Of a stretch of DNA of 64,000 nucleotides, positions 1-64,000 are shown piece after piece. Both the position numbers and the translations under genes were made by a program. The notes under the pieces were generated by a model. It was not told the origin of the DNA, made no database searches, and saw nothing but the letters and a program-made list of their open reading frames with translations. The stretch is taken from NCBI GenBank assembly GCA_004195615.1, contig PSPW01000002.1:122045-186044 (forward strand), written 5' to 3'. Numbering within the stretch: the stretch's first letter is position 1; every line of letters starts with the position of its first letter. The DNA comes from Methanobacteriota archaeon (lineage in GTDB: Archaea; Thermoplasmatota; Poseidoniia; Poseidoniales; Thalassarchaeaceae).

Positions 1-2
1 AC

Positions 3-3000
3 AAAGAAGTCCTCGCTGGGGTTGATTCCTGGCTAGTAGTCACTGGAATAGACATAGGAGACCACCACAAAACGGTAGCGAAACCTGATGAAACCGTACC
101 TGTCGAGGTTCTCAAAGGATCTTACATTTGGACCTTTGAAGATACTAAATCATCACTCGGAGTTCTTACTGAGTCATTTGAACTGGAGGAAATTGAGTCA
201 TTCTCTCCACTGCTAGAGAGAACTTTCTCAACTAGATTCGAGCCGAATGACCCATACTTCGACGACCAATGGCATCTCAACAACTCCGGGCAAACCGGCG
301 GTGAGGCTGGCGAAGATGCTAGAGTAATGGGCGTCTGGAACTCCTACAACGGTTCTGGTGTCGTCATCAGTGTGATTGACGATGGTGTCGAGCACTCACA
401 CCCTGACCTCTCTCCCAATTATCTTTCACAACACTCTTACGACTGGTGTGGCGATGACCCCGATCCCAATCCAAACTCATTCGATGGACATGGAACGGCA
501 GTTGCTGGAGTGGCAGCAGGAGCGGGGAACAATTCTATTGGCGTGACTGGAGCAGCTTTCGGAGCTTGGATTGCAGGTCACAGGCTAATTGCTTGTGGCT
601 TTTCAGACTCGACCTCGGCTGATGCCCTGAGTTATGATAACGACGACATAGACATCTACTCAAACTCTTGGGGGCCATTTGACTCTGGGAACATTCTAGA
701 AGGTCCGGGTCCGATTACTATAGCCGCGATAGAAGACTCGGTATACAATGGCAGATCAGGACTCGGGAATATCTACACGTGGGCTGCTGGAAATGGATTG
801 GATGTTGATGACAATTCGAACTATGACGGATACGCCAACAGCCGATATTCCATTGCAGTCGCAGCAATCACTCATTACGGTGACCAGTCTTGGTACTCTG
901 AACCTGGTGCAAATATCCTAGTAACAGCACACTCGAACGGAGGATCTCCAAACTATGAGGGAATCACGACTACGGATATTACTGGATCTGGCGGATACAG
1001 CGGAGGAGATGTGACTCACGACTTCGGAGGAACCTCTAGTGCAACACCTCTAGTTTCTGGAGTAATAGCTCTAGTTCTTGAAGCGAATCCTGATTTGACT
1101 TGGAGGGACGTCCAGAACATCCTAGTCCACAGTTCTAGGAAGAACGATGCGAATGACTCGTCCTGGATGTTGAACGGAGCTGGGCACGACGTGTCGCACA
1201 AGTTTGGCTTCGGAGCAGTCGACGCTGGTGCAGCAGTTTCGCTGGCGGAGAACTGGAGCAGCAGCGGAGAAGAGAGTAATGCGAGTTTTGGACCCTATAT
1301 GTCCAATACCGATATTGACAATGGTCCTAGTACGTGGACCGAATTCAATCTCTCAGTTCCCATTGATTTGCGTTTAGAATCGATTGATGTCTTTGTAGAC
1401 ATCACTCACGATGCTAGAGGGGAGTTGGATATAGTCCTCCAAGCACCTAGTGGACACGAGTCTTGGCTTGCTGAGGAACATACTGACCCCAACAGTGACT
1501 ACAATAATTGGAGGTTCGGAACTGTACAGCATTGGGACGAATCATCACAAGGGAACTGGACATTGAAAGTTAGAGATTCCGTAACTGGATCAAACTCAGG
1601 GACTATTAATTCCTGGGAAGTAATCTTCCACGGAGTCGGAAATGTGACTGACTCTGATGGGGACGGATGGCCGGACTACAACGACAATGATGACGATGAC
1701 GATGGATGGGGAGATATTGACGAGGTGTCTTGCGCAACTGACCCTCTGGACAACGGTTCCACTCCTTCGGACACCGACTCTGACGGGGACTGCGACTACC
1801 TCGATGATGATGACGATGGAGATGGATGGGGAGATATTGACGAGGTATCTTGCGCAGCTGACCCTCTGGACAACGGTTCCACTCCTTCGGACACCGACTC
1901 TGACGGGGACTGCGACTACCTCGATGATGATGATGATGATGATGGTTTCGAGGATTCCGTAGAGCAGTCTTGCGCAACTGACCCCCTGGACAATGGTTCC
2001 ACCCCTTCGGACACCGACTCTGACGGGGACTGCGACTACCTCGATGACGATGACGATGGTGACGGGCTGAGTGATTACAACGAGACGGAACTTCACAAAA
2101 CAGACCCATTGGATTCGGACACGGATGATGACGGTCTGGACGATTACCAAGAGATTGTAATCTATGGGACTAATGCACTCGATCCGGACACAGATGACGA
2201 TGGTCTGGACGACTACCAAGAGATAGTTGTCTACGGAACTAACCCTCTGTCTCCAGACTCGGACGGAGATGGGATAAGTGACTACGACGAGATAGAAACT
2301 TGGTTTTCAGATCCTCTCACGTATGATCCAGATAATGACTCAGACGAATATTACCATTTCCAAGATTGCGATGATGGTGATTCTAGTGTGAATCCGGGGA
2401 TGCAGGAACTGCTAAACGGGAAGGACGATGATTGCGACGGATTAGAGGATGAAGGTTACAATGAGACTGACCAAGATGGGGATGGCTTGTCGGACTGGGA
2501 AGAATTTCATGTTCATGGAACTAGCCACGAAGATCCAGATTCAGATGGAGATGGAATCTCAGATGGTCAAGAGATTGTGGAATTTGGAAGTGACCCACTG
2601 GAAGCTGATGCTGATGCTGATGGAGACGGAGCTTATTGGTTCAACGATTGCGATGACAATGACTCTAGTTTTGCACCCGGGGTTCCCGAGATTCTAGATG
2701 GAATGGACAATGACTGTGATGAAGAAACCGATGAGGACTTCTTATGGATGGATTCAGACATGGATGGGATTACTGACTACTCCGAGTTCCACAACTACGC
2801 TACTAATCCCGAAAATGGAGATACCGATGGTGATGGTCTTTCAGATGGAACTGAAATAAATGTGATGATGTCTGACCCACTAGTTGCTGATCCTGACTCT
2901 GATCTAGATGGTTGGTACCACTTCCAGGACTGCGATGACGAAGATTTCAATAGAGCTCCCGGAAGACCGGAAGAGCTTGATGGGAAGGACAACGATTGTG

Positions 3001-3950
3001 ACGGGGTTGTGGACGAAGACTTTTACGACATTGATAGCGATGGAGATGGCTTATCTGACTACTCAGAATATCACAACTACAGCACTATGTTCGACTCAGC
3101 AGACAGTGACCAAGATGGCATAGATGACGGGACTGAAGTTGCTCGGGGGCTCTCCAGTCCAGTTTTCGCAGACTATGATAGAGACAATGATGGATTCTAT
3201 GAATATGAGGACTGCGACGACCTAGTAGGAAGTATTTACCCGGGTGCCCCAGAGCAATGGAATGGCATTGACGACGACTGCGATGAGGAAAAAGACGAGT
3301 TCGTAAACAGATTAGATCTAGTCATTACAAACCGTGAAAAATCCAGTGGGACGGTATTTCTTAGTAATGGCGAGGTCTATGATGGTCCCAATTCATACGA
3401 TTCGCCTCCAATAATGTGGGACTCTGCAAACGAGTCTTTCGGTATCTCTCTGTCTGGAATCCAAACATCAATTGATCCAAACATCAATTGGTCGATGAGT
3501 GGTTACTCTCTGGAAAAGAATACGAGCCAAGATGGAAAGTTGATGATGCTAATGCCAATCGATTGCAAGAATGCATACAACGATCTCCAAGTACAGGTCT
3601 GTGACGAAGGAACCTCTATCCAGAAGATTAGGGCAGTGATTTTTGAGGATGGTTACTACACCGAAATTGAATGGGAGATAATGGTGTCAACGTGGATTGA
3701 GCCACGGTCTGAGAACAGGTTCTTCTCTGCAGTTTCAAGTCCTTCTGGTATAATTGGAGTAATAGTTCTACTAATCGGGCTCGCTGGCGGTGGTGTTCTT
3801 CTTGGGGCCAGGATTTCTCGGGCAAAGGAGTTACAAGAAGCATTCGAGGAATTTGACGTGAGTCCGGAGAGGTTGGCTATCCGGCCAGAGAAAAAGGGCG
3901 TGGAACTACCAGCAGCACCTGATTTTGCATGGTCGGATAACGAAAACTGA
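3..3950 (+). CDS. Secreted/membrane-anchored S8 subtilisin/kexin-like protease with P-domain, Asp-rich TSP3-like and MopE-like repeats and C-terminal TM (5' truncated by window edge)
   Basis: Frame of ORF 327..3950 stays open to the window start (KEVLAGVDSWLVVTGID...). Motifs VISVIDDGVEHSHPDL (Asp), DGHGTAVAGVAAG (His), GGTSSATPLVSGV (Ser); P-domain-like LRLESIDVFVDITHDARGELDIVLQAPSG; repeated DSDGDGLSDYxE and DCDDxDxxxxPGxxExxDGxDNDCDGxxDE; hydrophobic IIGVIVLLIGLAGGGVLLGA near the C-terminus. Confidence 0.93.
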   Translation, partial: KEVLAGVDSWLVVTGIDIGDHHKTVAKPDETVPVEVLKGSYIWTFEDTKSSLGVLTESFELEEIESFSPLLERTFSTRFEPNDPYFDDQWHLNNSGQTGGEAGEDARVMGVWNSYNGSGVVISVIDDGVEHSHPDLSPNYLSQHSYDWCGDDPDPNPNSFDGHGTAVAGVAAGAGNNSIGVTGAAFGAWIAGHRLIACGFSDSTSADALSYDNDDIDIYSNSWGPFDSGNILEGPGPITIAAIEDSVYNGRSGLGNIYTWAAGNGLDVDDNSNYDGYANSRYSIAVAAITHYGDQSWYSEPGANILVTAHSNGGSPNYEGITTTDITGSGGYSGGDVTHDFGGTSSATPLVSGVIALVLEANPDLTWRDVQNILVHSSRKNDANDSSWMLNGAGHDVSHKFGFGAVDAGAAVSLAENWSSSGEESNASFGPYMSNTDIDNGPSTWTEFNLSVPIDLRLESIDVFVDITHDARGELDIVLQAPSGHESWLAEEHTDPNSDYNNWRFGTVQHWDESSQGNWTLKVRDSVTGSNSGTINSWEVIFHGVGNVTDSDGDGWPDYNDNDDDDDGWGDIDEVSCATDPLDNGSTPSDTDSDGDCDYLDDDDDGDGWGDIDEVSCAADPLDNGSTPSDTDSDGDCDYLDDDDDDDGFEDSVEQSCATDPLDNGSTPSDTDSDGDCDYLDDDDDGDGLSDYNETELHKTDPLDSDTDDDGLDDYQEIVIYGTNALDPDTDDDGLDDYQEIVVYGTNPLSPDSDGDGISDYDEIETWFSDPLTYDPDNDSDEYYHFQDCDDGDSSVNPGMQELLNGKDDDCDGLEDEGYNETDQDGDGLSDWEEFHVHGTSHEDPDSDGDGISDGQEIVEFGSDPLEADADADGDGAYWFNDCDDNDSSFAPGVPEILDGMDNDCDEETDEDFLWMDSDMDGITDYSEFHNYATNPENGDTDGDGLSDGTEINVMMSDPLVADPDSDLDGWYHFQDCDDEDFNRAPGRPEELDGKDNDCDGVVDEDFYDIDSDGDGLSDYSEYHNYSTMFDSADSDQDGIDDGTEVARGLSSPVFADYDRDNDGFYEYEDCDDLVGSIYPGAPEQWNGIDDDCDEEKDEFVNRLDLVITNREKSSGTVFLSNGEVYDGPNSYDSPPIMWDSANESFGISLSGIQTSIDPNINWSMSGYSLEKNTSQDGKLMMLMPIDCKNAYNDLQVQVCDEGTSIQKIRAVIFEDGYYTEIEWEIMVSTWIEPRSENRFFSAVSSPSGIIGVIVLLIGLAGGGVLLGARISRAKELQEAFEEFDVSPERLAIRPEKKGVELPAAPDFAWSDNEN
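1729..2055 (+). repeat. Near-identical tandem repeat of 120-bp period (about 3 copies) inside the S8 protease gene
   Basis: 'accctctggacaacggttccactccttcggacaccgactctgacggggactgcgactacctcgatga' recurs at 1741, 1861 and (2 substitutions) 1981, exactly 120 bp apart. Confidence 0.95.
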
Positions 3951-3963
3951 TGCATTGAAGAAG

Positions 3964-4098
3964 TCAATAAATGTCTCTAACGTACCATAACATACCGAGA
4001 ATGAAAATCACTCCGAAGATTATCTCAAGAAAAATAAACTTCTTCCACATTTTGATGGTTTTACCTAACAGATCAATTATTCGAACGATCATGGCCAT
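3964..4098 (-). CDS. 44-aa small single-TM membrane protein (not in supplied ORF track)
   Basis: Translation MAMIVRIIDLLGKTIKMWKKFIFLEIIFGVIFILGMLWYVRDIY*; one hydrophobic helix preceded by Lys-rich segment; fills an otherwise empty intergenic gap. Confidence 0.5.
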   Translation of the reverse strand: MAMIVRIIDLLGKTIKMWKKFIFLEIIFGVIFILGMLWYVRDIY

Positions 4099-4182
4099 CG
4101 AAATAGAATTTCGATATAATATCAATCAGTTATGAATAAAGGATTCAAAGTGTCTGGCTGAGAGCGCCAATCGCGAGACGAC

Positions 4183-5109
4183 ATGAGCATTCGGAGTATT
4201 CTTGTATCTGAGCTATTTCTTCGGCCCAACAAATTTCTATATCGAATTTTTCGCCCGACTCCGAAAACAATTCGCTCGATTATTCATCCTCTTTCATCGA
4301 TTGCTAGTTTTCTGACTTCCCCCATTCAAAGGGTGACTTCTGAGAAAGATGAATTCGATGGAGTTCCGGGAGTTATTTATCACCCCATAAAAACCAGAGA
4401 CTTTCGAAGAGTCATCGTTTACCTGCACGGAGGTGGGTACTGCTGGGGCTCATCGAAGAATACTCATCGAATAGGATTGTCGAACTTTGCCAGAATTACT
4501 AAAATATCGATATACTGCATTGAGTATAGATTAGCTCCAGAGCATCCCTACCCAGCGGCACTGGAAGATGTGCAGAAGGCTTGGAATGACATTACCAGAA
4601 GATTTCCTGAATCAGAGATTATTCTAGCGGGAGATTCGGCTGGAGGGGGGCTAAGTCTGGCACTAATGATGAGGATTCGAGACAATGGAGCAAAGATGCC
4701 TGATGCATCGGTACTTTTCTCACCGTGGACCGATCTAACCTGTTCGTTTGATTCTTACAACACTAGGGCCAGTTCTGAACCGATGTTTCCACGTGTAGCC
4801 CCAGAAGATCACGCTAGATACTATGTCCCTGAGAAAATCGATAAGTCGATTCCGGAGATCTCTCCGGTCAATGGGAGCTTCAGAGGTTTGCCGAGATTGC
4901 TAATTCTAGTTGGGAATAGGGAGATTTTACTTGATGATAGTAGACAAGCGTGTGATAAGGCATCAAAAGATGGAGTTGATGTACGACTAGATATTTGGCC
5001 GAAAATGTTTCACGACTGGTGGCTATTTGGATTCTTAATACCTGAGTCAGAAAAATGTCTCCGAGAGGTTGCAAGATGGATATGCCTGAGTAACTTGGAC
5101 AGTCTTTAG
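4183..5109 (+). CDS. Alpha/beta hydrolase, HSL-family esterase/lipase-like
   Basis: HGGGYCWGSS oxyanion motif, GDSAGGGLSLAL nucleophile elbow, C-terminal D/H region (KMFHDWWLFG). Confidence 0.9.
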   Translation: MSIRSILVSELFLRPNKFLYRIFRPTPKTIRSIIHPLSSIASFLTSPIQRVTSEKDEFDGVPGVIYHPIKTRDFRRVIVYLHGGGYCWGSSKNTHRIGLSNFARITKISIYCIEYRLAPEHPYPAALEDVQKAWNDITRRFPESEIILAGDSAGGGLSLALMMRIRDNGAKMPDASVLFSPWTDLTCSFDSYNTRASSEPMFPRVAPEDHARYYVPEKIDKSIPEISPVNGSFRGLPRLLILVGNREILLDDSRQACDKASKDGVDVRLDIWPKMFHDWWLFGFLIPESEKCLREVARWICLSNLDSL

Positions 5110-5112
5110 CCT

Positions 5113-6534
5113 TCAGTTGTCTTCCTCTTCGTCAGTGGAACCAGCTGGACCCCACTCCGCATCTGGAGATCCTCCAGACCACTCTCCGAAAACGGCGATA
5201 TCCTCAATTTCCTCATCCTCTCTCCAAGGTGGCTCACCATCAGAACCGCTGATTATCAAGCAACCCTCATCATCCAGCCTCTTCTTTAGAGTTGAAACCC
5301 CCCTCTTTACTGGAAGAAGATGGCCGATTGGAGAACCAGAGTTGACGAATGGATGTGTAGCTGAGCTAATCAGTAGGCCTCTGATAGGGGAAATGACGTC
5401 GTGTTGGACCCCGGGTAGTTCCGGGTCGGTTATCGTAGCAACAATTTCCCCCTCCTCGACGAAGCTCCCCGCAGGAGCAAGGACATCTAAAAGTCCGCCT
5501 TGATCGGATCTTATCCAGACCGAGCCAGAAGCCAGAATCCTAAATCGAGGTTTACTTGGATATCCCGGTAGCATCCTCAGGCTCCTGAGAAGATTGATTA
5601 TCCCGTACATGGAAATCTGAACAGACTCGGGATCCGCCTCGTCCGATCCGCCTCCTTCGTAGGTGATGGCGGCAATGCCCTCCTGATTGGCAACCCGTCG
5701 CAGCGAACCCTGTGGCCCTTTGCTATCCAAAATCGTCTCAATCCCGAAGGACCTAGCAATTCGGTTGCTACTTGCATGTGCCAGATTAGCCCTAATCTGT
5801 GGGATGTTTGTTCTCCCTTTCGCTGCTGAGTGAAGATCGATAACATAGTCGCTACTGGATATGAGCTTGTTCCAAAGTTTGTGGGCCACTCTAGAAGTAG
5901 TATTACTATCAGGTTTCCCTGGAAAGCATCTGTTCAGATCTCTGCCATCAGGGAAGTCACGTATCATTCTCCTGTAACCAGGAAGGTTGACGATTGGAAC
6001 AATACGTATTGTCCCAGCTAGAACGCTCGCATCAATCACTCTCTCTGGGCCCATGAAGTTAGGGCCACAGAGGTAAGTTAGGGCCAGAGGACCGACTAGT
6101 TCGTCACCATGGATGGCACCCAAGAAAGTCACTACTGGGCCCGGGCGGGATCCGTGAATCACACTAATTGGAACGGGCCATGACTCGCCAATCTCAACAT
6201 CGAGGAGCTCATATTCCATGTGCCTTATTGTCCCAGGTTTGATTCTCTTCCTCATGAAGACATGATTCTTCGTACCTTTGTTACGAGACCACTTTGTGGG
6301 GCTTCCTCCCACCTCTCCGAGAGCCCTTTCTATCTCCTTGCGGCGTCTCATTGGAATTTGATTGGCTATCATAATCGGTGCGAACCTTCTCTTCTTTGCA
6401 CGAGGCGGGAGCTTTGTCTCGTTGCTACTGGCGAGTGGTCCAACTTTGGCTGAATCGCCCTCGCTCACGGTTAGCCCGAGAGATTGGTGAATTAATACAA
6501 TGCGCAAGGCAATTTTGGGAATATTCAATTTCAA
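5113..6534 (-). CDS. Succinylglutamate desuccinylase/aspartoacylase (M14-like) family protein
   Basis: PVVTFLGAIHGDELVGP, GRDLNRCFPG, DYVIDLHSA zinc-carboxypeptidase-like motifs. N-terminal start uncertain. Confidence 0.8.
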   Translation of the reverse strand: MKLNIPKIALRIVLIHQSLGLTVSEGDSAKVGPLASSNETKLPPRAKKRRFAPIMIANQIPMRRRKEIERALGEVGGSPTKWSRNKGTKNHVFMRKRIKPGTIRHMEYELLDVEIGESWPVPISVIHGSRPGPVVTFLGAIHGDELVGPLALTYLCGPNFMGPERVIDASVLAGTIRIVPIVNLPGYRRMIRDFPDGRDLNRCFPGKPDSNTTSRVAHKLWNKLISSSDYVIDLHSAAKGRTNIPQIRANLAHASSNRIARSFGIETILDSKGPQGSLRRVANQEGIAAITYEGGGSDEADPESVQISMYGIINLLRSLRMLPGYPSKPRFRILASGSVWIRSDQGGLLDVLAPAGSFVEEGEIVATITDPELPGVQHDVISPIRGLLISSATHPFVNSGSPIGHLLPVKRGVSTLKKRLDDEGCLIISGSDGEPPWREDEEIEDIAVFGEWSGGSPDAEWGPAGSTDEEEDN

Positions 6535-6552
6535 AGAGGGTTTTCGATAGTC

Positions 6553-7029
6553 ATGGAGAGGGAGGGTGTGAAGTCAGTTCAGGAGATTCATGCACCATCC
6601 AGCATATGTTTTGGTTGTGGACCATCCAACAGTAATGGACTGAAGATTAGATCTTTCAGGGGAGAAAATGGACTTGAGATGGAGTTCATCCCGACTGAAG
6701 AGCATCAAGCATTCCCCGGAATGGTCAATGGGGGCATCATCGGTACCCTCCTTGACTGTCATGGGAACTGGACTGCAGCAATTGCTCTGATGGATCGATC
6801 AGGAGATCCCGAGCCACCCTGCACAGTCACTGCTTCCTATAGTATCAAGCTCAGAAGACCTACTCCTTTCGGAAGCACCCTCAGTGTAAAAGGCGAAGTA
6901 GTCGAAATTGGAGAAGACAGGGTCAGCGTAATGATGTCGCTTTCGGCAGATGGCAAGGTTTGTGCTACTGGAGAAGGGCTATTCGTGGCAGTGAAAAAAG
7001 GTCACCCTGCCTTCCACCGTTGGAACTGA
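6553..7029 (+). CDS. PaaI-like hotdog-fold thioesterase
   Basis: CFGCGPSNSNGLKI, HQAFPGMVNGGIIGTLLDCHGNWTA typical of PaaI/4HBT proteins. Confidence 0.82.
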   Translation: MEREGVKSVQEIHAPSSICFGCGPSNSNGLKIRSFRGENGLEMEFIPTEEHQAFPGMVNGGIIGTLLDCHGNWTAAIALMDRSGDPEPPCTVTASYSIKLRRPTPFGSTLSVKGEVVEIGEDRVSVMMSLSADGKVCATGEGLFVAVKKGHPAFHRWN

Positions 7030-7073
7030 TCGACACTCGACATCCTTTAGAACGGTCGAATCAAAGTTCCTCT

Positions 7074-9623
7074 ATGGACGACGGGGGCGAGATGGTAGGA
7101 CTCGAGGAGTTCGAATTCGATAATCGTCTAAAGAAGATGCTACAGGAAAATTGGGGCATCAGTCAGTTATTCCCCCCACAGGCAATGGCGCTCCCCAGTT
7201 CTCTTGAAGGAAGGAATCTTATGCTAGCGATACCGACGGCTAGTGGAAAGTCTCTTGTTGCTCACATCACAATGGCACACAGACTAGCTAACGATTTGAA
7301 GGGAAAGAGAGGGATATACATCGTTCCCCTCAAGGCTCTTGCTTCGGAGAAGTTCGACGAATTGAGTGAGATCTGCAGCAGCGTTGGTCTGAAAGTAGGA
7401 CTAGCAATTGGAGACAGGAGTAGTGAGAATAATTTAGTCGAAGGCTCTGACGTACTGGTATGCACCAGTGAGAAGTTAGACTCGATGCTAAGATCGAATC
7501 CTTCGCTGATGAATGACATTGGAATAGTGGTTGCTGACGAGTTTCATCTACTGCAAGAACCAAACAGAGGTCCGACACTGGAGATACTACTGTCTCGAAT
7601 ACGTCATAGGGCGGAAGGAGCGCAAATCCTGGCTCTCTCGGCCACAGTAGGGAATGCCGATGAACTGTCAGAATGGTTGGAAGCGGATCTAATAAAATCT
7701 GACTGGCGACCAATTGCCCTCTACTCTGGAACTCTGACCGGTTTAGACCTTAGATACCACTCCGTTGAAAGCCCGGGAGGAGATTTCGCTTTGCCTGAGT
7801 CAAAGCGTCTTGGAGGAGGAGCGAAAAAGAACCTCCATTCTGTGTTGGACGACACAATTGATATGGACAAGCAGATGCTAGTTTTCGTTGCTTCGAGATC
7901 CTCGGCGCAGAAGGAAGCAAGAGAGCTCTCTGAACATGTTAAATCTAAGGTAGCTGCGGGTATTCATGGATTTTCGAAGTCAGTTACTGAGTCATGGGAT
8001 GCAATGGCGGGAGCACTTTCTGCAAGAGAGAACGGTTCAGTCACCGTGAAGGCCCTAGAAAATGCAGTAAGAGGGGGAGTTGGTTTTCATCATGCAGGTC
8101 TGACTTCTTCGCAAAGAAAGGTCATCGAAGGGGGTTTCAAGTCTGGAAATCTGTTGTGCATAGTTGCCACCCCTACTCTTGCCCAAGGAGTGAATCTGCC
8201 AGCCAGCAGGGTTGTGGTCAGAGACACAAGAAGATGGAGCACTGTTGCTGCCAGAAGTATGCCTCTTCCCGTTATGGAGGTGAGGCAGATGATGGGTAGG
8301 GCCGGAAGGCCTGGTTTCGACGAGTTTGGAGAGTCTTTTCTGGTATCAAAGAGCAAGCAAGACGAGGCTTCTCTAATCGATTTCTACCTCAAAGGAAAGC
8401 CGGAGAAGGTCACTTCTAAACTGGCCAATCCGAGAGCTCAGAATGCGGAGGAGGACGGCGCCCTCCTTACTCACATTCTATCCATAGTTGCGACTGCGGG
8501 AATTGATGATAGAGACGCCATCTCAAGATTTCTATCGAAGACATTCCTAGCAAGCCAGATGGAGTCAGAGACTCTTGAGGCGAGAACAGATGATGTTCTA
8601 CAGTGGCTCTGTGAGAATGGGATGATAGATAGAACTGGAGAGTCCAAGCAAGTCAAGAAGAGGATTAAGGAGATGAAAACCATAGAGGTCGAGGAAGAAG
8701 ACTGGCAAGATGAGATGCCCTCATGGGCGAACTCAGCAACTGCAATTCCGGGATTGGACCTGATTCCCAAGGAAGAGATGCTTACAAGAAGGCTAGCTCC
8801 CAGAAGAGGGCCTGCAATTTTTGGTTTCAAGAAGGCTAGTAAGTATAATCCGTCCGAGTCCTTTCTTCCAGAACCTTCTGCGATGACATACTCCCCTACA
8901 CCCTTGGGTTCCAGAGTTTCCAGGCTTTACCTAAACCCCATTTCTGGCAGAATCATTCAAGATGGCTTAAGAAAGGCGATGGGTATTGTTTCCGGAGAAG
9001 ACAAGGTTGGACAGGTTTCTCCACTGAGCCTTCTCCATCTAGCTTCTTGTACACCCGATTTTCTCCCTCTGTGGCCTAGGAAGAACGACTATAGTGCGAT
9101 TCAAGAAGCCCTACATGGGCACGAAAGAGAGTTGCTTTCTATTCCCGTTGATCTCGAAGAAGAGCGAAGAATGAAGGGCACACTAGTAGTTCATTCGTGG
9201 ATGGATGAAGACTCACTAGAGACGATAGAGAATGATTGGGGAGTCCAGGCCGGAGATTTGCGAAGCAGAGTTGAGCTGCTCGAATGGCTCCTTTATGCAA
9301 TGCGCAGGATTCTATCCGAGGACGAAGATTTAGCAAGAATAGATCGAGGAGCACACAAGACATTGTTCGAATCCATCGACGAGGTCCATCGAAGAGTTAG
9401 GTACGGATGCAAAGCAGACATCCTAGGACTAGTGGCAATCAAAGGAGTTGGGAGAGTAAGGGCTAGAGAAATGTCTGACACCCTCGGTGTAGCCAATGCA
9501 TCTGACGTCTCTGTGATAACCGAGAGGGACAGGTCTAGACTATCGGATCTAAGAGGGTGGAGTCCAAGATTGGTGGACAAACTAGTGGATTCAGCAAGTA
9601 AATCAGTTAGAAGGTCACGCTAA
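7074..9623 (+). CDS. hel308: Ski2-like superfamily 2 DNA helicase Hel308
   Basis: Motifs AIPTASGKSLVAH, VADEFHLL, LALSATVGN, QMMGRAGRPGFDE; C-terminal HhH-like region. ATG at 7074 chosen over the ORF-track start (6960), which overlaps the thioesterase. Confidence 0.92.
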   Translation: MDDGGEMVGLEEFEFDNRLKKMLQENWGISQLFPPQAMALPSSLEGRNLMLAIPTASGKSLVAHITMAHRLANDLKGKRGIYIVPLKALASEKFDELSEICSSVGLKVGLAIGDRSSENNLVEGSDVLVCTSEKLDSMLRSNPSLMNDIGIVVADEFHLLQEPNRGPTLEILLSRIRHRAEGAQILALSATVGNADELSEWLEADLIKSDWRPIALYSGTLTGLDLRYHSVESPGGDFALPESKRLGGGAKKNLHSVLDDTIDMDKQMLVFVASRSSAQKEARELSEHVKSKVAAGIHGFSKSVTESWDAMAGALSARENGSVTVKALENAVRGGVGFHHAGLTSSQRKVIEGGFKSGNLLCIVATPTLAQGVNLPASRVVVRDTRRWSTVAARSMPLPVMEVRQMMGRAGRPGFDEFGESFLVSKSKQDEASLIDFYLKGKPEKVTSKLANPRAQNAEEDGALLTHILSIVATAGIDDRDAISRFLSKTFLASQMESETLEARTDDVLQWLCENGMIDRTGESKQVKKRIKEMKTIEVEEEDWQDEMPSWANSATAIPGLDLIPKEEMLTRRLAPRRGPAIFGFKKASKYNPSESFLPEPSAMTYSPTPLGSRVSRLYLNPISGRIIQDGLRKAMGIVSGEDKVGQVSPLSLLHLASCTPDFLPLWPRKNDYSAIQEALHGHERELLSIPVDLEEERRMKGTLVVHSWMDEDSLETIENDWGVQAGDLRSRVELLEWLLYAMRRILSEDEDLARIDRGAHKTLFESIDEVHRRVRYGCKADILGLVAIKGVGRVRAREMSDTLGVANASDVSVITERDRSRLSDLRGWSPRLVDKLVDSASKSVRRSR

Positions 9624-9655
9624 TCAAATTCTTCAACAGAACAGCATCGGGCAGC

Positions 9656-10225
9656 ATGGACGCGCACCACCCTGTGCCATGGTTCCCTTCTTGGGGCATC
9701 AAGTTCTCAGAACCAATCGAGAATGTCTTCTCTGTAGTATCCATCATTAACGAATGGAGATCAAGCAATAGATGGATGATTTTGGCATATGAGGCGGTGG
9801 CTAGTGAAATCCACCTATGGACAGCATGGTATGCACTTAGGAAGAGTGAGGATTCTGGTGAAATGGTCGCGAAGACCCCAGATGCAGAGTTTCTAAGACT
9901 AATCTCAGGGACTCGTCAGATCAATAAGGCGTTTGAGAGAGCTGGTGTTGCAGTAGATGACGAATGTGCATGGATAGTCATGCTTCCTGACTCTGAGATA
10001 GGTGATGGATTCGGAGAATTCTCTATCCCCTTGGAAAGTTACAACGATGCTACAGAAGAGGCGATTCGACTAATCGAACACCTAGGAGGATCACTGATGC
10101 CAAGCCGTCCGACTCCATCAACGAGTGGACTCGAGAGGATTGGTTCAGACTATTCAAGTGAGTCAAGTATCACAGAAATCGAGGATTGCTTCCTGAGTCA
10201 CATTGCCCTTTCCGATTTGAGATGA
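9656..10225 (+). CDS. Probable KEOPS complex subunit Cgi121
   Basis: IHLWTAWYALRKS... AEFLRLISGTRQINKAFERAGV...AWIVMLPD resembles the Cgi121 core; a Hel308-Cgi121 neighbourhood is known in euryarchaea. Confidence 0.65.
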   Translation: MDAHHPVPWFPSWGIKFSEPIENVFSVVSIINEWRSSNRWMILAYEAVASEIHLWTAWYALRKSEDSGEMVAKTPDAEFLRLISGTRQINKAFERAGVAVDDECAWIVMLPDSEIGDGFGEFSIPLESYNDATEEAIRLIEHLGGSLMPSRPTPSTSGLERIGSDYSSESSITEIEDCFLSHIALSDLR

Positions 10226-10259
10226 GTTTTTTCAGCAGTCATGTTGATAGACGAGGAGC

Positions 10260-10523
10260 ATGACAGGAATTCGTAACATGCCAAAGTTCTACGGCTTCGG
10301 AACATGCGCTGAATGCGGCATTGCATGCACTTCAGGGAACTTCCTCAATCATGAGAGCAGAAGGTACTGCACGGCTTGCTGGGTAGAGAAGAACAACCCA
10401 GAACATCCTGACTTGAAAGAAATTCGTGAGAAAGTAGTGTCAGCCGTAGAAGAATGGAAGTGTACAAAGTGGACTCGAGAGCAAGGTCCTCTTCCACTAG
10501 GTCCCATGCCCGTAAAGAAGTGA
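10260..10523 (+). CDS. Small conserved zinc-binding protein (CxxC...CxxC)
   Basis: CAECGIAC...YCTACW paired cysteines; alternative start MPKFYG at 10278. Confidence 0.65.
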   Translation: MTGIRNMPKFYGFGTCAECGIACTSGNFLNHESRRYCTACWVEKNNPEHPDLKEIREKVVSAVEEWKCTKWTREQGPLPLGPMPVKK

Positions 10524-10526
10524 GGA

Positions 10527-12239
10527 ATGACCTTGGGAAGCGGCTTTGTTCCAGACGACTTTGAGGCCACATCATGGGACAATCTTGAGCCCATCACTAA
10601 CGAACTTCTTGAAAGAGACTTGAATTGCTCTAGTTGTCTGGAGAATCTAATATCTGACTCCTCTGAACTTGCGGAGCACATTTCGGAGGCTGGGGCATTA
10701 CTGTACATTGGGATGACTTGCGATACCGAGAATGAGGAAAAGAAAGGGGCTTTTCTAGAATTCATGAGCAATGTCAGACCGAAGTTATCTGAGTTCTCGG
10801 ATGCATTGAATAGAAGGATAGTCAGTCACTCATCAGTTGATGACCTTCCTAGTAGATACGACCTGATGCTTAGAGGTATGAGGACAGATGTCGAAATCTT
10901 CCGAAAAGAAAACATCCCCTTGGGAGTGAGGCAAACAGAGCTTGTTACCGAATCACAGACGATTAATGGGGCAATGACTGTTGAGTTCGATGGCGAGGAA
11001 ATGACTTTCCCCCAGATGAGTAAGTATCTGGAGTCAAATGACAGATCCGAACGACAATCAGCATGGATGACCATGGCTGCAAGGAGGATGGAAGATCATG
11101 AGAGATTGTCTGAAATTTTCGATGAGTTGATCTCTATCAGACATCAAATGGCCCTCAACGCAGGCTTCGAGAGTTATACAGAATACATGTTCAGGGCAAT
11201 GCATAGATTCGACTACACCATAGAGGATTGCCTAGAGTTCCATGGATCTGTAGAGTCGGTTTGCATGCCCATTCTCAAACAGATAAACAAGGATAGAGGC
11301 GTTGGTCTTGGGATAAGTGAGTTATGCCCATGGGACGTAGACGAGAAAGGAGGATCGGGCCCAGACATCCATGGAAGAGAGCCGCTAAAGCCATTCGAAA
11401 CAGTAGAAGAGATGGTTCAGAAGTTATCTGAGATGTTCCATGAAATCTCAAATGATCTTGGAGAAAAGTTCGACAAACTGGTGGAGATGGACACTCTAGA
11501 TCTGGATACTAGGAAAGGGAAGGCTCCTGGAGGATACCAGTATTATCTGGAGAAGAGTAGGGTACCGTTTATTTTTATGAACGCAGCAGGCCTTCAAGGC
11601 GACTTAGAGACGATGATTCATGAAGCTGGACATGCTTTCCACTCTCTCTACTGCGGGCATCTGGAACTGATTGACGAGAGGGACTATCCAATTGAGTTCG
11701 CAGAGGTAGCATCCATGTCCATGGAACTGCTGACACAACCATGGTGGGACAAGTTCTACGACTCAGAAGAGACTGCGAGGGCAAGGAGGACGCATTTAGA
11801 AGGAGTGATCTTCCTGTTACCTTGGATATCCACCATTGATTCATTCCAGCATTGGGTATATGCGAACCCTGGACACTCTAGAGAGGAAAGGGCCGAGGTA
11901 TGGCTGTCAATAAGAGACAAGTTCGGCTCAGACATGGACTGGACTGGTCACACGGACTTCAGAGAGTTATCATGGCAGCAACAGGGGCATCTATTCGGAG
12001 TCCCATTCTATTACATTGAATACGGTATCGCACAACTTGGTTCGTTACAACTGTGGAAGACTCAGATGAGCGACCCACAAAAGGCGCTTGATGACTATTC
12101 GAGTGCTATGTCTCTTGGCAATACTAGAACCTTGCCGGATCTCTTCTCAGCGGCCGATCTAAAACTAGGTTTCGACGAAGGTCATTTCAGGTCCCTGATG
12201 AGGACTGTAGAGACTGCACTATCCGAGCTACCAACGTAG
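10527..12239 (+). CDS. M3 family oligoendopeptidase F-like metallopeptidase
   Basis: HEAGHAFHSLY zinc motif; PepF-like layout. Confidence 0.9.
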   Translation: MTLGSGFVPDDFEATSWDNLEPITNELLERDLNCSSCLENLISDSSELAEHISEAGALLYIGMTCDTENEEKKGAFLEFMSNVRPKLSEFSDALNRRIVSHSSVDDLPSRYDLMLRGMRTDVEIFRKENIPLGVRQTELVTESQTINGAMTVEFDGEEMTFPQMSKYLESNDRSERQSAWMTMAARRMEDHERLSEIFDELISIRHQMALNAGFESYTEYMFRAMHRFDYTIEDCLEFHGSVESVCMPILKQINKDRGVGLGISELCPWDVDEKGGSGPDIHGREPLKPFETVEEMVQKLSEMFHEISNDLGEKFDKLVEMDTLDLDTRKGKAPGGYQYYLEKSRVPFIFMNAAGLQGDLETMIHEAGHAFHSLYCGHLELIDERDYPIEFAEVASMSMELLTQPWWDKFYDSEETARARRTHLEGVIFLLPWISTIDSFQHWVYANPGHSREERAEVWLSIRDKFGSDMDWTGHTDFRELSWQQQGHLFGVPFYYIEYGIAQLGSLQLWKTQMSDPQKALDDYSSAMSLGNTRTLPDLFSAADLKLGFDEGHFRSLMRTVETALSELPT

Positions 12240-12261
12240 ACTTCGGACCCCGGGGCCTACG

Positions 12262-13263
12262 CTAATCGCGCAGACCCTCGGATGTCACGGTAAAGACTGC
12301 CTCGCCCTCAGGAAGGTTTGGGCTGTCAATCAGGCGAGCTATTCGACGGCCCCCCTTTGACTTCCTGAGGTAAAGGCGGAATGTGCTGGCGTGACCTACA
12401 ATGTGACCTCCAATTGCTCTGGTGGGATCTCCCCACATTGAATCTGGCTTAGACATGACTTGGTTTGTTACTAAGACGACGGCGTTATGCACATCGGCAA
12501 CTTGCTTCAGCTCCTTCATGTGCCGGTTCAGTTTCTGTTGTCTTGGAGCCAACATTCCTCTTCCGATGTACTCAGCTCGGAAGTGACTGGTTAGGGAGTC
12601 GACAATGATTAGTTTGACATCAAGACTCTTTGCCATTCTCTTTATCTCATCTACGAGAAGCATCTGATGAGCCGAGTTGTATGCTCTGGCGACGTGAATC
12701 CTATCGAGTGCATCCTGAGGATCCATTCCCACACCCTCAGCCATCTGTGATATCCTCTCTGGCCTGAATGTGTCCTCTGTGTCAATGTAAACAATCTCGC
12801 CGTCAAGACCACCTTGCTCCAATCCTAGGATGCAGTTTACTGCCAGCTGATGCCCGATCTGGGTCTTTCCGCTTCCAAACTCACCGAATACCTCTACTAT
12901 TGCCTGAGTCTCGAACCCTCCGCCGAGGAGCTCATCCAAAGATGATGCCCCGGATGTCAGCTTCTGGACTCTCTTTCTCCTCTCAAGAAGTGCAACACCA
13001 CTGACGAATCCGCCAATGTTCGCTAGCTTCTTGGCACCAGCGATAATCTTTGATGAGACTGCCTCTCCCAACTCTGCCTGCTCGGATAGTTCTGGTGGAC
13101 TCATTACAGCGATAGCTAAGAGATCCTCGAATCCTGCCTCTCGAAGTTTCTCGGCTGTTGCTGGACCTACGCCCGGCAAATCATCTATTGTCGGCTCAGG
13201 TTCGTCCACTTCTATCATTATCTTTTCTTCTGCCACTTTCTCACTCGCAGTTTCTTCGCTCAT
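12262..13263 (-). CDS. radA: DNA repair and recombination protein RadA
   Basis: N-terminal HhH ([20 protein letters not shown]), Walker [50 protein letters not shown]. Confidence 0.97.
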
Positions 13264-13397
13264 CCAATCACCAATATTCTCCTGTTCTCAATCGGTGGTA
13301 TATGAACAAACGAAGGACCCCTAGGAGTTCTATGAAAGTATTCATGCACGATGAATCAGAGCAGTCTATCGATTTTTACTTTCACTCTATATTCTGG

Positions 13398-13472
13398 TAG
13401 CGGGTGATGGATTTGAACCATCGGTCTCCGGGTTATGAGCCCGACGAGATAACCTGACTACTCCAACCCGCT
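13398..13472 (-). tRNA. Initiator tRNA-Met (CAU)
   Basis: AGCGGGT...ACCCGCT acceptor stem with A1-U72, anticodon arm CGGG-CTCATAA-CCCG, T-loop GGTTCAAATCC, encoded CCA at 13395-13397. Confidence 0.93.
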
Positions 13473-13578
13473 ATTCATCCGCTGAAGGCTGGCCTATTTT
13501 ACACATACTGATGTGGTTTCTCAACTTTATTGATGCGAACAGTATTCAACGTTCAGTCACCGGCTCTGTTAGAGGACT

Positions 13579-14970
13579 ATGGAACAGTCGCTTCTGATTA
13601 GAAACGCAGAGATGGTTTTTCAAGGTAGTTTGGTTCATGGTGATCTCCGTGCATTCGGTGGATTGATCGATTCGGTGGCCCCAGGGGGTGGACTTACTCC
13701 CATGGATGGTGAGGTAGTTGTGGAGGCCGAAGGATTGCTACTGCTGCCAGGGGCAATTGATCCTCAAGTCCACTTCAGAGAGCCTGGGCAAACTGAGAAG
13801 GAGGATATTGGGAGCGGAAGCAAAGCTGCTGCTTCCGGGGGTGTGACTTCGTTCCTGGATATGCCGAACAACGTACCTTCCGCAACTAGTATGGGAGCTA
13901 TGCAATCCAAGATAGAATCGGCTTCTAGAAATGCTGTTACCCACCACGGTTTCTTCATCGGTGCTACTCTGGATAACTTACCAGAGCTCCAAGCAGCAGT
14001 TGGGACTCCGTATAGCCCTACTCCGGTTGATGGAATCTGTGGGATCAAGATCTTCATGGGAAGCAGCACTGGTGACCTGCTGGTCAATGAACAGGATGCC
14101 CTTGAACAAATTTTTTCGGGTACAGCAGGAGTAATCGCTGTTCATGCTGAGGACGAAGATAGGCTGAACGAGAGAAGGCCGCAATTCGAAGGGAGATGCG
14201 ATGTCGCTGCACATGCAGAATGGCGAGACAGCGAGACAGCTCTAATCGCTACGAAGAGGGCTTGTAAACTAGCAGACGAAAACTCCCATAGACTCCATGT
14301 GCTTCATCTGACTAGTAGGCTGGAAGCCGACTGGTTGGCTGAGAACAAGAGCAAACACGTGACTACGGAAGTCTGCCCTCAACACCTTACATTTGACCAA
14401 ACCGATGTAGAGGGGAGGGGGCCCCGACTGATCATGAATCCTCCCATCAGATACACGGAAGATAAGGAGGCTCTCTGGAAGAGGCTGAAGGACGGGACCA
14501 TTGACTGCATTGCTACAGATCATGCGCCTCACACCATAGAGAACAAGGCATTGGGATTCCCTAAAGCTCACTCGGGAATGCCAGGTGTCGAGACATCACT
14601 GCCAGTGATGCTTACTCACGCATCAGAAGGGAGATGCTCGATCCCAGATGTAGCTAGGTGGATGTGCGAGAGTCCTGCCCAAGTCTACGGAATGGAGGGG
14701 AAGGGGGAGCTTCTAGAGGGATTCGATGCAGACATGGTTCTAGTGGATATGAAATCCAAGAGGAATATATCCGACTCAGAGACGTGGACCAGAGTCGGGT
14801 GGAGCGCTTTCGAGGGGATGGAGCTCACTGGGTGGCCGGTTAGCACATTCGTTGACGGGAGGATGGTGTTCAAGCGAGAAGTCGGGGGACCTAACAGAGG
14901 AGCTTTTCTGGTAGAGCCGGGCTCTACTGGGAAGAGCTTGAGGTTTCGGCAGGGTCAGAATCTACTGTAA
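13579..14970 (+). CDS. pyrC: Dihydroorotase
   Basis: DPQVHFREPGQTEKEDIGSGSKAAASGGVTSFLDMPN, CIATDHAPHT; amidohydrolase metal ligands. Confidence 0.9.
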   Translation: MEQSLLIRNAEMVFQGSLVHGDLRAFGGLIDSVAPGGGLTPMDGEVVVEAEGLLLLPGAIDPQVHFREPGQTEKEDIGSGSKAAASGGVTSFLDMPNNVPSATSMGAMQSKIESASRNAVTHHGFFIGATLDNLPELQAAVGTPYSPTPVDGICGIKIFMGSSTGDLLVNEQDALEQIFSGTAGVIAVHAEDEDRLNERRPQFEGRCDVAAHAEWRDSETALIATKRACKLADENSHRLHVLHLTSRLEADWLAENKSKHVTTEVCPQHLTFDQTDVEGRGPRLIMNPPIRYTEDKEALWKRLKDGTIDCIATDHAPHTIENKALGFPKAHSGMPGVETSLPVMLTHASEGRCSIPDVARWMCESPAQVYGMEGKGELLEGFDADMVLVDMKSKRNISDSETWTRVGWSAFEGMELTGWPVSTFVDGRMVFKREVGGPNRGAFLVEPGSTGKSLRFRQGQNLL

Positions 14971-17317
14971 CGGGAGCCCCTGCATAAGATGCATAAGGTT
15001 CGTTTCCGGGAAGCTCCAGTTCCATCATCAGTTGGAGATCAGCAGTTCTGTGGACTGTTGCACCTCCCGATGAGAATGAGTAGACATAATCGCCCATAAA
15101 TATCGACCGACGGATGCTAGTTGTTCCAGACCACCAATTTGACAATCCCTCCTCGTTATAGAATTCCGAGTGCTCAACTTGCCCGTGATTGGTCAGAGTC
15201 CCGTTGTCGACATCAACATTGATCAATTTCAGCATAGAGACGTACTCGTAGCCATAGTGGGAGTATACCCTGCCTTCGATCTCAATCTCGTCGTAGACGT
15301 ACCGGTGAGTGGAAAGTGGCACGGCCAATAGCGACTCTGGAGCCCAGAACGTGAATGCCTTGTGCTCGTATGTAGCCTCTGAGTATGACCATGACCAGCC
15401 GCAGTTCCTGATATCATCGCAGTTTTCGTCCGCGTATCCTGGAGTCAACATAAGTGAGTCCGAAAGTGTGGGCTTGCTGGTGTCACTGACATCGAAGAGG
15501 GAAACCTGGGTCGTCGACCAGTCCAGACCTAGACCATCTGCTCCTGGTGCTATCCCTATTGTCAGGAGTGTGTTCTCATCCACTGGGTGGATATAGGTTG
15601 AGACTCCAGGTACCTCCAACTCTCCCAAGATTACTGGGTTGGATGGGTCTGAGAGGTCGAGAACCCATAGTGGATCTATGTTCATGAAAGTCACTAGATA
15701 GCCTCTGTCTCCAACGAATCTAGCGCTCCAGATCGTCTCTCCCTCAGCAATTCCACCGATGAAGCCCGTTTGATCGAGAATTCCCTCTCCATCATGGGTC
15801 AGTATGGTCACTTGGTTGGTTGGGCCACTCCAGACCGAATCTCCATTCTCGTCGAACTCTGCTATTCTCCACCACATCCCCCAGTTATCCGAGGTTGATG
15901 CGACCCTGATGTCGCCGTTGTGCTCGCTAATCGAGAATTGGTCGTTGACAGTCCCCTCTACTCTACCAGAAGCAATGTAAGTTGTGTGATTCGCATCACT
16001 GATATCGAACGAGTGGATGTTAGTAGCGTCCTCCCAGTCTGAGTTCCTCCAGAACCACCAGATATCGTTGGCTGGCTCAGCTAGGACTAGGGTGTCCTTG
16101 GATGAGTAGACATGGGCCCAGGAGGATGTGATGTGATCCACCTCCAGTGAAATCTCGTCGTTGAGCATCTGTATCGTCATTATCGTCGTGAAGCCCCTCC
16201 CTGCGCTGTCTGCACTGGCTGAGAACTCCGTACACTTCTCGTAAGTAAGAGGATGAGTGAAAATCTCTCCATCCTTCATCTCGTAGATGTGGGGGACGAA
16301 GTCATCGAGAGTGAGTACCGAGATTATCTGCTCGTTATGCAGGACAGTCTGTTCTACGCTCTCGTTCCAGATATCCATCCTCTTGTCCAAATCATCCTCT
16401 GACCAGTAATCCTCAGGGAGGTCCACCCAGTTCCTTATTCCATCGAAGTATGTCCACAGATGCGTCACTGATCGGACTGTCCCATCCACCATCCTCGCTG
16501 TATGATAGTTGCCCTCAATGTACATCTCCTTCTCTACGGATGGGGAGGATCGATTGGTGATATCCACAACAGTGTACTTGACTAGACTCTGGACCTTCGT
16601 GTACGTGTAGGGTTTGCTATCTCCATCCACTGTAACCTCCTTGGTCATTAGTTTCCTTAGATCGCTGTCTGCAGGGAGGTTCCAGTAGTTTATCGAGGAG
16701 GAGATAATCAGCCTATCGCCCTCAATCATCATCTGGGTTGGATTCCCCTCTATTGTCAAATTGGACTCCATAGTCAGGTTACCAAACTCCGGGACTCCCA
16801 TGATAATCAGCAGTTGCCCGTTTAGCATGTAGATGTGGTATCCATCGGTCTTCAGGAAGTCGGCCTCATCGACCCCGGACTCCTGGTTGTTTGTGCCTGA
16901 GAACTCTCCCTCGCGAGAGTCGGAGTCTGCACTAGTTCCGGACGAGACCCCGTCCACGGAATCTGCAGAGTTCTCGACAGTTGCCATATCGGCTTCGGCG
17001 AACGCGATGTCAATGTCATCCATCCTCATCATCCAAGGCTCGGAGACCCAGTGCCAGTAGCTCTGCTGATCTAGATTCACTACCATCTCATCGTATACCG
17101 CTCTCTTTAGGTCCTCGAGAAGAGCATCGCAGGCATCGTAGTTGTGCAGAGCTGGGGAGGAGCGAGTGCGCTCGGGCATCTCCAGTTGCGGGTAATCACC
17201 CTCGAGGGCGTCTATCGTCTGGTCGATATCCTCGATTACATCGTCCACTGCTTGGAGGCATCCCGCGCTCAGAAGCACGATAAGAATGAGCATTGCGTTA
17301 GTGGTTCGGTTGTCCAT
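14924..17317 (-). CDS. Secreted beta-propeller domain lipoprotein (COG4880-like)
   Basis: Lipobox signal MDNRTTNAMLILIVLLSAGC; ESGVDEADFLKTDGYHIYMLNG and blade-like repeats (VVDITNRSSPSVEKEMYIEG; VLDLSDPSNPVILGELEVPG; LFDVSDTSKPTLSD). ATG 17317 preferred over the upstream TTG 17395. Confidence 0.8.
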   Translation of the reverse strand: MDNRTTNAMLILIVLLSAGCLQAVDDVIEDIDQTIDALEGDYPQLEMPERTRSSPALHNYDACDALLEDLKRAVYDEMVVNLDQQSYWHWVSEPWMMRMDDIDIAFAEADMATVENSADSVDGVSSGTSADSDSREGEFSGTNNQESGVDEADFLKTDGYHIYMLNGQLLIIMGVPEFGNLTMESNLTIEGNPTQMMIEGDRLIISSSINYWNLPADSDLRKLMTKEVTVDGDSKPYTYTKVQSLVKYTVVDITNRSSPSVEKEMYIEGNYHTARMVDGTVRSVTHLWTYFDGIRNWVDLPEDYWSEDDLDKRMDIWNESVEQTVLHNEQIISVLTLDDFVPHIYEMKDGEIFTHPLTYEKCTEFSASADSAGRGFTTIMTIQMLNDEISLEVDHITSSWAHVYSSKDTLVLAEPANDIWWFWRNSDWEDATNIHSFDISDANHTTYIASGRVEGTVNDQFSISEHNGDIRVASTSDNWGMWWRIAEFDENGDSVWSGPTNQVTILTHDGEGILDQTGFIGGIAEGETIWSARFVGDRGYLVTFMNIDPLWVLDLSDPSNPVILGELEVPGVSTYIHPVDENTLLTIGIAPGADGLGLDWSTTQVSLFDVSDTSKPTLSDSLMLTPGYADENCDDIRNCGWSWSYSEATYEHKAFTFWAPESLLAVPLSTHRYVYDEIEIEGRVYSHYGYEYVSMLKLINVDVDNGTLTNHGQVEHSEFYNEEGLSNWWSGTTSIRRSIFMGDYVYSFSSGGATVHRTADLQLMMELELPGNEPYASYAGAPVTVDSDPAETSSSSQ

Positions 17318-17391
17318 GGAATATTGGGCAATCGCGTCCCATATCAAGAAGTTGGTATGATGATTGGACAAATAGGTCTCATCGTCCGGAC

Positions 17392-18237
17392 TCAAATTGC
17401 TGCCTCAGAACCCGAAAGACTGCGAGAAGACAGCAGGGCCAACTGACCTGCATCGGAGAGCCTCCAAGGTGGGCGTCTCGATTCAGCGGCCGCCTCCACC
17501 ATTCCTGCGTTGCGTAATTCCCTGATGTGGTGACTCAGGAGCTGCCGTGAAATCTTCAGTTTCTTCCTGACTTCGTTGCCAGAAATCCCAACGTTGCCAG
17601 AATTTGCGATGACCTCCAGTATGGCGAAGCGTGTTCCTATGATGGGATTCCGGACTCTGCCGACCTCTTCGCGGGAGAGGGAAGATACGGCATAGCGTCG
17701 GAGCTTTCCATCCCTCCAGGAGATGACCCCCCCCTGGGATTCGAGCAGATGCAAGTGGTACGCAGTGACTCCATTGGCTAGTCCGAGTGCATCCCTTAGT
17801 GCTGAGAAGTGAATGCCGGCGTTGGCCTCGAGATATCCAAGGATGCGCCCCCTAGTCAGCAGATCGTCACCGTTTCCCCCCATTGCAAGCATAGGAGCCA
17901 ATAGTGCAACAAGGACCGTCACACGAAACGCCTCGGAAACAACTGCCGCGATTGTGAGGGAACCGAGTGTTCCTGCTCCCCCGGCAATCAACCCGAACGA
18001 CAGGTCCGAGGGTGTGCTTGCAGAAACATCGTCTTTGGATTCTGGTTCTCGTGCCACTTCCTCAACACCGTCCGAATCCCCTGAATCAGCAGCCATGGAG
18101 GTCTCTATCAAGTCGAATTCGTTTGTTCCTCCGGAAAGGTGATCAGCCTCATTGTCCTGATACAGCCAACCTCCTGCAGCCAATGAGGCGATTGCGAATA
18201 GGGTAAGCACACGCACAGCGGAAACGCCATTCATCAT
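17392..18237 (-). CDS. Membrane-anchored winged-helix transcriptional regulator (two tandem wHTH domains)
   Basis: N-terminal hydrophobic helix, ~75-aa acidic segment, second hydrophobic region, then RGRILGYLEANAGIHFSALRDALGLANGVTAYHLHLLE and GISGNEVRKKLKISRQLLSHHIRELRNAGMV. Confidence 0.85.
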   Translation of the reverse strand: MMNGVSAVRVLTLFAIASLAAGGWLYQDNEADHLSGGTNEFDLIETSMAADSGDSDGVEEVAREPESKDDVSASTPSDLSFGLIAGGAGTLGSLTIAAVVSEAFRVTVLVALLAPMLAMGGNGDDLLTRGRILGYLEANAGIHFSALRDALGLANGVTAYHLHLLESQGGVISWRDGKLRRYAVSSLSREEVGRVRNPIIGTRFAILEVIANSGNVGISGNEVRKKLKISRQLLSHHIRELRNAGMVEAAAESRRPPWRLSDAGQLALLSSRSLSGSEAAI

Positions 18238-18272
18238 GCCCCGATGACCGCTATCGCCTTTGATTGAAGTGG

Positions 18273-18494
18273 TTAGAAGATTTGACGATCCCAGTGGGCC
18301 ACAACCCCAACACAGACTGGTTTGGACGGAGATGGTGGAGCTCGATTACGAAGAGGAAGGAATGGCGCGGGCTCGTCCGGTTCCTCATTGTCACTCATCA
18401 TTTCAACGTCACCAGTGTCCGTACTGGTGACGAGGCTCTTTGTGCCGGCTAGGAAAATCAGCGCGGCAACCTGCATGTCCAGTGATTGGTCCAT
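18273..18494 (-). CDS. Hypothetical small protein (weak coding evidence)
   Basis: 73-aa ORF in the gap between the wHTH regulator and tRNA-Gly; no recognised domain. Confidence 0.3.
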   Translation of the reverse strand: MDQSLDMQVAALIFLAGTKSLVTSTDTGDVEMMSDNEEPDEPAPFLPLRNRAPPSPSKPVCVGVVAHWDRQIF

Positions 18495-18576
18495 AAGGTT
18501 GAATCATCGTCATCTGCAATTTAAACGAATTGGCTGCATGAGTCATGGGTAACTCGGTTACTCGAGAATAATGTGG

Positions 18577-18648
18577 TGCGGACACCGGGAGTTGAACCCG
18601 GGTTAGCAGGTTGGGAACCTACTGTCATAACCACTAGACCATGCCCGC
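18577..18648 (-). tRNA. tRNA-Gly (CCC)
   Basis: GCGGGCA...TGTCCGC acceptor, anticodon loop TTCCCAA, T-arm CCGGGTTCAACTCCCGG; encoded CCA at 18574-18576. Confidence 0.92.
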
Positions 18649-18711
18649 CTGATTCCAGAGAGAAGGTCGTGGTAATTGAGAGACTCGGTAGAGGTTAAAC
18701 AGAGATTTGCC

Positions 18712-20427
18712 CTATACGAGCCGTCGGAGTGCTTCCATGGCCGAATCGGCCTTACCCAAGTAGTCCAGGCATGATTCTACCCTGCCTTCCGATAGGGCTT
18801 TCTCCGAGTCTGTCAGAGCACTCTCGGCTTCCACTCTCATCTCATTTTCGGGAGAAACACCGGAGGAATCTAGCCTATTCCTGAGCTTTTTCCAGTCACC
18901 CTCAAGGAAGTCTAGCATCTCCTTTGCCTCGCCTACTCTGGAAGAGAGAGACTCAAGCTCTGAAACCAGAATCTGCATCGAATCATCTGCCTCCACCCAA
19001 TTGCCAGCATCCGCCAGCGATGCTATGGCTTCCAGTCTCGCCCTCCATTCAGAGCCCGCCGCTCCAGGTGGGATATCGTCCTCGATGCTCTTCCTCTGCC
19101 TCAATGCCCTCTGAACTGATGTCTTGGCAGAGGCTTCCCTTCGAAGTGCCCTAGTTATTCCATCTGCCAATCCTATTGTCAGAGAAGCGTTTCCAACTTC
19201 TAGTGCTTCATTTGCCTCTTTGAACCTCTGTTGGAGTTCAGCAATAGAGCCGGAGTCAGAGGAAGAAATCTCGTTTTCAGCATCCTCTAATGAAATTCTA
19301 GCTCGTTCCATTAGTCCTTCGGCGTCGCCCATCTGAGAGGGAATCTCAGAGACTATTGCCAAAGCGTACTCTGGATCCTCATCCACCATAGCCTTCTTCG
19401 CATCCTCAAGCGTGGAGAGGAGGCCTTGGACCAAGTGGCCGTCGCCTGTTGAAATTGCCGTCTCCGCCTCCTCGATAGCGTCTTTGGCGTTTTGCCAATG
19501 GGACTCTAGAGTCTCGGCCTTGGATTTGGATTCTCTGAATTTATTCTCAGCAATCCTCAGGGATCCGTTCTCCATCTCAGTTTGCGCAGTATCAAAAATC
19601 ATCCTCGCTATACCGGGATTACCCGTAATTGCCTCTGCACGATCTAAGGCTCTAATCGATTGCTCCTTGACCTCCTCTATATCAGATAGGAAAGAGAGAA
19701 TCCTCTCGGTCTCCCTCTCGGCCTCAGAAACTAGTTTTATTCCCTGATTAGGATCCTTCCAGCCCTCTTCTCTAGCAGTCTTCAGGAGAGAATTTGGCTG
19801 TTGTAAAAGACTGTTTCCAGACTGCAATTCCAAGATTCGACTCTCAGCAGTTTTCAACCGTTCGGAGAAAACTCGTCTTTCTCTCTCGAGACCGTCCTTC
19901 GTGAGAAGGGGTGGGATTGTGGTCAACAGAGCTGAGGTTCCGATGATGAGAAATGACTCGGAGCTGGAGCTGGCTAACACGACCGGGATTGCCAGACCAA
20001 AGCCGAAAGTTGTCATCAAACCCCTCCATCGCCTGGAATTGACGTCCGAACCAAGAATGTGTCTCGAAGATGAATAGAGTGCTGCAGATACCAAAGCAAG
20101 GAGAATTACTCCCTCAACATTACCTCCCTCGTTCCTATTTACCTCAGCAAATGCAAGCAGTGGAGGCCATGAAATGCAGCACGCAGTAGAAACTCGAGTC
20201 CTTTGTATTGGTCCGAATTCGACAAGATCAGGTATCATGAGAGCCGACGAGAATAGGATTGCTACCGGTCCGAACCTTCCGAGGGAAGAGGACTCGCTCC
20301 CAAATGACGAAAAAATCCACCATGCCCCAATAGAGATTAGTAAGAATTGACAGATTAGGGCTGCCCTATCGATCCTGTTACGATGTTTTGCGACGACGCG
20401 GGCTGGGTAGTCAGGAAGCATCACCAT
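18712..20427 (-). CDS. Membrane protein with N-terminal TM helices and long coiled-coil region
   Basis: Several hydrophobic N-terminal segments, then ~400 aa rich in Glu/Lys/Arg heptads (AEARISLEDAENEISSSDSGS-type repeats). Confidence 0.75.
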   Translation of the reverse strand: MVMLPDYPARVVAKHRNRIDRAALICQFLLISIGAWWIFSSFGSESSSLGRFGPVAILFSSALMIPDLVEFGPIQRTRVSTACCISWPPLLAFAEVNRNEGGNVEGVILLALVSAALYSSSRHILGSDVNSRRWRGLMTTFGFGLAIPVVLASSSSESFLIIGTSALLTTIPPLLTKDGLERERRVFSERLKTAESRILELQSGNSLLQQPNSLLKTAREEGWKDPNQGIKLVSEAERETERILSFLSDIEEVKEQSIRALDRAEAITGNPGIARMIFDTAQTEMENGSLRIAENKFRESKSKAETLESHWQNAKDAIEEAETAISTGDGHLVQGLLSTLEDAKKAMVDEDPEYALAIVSEIPSQMGDAEGLMERARISLEDAENEISSSDSGSIAELQQRFKEANEALEVGNASLTIGLADGITRALRREASAKTSVQRALRQRKSIEDDIPPGAAGSEWRARLEAIASLADAGNWVEADDSMQILVSELESLSSRVGEAKEMLDFLEGDWKKLRNRLDSSGVSPENEMRVEAESALTDSEKALSEGRVESCLDYLGKADSAMEALRRLV

Positions 20428-20490
20428 GAATTACGAAGATGCAGAGGGGGTCAATATGTATGCGGTTCAATGAGCAGAGATGGGGTCTGA

Positions 20491-22623
20491 TTATTCTGGG
20501 CCGTCGGCCCGAGTCATGGAATAAAACATATACATCGAAGATATGATCATGACTAATACAAGAATGTAGAACGTATAGTTTGCGTCTTCAGAATCAAGTT
20601 CTACTTCTATCGGAATCTTCCCATTGGTTCCGGCTGATGCACTGTCCCAATTCAGATACAGGTCTTCTAAGCTATTGTTTTCCATTTCGAATTGGAATTC
20701 TACGATTCCCTGCCCCGATCCAGTTTGCAATGATGATGCGAAGGGCTGCTCAGTCCATCTTCCACATATGTTGGAAAGGCAAACACGAGCGAATGCTGGA
20801 TCTGCTCCATCGTTCTGAACTATTACTGTCAGTATGGAAGTACCTCCGACCTTGGAGTCTTCAGACAGAGTTGCTTCTACCACCCTGATGTGAGCCCCAC
20901 TCTTTGGCTGTACAGTTATAGAAACTGTCTCCTCCCTGGTGTTCTCCTTGGAGTCGGTCGCCTTAACGACAATGTCGTGAGCACCCTGTGTCAATGACGG
21001 AATAAGAATTGCCTCCGAGACCGACCAGTTCTGTACCTCCCAGATAATTTCGTTACCGTCGATCCAGATAGACCATGTGACATTGTCGATAGAGTCTAGG
21101 TCATCGAAAGAGTGTGATAGATTGAGTTGTAATTCGTCATTCTCATGGATCTTGTCACTTGCCTCCACCTCAATTCCGTTAGAGAAGAGTCTGGGAATTA
21201 CAGTTGGCGAATTTGAGTCGAGTACCTTGACAACCCATTGTCCGATAGCAGTGTTTCCAGCGTCATCAGAAACCAGTAGAGCGACGTTGATCAAAGTTGG
21301 ATTTCTCTCTAAGTGCCTCTGATGGAGACCCATGTAAGCTCCATTGATTCCCATTCCCTGATTCGCTGTGAATTCGAATGTTTGATTGGAGATACCTGAT
21401 TGCCTCCAACCTTCTGAGATGTTGCTGTACAATTCCAGAAGGACTGGCAACGAAGAGTCATCGGAGCCATTTACCTCGAAACGAAGGGTGCTTCCTGCTG
21501 GGGCCAGAATCGGACTGAGATTTGTTGGATCGAGAGGTGATTTAGTGGAATTACCCACTACTATAGTGCCGTTCCAGGTTGGTTTCACTCCGTCAACTGT
21601 CGGATTATCGTTCCAATGAGAAGATTCTCCGTGAAAATCGATGCAAGTGGCATTTACGCTCATTACTTCTCCATGTGAGAAGCCTATCTCCTTTGGGACG
21701 ACTTCGAACCATGAATTATGATAAGTGCTGATTTCCTGGCCCTCCTTACTTACTGTCCATTGGATTTGCGGAGTGTCTAGTGGGCTGTCGGTGCATGATG
21801 CCGAGAATGCTGAGGCTTTGTCTAGGGAGATCGTAGAAGATGAATAGGGGGTTCTGGCAGCAGAGATAATTGGAGGCATATTCTGGGTGATTGTAATTCT
21901 GATGTCGTGAGCTACCGGGGCCTGGGAACGATTAACTGTGAATAATCCGGGGTTACCTGAGATTACCTCTGACATTGGGCTGTACCTGAATTCCCAATCA
22001 TCGGGCAGTTGAATTAATAGGGGTACTTCCTCAATTAGGGCACCTGATCTTGGGATATCAATTAACCTCAGAGTCCTCCCATCAGACGCTCCGGAGATGG
22101 TTACTGACTCGGTCCAACTCCAGTTTCCATGGGTTCGATTAATGAGTCCTGTTTCCGGAGGTGTGACGTGTATTTCCATCTGTCCAATTACGTCCATTGG
22201 GTTGTAGTCGAAACTACAACAGCCCCCAGAAGATGAGTCGCTCCATGTTCTTGAGGAGACCACTAGTTCTGAGAATTCCTGAGATTCAGCGGAGTCTAGC
22301 CAACCATCTGAGTTACCAAGATGTTCGTCTATTTGCCATAGTAGACCCATCGATCTGTTTTCCAGTAGGTCAGTGCCATAACTCTCAGAGACTGTGACCT
22401 CTGAGAACCATGTGGCATTAACTTGTGAGTTTGGAGATATTGTGCCAGTAAAGTTGAGGAATGATTGCCCCTGAATTGGAACGTTGCTTTCCGAAATAGA
22501 ATTGTGAGTCACTGTGGGGTGTCTCTCTAATGGATTAATCGATTCTTGAAGTGGCAATAGAAAAACAAGTAACGATACAAAGGTGATTTTGGCGATCCTG
22601 AAATTTCTCATTTGGAAGGACAT
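20491..22623 (-). CDS. Secreted, C-terminally membrane-anchored Ig-like/CARDB-type protein
   Basis: Signal-like N-terminus, repeated beta-rich domains (THDIVVKATDSKENTREETVSITV; LTVIVQNDGADPAFARVCLS), C-terminal TM FYILVLVMIISSMYMFYSM. Confidence 0.7.
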   Translation of the reverse strand: MSFQMRNFRIAKITFVSLLVFLLPLQESINPLERHPTVTHNSISESNVPIQGQSFLNFTGTISPNSQVNATWFSEVTVSESYGTDLLENRSMGLLWQIDEHLGNSDGWLDSAESQEFSELVVSSRTWSDSSSGGCCSFDYNPMDVIGQMEIHVTPPETGLINRTHGNWSWTESVTISGASDGRTLRLIDIPRSGALIEEVPLLIQLPDDWEFRYSPMSEVISGNPGLFTVNRSQAPVAHDIRITITQNMPPIISAARTPYSSSTISLDKASAFSASCTDSPLDTPQIQWTVSKEGQEISTYHNSWFEVVPKEIGFSHGEVMSVNATCIDFHGESSHWNDNPTVDGVKPTWNGTIVVGNSTKSPLDPTNLSPILAPAGSTLRFEVNGSDDSSLPVLLELYSNISEGWRQSGISNQTFEFTANQGMGINGAYMGLHQRHLERNPTLINVALLVSDDAGNTAIGQWVVKVLDSNSPTVIPRLFSNGIEVEASDKIHENDELQLNLSHSFDDLDSIDNVTWSIWIDGNEIIWEVQNWSVSEAILIPSLTQGAHDIVVKATDSKENTREETVSITVQPKSGAHIRVVEATLSEDSKVGGTSILTVIVQNDGADPAFARVCLSNICGRWTEQPFASSLQTGSGQGIVEFQFEMENNSLEDLYLNWDSASAGTNGKIPIEVELDSEDANYTFYILVLVMIISSMYMFYSMTRADGPE

Positions 22624-22633
22624 CTATTCACCA

Positions 22634-23614
22634 CTATGAGGTTCCATGGATTATTCTGGAACCTGAGAAATCTATTTCCAGAGGGAACATCTGAAAATCA
22701 GGACCAAGTTCCCTTTGCAGAGTTTCTCTAAGTCCATTGTCACCGTAGACTAGTAGAAAACCACCATTTCCAGCCCCTAACAACTTCGCACCCTTTGCTC
22801 CAGAAGACATGACTCGCCCGTATAATTCATCGATAGATGGATTCGTAATCATCGATGAAATCCCTCTCTTGGCAGTCCAAGTATCATTCAGAAGCGCCCC
22901 GAGAGAATCGAGATCGCCATTTTGAAACATCAATACTGCCTGGTCTGCGTGATTTCTAATCTCGCGCATCCTGCTACTCTTGTCTTCCTCATCTTCCGAT
23001 TCCTCGGCGAGAACTTTACTAGCACTTCGGGTCATTCCGGTGAAAACAAGTGTGAAATTTCTGGATATCTCGGCTAACATATCATTTCCAATTTCCATTG
23101 GTTCTACAGAAACTCCTTTGCCTCCAAATCTGATTGAGTTGACTCCACCGTAGGAGGCTGCGTACTGATCCTGACGCCCGATGGGAGCTCCCATTATTTC
23201 TATCTCAATCTTGCATGCCTCTTCGGCAAGTTGTTCCTTCAGTGGCTTTCTGCCTTGGAATGCATACATTGCATTCAGAAGGCCAACGGTGACCGATGAA
23301 GAAGATCCAAGTCCAGACCCTCTTCCAGGTATGTCTGCGATAGTAGTGATCTCAACTCCTGATTCAATGCCAGTTAGTCGCAAAGCCTCCCTAACTAAGT
23401 CATGCTGAATATTGGATACTGAATCGACATCCTCCATGGACGAATATGAGATTCTAATCCTGTCATCGAATCTCCTGTTGATCGTGACATACACATATTT
23501 GTTTATTGCAGCAGAAACTACGAGGCCGCCCGATGGCTCGGTCATAGAGAACTCGTCAATATCTGTCCCACCGCCACAGAAGGACACTCTTAGCGGGGTT
23601 CGACTGATTATCAT
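22634..23614 (-). CDS. GHMP kinase (HddA-like sugar kinase)
   Basis: MIISRTPLRVSFCGGGTDI, IPGRGSGLGSSSSVTVGLLNA ATP-binding motif, GAKLLGAGNGGFLLVY. Confidence 0.87.
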   Translation of the reverse strand: MIISRTPLRVSFCGGGTDIDEFSMTEPSGGLVVSAAINKYVYVTINRRFDDRIRISYSSMEDVDSVSNIQHDLVREALRLTGIESGVEITTIADIPGRGSGLGSSSSVTVGLLNAMYAFQGRKPLKEQLAEEACKIEIEIMGAPIGRQDQYAASYGGVNSIRFGGKGVSVEPMEIGNDMLAEISRNFTLVFTGMTRSASKVLAEESEDEEDKSSRMREIRNHADQAVLMFQNGDLDSLGALLNDTWTAKRGISSMITNPSIDELYGRVMSSGAKGAKLLGAGNGGFLLVYGDNGLRETLQRELGPDFQMFPLEIDFSGSRIIHGTS

Positions 23615-23726
23615 CGCAACTTGGGGGGCGGAGTATCACTCATCAAGACGCCGGTTTGGTGAAATCAAGGAATTCGGCCAATGACAAGGCATATCAGAGA
23701 GGCGCATCCGCGAGAGACAGAGGGCT

Positions 23727-24656
23727 ATGGGCAACCTAGTAACTATGGACGACCTAAGCAATGACGATATCATTGCTGTGTTGGACGATGCCGAGCGCCT
23801 AGTTCCTGTAGCCAGGGGGGAAATTCTCCTGCCTCTGCTACAAGGCAAGGTTCTGGCAAATATGTTCTTCGAGAACTCTACTAGGACTCGAATGTCATTC
23901 GAAACCGCCATGAAGAGGCTCGGTGGCTCGGTCCTGAACTTCAGCTCGGTTGGCACATCTGTCTCCAAGGGCGAGACTCTGTATGATACGATGCAGATGA
24001 TTGACGGTTATGCAGACGTAGCGGCAATCAGGCATCCTAGACAGGGTGCAGCGCAGTACAGCGCTGATGCCGTCAGAATACCGATACTGAATGCTGGAGA
24101 CGGGGCTGGAAACCACCCTACGCAGACAATGCTAGACCTATTCACCATACGACAGGCTCATGAGTCCCTGGATGGTTTGAATGTGGTTCTAGTGGGTGAT
24201 TTGAGATACGGAAGGACGGCTCACAGTCTATCTCACGCACTTGTGAGGTTCGGTGCCAGTCTTACACTAGTCTCCCCAACCTCACTGAAGATGCCAGTAG
24301 AGATAGTCTCTGACTTGAGATCCCATGGAGCGGATGTCACTGAGACGGAGTCCCTGAATGAACAAATTACCGGAGCTGACGTCATCTACATGACAAGAAT
24401 CCAGAAGGAGAGATTCCCTGACGAGGAAGAATATACCAAGGTAGCAGGGATATACAAAATTGAGGCAACAGATCTGGTGGGTGCTAAGGAGGGCATGATT
24501 GTCATGCACCCACTACCTAGGGTGGATGAAATAGCCCCCAGCGTCGACTCCACCAAATTTGCTAGGTACTTTCAGCAGGCGTTCAATGGCGTGCCTACTA
24601 GGATGTCCCTACTGTGCAGGAGCCTAGGTGTGAAAGTCCCGAAGAAGGTGAAGTAA
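23727..24656 (+). CDS. pyrB: Aspartate carbamoyltransferase catalytic subunit
   Basis: FFENSTRTRMSFETAMKRLGG, GDGAGNHPTQTMLDLFTI, MHPLPRVDEI. Confidence 0.97.
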   Translation: MGNLVTMDDLSNDDIIAVLDDAERLVPVARGEILLPLLQGKVLANMFFENSTRTRMSFETAMKRLGGSVLNFSSVGTSVSKGETLYDTMQMIDGYADVAAIRHPRQGAAQYSADAVRIPILNAGDGAGNHPTQTMLDLFTIRQAHESLDGLNVVLVGDLRYGRTAHSLSHALVRFGASLTLVSPTSLKMPVEIVSDLRSHGADVTETESLNEQITGADVIYMTRIQKERFPDEEEYTKVAGIYKIEATDLVGAKEGMIVMHPLPRVDEIAPSVDSTKFARYFQQAFNGVPTRMSLLCRSLGVKVPKKVK

Positions 24657-25123
24657 TGACTGAGATGAGAAGAGTAACCGCGATTCGAAACGGGACAGTG
24701 ATCGACCACATACCCTCTGGATACGCGATGCAGGTAATCAGGATCCTGGGAATCGATACTGACAGAGCGACTCCGGTTTCCCTTGTGATGAACGTTCCAA
24801 GCGACAAGATTGGGAGGAAAGATGTGCTCAAGATCGAAGACAGGGAACTTGACCAAGAGGATCTGGACAGGCTGGCACTAATCGCTCCTGCTGCCAGCAT
24901 AGCGATAATCAGGAACCATGCAGTTGCAGAGAAGATGAAAGTGGAACTGGGGGATGACCTGTTAAACATCGCCAGATGCTCCTTCTCGAACTGCATCACG
25001 AAGAACAACCACGAGCCTCTCCCTCAGAGAATGCGAGTAATCTCTCGAGACCCATTGGAAGTCAGGTGTTACTACTGCGGATGTGGGCAGGAAATAGATG
25101 AGCTGATCGAGAACATCATCTAA
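24656..25123 (+). CDS. pyrI: Aspartate carbamoyltransferase regulatory subunit
   Basis: IRNGTVIDHIPSGYAMQVIRILGI; Zn motif CSFSNCITKNNHEP...CYYCG; ATG overlaps the pyrB stop (TAATG). Confidence 0.96.
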   Translation: MTEMRRVTAIRNGTVIDHIPSGYAMQVIRILGIDTDRATPVSLVMNVPSDKIGRKDVLKIEDRELDQEDLDRLALIAPAASIAIIRNHAVAEKMKVELGDDLLNIARCSFSNCITKNNHEPLPQRMRVISRDPLEVRCYYCGCGQEIDELIENII

Positions 25124-25176
25124 TTTGAGCCCCTAAACGTTGGCGTAGGAAAATTCCCGAATAACTATCTATGCGA

Positions 25177-26178
25177 CTAGGAAGCATTTGCCAGCCAATC
25201 CCTCATTGTGCAGGACTGACAGACCTCCCGGCTGGTGATCTCCCCGCACTCCGTGCAGTTGTTGACCTCGTGCTTGAAATCTGGGTTAGCCATGGAATGG
25301 AGTTCTCTGATTTGATCCAGGGAGTGCAGGAGGCCGTGTCTCGCACCAGGGGTCAACTCCTCCAATCGGGCTACTACTGACCTGCTCTGCTGGCGCATTG
25401 CTCCCGGTGCATGAGGGCACTCTCCGTGGTGAATTGGCAGGTCAGCATGCAGTGCGTAGGCGTGGATCTCCTGCTCGGGAATCCATCTGAGAGGGACTAT
25501 CCTGGGAGTCAAACCCTCTATCTGAGAATTTGTGTGAGGTGCGAGCCTGACCGATCTGTCTATCTCGCCCTTCTGGAGGTTCATCAGAATCGACTGGGCC
25601 ATGTCATCCAGATTATGCCCTAGGGCCATTACGTTGGCCCCGACCTTTTCTGCTAGGGCATTGAGGCCCTGACGACGGAAGACGCCGCAGAACGAGCAAG
25701 GCATGAGTCCCTTCGCCTCTGCGTGCATTTCTCCCATTGACGGCATTAGCCGTACTACCTCGTCCATTCTGCCATATCCCATCTCTTCGTAGCTCAGCGT
25801 CTCGAACCTGACGTCAATTGACTCCGCGAGTTTTCTTGCGAATTCCATAGATGGAGCGCGGTATCCGTCGATCCCCTCGTCTACGCACCCTGCGACCAAT
25901 TCCACGTCCCTTCGACGACCGATGATCTCATCCATCATAGAGAGGAGGACGGCTGAGTCCTTGCCACCAGAAACAGCGATGAGAACAACGAAGTGTGATC
26001 CGTCGTCCCTAATTGCGTTTTTTGGCAAATCCAACTGAAGCCGAAGTTCGCGTGACGTTCTCTTGCGAATGGAAGAATAGAGGTGGTGGCCGCAGAGGTG
26101 TTGGCCACTGTATGCTTGGAAGACAATTGCATCGGAGTGACATCTGCTACATGACTGGACCTCGATTTCATCACTCAT
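25177..26178 (-). CDS. TtcA/Ncs6 (CTU1)-family tRNA thiolation PP-loop ATPase
   Basis: Zinc-ribbon CSRCHSDAIVF, PP-loop VLIAVSGGKDSAVLLSMM, MPCSFCGVFRRQGLN, ALGHNLDDMAQS, C-terminal CTECGEITSREVCQSC. Start set to MSDEIEV. Confidence 0.88.
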   Translation of the reverse strand: MSDEIEVQSCSRCHSDAIVFQAYSGQHLCGHHLYSSIRKRTSRELRLQLDLPKNAIRDDGSHFVVLIAVSGGKDSAVLLSMMDEIIGRRRDVELVAGCVDEGIDGYRAPSMEFARKLAESIDVRFETLSYEEMGYGRMDEVVRLMPSMGEMHAEAKGLMPCSFCGVFRRQGLNALAEKVGANVMALGHNLDDMAQSILMNLQKGEIDRSVRLAPHTNSQIEGLTPRIVPLRWIPEQEIHAYALHADLPIHHGECPHAPGAMRQQSRSVVARLEELTPGARHGLLHSLDQIRELHSMANPDFKHEVNNCTECGEITSREVCQSCTMRDWLANAS

Positions 26179-26252
26179 GATAAGTCGTCGCATAGCATAG
26201 GCTTGAACCCATCCTCCGGTGAATTGATTCGTACTCTCCTGACCGGAATGCC

Positions 26253-26498
26253 ATGGAAGACTCCGGGGGCTTGCCTGGGAGGAGTGAGATGGGAAGCAAG
26301 ATTTTCTCGCCTTTCGTTGACAGGTTTTCACTGATAGCACTCTCTGTTTCTGGGATTATTATCGCTCCAGAAATCGCTTCTGGAATAGAGCCTTTTCTGG
26401 GGGAGAAATCGTTTTCGGCAGTTGCCTGTGGACTAATTATTACCATACCACTTATCGCGAGTTCGATAGGGAAATTGTATATCCGTATCCGGGCCTAA
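26253..26498 (+). CDS. Small membrane protein (two hydrophobic segments)
   Basis: FSLIALSVSGIIIAPEIASGI...AVACGLIITIPLIASSIGKLYI. Confidence 0.5.
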   Translation: MEDSGGLPGRSEMGSKIFSPFVDRFSLIALSVSGIIIAPEIASGIEPFLGEKSFSAVACGLIITIPLIASSIGKLYIRIRA

Positions 26499-27739
26499 TC
26501 GGAGCGTAGTCTGGCAATCCCTGATTCAACGTAACCAGATACGGTCTGCCATGGGACGATGAATCGCAATCCAGCAACTGATACAATGAATAGTCCTGCA
26601 GAGATTACCTTGCCATAAGTCATCTGCAACTCCAGTGACTCCTTCACCTGTCCAGTCCACTGCGTCCCCTCCAGAATTCCAACGATTGTAATCATGAGGT
26701 CGTCGAAGGCCAGTGCCAGAGCAGTGGTAATGCCAACAAGTGAGACAACGACAATCAGCTGGATGAGATGAGAGTTCACTACATTGTTGAACTGCCTGAT
26801 GTACTCTGGATCACGCTTGGACTCCTCGGGCAGGGAAGCAGCGTACTCCATGTGACCAATTGCAGCCATTCCCGATTCCATGAATAATATCATCAGAATG
26901 GCGATTCCCAGTAGTGAGCTGGCTAGTGGAGAAACTAGATTCCCGAACATTGTTCCTTCTCCAATCTGTGTCGGAAGTGCCCTAAGTCCTACGTCGACCT
27001 CGGAAACAATGGGCTCGAATGTTAGAACTGCATGGAATGCAATCACAATGATGTAGTAGCCAACGACCCATGAAATAGATCTCTTAGATAACCCCCATAT
27101 TCCAATTAGGCCAATTAAGATTGGAGCGAAGACTATCCCCAGGAAAACCAGCTCCATCACCAAGCCCAGTGGATGGAAAAGATCCCCGATGTGATTCATC
27201 GAGTCATTGCTGTTCCAAGGGAAGTGCAGTCCGTGCTTGAAAGTAGCAATTATCCATGCGAACAAGAATGGGATAATCACCCAAGCACCTAGCAATGCTG
27301 CTGAGACCTTCTTGATCCTAGTTTGTAACTCCTGCGAAGATGCCCAAAAACGCTCGATTGCAAATGTCGCAAAGGCACACAGTGCCAGAGGTCCGAGCAA
27401 GGACAATATGCCGGTCTGTCCGACGCCGAGAATGAAGTCGGGAATCATCAAGCCGTTCAAGTTGTCAAGCCACATTAGCCCCCTAGTGTGCTCATAGGAA
27501 GGACACCATGTTTCTTCATTATTATCGATTATGAACTGTTCACTGCATAGCCCATAAATCTCGCCCATCCTCTTCAACAAGAGAATGAGTGAGACTGTGG
27601 ATGCAATCTGGAGAACTAGGATTTGCCATTTTCTCCTCAAAACAGGAATGTGGAGAGTCTCGGTAATCTCAGCTTTCTTTTCACCAATTTCCAATCTTTC
27701 ACCCCCTGGACTGTAACAAGGCCTGCGACAATTCAACAT
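26495..27739 (-). CDS. Multi-pass membrane protein, unknown function, in DUF58/DUF4350-like cluster
   Basis: About 8 hydrophobic segments; overlaps the 3' end of the DUF58 gene; N-terminal start uncertain. Confidence 0.72.
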   Translation of the reverse strand: MLNCRRPCYSPGGERLEIGEKKAEITETLHIPVLRRKWQILVLQIASTVSLILLLKRMGEIYGLCSEQFIIDNNEETWCPSYEHTRGLMWLDNLNGLMIPDFILGVGQTGILSLLGPLALCAFATFAIERFWASSQELQTRIKKVSAALLGAWVIIPFLFAWIIATFKHGLHFPWNSNDSMNHIGDLFHPLGLVMELVFLGIVFAPILIGLIGIWGLSKRSISWVVGYYIIVIAFHAVLTFEPIVSEVDVGLRALPTQIGEGTMFGNLVSPLASSLLGIAILMILFMESGMAAIGHMEYAASLPEESKRDPEYIRQFNNVVNSHLIQLIVVVSLVGITTALALAFDDLMITIVGILEGTQWTGQVKESLELQMTYGKVISAGLFIVSVAGLRFIVPWQTVSGYVESGIARLRSD

Positions 27740-28949
27740 CTGGCATCCAGTCGACTACCTTTGCCCCATAGCCTGAGACTGCAGTTAACCTATTCTGCCT
27801 CTCTAGCTTCAGTACCTCGTAAGCCATCCTAGGGATTCTGCTGACTAACCTCTCGAGATCTACGCTACTGGGTGAGAGGATGATGACTTCGTGGCCTTTG
27901 CCCGATAAGTTTCGTATTGCTGGCAATGTTGTTCCATCTCCTTCTAGACTGCTGATTATGAATATTGGAGAACCACGGCTAATCCTTGGTGAAAGGGCAT
28001 TGGTAACAGCTTGAAGAGGCATAGAACCAGACGGAGAAATTGAGGCTAGCCTACTCAGAACCTTATACTGCTGTTTATCTCCAGTGTCAGGTGGCAAGTA
28101 ATCCATTCTGCTACCATAGGTAACCATAGCAACTGAGTCTTTCCTTTTCAAGAAGTGGCTAGCCAGTGAGGCTGCTGCCGAGGCCCCCATCTCAAGAGGG
28201 TTCTTCAGGACGGTTCCAATTCTGCTTACTTCCCTAGTATCCAGTATTATGAAAATGTCGGTAACTGCATCCCTAGTCTTCTGATTGACCATCAGCTCGC
28301 CAGTTTTAGCAAATGCCTTCCAGTTTATTGAGCGAATGGGGTCTGTGGAAAGGTACTCTCTCAATGAGTAGAATTCCATCCCTGGACCAGGGGTTCGAAG
28401 TGTTGTAGCTCCAGTATACATCTTTGGGACATCGGCCCTTAGCATTGCATCCTCTACATCTCTGACTTGGGGAAATACTGTGATATCACAGAGGTCTTCA
28501 ATCACCGACTCGTTGACAAACAAACCGAATGAGTTTCGATACCTCACGGAGATTGGGCCTATCGAATAGTGACCACGGAGTGGACAGCGGAGCATGTAAT
28601 CTAGTTTTGTCGACTGCCCCGGACCCAGATTAAGCCGAATCTGGTTAATCCCCCTCCTAATCTTCATCTCGTGGGGGACATTGTCGAATACCTCGAGTAA
28701 CTGAGTTCTTCTGTATGAATTGTTGGTTATGGAAAGAGATACCTCGATTAGATCCCCCTTATACACATTTGAGTGAGGTACGAATCTAGTAATCTCGAGG
28801 TTTGACTGGCCGACAATCCAACCGTTAATCGTGATGAAGGCAATGAATGTCAATCCGATTATAATCATCTGGAAATTAGAAATCATCATTCCTACTAATA
28901 TCAGACTAATTCCGCCTGTCAGCATTATTGCAGCCTTCCTAGTCCACAA
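27699..28949 (-). CDS. DUF58 family protein
   Basis: GPGMEFYSLREYLSTDPIRSINWKAFAKTGELMVNQ is the DUF58 signature; two N-terminal TMs. Confidence 0.93.
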   Translation of the reverse strand: MWTRKAAIMLTGGISLILVGMMISNFQMIIIGLTFIAFITINGWIVGQSNLEITRFVPHSNVYKGDLIEVSLSITNNSYRRTQLLEVFDNVPHEMKIRRGINQIRLNLGPGQSTKLDYMLRCPLRGHYSIGPISVRYRNSFGLFVNESVIEDLCDITVFPQVRDVEDAMLRADVPKMYTGATTLRTPGPGMEFYSLREYLSTDPIRSINWKAFAKTGELMVNQKTRDAVTDIFIILDTREVSRIGTVLKNPLEMGASAAASLASHFLKRKDSVAMVTYGSRMDYLPPDTGDKQQYKVLSRLASISPSGSMPLQAVTNALSPRISRGSPIFIISSLEGDGTTLPAIRNLSGKGHEVIILSPSSVDLERLVSRIPRMAYEVLKLERQNRLTAVSGYGAKVVDWMPDVELSQALLQSRG

Positions 28950-30624
28950 TTCTAGTCACCCCCCCTGCTTCTCCCCATTGCTTTATTCTCCTAACAATTC
29001 CAACCAATTCATCCGGCCTGTAGTTTCTATCCTCGAATAAGAAACGAACCAGAACGGGGTCACGGATCATTCCTTGGAGTTCCGATGCTGGCATTGCATC
29101 GAACTCTTCCCTAGTCAGTGCGTTTAGATTCCGAATCCTAGTGAGGAGGACCTGTCGGATTTTCTCAGGCCTTTGATAGTACTTGTATCTCTCAGCATCT
29201 CCAAAACCATAGTAAACAACTCTGAAGATATGTCGCCAGTCTTCCGGGTCCTCCTTTCTGATTAGTACTGCCTCAAGCAAAATGAATAGGAATAGGAATA
29301 GTATTAGCATTGCCATCCAATCATTTGTGAAGTAGATCAGTAGGTAGTACACAAGGTTGTAAGTATCTCCGAAGATAGTGGGCTGTTGATGCCGACTTTC
29401 ATCGAAAATTACCAAGGAATGTTCGCCCGGAGACGTGCCGTTGTTATTCAGAATTAGGGCCTCAGCAACCACATCCAGAATCCACTTTCTATTGTCGTTC
29501 TCAGGAACCATTCCCAAGTAACTAGAATCGAACTCTGGGTCATAAATCGAGTTAATCAGTACAGAACCGTCAGAGATGAAGTGAACCCTTCCCGACTCGG
29601 AACTTCGGCATAGAATTACCTCGCAATACCTCACATAAACTGGGAAAGGGCCCTGTTCGTCTCCAACCAGGCCGAATGCAGCATATGATCCAACTGAGTA
29701 ATTACCATCGTCATTATTATCTATCCAAGAATCCTGAGTAGTTTTGGCAATTACGTACCTGCGTTCGGCTGGATTGTAGGAAGTGGCCTTCTCGAATGCT
29801 GATGGGGTGTTAGTGAGTATACTATAGTCCTGAGACCAGTCCCACTTAGGTTGATTTGTAGATGGGTCCGTGCCCTGGAATCTATGAGAGCATAGTCCTG
29901 AATCCTGAATGGTGACAAATTGGGCGCCAATCTCTGGGTTACTAGGATCCTTGTCAAGAACGTCAACTACACCGTCTTTGTCAATATCCCTCAGGCATGG
30001 GTTTACACTAGTCTGAACTCCCTGTGAAGAAGTGAAATTGAATGCTGAGGTAGTGTTCACCCAGACGAAGTCTGAACCAAGATCGCTGTCGTAACTATAG
30101 TCAGTATAGAGGCGGTGGTTTGTGAAGTCAAGGCCGAACTCTGCTGCAAGATTGCTTGAATAGCCAAAATCATCCATTAAGATTAGAGTGCCCCCTCTAG
30201 AAACGAAATTTCTTATCGCAACAATCTCCGATGAAGTGTACCCATCTCCCTCGGAAAACTGAATCAGGTCATCTTCGCCCGTGAATCGGGGGAGAGAAAT
30301 GGTGTCCCTCTCTACCCCAGAGATTACGAAAATTGTCTGTTCTGGGTGGTCTATGTCGCTAAGCAAGAGGGGACTGGAAACTAGGGCTGTGGTCTCTACT
30401 CCCTTCCTATTCAAATCCTCTCTAAATTTGCCCAAATCGTTCCATTCGTCGCCATATGCAGACTGCTGGGTCTGTCCGGGGATGACATAAGTGACCGCAA
30501 TAGAAAGAACGAGTAGGAGGAGAACTGCCCAGAATGAAACCTGCAGAGCGCCTCTCCTATTTCTCCTTGATTTAAGAAATTTCGAGAGTTTGTTCCAATC
30601 TACCATCCCTCGACCTCGCATCAA
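28939..30624 (-). CDS. DUF4350-like membrane protein
   Basis: N-terminal TM, FREDLNRKGVETTALVSSPLLL..., IRNFVSRGGTLILMDDFGYSSNLAAEFGLDF; C-terminal TM; immediately upstream of DUF58. Confidence 0.75.
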   Translation of the reverse strand: MMRGRGMVDWNKLSKFLKSRRNRRGALQVSFWAVLLLLVLSIAVTYVIPGQTQQSAYGDEWNDLGKFREDLNRKGVETTALVSSPLLLSDIDHPEQTIFVISGVERDTISLPRFTGEDDLIQFSEGDGYTSSEIVAIRNFVSRGGTLILMDDFGYSSNLAAEFGLDFTNHRLYTDYSYDSDLGSDFVWVNTTSAFNFTSSQGVQTSVNPCLRDIDKDGVVDVLDKDPSNPEIGAQFVTIQDSGLCSHRFQGTDPSTNQPKWDWSQDYSILTNTPSAFEKATSYNPAERRYVIAKTTQDSWIDNNDDGNYSVGSYAAFGLVGDEQGPFPVYVRYCEVILCRSSESGRVHFISDGSVLINSIYDPEFDSSYLGMVPENDNRKWILDVVAEALILNNNGTSPGEHSLVIFDESRHQQPTIFGDTYNLVYYLLIYFTNDWMAMLILFLFLFILLEAVLIRKEDPEDWRHIFRVVYYGFGDAERYKYYQRPEKIRQVLLTRIRNLNALTREEFDAMPASELQGMIRDPVLVRFLFEDRNYRPDELVGIVRRIKQWGEAGGVTRIVD

Positions 30625-30691
30625 CTACGAGCCATTGAGCCGGAAGTTCGTTTTATGACCGTTATGTGACCCTGAACGGTTCTGCATCGAC

Positions 30692-30946
30692 TTATTTTGA
30701 GAGTTTCACGACCGTTCCCACGTTCGCAACTTCCTCTACAGGGACTGCAAGAAGGCCGTCGGTAGACGGCCATGGAAGTTCATTAGGATCGATACCGTGT
30801 TCAGTGGCGACTAATATTGCAACAATATTACCGGTGTCTACATCCACAGTAAAATCTGCGAGATGGCCTAAGAGATCGCCGGCCGCATCAACGACCTTCC
30901 GTGTCATAATCTCCTGGGTGAATGTAGTCTTCATACAATTCCTCAA
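30692..30946 (-). CDS. Small PRC-barrel domain protein
   Basis: [41 protein letters not shown]-barrel pattern; start region overlaps the cdc48 stop (alternative ATG 30934). Confidence 0.8.
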
Positions 30947-33168
30947 ATCAATTCAATTCCGGAGAATGAACCAGACGATCTGCGGACTGTTTCCAAACCA
31001 CTGGTTAGAGTCTCCTCCAACTTGGAGTAATATTGCATCATCTCATCTGTTACAGTTGGCCTCACTCTCCCAACAGCAGTTTCGAAATTCCTCTTAGTCA
31101 CTGTCTTCTTTCCATTCCTCATTGCAATCAAGGCGGCTTCTCTGCAAACCGCCTCGATATCGGCACCTGTGTAATTCTCCATTTTTGCCGCCAAATCACC
31201 AATCTTGAACTTACCAATTGGCATATCCTTTGTGTGAATCTTCAAGATTGCTGATCGGGAGTCCCTGTCTGGAGGTGGAATATGGAGTATCCTCTCGAAT
31301 CGTCCACTGCGCAATAGAGCTGGATCAATCATCTCTGGACGATTTGTGGCTGCAATCACGATAACCCCTTCCATTCCTTCCACGCCATCGAGGCTGCTTA
31401 GCAATTGGTTTACCACTCTATTCATCACGTCGGAACCCTCTCCTGAGTGACTTCGGCGCATTCCTGCTATACTCTCAAACTCGTCTAGGAAAACAATCGA
31501 TGGGCTTGCTTGCTTGGCTTTCTTGAAGACCTCTCTGACTGCTTTCTCTGATTCCCCGACCCACTTAGAAATTAGTTCGGGACCTTTGATGGAGATGAAG
31601 TTGGCCTTGGCCTCATTAGCAATAGCCTTGGCAATTAGCGTCTTTCCGGTTCCCGGGGCCCCGAACAGCATAATCCCTCTGGGGGGGCTGATTCCAAAGT
31701 GGACAAACTGTTCCGGCATATTCAATGGCCATTCTATGCTCTCCTTGAGTCTCTCCTTGATATCCTCTAGACCACCAACCTCTTCCCATGTCACTTCTGG
31801 AACCTCAACGTAAATCTCCCTTAGAGCACTGGGTTCAACCTCCTTGACTGCCTCCTGGAAGTCCGACATCCGAACCTCCATCTTTTCGATTACTTCTGGA
31901 GAAACCTCGTCCTCATCCAAGTCAATCTCTGGCAAATATCGCCTCAAAGCTTTCATTGCCGCCTCTCTGATCAAAGCCGAGATGTCTGCTCCCACAAAAC
32001 CGTGGGTATTGTCGAGAAGCCAGTCTAGACTGTAATCATCACTAATGGGCATGTCCCTAGTGTGAATCTCAAGGATCTCTCCCCTCCCTATCTTGTCTGG
32101 AACTCCAATTTCTAATTCTCTATCGAATCGCCCTGGTCTTCTGAGGGCTTGATCAATCGCGTCTCTCCTATTAGTCGCACCTATCACTACGACGTTGTCC
32201 CTCCCACCCATTCCATCTAGAAGAGTGAGAAGTTGCGCGACAACTCGCCTCTCGACTTCTCCTGTGACATCTTCCCTCTTTGGAGCGATACTATCGAGCT
32301 CGTCAATGAAGATGATGGCAGGGGCGTTTGCTGCGGCCTCGTCAAAGATCTCACGGAGTTGTTTCTCACTCTCACCGTAGTACTTCGAAATAATCTCTGG
32401 ACCGTTGATAGAAGTGAAGTGAGCTTGGGTCTCAGATGCTACGGCCTTTGCAATAAGTGTCTTCCCTGTTCCTGGAGGTCCGTGAAGAAGGACACCTCGA
32501 GGAGGATCAATGCCAAGACGACGAAAAAGAATAGGGTGCTTTAGAGGTAGTTCAATCATTTCTCTTACTTTCTGAAGCTGGTTACCTAAGCCCCCGATAT
32601 CTTCGTATGAGATAGTCTGAATTTGATTCTCTTCTTCATGGTCTAAAGCATCTTCCTTGATTACAATCTCAGTGTCTGGCAAGACCTGCACAATCCCCTT
32701 AGGACTCGTCTGAACGATAGCAAAGGGTAGAGCCTCAGCGAAAAGAGTCATTCCTGGAATGAAAATCCTATCTCCGGCTACTACTGGCCTCTTGTTTAGG
32801 CCTCTTCTAGCAAATCCTTCTATTCCGGGACCAAAACGCACCTTCTGTTGTTTTGCCATTACTGGGCTCAGAATCAGCTTAATACACGGCTCGACTTCGA
32901 CTTTGCGAATCTCGGCTCTGTCTCCAAGGCTGACTCCAGAATTTTTCCTAATGATTCCATCAATCCTAATTACTCCGAGGTTAGCATCTTCGGGCCTACA
33001 CCTCCAAACTATGGCTGCGGTCTTCCTCTCGCCCTCAATCTCTACAATATCCCCGGGCTTCAGATTTAGATCGTTGTCGAATGGGACTCGGGCACGACCA
33101 TGCCCTACATCGCTGGGTATTGCTTTGGCGACCCTCAAGGTAAGTGATTCTGATGAGTTGTTTGCCAT
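30943..33168 (-). CDS. Cdc48/VAT family AAA+ ATPase
   Basis: Two AAA cassettes ([63 protein letters not shown]) plus CDC48 N-domain; start [16 protein letters not shown]. Confidence 0.97.
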
Positions 33169-33309
33169 TTTACGCTCCCTACCACTTCTTCTCGTGCATC
33201 GGGGGTTGTTAAACCCTGCAATCTCGGATTCTCCAAGAGGTAAAATGGTTATCGGAACAAAGAGGGCCGATGCGCATAATTCATTTCGGAAGTAGTAGCC
33301 GCCAGCAAC

Positions 33310-34938
33310 ATGGCACACGTACTAGAGACTGGATTCGAGATTTTACAAAGAGACAACCCCAATGGTAGTCCTACGGTGATAGGATACAATATCATCAATG
33401 GAGAGTTGCGCTCTTCTAGTGATGGAGAGAATTTCGAAAGCAGGAATCCTGCATGGCAAGAAGATTGCCTTGGAGTATTCCCTCTGTCAACCAAGCAAGA
33501 TATCCACGATGCTTTGAAATCTGCCAGAGAAGCATTCTCGGAATGGTCAATGACTCCAGCGCCTTCAAGGGGTCAGATTATTGGCAACATGGGTAGGTTA
33601 CTAATGGAGTACAAAGATGACATTGTCAGAGTGGAGACAAGAGAGATTGGCAAGACTCTCAAAGAAAGTGCAGGGGAAGTTCAAGAGGCAATCGATACAT
33701 GTCTATTCTTCCAGTCCGAAGGGAGGAGGTTATACGGTCAAACGGTAAACTCCGAATTGCCGGACAAGGAGTTGTTCACCTACAGGAGACCTTTGGGAGT
33801 ATGTGGAATAATCAATGCAAGCAACTTCCCTGCAGCAGTCCCTTTCTGGAAGATGATTCCCGCAATAATGTGCGGAAACACATGTGTCTGGAAGAGCCCT
33901 CAGGACTCACCACTACTGTCATTCATGCTCACCAGAATCATGCATGAGTCAGGCCTACCAAACGGAGTAATCAACTTGATTCATGGACGAGGAAGTGGCG
34001 CTGGACAGTTCCTAGTTGATTCTGCAGAAGAAGGGTTGTTGAACAAGATAAGTTTCACAGGTTCAACCTCAGTTGGGAAGATGATTGGGGAGGTCTGTGG
34101 GCGGAATCTGGTCTCTTGTTCTCTAGAGTTGGGTGGGAAAAACCCATTGGTTGTAATGCCTTCTGCAAATATTGACAATGCTGTCGAAGGGGCTTACTGG
34201 GCCGCCTTCGGAACTGCTGGACAACGTTGCACTAGCCTAGGAAATTTGATTGTGCACGAAGATGTCTATGATGAATTTATGGCGAAGTTCATGGCCAAAG
34301 TCAAGGATACGAAAATTGGCGACTCTCTAAGGCACGAAGACGTACTGTATGGGCCAATGATTTCGGAGAAGTATGCAAACGATTTCCTTAGAGATCTAGG
34401 GATGTGCGAATCTGATGGGGCTACAAAACTCTGGGGTGAGGGAATGATAACCAATGATAACAAACCTGCAAACTTCCTTGGAGATGCATCTGAAGGAGTT
34501 TACATGTGGCCTCACGTGTATGCAGACGTGACAGAGGATATGCTCTGCTTTCAAGAGGAAATATTTGGTCCGGTGGTCACGGTAGTAAGGGCAAACAACT
34601 TCGAAAATGCTCTACATTTGGCCAATGCTTCGCCCTACGGACTATCAAGTGCATGCTACACTAATGACAGACTTGAGGCATATCGCTTCAAGACGGGAAT
34701 TAAGGCTGGCATGACTGGAATCAACAATTCGACGACTGGAGCCGAGGCACACCTACCCTTTGGAGGGGTCAAGGACAGTGGAAACGGCACCAGAGAATCG
34801 GGGATTTGGGTCCTAGAAGCTTACTCCTACTGGCATGCTGTTAATGACGAGCTGTCCGGAAAACTACAATTGGCTCAGATAGACGTGGAAGAGATACACA
34901 TAGAAGAAGCAGATGTTGACTACTCTTCACTTGCCTAG
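33310..34938 (+). CDS. Aldehyde dehydrogenase family protein
   Basis: [69 protein letters not shown]. Confidence 0.95.
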
Positions 34939-35042
34939 AGAAGTGTCTCTCCACATTTGGGGCATGGCAGTCCTGGAAGCCAAGCTCCCGGCATGTAACC
35001 GCAATTCAGGCAGATGGAGGTCTCTATATCGTCTCCGAGCAC
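34935..35042 (-). CDS. 35-aa zinc-ribbon mini-protein (not in supplied ORF track)
   Basis: GTG-initiated [35 protein letters not shown]; two CxxCG knuckles; stop overlaps the aldehyde dehydrogenase stop on the other strand. Confidence 0.6.
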   Translation of the reverse strand: MLGDDIETSICLNCGYMPGAWLPGLPCPKCGETLL

Positions 35043-35138
35043 ACTTTACCGAACTGGTAGAAAATTAGAAAGTTTTCGACTGATTTCGGAATGCAATTAC
35101 TTATTGCTCGTCTCCATGCCCAATGACATTGGGGGCTG

Positions 35139-36077
35139 GTGCAGATAGAAAAGCGGATTGGGAACCCACAAAGATTGAGGGAATATCAGAGGACTGTGGG
35201 AAGTGTGAAGCTCCCAATGAAACGGGGATTTGGGAAGACTGATCGAAGGGACGATTGGTGGAAGGGGCCAACTGCGATGGCAGTTTATCTAGGATTCATG
35301 ATTATCTACGCTACTTGGCGAGGATTCATGGAGTCAGACTTCTTATTTTTCAGTGATTTTGGAGCTTCATCCTGTGAAAATTGGGATTCTGCTAAATCTT
35401 TCAAGGATGTCTCAGAATGCCAAACAATGGCTATCGAACAAGGCAGCCATGTTCTCTCTCCGCTTTACAGCCCCCTGATATTCCCTCAATCTTCGTGGGT
35501 TCCCAAAGAATTGTGGTGGATGAGTCCGGCAATGTTCATCCTAGTTTTTCCTGCTGGATTTCGAGCAACCTGCTACTACTATCGTAAGGCATACTATCGT
35601 GCATTCTTCCAGCAGCCTACTGGATGTGCTGTTTCAAAACCATGGAACGAATATAGTGGTGAGAGGGGCATTCTTGTATTCCAAAATCTGCATAGAATTT
35701 TCATGTACATCGCAGTAATATACTTGCCAATCCTAAGTTATGATTTCTGGCTCTCGATTAATTTCCACGATGCTACCGGGGACTATTTTGGCGTCTCAGT
35801 TGGTTCCCTGATTCTTCTGCTGAATGTTATTCTACTATCTGGGTACGTATTTGGGTGTCACGCTTTCAGACATGTAGTTGGTGGAGGATCAAACGATTGG
35901 ACTGGTTCGTCGATTAACCGTTTCAAGTACAGGATGTGGAAGCTCTCGACTAAGTTAAACGAACGTCACAAAGACTGGGCTTTACTCAGCCTATTTTGGG
36001 TAATGTTCGCCGACTTCTACATTTGGATTTGTCAAGATTTCGGGCTAACTGACTATGTCATCCTTGGAGGGATATGA
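35139..36077 (+). CDS. Succinate dehydrogenase/fumarate reductase membrane cytochrome b-like subunit
   Basis: Multi-TM with His residues, directly upstream of and overlapping SdhA. Confidence 0.8.
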   Translation: MQIEKRIGNPQRLREYQRTVGSVKLPMKRGFGKTDRRDDWWKGPTAMAVYLGFMIIYATWRGFMESDFLFFSDFGASSCENWDSAKSFKDVSECQTMAIEQGSHVLSPLYSPLIFPQSSWVPKELWWMSPAMFILVFPAGFRATCYYYRKAYYRAFFQQPTGCAVSKPWNEYSGERGILVFQNLHRIFMYIAVIYLPILSYDFWLSINFHDATGDYFGVSVGSLILLLNVILLSGYVFGCHAFRHVVGGGSNDWTGSSINRFKYRMWKLSTKLNERHKDWALLSLFWVMFADFYIWICQDFGLTDYVILGGI

Positions 36078-37909
36078 TGGAAGAGAAAGTCGAACATCAC
36101 AAGTTTGATGTCATTGTAATTGGGGCTGGAGGGGCTGGACTCAGAGCAGCGATCGAAGCCAGCAAGTCAGGAGCAAGCGTTGCCATGATTTGCAAATCAT
36201 TGCTAGGCAAGGCTCATACGGTTATGGCAGAGGGAGGAGCGGCAGCTGCTCTGACCAACAAAGACCCGCGAGATTCATGGCAGACTCACTTCCGAGACAC
36301 CATGAAAGGAGGCAAGTATCTTGGAGACTGGAGGATGGCTCAGATTCACGCCCAACAGGCACCTGATAGAATCAGGGAGCTGGAACGGTGGGGTGCAGTT
36401 TTCGACAGAACTCCCAATGGGCTAACGAATCAGAGGAACTTCGGCGGGCATACTTACCCAAGGTTAGCCCACATTGGAGATGCTACTGGACTAGAGTTAA
36501 TTCGAACCCTACAACAGAAAGGCATCCACGAAGGTATGCAAGTATTCATGGAATACACTGTTAGAAGAATCTTCAAGACTGATGGGAAAGTTTCAGGTTG
36601 CTTCGCTTATGACAGAAATAATGGTTCTCTGCATGTTTTCAAAGCCAAGACGATTGTACTGGCTACAGGTGGCATTACACGCTGCTGGGAAGTATGCTCC
36701 GGATCATGGGAGTATTCAGGTGAAGGTCATGCATTGGCCTACTGGGCGGGAGCTGAAATGGGGGACATGGAATTCGTCCAGTTTCATCCCACTGGCATGA
36801 TTTGGCCGCCTTCTGTGAAAGGTATCCTCGTTACCGAAGGAGTGCGTGGAGAGGGTGGTGTGCTGAAGAATAACAAGGATGAACGATTCATGTTCAACTA
36901 CGTTCCGGAGATGTATGCAGATGAGTTTGCCGATACGATTGGAGAGGCCGAAGCGTGGGTCAAGGAGGTTGTTGACGGTAAATTAGCGACTAAGAGGAGA
37001 CCCCCAGAGCTTCTAACCAGAGACGTTGTAGCCAAAGCAATAAACAGCGAGAAGAAATCAGGAAGGGCCTCCGAGCACGGAGGCGCATACCTAGATATCT
37101 CTTGGAGAGACTCAGAGGAAGTTAAGAAAAAGTTACCAGGGATGTATCATCAGTTCAAGGAACTGGCAGCAGTGGACATAACCAAACAGCCAATGGAGGT
37201 GGGCCCTACTGCTCACTACGTAATGGGTGGAGTCAAAGTTGACCCGTACAGCCAAGAGACTACTGTAAGGGGACTATTCGCTGCTGGAGAGGTGGCAACC
37301 GGACTACACGGTGCAAATCGACTAGGTGGCAACTCACTTTCAGACTTGATTGTATTCGGCAAGATTGCTGGAGAGCATGCTGTGAAATACTCGAAAGAAC
37401 AGGAAGAGTTCTCCAAGATTAATCAATCTGAGATTGATGAGGTTATTGAAGAGACCTTAGAACCGCTAGATAGGAAAGGTGGAGAGAACCCTGCCAAAGT
37501 AGTGAGAGATCTTAGAGAAATGATGCAGAATAAGGCTGGAATCATAAGAACGGGTGAGCTCCTTGAAGGAGCACTCAAAGACCTTGAGGAACTTAGAGAG
37601 AGATCTTCTTTAACTTCTCCGGGAGGTGAAAGAATGTACAATCCAGGATGGCATCAAGCACTTGAGATAGGTGCTATGATAGATGTCAGCAAGATGTGCG
37701 CAATCGCAGCACTTAGGCGAGAGGAAAGTCGAGGAGCTCATACAAGAGATGATTTTCCCGAGACCGATCACAATCATTGGGGCAAAATAAACAGCGTTAT
37801 TTTGATGGGAGCGGATGGTTCCATGAACATAGACTTCGTTTCCTATCCGAAGATTCCGAAAGAATTGAGATCGCTACTAGATTCTGAGGATTTGCAGGAG
37901 GAGGAATGA
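36074..37909 (+). CDS. sdhA: Succinate dehydrogenase/fumarate reductase flavoprotein subunit
   Basis: VIVIGAGGAGLRAAIEA, HTVMAEGGAAAAL, MEFVQFHPTGM, LHGANRLGGNSLSDLIVFG. Confidence 0.95.
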   Translation: MMEEKVEHHKFDVIVIGAGGAGLRAAIEASKSGASVAMICKSLLGKAHTVMAEGGAAAALTNKDPRDSWQTHFRDTMKGGKYLGDWRMAQIHAQQAPDRIRELERWGAVFDRTPNGLTNQRNFGGHTYPRLAHIGDATGLELIRTLQQKGIHEGMQVFMEYTVRRIFKTDGKVSGCFAYDRNNGSLHVFKAKTIVLATGGITRCWEVCSGSWEYSGEGHALAYWAGAEMGDMEFVQFHPTGMIWPPSVKGILVTEGVRGEGGVLKNNKDERFMFNYVPEMYADEFADTIGEAEAWVKEVVDGKLATKRRPPELLTRDVVAKAINSEKKSGRASEHGGAYLDISWRDSEEVKKKLPGMYHQFKELAAVDITKQPMEVGPTAHYVMGGVKVDPYSQETTVRGLFAAGEVATGLHGANRLGGNSLSDLIVFGKIAGEHAVKYSKEQEEFSKINQSEIDEVIEETLEPLDRKGGENPAKVVRDLREMMQNKAGIIRTGELLEGALKDLEELRERSSLTSPGGERMYNPGWHQALEIGAMIDVSKMCAIAALRREESRGAHTRDDFPETDHNHWGKINSVILMGADGSMNIDFVSYPKIPKELRSLLDSEDLQEEE

Positions 37910-37910
37910 G

Positions 37911-38840
37911 ATGCAGGATATAGTGACTTTCAGAGTTTTCAGAGGAGAGGCGGACTCGGATGGTATCCCATTTGGAAGAATGGTGGATTACAAAGTTGAC
38001 CTCGACGAAGGCATGGTAGTGTTAGATGTGATTCACCGAATTCAAGCTGAACACGCCCCCGACCTCGCATGCCGCTGGAATTGCAAAGCGGGAAAATGTG
38101 GTTCTTGTAGTGCAGAGGTAAATGGTAAGGCCAGACTAATGTGCATGACTAGGATGGAGGATATTCTAGATGAATCACCGAGTAATGAGCCCGTCTTGAT
38201 TAAGCCAATGCAGGCATTTCCACTCACTAAGGACCTAGTTACCGACACCTCGTGGGCTTACAGTACCGATCGGCAGATAAAGCCGATTAATGGTCCGGAA
38301 GAACCAGATTGGATTTTTCATCAAGAAGAAGCAGACAGGTTGCAAGAGTTCAGATCGTGCATTGAGTGCATGCTTTGTGTAAACACTTGCCATGTCCTTA
38401 GAGAGCATAAGATGTTTGAAGAATTTGCTGGCCCGAGATTCTTCGTTCGCCTTGCCAGCCTAGAAATGCACCCACTAGACAATGAGAGCAGGATTCCAGA
38501 AATCAAAGATGACTTCGGAATTGGTTATTGCAATATTACTAGGTGCTGCACTGAGGTTTGTCCGGCAGGTATTCAGATTACTGACAATGCTATCATCCCA
38601 CTCAAAGAGAGAGTAGTGACCGAGTACTTCGACCCCATTATCAATCCGTTGAATACAGCATTGAATCTCACTTCAGGGGTGTTAAGCTACTTTACTGAGG
38701 ACTTCTCAAAGTCAGCCGATCCTGGGAATAAGAAGAAGTCTGAGAATGCTATTGAGGAAGAGAGGATTAGGGCTAATGAGGCACTGAAGGAAGAAGCCGA
38801 AAGGACTGAAAGAGCCCGAAAGAGATATCGTTCTAAGTAG
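37911..38840 (+). CDS. sdhB: Succinate dehydrogenase/fumarate reductase iron-sulfur subunit
   Basis: CRWNCKAGKCGSCSAEVNGKARLMC 2Fe-2S; CIECMLCVNTC and CNITRCCTEVCPAGI clusters. Confidence 0.95.
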   Translation: MQDIVTFRVFRGEADSDGIPFGRMVDYKVDLDEGMVVLDVIHRIQAEHAPDLACRWNCKAGKCGSCSAEVNGKARLMCMTRMEDILDESPSNEPVLIKPMQAFPLTKDLVTDTSWAYSTDRQIKPINGPEEPDWIFHQEEADRLQEFRSCIECMLCVNTCHVLREHKMFEEFAGPRFFVRLASLEMHPLDNESRIPEIKDDFGIGYCNITRCCTEVCPAGIQITDNAIIPLKERVVTEYFDPIINPLNTALNLTSGVLSYFTEDFSKSADPGNKKKSENAIEEERIRANEALKEEAERTERARKRYRSK

Positions 38841-38899
38841 TTAAAAAGCATCCGCTGAAGTTAACGAAGACCGACACAGATCCAGAAAACTGGACCTAA

Positions 38900-39163
38900 T
38901 CAGATTCGGTCAATTCGTAATTTCTTCACGTTGGCCTTATTGATCATGTCAGGTAGCCAATCGGGTGCATTTGGGCCCTTTGGAACCTTGTTCTTAGAAC
39001 CAGAGAACACATGAACTCTGTTGGTCCCTCTTTCCCTGAGGTGGATGTCTGTAACACCTCTTGAAGCCGCCTTCAAAGCCGCTCCTCTGGGCTGCTTGCT
39101 GTGGAACACTTGAGCAGTGTCCTTGCTGTTTTGCATCAACACGAAATATTTCTTGTCTGACAT
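38900..39163 (-). CDS. Chromosomal protein MC1
   Basis: SKQPRGAALKAASRGVTDIHLRERGTNRVHVFSGSKNKV...APDWLPDMINKANVKKLRIDRI matches the MC1 pattern. Confidence 0.9.
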   Translation of the reverse strand: MSDKKYFVLMQNSKDTAQVFHSKQPRGAALKAASRGVTDIHLRERGTNRVHVFSGSKNKVPKGPNAPDWLPDMINKANVKKLRIDRI

Positions 39164-39267
39164 TATTGGATTCCTCCGGCCGTTTCAGGTCCTGCATAGA
39201 TAATAAAGTTAAGTCGAAATAAGGGATACTGGGGTAAAGTTTGCAAATTTTATCGACTGACCGAATT

Positions 39268-39507
39268 TTATATTTCGGCACACGCAAGCGTCTTTGTGTT
39301 GGTAACTCCTTGGATTGAACGGACAGAATCAACAACCAATTTCGCAATTTCCCCCATACTCTCAGCTTCAATCTTCAGAATTATATCATGATCGCCAAAC
39401 AGAACTTGGGCATCCGAGACAAATGGTAGAGAAGAGGCCTTCTCGAAAACAGAATACTCAGTACCCGGTTCCACATCAAGCAGCACATATCCGGTTGACA
39501 TGTGCAT
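39268..39507 (-). CDS. Stand-alone Lrp/AsnC ligand-binding (RAM) domain protein
   Basis: TGYVLLDVEPGTEYSVFEKASSLPFVSDAQVLFGDHDIILKIEAESMGEIAKLVVDSVRSIQGVTNTKTL. Confidence 0.87.
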   Translation of the reverse strand: MHMSTGYVLLDVEPGTEYSVFEKASSLPFVSDAQVLFGDHDIILKIEAESMGEIAKLVVDSVRSIQGVTNTKTLACAEI

Positions 39508-39542
39508 GGGGAGGGGTTGGTGGCGATTAAAGTTCCCTAATT

Positions 39543-40238
39543 ATGCAGAAATTATCTACGATGGATACATATCAGATGGCCTCTCTTCGCATACCTATGG
39601 CTGAAGTAGTAATCGTAAGAGAATGTAAGCATGGGCAGGTGCGCGTTCTCTATGGAGATATCATTGGTGTCGAGGGCGATGTGATGGTCATTCCTGCAAA
39701 CAGTAGGCTCGCTGGGAGAGAGGGGCTGGATGAAAGAATGCAGCAGGCCGCTGGAGAAGACCTTAGAGAGGCGTGTGCCAACATTGCAAAGGAGAGGAGG
39801 AAAACAAATCTACAACCCTGCAGCGTGGGAGAAGCAGTCACTACACCTGCATTTGGCCTTCCGGCATCTAACCTTGTGCACGTAGTTGGACCAGATTGCA
39901 GGAGACCCACCCAGGACAATTTCAGGAGGGAGTTGATGAGGAATTCGTACAACGCTCTTTTCGATGCAGTGAAGACACTTAAGCCGAGGAAGACTCTGGT
40001 TCTTCCTCCTCTGGGAATGGACGTCTATGCATATCCGCACAGAGAAGGAGCTAGGATGACTATGGAAATCATCCTACCGTGGATGGATAGAGGAGAGGAC
40101 CCGGGAGTGGATATGGTGCTGATTGTGACTAACGAAGATAATTTTCTGAATAACATGAAGACAATCTACAGGGAGAGTGAGGATCAGTTTCCTGGAGTAG
40201 ACAGGACCAGAGACTACAGAAAGGGAAAGTTTCAGTGA
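39543..40238 (+). CDS. Macro domain protein
   Basis: YGDIIGVEGDVMVIPANSRLAGREGLDERMQQAAGEDLREAC...GEAVTTPAFGLPASNLVHVVGP. Start uncertain (MASLRI or MAEVVI possible). Confidence 0.85.
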   Translation: MQKLSTMDTYQMASLRIPMAEVVIVRECKHGQVRVLYGDIIGVEGDVMVIPANSRLAGREGLDERMQQAAGEDLREACANIAKERRKTNLQPCSVGEAVTTPAFGLPASNLVHVVGPDCRRPTQDNFRRELMRNSYNALFDAVKTLKPRKTLVLPPLGMDVYAYPHREGARMTMEIILPWMDRGEDPGVDMVLIVTNEDNFLNNMKTIYRESEDQFPGVDRTRDYRKGKFQ

Positions 40239-40281
40239 TTGGGACCGGTGTCCTCAATAACCCTGAGAATCGAATAGGGCT

Positions 40282-40854
40282 GTGGGCACCATCTATGAGC
40301 GAGAGTTGCGATCAGTGCTCGCTGGTGAATTGAAGGGTGTTCGTGCGGTTACTAGATCATGCAGTGAGGTAGCGCGAGCCAGGGCAATGAGGGTAATCCA
40401 GAGACCCTTCTTAGTGGTCCGGGCAGCTGGAAGCGGTTCAGAAGGGACTGGTGACTTACTCGCTCTAAGGGGAGACATGTGTTTTCCCATAGAAGTGAAG
40501 TCCTCAAAGAGTGATAGAATTTACCTCTCCGGAAGGACGATGAAACAGTACAAGGCGCTGAAGTCCACAGGAGAGAGGTGTGGACTTCTTCCCCTATACG
40601 CATTCAGACTAAAGGGAGTCAGGGGAGACAGTTGGAGAATAATGAGAGTTGAGGTTGAAGGATTGAGTGGGAAGCTTAGGCATCTTTCAAGGAGCATCCC
40701 TCCTCTTCCTCTGACGAGCAGGGGATCACCCCACCTAGACTGGAATGCTGGAATGCCTGTGCACCGCTTCTTGTCATTGGTTTGCAAGTCAAATGGAGCA
40801 AGTGGGATTGTATCGGAACCTGGGGCTAAAACAAAGGAGTCGGTCTTCAGTTAG
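40282..40854 (+). CDS. Holliday junction resolvase Hjc-like protein (GTG start)
   Basis: YERELRSVL, VVRAAGSGSEGTGDLLALRGDMCFPIEVKSSKSDRIYLS, nuclease E/D/ExK pattern. Confidence 0.85.
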   Translation: MGTIYERELRSVLAGELKGVRAVTRSCSEVARARAMRVIQRPFLVVRAAGSGSEGTGDLLALRGDMCFPIEVKSSKSDRIYLSGRTMKQYKALKSTGERCGLLPLYAFRLKGVRGDSWRIMRVEVEGLSGKLRHLSRSIPPLPLTSRGSPHLDWNAGMPVHRFLSLVCKSNGASGIVSEPGAKTKESVFS

Positions 40855-41036
40855 TGAGAACCACCAGAAAGACGCTCTTCAATAGAGTCTAAGTTTTTCT
40901 TTAGAATTTTGATATCTTCTTGGACCCTATCTAGTTCGGCTTGAGTCAGTATTCTCCTGATGCTTTCTCTCTCTCTGGATAGGGAATCTATTCTTCGATT
41001 GGTACTCCTTGAGGGTTGGTCGGTTCTGGGAGCCAT
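40851..41036 (-). CDS. Small coiled-coil protein
   Basis: 61 aa: RIDSLSRERESIRRILTQAELDRVQEDIKILKKNLDSIEERL; stop overlaps the hjc stop by 4 nt. Confidence 0.5.
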   Translation of the reverse strand: MAPRTDQPSRSTNRRIDSLSRERESIRRILTQAELDRVQEDIKILKKNLDSIEERLSGGSH

Positions 41037-41084
41037 GGATGCCGGAAATGGTAGATAGTATTCTCTCTTACGTTTGAGAGCAGG

Positions 41085-42623
41085 TTGAAGAGTGAAGGAT
41101 GGACGTGCCCTCTCATGGCCGAAGATGCAGGGGGCAGGGGCATTCTTTTCCCCCTTCTACTCCTATTCCTTGTCTACTCCCTAGGTACTCCCATTTGGTT
41201 GGTGATTCTGTTCGGACTTTGGTATTCTGGATTAGTGTATGCTGAGTCTACGGGAGTTCTAGACAGATTCGATGCGACCCGGGCCCTGGGGGTAATTCTG
41301 ATGATTAGAACCAGAAGAGGGATGCGTTTGCTCGAGTTCATTTCTAAGCCTAAGAGATTCTGGCGCGGATTCGGGGAGGTCTCAATTTGGCTCTGCTTCG
41401 TTGTAATGTTCATGGTAGTTCTCTTACTGATACTGAGTGCTATCTCAGTTGCAGTTAACCCCCCAGATGACCCTCTGCCTGCAAGTGATCTTCTTCTGAT
41501 TCCGGGGGTTACTAGTTTCGTTCCATTCTGGTGGCCAGCCTTAGCGCTAATCTTGGCAATTGTTATTCACGAGTATAGCCACGGTATTCAGGCAAGAGCA
41601 CATGGAATGAGGTTACGAAGCTTTGGAGTTCTGCAATTGGGGCCATTGCCGATTGGGGCGTTCGCCGAACCTGAGGAATCTGAGATGGAGAGGGCACCTA
41701 GAAGGGACAGGTTGAGACTCTTTGCTGCAGGTCCTTCTATCAATATCTTCGCAACTTACGTTGTATTGATTCTTCTTTCTTCGGTTGCCAGTGGGATGGT
41801 TGCAGAAAACGATGGCGTTCATGCCAGGGGGATTGTGGTTGGAGGGGGGGCCGAAGAAGCCGGCCTGCTTCCGTTCGAGACGATAACACACATTGATGGG
41901 AACCAGATTGGTGAGTACTCCGATTTTTCCAGAGAAATGGGAGAAATTGTTGCTGGAGATGAAGCCGTTCTGACTGTTCTATCAAGGTACAATACTGGTG
42001 ATTCATGGACTGAAAGGACGATAGCGGTCACTATGGGTGACCGATACCAATACTACCTCGATGAGTGTGATGGTGCCCAAGAGTGCATCGAAGATACAAA
42101 AGTGTTGCTAAATTTATGGGGAATTGAACCTGGAGATGCATTTCTAGGAGTCTCTGGCCTAATGTCTTCAACTGGTGGGGTAGATGCTTATGCAAATATT
42201 GTTGAGGGAGAGTATTCGGCATACGGAACAGCATTAGTGACTGCAATTCGTCCTCTACTGATGCTTAATGTCCCGATTGCAAACGAGGGCCAGACTATGA
42301 TTCTGGAGGAGAGAGAGATGCTAATGGCTGGAGATGGGCCAATTGTATCCATTCTGGGAACCGATGGGATGTTGATGCTGTTCGACTTTCTCTTCTGGCT
42401 AGTCTGGATTAACTTCCTACTAGGGTTCGCCAATCTGATTCCGATGATCCCCTTCGATGGTGGCCATCTAGTTAGGGATGGTATTCACTCCTTCCTAAGG
42501 AGAGTTAGCAAGAAGACTCACCCCCTGCGCATAGAGATATTGTCTAACAGAATTAGCAACATTAGCAGTATCTTCATTCTTCTAGTGCTATTAATCCCGG
42601 TAATAATTCCGTGGATTCTCTAG
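41085..42623 (+). CDS. M50 site-2-type intramembrane metalloprotease with PDZ domain
   Basis: ILAIVIHEYSHGIQARAHGMRL, PDZ-like RGIVVGGGAEEAGLLPFETITHIDG, NLIPMIPFDGGHLVRDG. Confidence 0.92.
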   Translation: MKSEGWTCPLMAEDAGGRGILFPLLLLFLVYSLGTPIWLVILFGLWYSGLVYAESTGVLDRFDATRALGVILMIRTRRGMRLLEFISKPKRFWRGFGEVSIWLCFVVMFMVVLLLILSAISVAVNPPDDPLPASDLLLIPGVTSFVPFWWPALALILAIVIHEYSHGIQARAHGMRLRSFGVLQLGPLPIGAFAEPEESEMERAPRRDRLRLFAAGPSINIFATYVVLILLSSVASGMVAENDGVHARGIVVGGGAEEAGLLPFETITHIDGNQIGEYSDFSREMGEIVAGDEAVLTVLSRYNTGDSWTERTIAVTMGDRYQYYLDECDGAQECIEDTKVLLNLWGIEPGDAFLGVSGLMSSTGGVDAYANIVEGEYSAYGTALVTAIRPLLMLNVPIANEGQTMILEEREMLMAGDGPIVSILGTDGMLMLFDFLFWLVWINFLLGFANLIPMIPFDGGHLVRDGIHSFLRRVSKKTHPLRIEILSNRISNISSIFILLVLLIPVIIPWIL

Positions 42624-43322
42624 TCACTCTTCTTCATCGATCTTCCTGGGCTCGTGTACCTCTCGGAAGACTACTCGAGCCACACCGACATTCTCCCTCA
42701 GGGTAGTGACCAGCGAGAACTTAGTGAATGCCCAGTTCTGATCATATGCCATCTCCTCAGGGAGTGTCATAGTTAGGTCGTCTCCATCGAACTCGATTTC
42801 GAAGTCATCTCGGCCAGTGTTCATCTTCATTAGCGTCTGGATCTTTTCGTTCCTGTCCTCCACGACCTTGACAATCTGGTAGCTATATCTCAGAGTGACG
42901 CCTGCAAGTGGATGATTGTAGTCTATCCTCGCTCTACCGGCACTCATGAACTGGAGGATTCCATTTCTACCTCCGATCTCAACTGGAGCACCAATTGCAA
43001 GTGTGTTCTGATCCCTAACGCTGCGAAGGAGAACGTTCTGTGATATTGTCTCAATCTTGTTCTGATCCCTCTCTCCATAAGCGTCTTCAGGCTCAATGTC
43101 GAACTCGTACTCCTTTCCAGCCTCGGCTTCAGCTAAGTGTGCCTCGAAACCGGGAATCAAACGTCCATCCCCAATAGTGGTAATCATCGGCGAGTACTCT
43201 CTGTTCTCGTCATGAAAATCTTGCTCCTTAGCAATCTCCTCCCTAGTTGTCTCGATTAGCTTGTCATTGCTAGCATTGTACAAATCATAGTCGATATGAA
43301 CGATTGAGCCATTATCCATCAT
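42624..43322 (-). CDS. FKBP-type (SlyD-like) peptidyl-prolyl isomerase
   Basis: GDGRLIPGFEAHLAEAEAGKEYEFDIEPEDAYGERDQ, MSAGRARIDYNHPLAGVTLRY. Confidence 0.92.
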   Translation of the reverse strand: MMDNGSIVHIDYDLYNASNDKLIETTREEIAKEQDFHDENREYSPMITTIGDGRLIPGFEAHLAEAEAGKEYEFDIEPEDAYGERDQNKIETISQNVLLRSVRDQNTLAIGAPVEIGGRNGILQFMSAGRARIDYNHPLAGVTLRYSYQIVKVVEDRNEKIQTLMKMNTGRDDFEIEFDGDDLTMTLPEEMAYDQNWAFTKFSLVTTLRENVGVARVVFREVHEPRKIDEEE

Positions 43323-43562
43323 AGCACCTCAGGAGCATCGCGACCGGCTCCCCCTTTTTCATTCAAACGGTGAGGGGAGGACTCAATCATCATCAATGTC
43401 GAATTCTCCGAATTCATCTTCCGATCTTCCAATTTGAGAAGAAATTTCAGAGTGAGTCCATGATGCCCCAAGAGCGACTGCGAATATTCCAATTACTGCT
43501 AACACGCAGTCAATTGACCATGGAGGCAATTTGATTTCAAATGACTCATGGATAAATTTTGA

Positions 43563-45929
43563 TTACTCATCCTCCGAGAAATCACTAGCGCTTCTTGTAA
43601 TGGATGCGAGGGCGATCCCAAGCACGACCAGCAGCCACCCAGCCCAGACCAAGTGACTACCTGGGAGATGGTGGACAGTCACCCTGACCTCGCTCACCTG
43701 ATCGGTCTGACCCAGAATCATCGAGGACAGCAGCTCGTTCGACTGCAGTAGGTCTAGGATGATGATCGTGTCCCCGGTCATCCCAGACAGTCTATCCACC
43801 TCTGACCTCGCGGAAACCGCACCGGAGGGCGAGTCGAAACGGAGCATACCAGGTGTGATCGTCCCCATCATCTCCCCCCCGTCCCTTGCCTCTATCACCA
43901 CTCCCACGTAGCCGTCCCCTATGCCGTAACCGTACCCATCGTCATCGGAGGAGACAATCTCGACCCCGGTGAACACGAGCTCTATCCCCTGGTGCTCAGT
44001 GGGGACGTCCCTCTCCAGGGTGACGAAGTGGGACGGGTCGGTTCTGTCTACCAGAGTGGTCGTGAGGACGTGCCCTACCAGGAGGAGAAGAATTCCTGCA
44101 TGGGCCATGTGGGTGCCCAGGGCCCTGACTCGAGCGGCATTGGGACCCATGCCGCCCCTCAGCAGCTCCGGCAGGTTCTCCCTCGAGCTCCTCCAGAGCT
44201 TCAGGAGGGTTGGGGGGATCGCGAATGCGATCCAAGTGAGGACGAACATGGACAAGTCGCCCCTGGAAATGCTATCGGTGATCGGTTGGTCCTGGTTGCC
44301 GGGGAGGTCGAAGTTGCCCGAGTACGCGGCAAGAAGTACTGATAGCGCTGCGGTGGCCAACAGGGCCATTGCCCCTACTCTGCCGCTGATTCCATCTCCC
44401 CACGCGTACAGGGCCAGTCCGATTGCCAGCAACGAGATCAGCGGGGCACCGTAGTACTCGTGAGCGGCTATGTTAGTGCCTTCTATCTCGACTGTCAGGA
44501 GGACCCATGTGAGCATGAGGAAGGCCATTGAGAGGTGCCACGGGAAGGATCGGACGCGGCTCGCCCTCTGCTTGGGGTCGAACATCGCACCGGTTATCCA
44601 GGATATGTCATCCTTCTCGTCCTCAGGGAGTATCCAGACTAGGAGGAACGGGGCGATTCCAGCCAGTGACTGGTACCACTCCGAGACCCATCCCCAGCTT
44701 GAGAAGAGCATGAGCAGCACTCCCATAGCGACCCAGTGGACCGGGGGGTCGTCGCGGTCCCCGAGGACCAGGAGGAGGAGTATGGCGAGCCCGAAGAACA
44801 TGATCGCCGAGGAGCCTATCCACAGCCCCACGGCAGCGAAGTAGGCGAGAAGCGAAACGGCTAGGGGTCTGTTGGATTCCAGCAGTGACTGCGCCCCCCT
44901 CTCAGCTACCTCGGTTCTCTGTTCCCTGAGGACGTGGACGACTGACAGGCACAGGAGGCCAACGACTGAGAGGAGATAGATCAGGACCTCTAGCCCAACA
45001 GCGCTGAAGTCGATGATCTCGACGACCCGTACGTATGGGTCTCGGGGGAGTTCGTTCTCCCCATCGCCAACGAAGGCGTGGACCGACGCCCATACTCCAT
45101 TGGCCCTGGTAACCAGGGTCGCATGCATGACCAGGGCCCCGCACAAGAGACCCAGTGCGGGAGTGTAAGAGAATGGTCTGGATGCATGGCTCCTAGCCCT
45201 GGCATGCAGAATAGCGAGGAGCGCTAGCCACGGCAGCAGGGAGCCAGTCTCGACGGGGTCCCATGCCCAGTAGCCACCCCAGTCCAGAACGGTGTAGGCC
45301 CAAAGTCCCCCGAGGCCGATACCCACGGTGCCTGCCAGGAACGAGTACCGGGCCCACCTGACCATCGAGGCGTGCGTCTCCTCCGATGGACTGGACCTGA
45401 TTAGCCCGGACAGGGCGATGCTGGCAGTTGCTAGGCACAGCGAGTAGTAGACGAAAACAACAGGTGGATGGATCACCATCAGGTCTGTCTGGAGAAGTGG
45501 GCTGATCTCACCGACCGAGCCGGGATAAGCGGGAGAGAAAGGCCGGAGGGCCGCTGAGATCAGGAGGAGGAGTGCGGTCCATGAGTGCATGACTCTGATT
45601 GTCGTGGTGTCTACCCTGTCGTCCCTTGACATCACCCACGTAATGATCCCCATTATCGAGGCCCACATCAGCAGGGGCCCGGATCTGCTCCCCCACACGG
45701 CAGAAATCCGGTAGAGGAGTGGGAGTCCTTCTCCCACGTATCGAGACACGAGGTCGAGAGTCGTTGCCTCAATCAGGAATGCCGAGATCAGGAGTAGGAA
45801 GGGGGCCGATTGTGCTACCATTGACGTTGTACTGACGAAGGGTTCGGCACTAGCCTCGGGGCGAAAGACGAGGTAGGCGCTCACGAGCAGGGCTAGGAAG
45901 ATGAGGGTGTATCCGAGAAAGGTGAGCAT
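43563..45929 (-). CDS. ccmF: CcmF/CcsA-family cytochrome c biogenesis protein (heme lyase-like)
   Basis: Tryptophan-rich WWD-type motif WAYTVLDWGGYWAWDPVETGSLLPWLALLAILHA; IHPPVVFVYYS; many TMs. Confidence 0.92.
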   Translation of the reverse strand: MLTFLGYTLIFLALLVSAYLVFRPEASAEPFVSTTSMVAQSAPFLLLISAFLIEATTLDLVSRYVGEGLPLLYRISAVWGSRSGPLLMWASIMGIITWVMSRDDRVDTTTIRVMHSWTALLLLISAALRPFSPAYPGSVGEISPLLQTDLMVIHPPVVFVYYSLCLATASIALSGLIRSSPSEETHASMVRWARYSFLAGTVGIGLGGLWAYTVLDWGGYWAWDPVETGSLLPWLALLAILHARARSHASRPFSYTPALGLLCGALVMHATLVTRANGVWASVHAFVGDGENELPRDPYVRVVEIIDFSAVGLEVLIYLLSVVGLLCLSVVHVLREQRTEVAERGAQSLLESNRPLAVSLLAYFAAVGLWIGSSAIMFFGLAILLLLVLGDRDDPPVHWVAMGVLLMLFSSWGWVSEWYQSLAGIAPFLLVWILPEDEKDDISWITGAMFDPKQRASRVRSFPWHLSMAFLMLTWVLLTVEIEGTNIAAHEYYGAPLISLLAIGLALYAWGDGISGRVGAMALLATAALSVLLAAYSGNFDLPGNQDQPITDSISRGDLSMFVLTWIAFAIPPTLLKLWRSSRENLPELLRGGMGPNAARVRALGTHMAHAGILLLLVGHVLTTTLVDRTDPSHFVTLERDVPTEHQGIELVFTGVEIVSSDDDGYGYGIGDGYVGVVIEARDGGEMMGTITPGMLRFDSPSGAVSARSEVDRLSGMTGDTIIILDLLQSNELLSSMILGQTDQVSEVRVTVHHLPGSHLVWAGWLLVVLGIALASITRSASDFSEDE

Positions 45930-45932
45930 TGT

Positions 45933-47177
45933 TCACCATCCGTAATATTTCGCCCGGCTGTACCCGAATGCCAGCATCGCTGGGACGATCCTCTTGAAGT
46001 ATAGTCCAGGCCTTCTCAGCAGTAGCCTGAATCCGACCATTGCCTTCCCCGTTGCTCCCATGTCGGACATCTCGTCTGGGAAGCAGGTCGCCATCACGGA
46101 CATCTCATCGTCGGACAGCTCGAAGAGCGCGGTCTTCCCCCTCAGGATCTTGCCATAGGGTGGGAACTCCGCCTTCCACAGTCTGGTGTACTCAGACAAT
46201 CTCTCCGAACTGAGGTTCCCCTCCGAGATAGCCTTGGCAGCAGTCTGAGCTGCGAAAACGGCTGATTTCAGTGCGAGGTGTGAGCCGCCCTCGAAGAGAG
46301 GGGAAGTGAATCCCGCAGCGTCACCGACTAGCATGAGTCCATCGTGGTGGGTACAATCGAAGGGGCCCGAGATGGGTATGGTCCCGCCGAAAGCCGGACT
46401 ACCCTTCCCCTTCCAAGGGGGGAGGACCTGCTCCAAGCCGGAGAAGTGAGTGTCGGTGATGAATTCGTCCAACGCCTTCTTGGTCCTCGGTTTGTCCTCG
46501 GTCACTAGACCTACGTTCGCCCTCCCGTCGCACTTGGGAATCATCCAGAGGTACCCCTTCTCGGCATATTTAGGCCAGATGTAGAAGTCCAAGTACCCAT
46601 CATTAGGGACATCCAGCAGTTCGTACTGCATCCCTGCGACGACCTTGCCCTTTGAATTCAATGGGGAGTCGCCATCGGGCTTCACCAAACGGGAGCAGAC
46701 AGCAGCCACACCTGAGGCATCGATCACGATCTTGGCTCTGATGGGGAACTGGTCTCCCTTACCATCACAAATCCAACCTCCGAAGGAGTCGCCTTCCATC
46801 CTCTCCATCGAGAGCAGTTTGTGACGAAGGTGGAGGCTTGCTCCTGCGGCAACTGCCTCATCGGCGATCCACCTCTCGAACAGATGCTTCTCTAGGACGT
46901 ACCCCTCCTCTGTAAGGCACTTATCAGTGCCATCGGGGAAGATTACCCGTATCCCCTTGACTCTCTTGCTAATCACTTCCTCAGGGAGAGTCAGGTTGAG
47001 GTTCTGGCAGGCTATCTCGGAGATACACTCCCCACAGTGAACCGGGGTTCCGATCTCCGGATGATCTTCTATCAGGATAGTTGAGAGACCCTGCCTAGAG
47101 CATTGGAGAGCAGCGTTACCACCGCCCGGACCAGCGCCCACAACAAGGACGTCACAGACAGTTCCTACCTCGTCCAC
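45933..47177 (-). CDS. Geranylgeranyl reductase family FAD-dependent oxidoreductase
   Basis: DVLVVGAGPGGGNAALQCSRQGLSTILIED, CGECIS, GLMLVGDAAGFTSPLFEGGSHLALKSA. Confidence 0.92.
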   Translation of the reverse strand: MDEVGTVCDVLVVGAGPGGGNAALQCSRQGLSTILIEDHPEIGTPVHCGECISEIACQNLNLTLPEEVISKRVKGIRVIFPDGTDKCLTEEGYVLEKHLFERWIADEAVAAGASLHLRHKLLSMERMEGDSFGGWICDGKGDQFPIRAKIVIDASGVAAVCSRLVKPDGDSPLNSKGKVVAGMQYELLDVPNDGYLDFYIWPKYAEKGYLWMIPKCDGRANVGLVTEDKPRTKKALDEFITDTHFSGLEQVLPPWKGKGSPAFGGTIPISGPFDCTHHDGLMLVGDAAGFTSPLFEGGSHLALKSAVFAAQTAAKAISEGNLSSERLSEYTRLWKAEFPPYGKILRGKTALFELSDDEMSVMATCFPDEMSDMGATGKAMVGFRLLLRRPGLYFKRIVPAMLAFGYSRAKYYGW

Positions 47178-47246
47178 GGATTATCGGTAGAGCACCCATC
47201 AAAGAATCCGTCGGTTTGCAGTACCTCCTAGGAAGCGAACCTTCTC

Positions 47247-49136
47247 ATGTCAGGAGCATCACGAATCGCCATGGGTTGGAGGAGTCTCGAGGAGTTCATC
47301 AGAGCCCTAGAGGTGAGGGGCGAGTTACTCAGGGTTAGCCATCCAGTTGACGTGAGGTTTGAGGCTGGGTGCATTGCAGACCGACTAGTCAAGAAGGGGG
47401 GGCCTGCAGTGGTCTTCGATCAACCAAGACTCGAGGATGGGAGAATAAGCAGATTCCCCCTTGCGATGAACCTCTTTGGTACAAGAGAGAGAACGAACCT
47501 CGCGTTGGGGGTGGATGAGCCAAGTGATATTGGAGAAATGATGGTCGGATTGATGAAGCCAGACATAGGGGCCATCCTAAAGAGACCCTGGACGGGAATT
47601 CACTTACTCAGACAAGGGATTTCAATGGCTCCCAAGAGGGTCTCGAGAGGGAAGTGCCAGCAAGTCAGTATCGATGATCCAGATGTGACCAAACTGCCCA
47701 TACCCATCACCTGGCCTCATGATGGTGGTCCGTTCATGACACTACCACTAGTTGTAACCGCCGATCCGGAGACTGGAACCCATAACATGGGGATGTACAG
47801 GAGTCAGGTCTTCGGACCCAAGGAAGTTGGACTTCACTGGCAGAAGCACAAGCATGGGGCAGACCATGCAGACTCCTCTGAAGGGAGGATGCCGGTGGCG
47901 ATTTGTCTCGGAGGGCCTCCCCAGGTAATATTCAGCTCAATCTCCCCACTACCAGATAATCTCTCAGAGTACGAATTTGCGGGTCTTCTCAGTGGAAGGA
48001 GGTTGAGAATCACGAAATGTCAGACGAATGAACTGTGGGTACCCGCGGACTGCGACTTCGTAATCGAAGGGTACACAATCCCAGGTGAGACTAGGATGGA
48101 GGGGCCATTCGGTGATCACTTCGGACACTACTCGCTGGAAGACGAGTATCCTGTAATGCACGTAACTGCAATCACCCACAAAAAGGACCCGACAGTACCG
48201 ATGACTATCGTAGGAGTCCCACCCATGGAAGACGGTTTTCTCGGTGAGGCGATTGGGGATGCCTTGTTGCCCGTTCTGAAGTTCCAGCACCGGGATATTG
48301 TTGATGCATTCCTACCGTTGGAGACGGGTTTTCACAACCTAGCGATTGTTTCCTCCAAGCAGAGGTTCCCTCGCCAGGCTAGGAAGACTGCTTTGGGTCT
48401 ACTGGGTGCTGGCCAGATGATGTTCCTCAAGGTGGTGGTGGTTGTGGACGAGAATCATACTGTAAAGGATCTCGACTCACTTCTTGACGCTCTGGAGAAC
48501 AGAGTCAGCATCCCCGATGATCTTGTGACTCTGAAGGGGATGGTGGCTGACTCATTGGCGCACACTTCCCCGTGGGAGAACATTCACGACAAACTGATAA
48601 TCGATGCGACAACACCTGTCGAGGGAGACCCGATAGAAAATACCGATTTGGGTCCTGTGAGCAATTCACTGGTCATTTCGGCATCGGCCATTGATGGGGT
48701 CACTCAAGCCAGAATGCTACGCCCCTCGATGATGGTGATCACTACTGAGATTGAAGGAGGTCCGAAGCCGGAGGAGAGCATGGAGGATGCCAACGAGCAT
48801 TTGGCAAGCCTCCAGAGAGAGAGGTTTGCTTCCATCAGGGATTCGATTTGGAGATTGGGGGCATCCAAGGGACTGAAGTGGTTGTTCATCACCGACTCGG
48901 ATGTGGACTTGGAGAGCGAAGATTGGAGGAGGAGGCTGCTATGGCAGCTATTCTGCAGGTTCGATGTCGGAAGGGACCTGCACTTCGATGAGGCGGGGAC
49001 GAGGGTTGCTTGGGATGCGACTGCTCCGATCCCATCGGAAGCCGGTCCATTGCCAGTTCGTAGATGGCCTGCAGTCACACTGCACGACCCTGATCTCGTT
49101 CAGAAGATTGACTCATGGCTCTCAAAGAGGTTGTAA
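47247..49136 (+). CDS. UbiD family decarboxylase
   Basis: SLEEFIRALEVRGELLRV, KLPIPITWPHDGGPFMTLPLVVT, GPFGDHFGHYSLEDEYPVMHVTAITHKKDP. Confidence 0.93.
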   Translation: MSGASRIAMGWRSLEEFIRALEVRGELLRVSHPVDVRFEAGCIADRLVKKGGPAVVFDQPRLEDGRISRFPLAMNLFGTRERTNLALGVDEPSDIGEMMVGLMKPDIGAILKRPWTGIHLLRQGISMAPKRVSRGKCQQVSIDDPDVTKLPIPITWPHDGGPFMTLPLVVTADPETGTHNMGMYRSQVFGPKEVGLHWQKHKHGADHADSSEGRMPVAICLGGPPQVIFSSISPLPDNLSEYEFAGLLSGRRLRITKCQTNELWVPADCDFVIEGYTIPGETRMEGPFGDHFGHYSLEDEYPVMHVTAITHKKDPTVPMTIVGVPPMEDGFLGEAIGDALLPVLKFQHRDIVDAFLPLETGFHNLAIVSSKQRFPRQARKTALGLLGAGQMMFLKVVVVVDENHTVKDLDSLLDALENRVSIPDDLVTLKGMVADSLAHTSPWENIHDKLIIDATTPVEGDPIENTDLGPVSNSLVISASAIDGVTQARMLRPSMMVITTEIEGGPKPEESMEDANEHLASLQRERFASIRDSIWRLGASKGLKWLFITDSDVDLESEDWRRRLLWQLFCRFDVGRDLHFDEAGTRVAWDATAPIPSEAGPLPVRRWPAVTLHDPDLVQKIDSWLSKRL

Positions 49137-49137
49137 T

Positions 49138-50094
49138 ATGGGTCTGAAGGAGATGCTGGAGTTCGTCAAGGTTGAACATACGCTGTTCTCACTTCCCTTC
49201 GTCCTAATCGGCTTCGTACTAGCGGACCATGAGTTCGGGAGCGAGAGAATGGACGTCTTCTGGATCATCGTGGCAGCTGTCGGTGCCAGAGGCCTTGCAA
49301 TGGCGCTGAACAGGATTATCGATCGGGAAATCGATTCTTCAAATCCCCGAACTTCCTCTAGGCACCTGCCATCGGGGACTATGTCGATTCAGACCGCATG
49401 GATTCTCTCAACAGCATTCCTGGGGATGCTATTGTTTGCTGCGTGGATGTTGAACGAGGTGGCTCTGAAGATGGCTTGGCTTCCTGTGATAGCATTCGTT
49501 ATTTACCCATATACGAAGAGGTTCTTCTGGATTTGTCACTTCTGGATAGGTTTCTGCCTGGCACTTGCTCCAGCAGGGGCCTGGGTTGCAATTGCAGCAG
49601 ATACCCATGGTTGGGCATCCATTACCGGAATGCATGATGGTCGGACTGAGTTCCTCTGGTTCCCAGAAGTATTTTTCATTTCATTGGGAGTGGCTCTCTG
49701 GATCTCTGCTTTCGATATCAACTACGCCCTAATGGACAAGGATGTGGACCGAGATCAGGGAATTCGATCGTTCCCTGCTAGTTTTGGCAATATAGCAACT
49801 AGAAATCTTAGCGTTGCTTTGACCATCGGATGGATGGTGTGCTTTCTCCTTACTGGGATGCACGAGTTCACAGAATCCAGGAGATTTCGAAACACGTTTT
49901 GGATCCTTTCTGTTGTATTCATGGCACTAGTCAACATCTTTGTGATGACCAAAGCCGCTGAATCAGCATCAGAGTCTGTCGAAGAAATGGATAGGTATCA
50001 GAAGATCCTATTCCGTTCGTCCATGCTCACTGGGTGGATTCTTCTAGCCAGCATCATGTACGTAGACTACTTCAGTGACGGGTTGTTTGATTGA
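49138..50094 (+). CDS. UbiA-family prenyltransferase
   Basis: ALNRIIDREIDSSNPRTSSRHLPSG and DINYALMDKDVDRDQGIRSFPASFG Asp-rich motifs; ATG immediately after the ubiD stop. Confidence 0.93.
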   Translation: MGLKEMLEFVKVEHTLFSLPFVLIGFVLADHEFGSERMDVFWIIVAAVGARGLAMALNRIIDREIDSSNPRTSSRHLPSGTMSIQTAWILSTAFLGMLLFAAWMLNEVALKMAWLPVIAFVIYPYTKRFFWICHFWIGFCLALAPAGAWVAIAADTHGWASITGMHDGRTEFLWFPEVFFISLGVALWISAFDINYALMDKDVDRDQGIRSFPASFGNIATRNLSVALTIGWMVCFLLTGMHEFTESRRFRNTFWILSVVFMALVNIFVMTKAAESASESVEEMDRYQKILFRSSMLTGWILLASIMYVDYFSDGLFD

Positions 50095-50103
50095 GGCGTT
50101 GGG

Positions 50104-52374
50104 ATGTTCAGACTTCACGCAGACTATGAGACCGCGGGTGATCAGCAGCAGGCTATTGACCAGTTAGTGAGGCAGCTGGAAGGAGGACAAGAAAGATGTG
50201 TTCTGCTTGGAGTGACCGGATCGGGAAAGACCTTCGCTATGGCCAAGGTCATTGAGAGGCTGCAACTTCCAACACTGATACTCTCGCACAACAAGACACT
50301 AGCACGTCAGATTTGGCAGGAGATGTCCGGTCTGTTCCCAGAGAACTCTGTTGAATACTTCGTTAGCTACTATGACTACTACCAGCCCGAGGCGTACATC
50401 CCTGGTCGCGACATGTACATCGACAAGGAGCTTCAGATGAATGAACGCATCGAACAGGAGCGATTCTCAACTGTTGCCTCCCTTGTTTCTCGACCGGATG
50501 TCATCACGATTGGGTCCGTTTCAACGATCTACGGTCTGAACCCGCCCGAGGTCTTCCAGCAGAATCACCTCAGGCTACACGTTGGCCAGAAGGCTGACCC
50601 GCAGGAAATCGTCAGAGAGCTGGTGGGACTGCAGTACCGTAGGACTGCTGGAGAGATTACCAGAGGCGACGTTCGCCTCAGAGGCGAGGTTCTTGACGTG
50701 TGGATGCCAAGCAGGGACGATCCAATCAGAGTCAGATTCGGTTGGGAGGGGATTGAGAGGATCCAAGTCTGCGAGGCGGTCTCATGGGAACCTCTCGACG
50801 AGTTCGAGGAGGCTTGGATTCATCCTAGAGAGTTTTACATGACAAGTGAGGAGAGGTTCAAGCAAGCACTAGAGGACATCGAGTACGAATTGGAAGGCAG
50901 GTTGGACTGGTTCGAGTCTAAAGGTGAGAGTTTGGAGGCTCATAGACTGGATCAGCGGACAAGATTCGACCTAGAAATGCTGAACGAGGTTGGATCGTGC
51001 AAGGGAGTAGAGAACTATTCCATGCACTTCGACGGCCGAACCAGGGGCGAGAGATCGTACTGTCTGCTTGACTTCTTTGCAAGTAATGGAGAACAGTTCC
51101 ATGGTGGATCAGATAGATATCTGGTCATCATGGATGAGTCGCATGTCACTCTGCCTCAGGTTGGAGGAATGTATGGTGGTGACTACTCCAGAAAGAAGAA
51201 CCTGATTGACCATGGATTTAGGCTACCATCGGCATATGACAACCGTCCACTTCGAGTGGATGAGTTTCAAGATCTAATCCCCCAGATGATGTATGTCAGT
51301 GCCACACCTGGCGAAAGGGAGCTAAGGCATCTGGCAGAAGTTACCGGGCAAGAAGTCCCAAAGGGCCTGATGCACGTTGATGGAGGGGGAGGGGCGAGAA
51401 AGTCCGAATCTGGGAAACCCAAATCAAAGCACAGTATGGAAGAGTTGCTTGAGAAAGTTGAAGGCATAGCAAAGATGGAGATTAGACCAACTGGGCTTCT
51501 TGACCCAATAATCGAGGTGAGGTCTACGGGGGGACAGGTTCAGGATCTGCTAAGTGAGATAGGCGAAAGGGTAAGTCGTGACCAGAGAGTTCTCGTTACC
51601 GTGATGACTATCAAGTTTGCAGAAGAGGTTGCAGAGTATTTGGAAAAGATGGGAGTCAAAGCCCACTACCTACACAGCGAGATTGACACCCTAGATCGTA
51701 CAGAGATTATCAAGGCCCTAAGACTAGGTATCATTGACGTAATTGTAGGAATTAATTTGTTGAGAGAGGGTCTCGATATACCAGAGGTCTCGTTGGTTGC
51801 GATCTTCGATGCTGACAAGCAAGGTTTCCTCAGAAATGAGCGATCGCTGCTTCAGACCATAGGTAGGGCATCACGTAACGAAAACGGCTCGGTCATCCTG
51901 TATGCAGACTCAATCTCTCCGGCCATGGAGGCAGCGATCAACCAGACTGTCAAAAGAAGGGTTCTGCAGGGAAAACACAACGAAGAGAATGGAATCGTCC
52001 CGAAGACCATCCAGAAGGCACTCCCTGTGATGGGGACCGAAATAGAAGATTTGTTTTCAAGAGTGGCTGGCACAGGAAGTGGTGGTGGACGGAGGATGGT
52101 AGCCAAGCCTCCGGGAAAGAAGGGGCTGGAAGGTCTGGCGAAGAAGTTCGGTCTAGGCGCCGGCATGTGGAACACATCCGATTCTGTTCTTGATAATGTC
52201 AGTCAACCGGAATGGGTCGGAGACCTGGGGGGAGGCCAAGAGGAGCATAGAGAATCTACAGACCTAATTTCTAGGCTCGAAATGGAGATGCGGCAAGCTG
52301 CGGATAGGCTTGACTTCGAGAGAGCTGCTAGCCTTAGGGACAGGATTTTCAGGCTTCAGAATGCGACCAATTGA
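50104..52374 (+). CDS. uvrB: Excinuclease ABC subunit B
   Basis: LLGVTGSGKTFAMAKVI, SYYDYYQPEAYIPGRDMYIDKE, beta-hairpin region, VGINLLREGLDIPEVSLVAIFDADKQGFLRNERSLLQTIGRASRN, C-terminal UVR motif. Confidence 0.98.
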   Translation: MFRLHADYETAGDQQQAIDQLVRQLEGGQERCVLLGVTGSGKTFAMAKVIERLQLPTLILSHNKTLARQIWQEMSGLFPENSVEYFVSYYDYYQPEAYIPGRDMYIDKELQMNERIEQERFSTVASLVSRPDVITIGSVSTIYGLNPPEVFQQNHLRLHVGQKADPQEIVRELVGLQYRRTAGEITRGDVRLRGEVLDVWMPSRDDPIRVRFGWEGIERIQVCEAVSWEPLDEFEEAWIHPREFYMTSEERFKQALEDIEYELEGRLDWFESKGESLEAHRLDQRTRFDLEMLNEVGSCKGVENYSMHFDGRTRGERSYCLLDFFASNGEQFHGGSDRYLVIMDESHVTLPQVGGMYGGDYSRKKNLIDHGFRLPSAYDNRPLRVDEFQDLIPQMMYVSATPGERELRHLAEVTGQEVPKGLMHVDGGGGARKSESGKPKSKHSMEELLEKVEGIAKMEIRPTGLLDPIIEVRSTGGQVQDLLSEIGERVSRDQRVLVTVMTIKFAEEVAEYLEKMGVKAHYLHSEIDTLDRTEIIKALRLGIIDVIVGINLLREGLDIPEVSLVAIFDADKQGFLRNERSLLQTIGRASRNENGSVILYADSISPAMEAAINQTVKRRVLQGKHNEENGIVPKTIQKALPVMGTEIEDLFSRVAGTGSGGGRRMVAKPPGKKGLEGLAKKFGLGAGMWNTSDSVLDNVSQPEWVGDLGGGQEEHRESTDLISRLEMEMRQAADRLDFERAASLRDRIFRLQNATN

Positions 52375-52380
52375 AGCCCA

Positions 52381-53391
52381 GTGTCCAGTGCGAATCCCAT
52401 GGACGGCTACTCGCGGGACGATTTCGACGTCCCAGTCGAAGACTATGACTTCTCGAGCGTCTCAGACGTTCGCTCACTGATTGACCAGATGGGCATGGCT
52501 GGTGGTTTCACCGCAACGAAATTGGCTCGTGCCAGAGATATCCTTAGGAATGCTATTTCTCAGTCTGGTGATGAAGGATTCCTCAACTGGCTTTCCTTCC
52601 CCGCTTGCTTGTGTGCTACTGGAACTAGGGGATTTTTCGTTGAGGCCTTGAAGAGAAAGGCATACAATGTTGTAATTACCACCTGTGGAACACTCGACCA
52701 TGACATCGCAAGGACGTACAGGGACTATTTCCATGGTGATTTCAGCCTAGACGACATCGCATTGGGAAAGGAAGGACTGAACAGACTTGGCAATGTTGTA
52801 ATCCCTAACGAATGCTATGGTGAGATATTGGAGAGGGTCTTGCTACCTTGGCTAAGTGAGATTGAGGACGAGAGGAAGAACCAAAATAATAGCAATCCAT
52901 GGAGAGGTTTTGGTTCAGTGGAGCTTTGCTGGGCAATTGGGGACAGGATCGATGACGAGAGTTCCTTACTCCACTGGGTTGCAAAGAACAGAATCCCCAT
53001 GGTCATCCCGGGTCTGACTGACGGTTCAATAGGATCACAATTGTTCATGCACAGACAAAGAAGCCCGGATTTCATGGTAGACGTTCTGGCGGATGAACAA
53101 ATCCTATCCGACATGATATGGACGGCAAACGAGAGTCATGGACTGATGATAGGAGGGGGAATCTCGAAGCATCACGTAATTTGGTGGAATCAATTTAGAG
53201 AGGAGTCGGGGATGGATTCGGCGGTTTCGATTACGACTGCATCTGAGTTTGATGGTTCCCTATCGGGAGCTAGACTCAAGGAGGCTATTTCTTGGGGCAA
53301 GATAAGACCTGAGGCAGACCAGATTGTAGTTGAGGGTGAGGCAAGTCTTATTCTGCCTCTTCTCGGTTCGGATCTATTTGGAAATAAATGA
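52381..53391 (+). CDS. Deoxyhypusine synthase (GTG start)
   Basis: TTCGTLDHDIARTY, NRIPMVIPGLTDGSIGSQLFMHRQ, GGGISKHHVIWWNQFRE, TASEFDGSLSGARLKEAISWGKI. Confidence 0.92.
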   Translation: MSSANPMDGYSRDDFDVPVEDYDFSSVSDVRSLIDQMGMAGGFTATKLARARDILRNAISQSGDEGFLNWLSFPACLCATGTRGFFVEALKRKAYNVVITTCGTLDHDIARTYRDYFHGDFSLDDIALGKEGLNRLGNVVIPNECYGEILERVLLPWLSEIEDERKNQNNSNPWRGFGSVELCWAIGDRIDDESSLLHWVAKNRIPMVIPGLTDGSIGSQLFMHRQRSPDFMVDVLADEQILSDMIWTANESHGLMIGGGISKHHVIWWNQFREESGMDSAVSITTASEFDGSLSGARLKEAISWGKIRPEADQIVVEGEASLILPLLGSDLFGNK

Positions 53392-53440
53392 GAAGTGTGC
53401 CGGAGAAACGGCTATTAATCTGTATTTTCCGTAGAATGCT

Positions 53441-53623
53441 ATGTCAGTAAGAGAAATGATTCAGGACATGATTAATGAGTTGGCGGAGGTTCTCGGTGAT
53501 GCTGAGAAGCATGACTCCGGGAATAATGCAGCAGGAACCCGAATTCGAAAGGTGATGCAAACATGCAAAGGTCTTGCTCAAGACGTTAGAGTGAAGGTAC
53601 AGAGCGATAAGAATTCTCGTTGA
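53441..53623 (+). CDS. Hc1/bacterial histone H1-like small protein
   Basis: 60 aa: AEKHDSGNNAAGTRIRKVMQTCKGLAQDVRVKVQSDKNSR, similar by eye to the Hc1-type 'AEKGNKAAGTRARKxxxxLxKxxKxxRK' pattern. Confidence 0.65.
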   Translation: MSVREMIQDMINELAEVLGDAEKHDSGNNAAGTRIRKVMQTCKGLAQDVRVKVQSDKNSR

Positions 53624-53624
53624 G

Positions 53625-54296
53625 TTATTTTGCGCTGGCAATCATTTCCATCAGAGAGACTCGCATTGGAACCAATGGGTGCCATCCATCTCCCCTTATT
53701 TTGATCAAAACCTCGTGGAGATTACTCAAGTCGGGTTTTTCTGCAATTTCAGAATGAATCCCCCTTACTGGACTAGGGACTTCGGATAATGATTCAACGG
53801 TGTGAGAATGATTGATTGCATTATTGTAGCGTTCCCAGAGTACTCTGATTTCGTCTGCGACATCCTCCATCTCCCATGATCTTCTGCCGCACATTCTATA
53901 ATTTCCGTCGGGTATGTTTTCTTTCTCATTCAGACAAATAGTAGATATTGCGTCAACTACATCCCTAACGTTGATCCAGAATCTAATATTGGATTCTTGA
54001 GCTGGTTGCTTTCCACTCATTATCTGCTCAATCCAATCAATCATTATTCCATTACCCCATTTTCTACCACCATTTGGGATTATGACATCAGACAGTTCGA
54101 TTACGATTCCTGAGTTTGAGAATCTTGAACCATGAGGGATGATTGCGATGTCACAGTTCTCTTGGCCATCAATCTGAATCGTTACGTCTGCTTTTTCTAC
54201 CTGGTCTACAATTGATGCTCCAGCTCGTTGAAGCCTTTCCTCCAGAGCTTCTCTGAGACCGTCTAAAGGTCCTGAAACATGCACACTTTTGAGCAT
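53625..54296 (-). CDS. Degenerate/short NAD-dependent epimerase-like (extended SDR-like) protein
   Basis: SGPLDGLREALEERLQRAGASIVD..., SGIVIELSDVIIPNGG, INVRDVVDAISTICLNE resemble epimerase C-terminal segments; Rossmann GxxGxxG and YxxxK not evident. Confidence 0.5.
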   Translation of the reverse strand: MLKSVHVSGPLDGLREALEERLQRAGASIVDQVEKADVTIQIDGQENCDIAIIPHGSRFSNSGIVIELSDVIIPNGGRKWGNGIMIDWIEQIMSGKQPAQESNIRFWINVRDVVDAISTICLNEKENIPDGNYRMCGRRSWEMEDVADEIRVLWERYNNAINHSHTVESLSEVPSPVRGIHSEIAEKPDLSNLHEVLIKIRGDGWHPLVPMRVSLMEMIASAK

Positions 54297-54310
54297 GGCA
54301 ACGCATCTGT

Positions 54311-55846
54311 TTAGTTGGCCTCGATAGTCTTCGAGGTGAAAGTTAGGAATGCTTCCCTGAGAATTCCCAGTATCATATCTATTTCCTCGGTAGTAATTGC
54401 AAAGTGAGGTGTGAATCTCAGAGCATTCTGTCCCCCGTGGATGACACCAAGACCGTTATTCCTACACCATTCCTCAACGCATCCAAAACCCACTACTGGA
54501 AGTTTCTCGGGATTTAATTCGGCACTGAGAAGGAGCCCAGTACCTATAACCTCAGTAATCGTGTCAGGAATCTCATCGGCGAGATCTCTCAATTTAGAGA
54601 CGAATTCCACACCCCTGTCCTTGATATTCTGTCTCAATTCGGGAGTAACTCGATCAAGAACTGCAACTGCAGTTTCCAAGGCTCTTGGATTTGTTGTCAT
54701 AGTATTACCATATATGCCCACAACATATAGTTCGGCAGCTCTCTCGGAGAGACCTACTACTGAAAGAGGGTATTGACCGGCGTTTAGAGCCTTTGACCAA
54801 GTCTCCATATCTGGAACCAAACAGTCCTCAAATCCATCATAGTCAACGATACTCAAGCATCCTTGCCCCCTTAGGCCGGCTTGGATTGAGTCCACGATTA
54901 GCATGCTTCCGTGCTGGGAGCAAAGAGATCTGGCCAAGTCATAGAACCCCCTAGTTACACAAAGTCCAGGATTTCCTTCTCCCATCACTGGTTCCATTGC
55001 CATCAATTCGATGAAGAATCCTTCTCTCTCTGCACGGTCGAAGGCAGCGCTAAGTGATTCTAGATCATTGTTAGGGACGAAGATAACATTATCTCTTTCT
55101 CGGAATGATGCCAGATTCTCCTCGTACTTGTCACTGCATGAGTCTGAAATCTGAGCTGGCCTGTGTGTTCTTCCGTGAAATGCATCTACTAGGGCTAGCA
55201 TCTTAGTTGGTTTCCCCTCATGTTTTCCGCCCTTTCCAGTAATTTTAAGAGTATTAGCATCAGCAATACGAATCGAGATTGTTACCGATTCTGAGCCACT
55301 ATTCAAACAGACAAATCTGAAGAATGGGCAACTCCCTCTCTTATGTCCTACTTCTTTCCTGAGACGGTCCGAGAATCTCTTCTGACTGAAAGAAGGCGTC
55401 ATGACATTTGCCATAACCCAGTTCTGCTGCATTGACAGAATGACATCATCCGGGCCATGACCCATTCCAAGCATCCCATATCCTCCGTTATCATGCAGAA
55501 CTGCTCCATGAGAGGTAATAATCCAGGGTCCTCGAGCAGCGATTGCAACGTACGGATTTACTGTAGCGGCAGAGTAGAAATTGACATAATCTGTTTGTAG
55601 ATGAGCCCCTAAATCACTCTCTTTCATAGAAAATAATTCATCCCCCATGTCATTGATGAGGCTCTGGAAATTTCCTGAAGCCTCCTCTATGGCTCGGCTC
55701 AGAGATGGATCGGTCTCAAGGAAATCGGAGATTATCGAGTCATTGAGCCCGTTAGTCTGAGCTTGACCAGTTCTTGAGCGAATATCAGTTAGAGTAGCGA
55801 GGTGGTCGACCATTAAACAATGGAGTCGGGGGGCACACATCAACAT
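54311..55846 (-). CDS. Class III PLP-dependent aminotransferase
   Basis: FVCLNSGSESVTISIRIA, VDAFHGRTHRPAQ, LIVDSIQAGLRGQGCL, ETWSKALNAGQYPLSVV (PLP Lys). Confidence 0.87.
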   Translation of the reverse strand: MLMCAPRLHCLMVDHLATLTDIRSRTGQAQTNGLNDSIISDFLETDPSLSRAIEEASGNFQSLINDMGDELFSMKESDLGAHLQTDYVNFYSAATVNPYVAIAARGPWIITSHGAVLHDNGGYGMLGMGHGPDDVILSMQQNWVMANVMTPSFSQKRFSDRLRKEVGHKRGSCPFFRFVCLNSGSESVTISIRIADANTLKITGKGGKHEGKPTKMLALVDAFHGRTHRPAQISDSCSDKYEENLASFRERDNVIFVPNNDLESLSAAFDRAEREGFFIELMAMEPVMGEGNPGLCVTRGFYDLARSLCSQHGSMLIVDSIQAGLRGQGCLSIVDYDGFEDCLVPDMETWSKALNAGQYPLSVVGLSERAAELYVVGIYGNTMTTNPRALETAVAVLDRVTPELRQNIKDRGVEFVSKLRDLADEIPDTITEVIGTGLLLSAELNPEKLPVVGFGCVEEWCRNNGLGVIHGGQNALRFTPHFAITTEEIDMILGILREAFLTFTSKTIEAN

Positions 55847-55944
55847 TCTCCGGGAATGATTTGTAGAATGTTCAAGATAGTATCGGATAGTGAAAACGTG
55901 GATTTCTGATAATCATTAATAAAATTAAACTAAAATCAATTTTC

Positions 55945-55990
55945 CAATTGAATAATTCACTATTACTAAAAAATTTCAATTGAATTATCA
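55945..55990. repeat. AT-rich direct/inverted repeat pair in intergenic region
   Basis: CAATTGAATAATTC (55945-55958) and CAATTGAATTATCA (55977-55990); ATAATTCA and TGAATTAT are also inverted complements. Confidence 0.7.
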
Positions 55991-56019
55991 GTCTTGATTA
56001 ACGAAGAATATAAGTGCCA

Positions 56020-56070
56020 CTCCAGTGTCTGGAGCTCAGGAGAAGCATGGGGGATGCACTCCTCCCTGAG
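56020..56070 (+). promoter_or_regulatory. Putative structured leader: CTCCAG-TGT-CTGGAG hairpin followed by CTCAGG...GCAT-GGGGG-ATGC...CCTGAG stem-loop
   Basis: Read directly from sequence: 56020-56025/56029-56034; 56035-56040/56065-56070 with inner 56045-56048/56054-56057. Confidence 0.5.
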
Positions 56071-56078
56071 GGAGAAAA

Positions 56079-56666
56079 ATGGTAGATGACTACGAAATAC
56101 AGGAAATGATACATAGAGATGTTTACGTTGGAGAAAAGCACGTAGGAGTGGTGGTTGGTGAGAGATTCCACCCCCGAGACGAATTCGTGAAGTCGCTGAG
56201 GATCAAGGTGGAGGATGAAGTAGCTAGTGAATTCATGAGAAAACCAGCAGATCTTGCTCCCTTGGCAAAAGAACTAGTTCACAGCATTAGACCCGATGGT
56301 GGAATCAAACTTTCGAAGTCTATGAGGGAATTGCAACGAAGGTGGAGGAACACTGTACGAATCCAAGAAGATCTCTATGCACCGGATGAGTTGCTGGACA
56401 GGGCGGTACTGGATAATGATGGCATGGACATAGGCAATGTTGTAGAACTCATCAAAATCAAGCGCACGTACAAGGGTCTTCTAGTGAAACCCCATTTCAT
56501 GGTCAGAGCCAGACATAGTCTACCTGAGACAATAGTCGTCCCCTGTGGGCAACTGGCCAAGACAACTTCCAGGCTTGATGAAGTCATTCTGAAGTGCACC
56601 TTCTCCAGATTAGTAACCCTTCCCAGTTTCTTGAAATTAAATGACGAAAGTTTCGAAGAAGAGTGA
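56079..56666 (+). CDS. Probable tandem PRC-barrel-like protein
   Basis: Two related beta-rich halves: IHRDVYVGEKHVGVVVGERF... and LLDRAVLDNDGMDIGNVVELIKIKRTYKGLLVKPHF... Confidence 0.55.
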   Translation: MVDDYEIQEMIHRDVYVGEKHVGVVVGERFHPRDEFVKSLRIKVEDEVASEFMRKPADLAPLAKELVHSIRPDGGIKLSKSMRELQRRWRNTVRIQEDLYAPDELLDRAVLDNDGMDIGNVVELIKIKRTYKGLLVKPHFMVRARHSLPETIVVPCGQLAKTTSRLDEVILKCTFSRLVTLPSFLKLNDESFEEE

Positions 56667-56719
56667 GTGAATCCTTGAGTAGCCTTCAAATCACAATCAC
56701 ATGTGCCGGTGATGCTCAA

Positions 56720-56794
56720 GGGCGCGTAGCTTAGTTTGGCTGGAGCACCCGGCTGATAACCGGGAGGTCACAGGTTCAAATCCTGTCGTGCCCA
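56720..56794 (+). tRNA. tRNA-Ile (GAU)
   Basis: GGGCGCG...CGTGCCC acceptor, anticodon arm CCGG-CTGATAA-CCGG, T-arm CAGGTTCAAATCCTG, encoded CCA at 56795-56797. Confidence 0.95.
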
Positions 56795-56867
56795 CCAATA
56801 TTCATGATTCTCTGAATTTTGAATCGATAAGAAGCATCATGAAGGGGTCGCCTTTCCCTGTCTTCAA

Positions 56868-57815
56868 ATGCCTGTTCTGAGCGGGGCCTCAGGCGCTGAG
56901 ATAGCAGAGAACCTAGCCCCCATCCTTAACATGGAGCACGTTGGATTAGAAAATAGAAGATTTCCCGATGGAGAGGTCTACGTCAGAATTCCTCCAGAAT
57001 CAATAGAATCTGTCAGATCGGAGGCAGTAGTTCTGGTATCCAATACCTTCCCAGATTCAGGGATTATGCAAACTCTGCTACTCCTTGGAGCAATAAGAGA
57101 CGTCAGGAGGGGTGATCTATCTAGCTTGAAGGGGGAATGGGGGAAAGATGCCGAGGATGTTGGTCCAGGTGTTTTCTTAGCGATACCGTACTATGGTTAT
57201 GCTCGGCAGGACAAAAGGTTCTCAGTAGGAGAATCTATTTCGGCAAAATTAGTCGCAGAGGTTTTATCGAAATATTGTGATGGGATTGCAATACTGGACC
57301 TGCATGCTCCTGAAGTACTAGAGGGAATGGATGTGCCAATTGAATACGTAAGCTCGATGCCGGAGATAGCGGAGAGACTGCGTTCTGCAGTCTCTCCTGA
57401 CTTCATACTTAGTCCTGACAAGGGTGCAATTTCCAGAGCTACCGAGGTTGCAGGCCTGATTGGATGCGACTTTTCTTATCTAGAAAAGACTAGGATTGAT
57501 GCGCATACAATAGAGCACACCCCAAAAGATCTGAATGTCTCTGGTAAGGTAGTAGCAATTGTTGATGACATGATTAGCACGGGTGGTACGATCTGCAGGG
57601 CTAGTGATGCACTAAGAAGGCAGGGGGCGAAAGAAGTCCACGCAGCATGCACGCATGGCCTATTTACGGGTGGAGCGTTATCCCGACTGGCAAAACACGT
57701 GGATGGAGTATATACCACTGACTCCCTACCAAATCCAAGGGCTAATGTGTCCGCAGCACCAGCATTAGCTAGAGGGTTGAGCAGACTCATTGGTCAAGGC
57801 ACAGATAACGACTGA
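56868..57815 (+). CDS. prs: Ribose-phosphate pyrophosphokinase
   Basis: IPYYGYARQDKRFSVGESISAKLVAE, VAIVDDMISTGGTICRASDALRRQGA PRPP loop. Confidence 0.95.
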   Translation: MPVLSGASGAEIAENLAPILNMEHVGLENRRFPDGEVYVRIPPESIESVRSEAVVLVSNTFPDSGIMQTLLLLGAIRDVRRGDLSSLKGEWGKDAEDVGPGVFLAIPYYGYARQDKRFSVGESISAKLVAEVLSKYCDGIAILDLHAPEVLEGMDVPIEYVSSMPEIAERLRSAVSPDFILSPDKGAISRATEVAGLIGCDFSYLEKTRIDAHTIEHTPKDLNVSGKVVAIVDDMISTGGTICRASDALRRQGAKEVHAACTHGLFTGGALSRLAKHVDGVYTTDSLPNPRANVSAAPALARGLSRLIGQGTDND

Positions 57816-57885
57816 CTGGAGGTAATACGCTGCGTTTATATCGGTCATGCCGTGCGGCGGCTTACTAACACGAAGAGTTGTTCCA

Positions 57886-58266
57886 ATGAGTGTCCATATT
57901 GTTTTCGAAACACCCCAAGACGTACAAGAGCAAGTTTACGAGATGGTCAAGAGCCTAGGCAAGGATGGCAAAGGCAGACTAAAGAAGGGGGCCAATGAGG
58001 TCACCAAGTCAGCAGAGAGGGGTACTGCGCAGATGGTCGTGATGGCTGAGAACGTAAATCCGGGTGAGCTTCTGGCACATATACCGATGATTTGCAAGGA
58101 GAAGGAAATCCCATTCATCTACGTTGAGGATCAGGCTTACCTTGCCGAGGCTGCTGGAATGAGCACTGGAACTAGGACTGCCGCCATTGCGGTAATGCAG
58201 GTCGAGAAAGAGGGAATGGATCGATTCAACGAGGTCAAGTCGCACTTCGAGACCCTTTCGTCATGA
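57886..58266 (+). CDS. rpl7ae: Ribosomal protein L7Ae
   Basis: KKGANEVTKSAERGTAQMVVMAENVNPGELLAHIPMICKEKEIPFIYV. Start MSVHIVF at 57886. Confidence 0.97.
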   Translation: MSVHIVFETPQDVQEQVYEMVKSLGKDGKGRLKKGANEVTKSAERGTAQMVVMAENVNPGELLAHIPMICKEKEIPFIYVEDQAYLAEAAGMSTGTRTAAIAVMQVEKEGMDRFNEVKSHFETLSS

Positions 58267-58282
58267 TTTGGAGGTTTGAGAT

Positions 58283-58525
58283 ATGGCAACCGAAGCATGG
58301 CCTGCTGAGGTCGTCGAGATAGTCGGCAGAACTGGTCTTACTGGCGAGGCAATGCAGGTCAAGGTCAGAGTTCTAGACTCAAACAACCCGCGAGACGTTG
58401 GACGCATCATCACAAGGAACGTACTAGGGCCGGTAAGGGGCCCTGATCCGGTGTCTGGAGAGAGTGGAGACATCCTAATGCTCAGAGACACGGGTAGAGA
58501 GGCCAGAAAGATAGGTTCCAGGTGA
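58283..58525 (+). CDS. rps28e: Ribosomal protein S28e
   Basis: [47 protein letters not shown]...[15 protein letters not shown]. Confidence 0.96.
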
Positions 58526-58527
58526 TT

Positions 58528-58722
58528 ATGATGCCAGAGCAGAGGATTTGCAGTTTCACAAATGAGGAGATTGAGCCCGGAACAGGTATGATGTTCATCA
58601 AGAGGGACGGTTCTGTCTACTGGTTCAAGGACAGCAAGTCCCGCAAGAATATGCTCAAGCTGAAGAGGAACGCTAGGCGGCTGAAGTGGACTCGTCGCTA
58701 TGAGAAGGGCGGAATCAAGTGA
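58528..58722 (+). CDS. rpl24e: Ribosomal protein L24e
   Basis: RICSFTNEEIEPGTGMMFIKRDGSVYWFKDSKSRKNMLKLKRNARRLKWTRRY. Confidence 0.95.
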   Translation: MMPEQRICSFTNEEIEPGTGMMFIKRDGSVYWFKDSKSRKNMLKLKRNARRLKWTRRYEKGGIK

Positions 58723-58726
58723 GTAA

Positions 58727-59197
58727 TTACTGGGCTGTAATCCTGTAATCTACCCTAGCCCTATCGTTGTCGTCATTTGATAGCAACCCGCTCTGATCAG
58801 GAGGCTGGGCCTCCCCACAGTCGGTGTTGTCAATTACCGTCACATAGGTTCCAGCATCGACATCTGCCTGCAGGCTGGCCCCACCGGAGTTTGGATCGCT
58901 CAAATCAGCGAAATAAACGAAGCTCTCGTCCTCCCCTTCGGCACATTGCTCGTACTTCTCGTAATTTATCTCGGTCATAGTGTAGAAATCTAGGTTTGGG
59001 CCTTCTTGCTTGTCAAACTCCATTCGAATAGTCGCTACAGAATCAACAGACCATGTCAGCTTGATATGCTGATCCTCATTTACGAATGTATTGTCATCAA
59101 ATAGTTCCCTCTCGGGGTTGACTGTATCGCTTACACTATCCAAACAGCCTGGAAGTAGCAAACAAACCGACAATAGCAATGGAGTGATCTTTTTCAT
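58727..59197 (-). CDS. Hypothetical secreted lipoprotein
   Basis: MKKITPLLLSVCLLLPGCLDS signal/lipobox; ~135-aa beta-rich extracellular domain. Confidence 0.75.
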   Translation of the reverse strand: MKKITPLLLSVCLLLPGCLDSVSDTVNPERELFDDNTFVNEDQHIKLTWSVDSVATIRMEFDKQEGPNLDFYTMTEINYEKYEQCAEGEDESFVYFADLSDPNSGGASLQADVDAGTYVTVIDNTDCGEAQPPDQSGLLSNDDNDRARVDYRITAQ

Positions 59198-59278
59198 GTT
59201 CTATCGTAATGGTACTAGGCTCATCAAGGATTTGCTCCGGTGACTTCGTTGAAATAGGGAGTGTGTTTCGGCCGGGAC

Positions 59279-59734
59279 ATGGGAGACATGCAGACGACAT
59301 TCGTGATGATCAAACCTGACGGTGTACAGAGAGGACTAGTGGCTAGCATAATCGGTAGATTCGAGACCAAGGGTCTACGACTTGTTGGTCTAAGGCAGCT
59401 GACTCCGCCTCTAGAACTAGCAGAGGCTCACTATGAGGTTCACAACGAACGCCCCTTCTACGAAGGACTCATCGAGTTCATCACATCCGGACCAGTCGTC
59501 GCAATGGCATGGACCGGAATCGATGCAATTAGCGTTGCTCGCAACCTTATCGGGCCGACCGACGGTCGCACAGCCTCCCCCGGAACTATCAGAGGGGACT
59601 TCGCAATGGACATCGGACACAATGTGATCCACGGCTCTGATGGCGAGGATACAGCCTCCTTTGAGCTGGGGTTATGGTTCCCTGAGGGGTTGGTCGATTG
59701 GACCCGTGACGTGGAGCCGCACATCTACGAGTGA
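59279..59734 (+). CDS. ndk: Nucleoside diphosphate kinase
   Basis: [52 protein letters not shown]. Confidence 0.97.
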
Positions 59735-59774
59735 GAAATCAATTAAGCAGGGGAAGGAGCATGAGGTGGGTGGA

Positions 59775-61553
59775 ATGTCAGGACGCAGGCAACCCATTGT
59801 CGCTGTCTTGGGTCATGTCGATCATGGCAAGACCTCTCTCCTGGATCACGTAAGATCTCTAGGTGAACAGAGTCGTTCCTCGGTGATGGATAGAGAAGCA
59901 GGCGGCATCACTCAGCATATCGGAGCTACTGAGGTTCCATCGGAAATCCTGAATGATTTGTGTGCCTCACTATTGGGAGGTAAAACATTCGACTCCCCCG
60001 GTCTCCTTTTCATAGATACTCCGGGACATCACTCATTCTCCTCTCTTCGTGCTCGAGGAGGCTCGCTGGCTGATATTGCAATCCTAATTGTGGATGTAAT
60101 GGAGGGTTGCAGACCTCAAACAAGGGAGTCACTGAGAATCCTGAAGCAATCGAAGACTCCATTCGTCGTTGCTGCAAACAAGGTAGACAGGATTCATGGA
60201 TGGCAGTGTCAAGAAGGCAGATCAATGACCATCTCTATGCGAGATCAGTCCAAGGAGTCACTTGATCTGTTCGATCAGCGCTATTGGAAACTTGTAGGGC
60301 AGTTTGCCGAAGAGGGCTTCAATCTCGAGAGGTATGAACGAATAAAGGATTTCACCAAGGAGATTGCAATGGTTCCAGTATCTGCAAGGAAGGGAGAAGG
60401 GATCCAAGATCTACTAGCAGTTGTAATAGGTCTTGCAGAACGATATCTATCGGACCGCTTGACAGATGTTGACGGTTCTGGAGAAGCGACGGTTCTGGAG
60501 ATGAAGGAGGAGAGGGGGCTTGGGAAAACCCTAGACCTGATTCTGCATAGGGGTTCCATTCGAAAGGGAGACGAGATTGTACTGGTCAGTGATAAGGGAG
60601 GAGTTAGCACCCATGTGAAGGGGCTCTTCTCCCCAAGAGGAATGAGTGAGATGAGAGATGCCGGCGACAGGTGGGATAACACCGAAACTGCCTATGCAGC
60701 TGCTGGAGTCAAGATTAGCGCACCATCTCTGGAGGGTGTGCTAGTGGGGACGACGCTTCGAGTAGTCTGCTCCGATGAAGAGAAAGAAATAGCAATGGCA
60801 GCAGCAAAGGAAGAGGCAAACCTCTCGATAGAACTCGGCGAAGAAGGTGTCTGCATCAAATCCGATACAGTTGGTGGCCTCGAGGCTCTGGCAAAGGAGC
60901 TCAAGGAGATAGGGGTGTCAATCAGAGAGGCTTCGATAGGAAAGGTGAGTCGCAGAGACGTTCGTAGTGCTGAATCGTCTTCAGACCCTCTAAATCGATT
61001 GATAATGGCATTCAGCACGGAAATTCTTGAAGAGGCTGAGGAAGAAGTAGAAGTTTCGGAAACCGGAGTCAAGCACATTGGCTCCGACATAATCTACAGG
61101 ATTCTGGAGGAACGTGAAGAATGGGTGGAAGCCAGGAAATCAGAACTTGAAGAGGAGAGGAGAGAATTGGTGGTCTATCCTGGAAGGATTATACTCCTTC
61201 CAGATCATACATTCAGAATCTCAAAACCGGCTGTTGTTGGAGTAAGAGTTCTCGCAGGTAGAATCCACATCGGCCAAGGTCTTCTCAAAGATGGAGTGAA
61301 AGTAGGTCGAATTAAGTCCATCAAATCGGGACAAGAGAGCCTCAAGGAGGCAAAGCAGGGTGCTGAGGTAGCGATATCAGTTGAGGGGGTTACAGTGGGA
61401 AGGCAAATGGACGAGGGCGACGTCCTCCTGGTGGATATTCCAGAATCACATGCTAGGAAACTTAGGAAGATGGAAATGACCTCTGTGGAAAAAGAAGTCT
61501 ACGAGGAGCTTCTGGCTCTACACAGGAAGGATGATCACTTCTGGGGTAGATGA
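59775..61553 (+). CDS. infB: Translation initiation factor aIF5B/IF-2
   Basis: PIVAVLGHVDHGKTSLLDHVR, AGGITQHIGATEVP, LFIDTPGHHSFSSLRARGG, AANKVDRIHGW. No intein seen. Confidence 0.97.
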   Translation: MSGRRQPIVAVLGHVDHGKTSLLDHVRSLGEQSRSSVMDREAGGITQHIGATEVPSEILNDLCASLLGGKTFDSPGLLFIDTPGHHSFSSLRARGGSLADIAILIVDVMEGCRPQTRESLRILKQSKTPFVVAANKVDRIHGWQCQEGRSMTISMRDQSKESLDLFDQRYWKLVGQFAEEGFNLERYERIKDFTKEIAMVPVSARKGEGIQDLLAVVIGLAERYLSDRLTDVDGSGEATVLEMKEERGLGKTLDLILHRGSIRKGDEIVLVSDKGGVSTHVKGLFSPRGMSEMRDAGDRWDNTETAYAAAGVKISAPSLEGVLVGTTLRVVCSDEEKEIAMAAAKEEANLSIELGEEGVCIKSDTVGGLEALAKELKEIGVSIREASIGKVSRRDVRSAESSSDPLNRLIMAFSTEILEEAEEEVEVSETGVKHIGSDIIYRILEEREEWVEARKSELEEERRELVVYPGRIILLPDHTFRISKPAVVGVRVLAGRIHIGQGLLKDGVKVGRIKSIKSGQESLKEAKQGAEVAISVEGVTVGRQMDEGDVLLVDIPESHARKLRKMEMTSVEKEVYEELLALHRKDDHFWGR

Positions 61554-61621
61554 GACTAGAGCATGGGATGTTCAAAGGCACCTAACACTCAAGTAGTCAT
61601 GGAATCGACCTAGGAGCAAGG

Positions 61622-62617
61622 GTGTTCAGTGTGACGATTGCTCAAGGTGGTGGATCTAGTTCAATGGATCTCATTAGATCAGTCTCTGGGCATGCTAACA
61701 ACCTTATGAGCGAGGTTGCCAAGGTCATTATCGGGAAACCGGAAAACATACGCAAGGTTACCATAGGAGTCCTATCGAATGGGAACATTCTGATTGAAGA
61801 CAACCCCGGTCTAGCTAAGACTCTGATGGCGAATACTTTCGCCCAAGCACTAGGATGCAAGTTCAAGAGAGTCCAGTTCACTCCCGATCTCCTTCCCGCG
61901 GATATCATAGGGACTTACATGTACGACCAGAAAACAGGAGATTTCAAGCCAAGATTCGGGCCTCTTTTTACCAACATCCTCCTAGCTGACGAGATTAACA
62001 GAGCTCCACCAAAGACTCAAGCTGCTCTTCTCGAAGCTATGGAAGAGAAGCAAGTGACGATTGAGGGGATCACTCACAAACTTCCAGCCCCATTCGTCAC
62101 AATGGCTACACAGAACCCAATTGAGCAGGAAGGAACCTATCCCCTTCCTGAGGCTCAGATGGATAGATTCCTCATGAAGATGAGTATGGGATATCCTTCG
62201 ATGGACGAAGAGAAGGCGATATTGCAACGAAGGAAACTGCGTGGAAAGGACAGCTACGACGTGGAGCAGGTTGTGGAACCTCGAAAGGTTGTGGCGATGC
62301 AGAAGGCTCTCGAGACTGTTCACATCGATCCAGCCATTCTGGGATATATCGTTCAAGTTGTCCAGAGGACCCGGGCAGATCCAAGAATAGAAGCAGGTGC
62401 CTCTCCAAGGGCAAGTCAAGGCCTGTTCAAGGCATCAAGAGCATCTGCTGCAATTGATGGAAGAAACTACGTTATTCCTGACGACGTTAAGGGAGTCGCT
62501 CTGGATGTGGTTAGTCACAGAATTGTCCTCAAGCCGGAGTCCAAGATTAGAGGAGTAACTGGAAGGAGGATCGTGAATAAGATCCTTGGTGAAGTTAACG
62601 TCCCAGTAATACAGTAA
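61622..62617 (+). CDS. MoxR-type AAA+ ATPase
   Basis: LIEDNPGLAKTLMANTFAQALGCKFKRVQFTPDLLPADIIGTYMYDQKTG, LADEINRAPPKTQAALLEAMEEKQVT, ATQNPIEQEGTYPLPEAQMDRFLMK. Confidence 0.95.
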   Translation: MFSVTIAQGGGSSSMDLIRSVSGHANNLMSEVAKVIIGKPENIRKVTIGVLSNGNILIEDNPGLAKTLMANTFAQALGCKFKRVQFTPDLLPADIIGTYMYDQKTGDFKPRFGPLFTNILLADEINRAPPKTQAALLEAMEEKQVTIEGITHKLPAPFVTMATQNPIEQEGTYPLPEAQMDRFLMKMSMGYPSMDEEKAILQRRKLRGKDSYDVEQVVEPRKVVAMQKALETVHIDPAILGYIVQVVQRTRADPRIEAGASPRASQGLFKASRASAAIDGRNYVIPDDVKGVALDVVSHRIVLKPESKIRGVTGRRIVNKILGEVNVPVIQ

Positions 62618-62655
62618 TCGGGAATCCCAATTAACCGGATGCCTTACTCACCTAC

Positions 62656-63558
62656 ATGGCCGTAGTGATAGCATGTGTGAATCACAAAGGCGGATGTTCG
62701 AGAACAACTACTGCAGTCAATCTGGCCTCTTCTCTAGCATTGGGGAGTGAAGATTACAAAATTCGTAGCAGAAAGGTCCTGCTAGTTGATATGGATCCCA
62801 AGGGAAACGTAGCAACGACATTTGGTGTTGACAAGAGGAGTGTTGGCCCTACAATGAACGAGTTATTCGCCCGAGAGGTGGGTGATGACTCTCTCAAACT
62901 AGAGGACTGCACGCTTGGGCCGGATATTCTCTCAAAATCAATGAGGGCTGCATGGAAGAAAAATAATCCTGAGAAGACTCGCGGACCTCCCAAGCACATT
63001 GGGATTCGAAATCTATGGATTCTTCCAGCGGATCTGGATCTGTCGGGGATTGAAGTGGACCTAGCGACAAGAGTTGGCAGAGAGAATAGGCTCAAACTTA
63101 CCCTCAATGAGGCAATGGATCACTTCGATGTAATCATTATTGACACACCCGCATCTCTTGGTCTTCTTACTGTGAATTCTCTATGTGCAGCAGATTGTAT
63201 CCTAATTCCAATACAAGCCGAGTTCTATGCCCTGGAAGGGATGAGTCAACTAATCTCTGCAATCAGAGAGGTGCAGAAATCAGTAAATCCTAGACTGGGG
63301 CTTTTGGGCATTCTGATGACCATGGTTCAGACTAGGAGCAAGTTATGCGAAACAGTTACGGCGCATGCCCGGAAGCACTTCGGTGACAGAGTGTTTGAAT
63401 CGCAGATTCCCAGATCCGTAGCAATCGCAGAGTCACCCCTGGAAGGTGCCCCGATTGTTATTGCACAAAAACCAACCAAATCAAATCCGGCTAGCCAGTC
63501 ATACTGGAAGTTTGCCAAGGAAGCAGATGAGAGAATAAAGGCGATAACTGACTCATAG
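62656..63558 (+). CDS. ParA/Soj-family ATPase
   Basis: ACVNHKGGCSRTTTAVNLASSLA deviant Walker A, LLVDMDPKGNVATTFG, VIIIDTPASLGLLTVNSL. Confidence 0.92.
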   Translation: MAVVIACVNHKGGCSRTTTAVNLASSLALGSEDYKIRSRKVLLVDMDPKGNVATTFGVDKRSVGPTMNELFAREVGDDSLKLEDCTLGPDILSKSMRAAWKKNNPEKTRGPPKHIGIRNLWILPADLDLSGIEVDLATRVGRENRLKLTLNEAMDHFDVIIIDTPASLGLLTVNSLCAADCILIPIQAEFYALEGMSQLISAIREVQKSVNPRLGLLGILMTMVQTRSKLCETVTAHARKHFGDRVFESQIPRSVAIAESPLEGAPIVIAQKPTKSNPASQSYWKFAKEADERIKAITDS

Positions 63559-63563
63559 GTTCA

Positions 63564-64000
63564 CTAAGAGTTAAACTGTTCCATCACACTATGTCTTGCA
63601 TAAAGAAGAGCGGTTTCCATCTTAACGCGGATTTCAGATTCTAGTGTCTTGAGCATCTCCTTGATGTCCTTCTTTGATAGGTTTCCTCTCTTTGAAAGCT
63701 GCTTCTCGAGATTTGACATCATCTCTGATTCCCTCTCCTTGACGAAATCTGCTACCCTCTGCTCCATCTCAACCTCACTCTCTAGTGCCAGTTCTTGTCT
63801 TCTAAGGCCGAGAGCTGCCTCCATGCTCTCCTTCTCTGTCCTAAACCTCCGATCTAACTCTCCAAGGGCAGCTCTTTCGGACTCTTCCTGTAGTGCCTTG
63901 GTCCTGATATTGATATCGGACTTCATTTCTTTCTCAAGTGATTCTCTCTCGCTCTCAAGCTGCTTCTCCATCTTAGACTCATGCTTCCGCCTCTTCTTCG
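63564..64000 (-). CDS. Coiled-coil protein (start lies beyond window)
   Basis: Glu/Lys/Arg-rich heptads; frame remains open upstream of Met 63971 to the window end (KKRRKHESKMEKQLESERESLEKE). Confidence 0.65.
   Translation of the reverse strand, partial: KKRRKHESKMEKQLESERESLEKEMKSDINIRTKALQEESERAALGELDRRFRTEKESMEAALGLRRQELALESEVEMEQRVADFVKERESEMMSNLEKQLSKRGNLSKKDIKEMLKTLESEIRVKMETALLYARHSVMEQFNS

Follow-up and report, generated by a model that had tools for sequence, protein, structure and literature searches.

Results

The strongest feature of the region described here, and also the least expected, is the 32-bp register of two CAATTG boxes upstream of a PRC-barrel gene, kept over two families of Poseidoniales. 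The region is a real conserved regulatory region, ordinary in kind (a promoter plus a possible leader RNA) and new in its particulars. Its significance comes from the comparison with relatives only, and the window sequence by itself offers no grounds for calling the leader structured.

Locus and relatives compared

The window (the whole 64,000-nucleotide stretch of DNA that was analysed) belongs to a Poseidoniales (Marine Group II) archaeon of the family Thalassarchaeaceae, with an assembly of 1.63 Mb. Upstream regions were compared across 125 Thalassarchaeaceae from about eleven genera and 16 archaea of a second, sister family. Genus labels, with g1 for the window's own genus, were given to named loci by similarity. 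The intergenic region lies between a minus-strand aminotransferase gene, which starts at 55846, and a 195-codon gene, which starts at 56079. With a GC of 0.32, versus about 0.46 around it, this region is markedly AT-rich. Every element named in the initial annotation of this DNA was found where that annotation had placed it. The features used below are as follows.

54311–55846, minus strand: class-III aminotransferase gene, divergent, with a common intergenic region (Pfam Aminotran_3; position shared by nearly all of the family)
55906–55913, unstranded: CTGATAAT, inverted partner of ATTATCAG, on the divergent aminotransferase side (both in 26/26 genus sequences)
55945–55950, unstranded: distal CAATTG box, a palindrome and proposed regulator site (in most genera, 32 bp away from the other box)
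55977–55982, unstranded: proximal CAATTG box (followed by the TATA box 32 bp further on)
55984–55991, plus strand: ATTATCAG, then TCTT; part of a conserved upstream element in several genera (relatives' alignments)
56009–56014, plus strand: TATA box TATAAG (aaTATAAGTGCC); most family members keep TATAAGTGC
56039–56062, plus strand: likely small leader hairpin (genus-swap test; compensatory changes)
56070–56075, plus strand: Shine-Dalgarno-like GGGAGA before the start codon (sequence)
56079–56666, plus strand: gene for a 195-aa two-domain PRC-barrel protein (orthologues in 56/60 relatives)
56720–56797, plus strand: tRNA-Ile (GAT), directly 3' of the PRC gene (ARAGORN)

The true start of the aminotransferase may lie slightly downstream of 55846. 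After this gene, at 53625–54296 on the minus strand, comes a gene for a 223-aa protein that has no Pfam match and is far less conserved than its neighbours. On the other side of the locus, the tRNA-Ile(GAT) adjoins the 3' side of the PRC gene in relatives too, and either co-transcription with the PRC mRNA or processing of the mRNA 3' end is possible. The tRNA is followed by a PRPP synthetase gene and then by L7Ae, which starts 1.77 kb downstream.

A sequence search brought up 283 stretches encoding the PRC protein, of which 80 were retrieved. Orthologues of the PRC gene occur in both Poseidoniales families. A third family, which forms a neighbouring group within the class, lacks the gene in all 10 genomes examined; among the genomes searched, the protein is confined to Poseidoniales. 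The initial annotation called the gene PRC-barrel-like, a description borne out by a weak match to Pfam PRC (E = 0.016 for the window protein, which is below the curated cut-off; E = 2.8e-4 for the best relative) and by an AlphaFold model built from 30 sequences (pLDDT 73). The best structural matches of the model are to PRC-barrel domains of CdpB1 and CdpB2 (8qzo, 8onw), proteins of archaeal cell division, and of RimM (2f1l, 3h9n), with a best E of 8e-6. Given these matches, the assignment of the predicted structure to the PRC-barrel fold (CdpB/RimM-like) is sound. The likeness is one of fold alone, however, with sequence identities of 13–20 per cent and whole-chain TM-scores of about 0.3, in a protein that differs from CdpB and RimM in being limited, among the genomes searched, to Poseidoniales. 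Two database entries deserve mention. The PRC gene of one single-contig genome (G037:C1:1973637-1974201) appears as two overlapping frames, probably through a frameshift in the assembly. The archaeal PRC gene is also found, at 92% identity, on a contig (L070) submitted under the name 'Acidiferrobacter sp. isolate IN47', whose MAG label is probably wrong or mixed.

A two-box promoter array

The box repeats TTCCAATTGAATAAT and TTTCAATTGAATTAT lie 32 bp apart in the window. The initial annotation had listed them as AT-rich repeat elements; they are present as two CAATTG boxes, and the spacing kept in relatives identifies them as promoter elements. Searching relatives for boxes as YAATTR, we found a box-to-box distance of exactly 32 bp in 25/26 sequences of g1, 10/10 of g9, 8/8 of g18, 14/14 of g3, 9/9 of g7, 9/10 of g2 and g5 taken together, and 10/14 of g4. 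Genera g8 and g6 and the greater part of g10 do not keep the 32-bp pair. The distance is 32 or 33 bp in fourteen of the sixteen sister-family sequences. Across relatives the DNA between the boxes is variable. From the proximal box to the TATA box the distance is about 32 bp in most genera (range 30–37) and 32 bp in 14/16 sister-family sequences; values of 34–37 bp occur in g3, g5, and g7, whose TATA motif is less certain.

The array is also present where the divergent neighbour is something other than the aminotransferase, and thus it belongs to the PRC gene. When 26 whole genomes were searched for the box pair, all of the non-coding matches that were listed and inspected stood at the PRC gene promoter. 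Near matches to CAATTGAATTATCAG elsewhere in the window's own genome fall within long reading frames, except for one at a contig end. We propose that the two boxes are sites of one dimeric regulator and face the same side of the helix as the TATA box. Archaeal upstream activator sites are a class of sites located upstream of BRE/TATA. The CAATTG boxes resemble them in that they are palindromes, precede the TATA box and share one face of the helix, and differ from them in that two sites are held in strict 32-bp register over two families.

Other repeats share this stretch of DNA. The inverted pair CTGATAAT/ATTATCAG (55906–55991) is nearly centred on the distal CAATTG box, is kept in 26/26 genus members, and may serve the divergent aminotransferase promoter. 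In the sister family (L032–L050), one to several copies of TTATRCGACA alternate with CAATTG boxes about 60–190 bases upstream of the PRC gene. A related sequence, ATTATACGCCA, stands beside CAATTG in g7, a genus of the window's own family.

The leader and its probable hairpin

The TATA-like gaatataag of the initial annotation is present, with TATAAG at 56009–56014. Using the usual archaeal spacing between TATA box and start site, we place the mRNA 5' end near 56039, at or just before the outer stem (P1) of a small putative hairpin. P1 pairs 56039–56042 with 56059–56062 (GGAG/CUCC), the inner stem (P2) pairs 56045–56048 with 56054–56057 (GCAU/AUGC), and the loop is GGGGG (56049–56053). A GGGR core in this loop is nearly invariant across relatives. 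It lies 36–44 bp after the TATA box in all genera and 24–42 from the start codon, so the TATA distance is the tighter of the two. The Shine-Dalgarno-like reading of GGGAGA draws on the 16S rRNA of a genus member, which ends in GGATCACCTCC.

Judged from the window sequence on its own, the 'structured leader' of the initial annotation has no support: the fold of the leader RNA is no more stable than that of shuffles (z = -0.81), and no Rfam family matches it (best E = 0.19, far below the cut-off). Leader identity within the genus is 0.67, which is not unusual and is below that of the neighbouring non-coding DNA.

The comparison between genera gives a different result. In a genus-swap test, the arms flanking GGGR were exchanged between genera, and own and swapped pairing were compared. 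Own arms pair better than swapped ones (P = 0.0003, or P = 0.0015 with a stricter hairpin energy). This raw test is partly compositional, as a control pairing the TATA-to-start spacer with the 3' arm gave P = 0.003, which became P = 0.11 after correction. After the same composition correction the hairpin arms remain significant (10 groups, z = -3.3, P = 0.0008), and none of three controls is significant in that direction. By an energy measure, the gain of the hairpin over shuffled arms is strong in g9, g18, g4, and g2/g5 and absent in g8 and g6.

P1 also changes as whole pairs in a hand-trimmed alignment of 30 sequences (GAG/CUC, GGG/CCC, AUC/GAU, and CCG/CGG), with G-U pairs tolerated. In this alignment there are 25 double-change cells in the outer pairs, compared with 5.3 in shuffles, and pairing is 90.6 per cent, compared with 26–52 per cent when the arms are slid; these counts are an illustration and not a test, because trimming by hand to the stem ends flatters them. 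The helices are short. MAFFT puts the stems of the trimmed hairpins in the wrong place. The sister family has a different hairpin of 4–6 bp at the corresponding place (mean z = -2.26, versus +0.26 for a control stretch), followed by GGAGATGGGAAA before the start codon. This sequence is found at the PRC gene in 3/5 sister-family genomes, with single matches elsewhere. On these comparisons the leader hairpin at 56039–56062 has moderate support and is likely real.

The box spacings are kept far more strictly than the leader, as would be expected if the promoter array alone were functional. The CAATTG boxes and TATA box would then do all the work, the leader would be a short 5' UTR containing a Shine-Dalgarno site and some G-rich sequence, and the hairpin signal would come from chance and composition. 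The poor folding of single leaders and the weaker result of swapping the outer arms only (P = 0.008) point the same way. Against this reading stand the composition-corrected test with its non-significant controls, the independent hairpin of the sister family, and the nearly invariant GGGR core, and we regard it as unlikely, if still a serious rival.

The inverted repeat could also act as DNA. Archaeal repressors commonly sit just downstream of the TATA box, and this is where the repeat lies, as it would if it were an operator and not an RNA hairpin. An operator would keep its sequence, however, whereas here the arms differ between genera with pairing kept and tolerate G-U pairs, which makes the operator very improbable.

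Other roles for the leader were considered and found no support. In several genera the 3' arm can pair with the Shine-Dalgarno site, but swapped or shuffled arms pair with it at least as well, and a switch between them is not supported. Mimicry of rRNA was dropped as well, the leader having only 9-base matches, at chance level. A regulon sharing the leader motif was likewise rejected, since the other matches in the window's own genome fall in coding sequence or long reading frames: exact matches to the inner stem and loop all lie inside long reading frames, and the one further exact copy of GGGGRTGCACTC is apparently coding (by eye).

Upstream reading frame and larger stems

The initial annotation described two stems and a short upstream frame, and read them as an attenuator with leader peptide or a cis-regulatory RNA. 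A cis-regulatory arrangement is supported by the box array and the small hairpin; the uORF and attenuator part fails. The letters themselves are CTCCAG-TGT-CTGGAG at 56020–56034, then CTCAGG (56035–56040), GCAT (56045–56048), GGGGG (56049–56053), ATGC (56054–56057), and CCTGAG (56065–56070). The ATG at 56047 opens 12 codons reading MGDALLPEGEKW, and its stop (56083–56085) overlaps the start of the gene at 56079.

As a leader peptide this frame did not survive comparison: among 124 anchored leaders, GCATGG occurs in the window and the distant L181 only. Control through a translated short frame that runs into the start codon might instead use the RTG found at the position of 56054 in most of these leaders. 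Relative to the gene, that RTG can stand in any of the three frames, and several relatives lack it (they have GGGAAGC or GGGATAC). The peptides read from it are unrelated and vary from 2 codons up to in-frame extensions. In the sister family, the ATG within GAGATGGG is also without a fixed frame. Since the 124 leaders have neither a short frame nor a peptide in common, we rejected a leader-peptide or uORF attenuator and consider such control extremely unlikely.

The first stem (56020–56034) is present, but only the window and its nearest relative, L062, have it intact. It follows the TATA box and precedes the expected transcription start, and thus is probably upstream of the transcribed region. 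Of the two structures for which covariation over homologous upstream regions had been suggested as a check, only the small hairpin has arms that co-vary; the zone of the first stem has no arm co-variation between genera (P = 0.21), and this stem was rejected as a leader element. The second structure (56035–56070) stands in part. Its smaller hairpin is kept with arm co-variation, while the outer CTCAGG/CCTGAG stem is found in roughly half of the genus (by eye) and is not kept beyond it.

Discussion

Our favoured reading, which we hold tentatively, combines cooperative regulator sites with a 5'-terminal leader hairpin for translational control. A dimeric regulator would bind the two palindromic CAATTG sites, which lie on one DNA face, about three helical turns apart and as far again from the TATA box, and would probably help to recruit TBP/TFB, that is, act as an activator. 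Transcription would start about 25–28 bp after the TATA box, near 56039, and the mRNA would open with the small hairpin of P1, P2, and the G-rich loop. A protein, most simply the PRC gene product or else another RNA binder, might recognize the hairpin and its GGGR loop. The bound hairpin would hinder ribosome loading at the adjacent Shine-Dalgarno site, and the result may be translational feedback, the direction of which we infer.

That the PRC product is the binder is a guess, its only basis being that the motif is specific to the PRC gene. The nearest folds of this protein include cell-division proteins, which counts against its binding the hairpin. A leader that senses nothing is another possibility: a hairpin at the expected 5' end could be a constitutive element for mRNA stability or enhanced translation, shielding the 5' end and keeping the start region open. 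Pairing between the 5' arm and the first codons is indeed weaker within a genus than across genera, which fits such an element. A generic stabilizer needs no near-invariant GGGR loop, however, and we think this explanation improbable.

Protein-mediated translational control by a short structured 5' leader is known from the archaeal L7Ae autoregulatory k-turn leader (PMC5539422, PMC6298567), which hinders ribosome loading when bound and has been studied with a GFP reporter in E. coli (PMC5539422). The leader described here is similar in that it is short, heads an archaeal housekeeping mRNA, adjoins the Shine-Dalgarno site, and is proposed to act through a protein; in both, little structure is expected without the protein. 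It differs in its G-rich loop and in preceding a gene for a PRC-barrel protein, and binding is here only a proposal. Inspected by eye for the k-turn signature (a 3-nt bulge followed by tandem G-A pairs), the internal loops of relatives lack paired GA/AG steps. A leader of the L7Ae type was rejected on this ground and on position, as the leader precedes the PRC gene and l7ae starts 1.77 kb downstream, behind the tRNA and PRPP synthetase genes.

To our knowledge, archaea have so far yielded few examples of cis-regulatory leaders or of gene-specific promoter arrays. Poseidoniales are uncultured and rank with the most common archaea in surface ocean waters; in the literature we searched, neither a cis-regulatory leader nor a gene-specific promoter array was found for them. 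The fullest version of our reading is a cis-regulatory RNA specific to Poseidoniales, in which the PRC-barrel protein binds the GGGR hairpin of its own mRNA and an order-specific factor occupies the 32-bp array. We think this version quite unlikely; if true, it would put two layers of control on one gene and would make PRC-barrel proteins RNA-binding autoregulators. A promoter register kept in two families, together with a hairpin that may form in the leader, offers defined sites for tests on a gene whose PRC-barrel class is tied to ribosome maturation or cell division, and the promoter array points to a new transcription factor.
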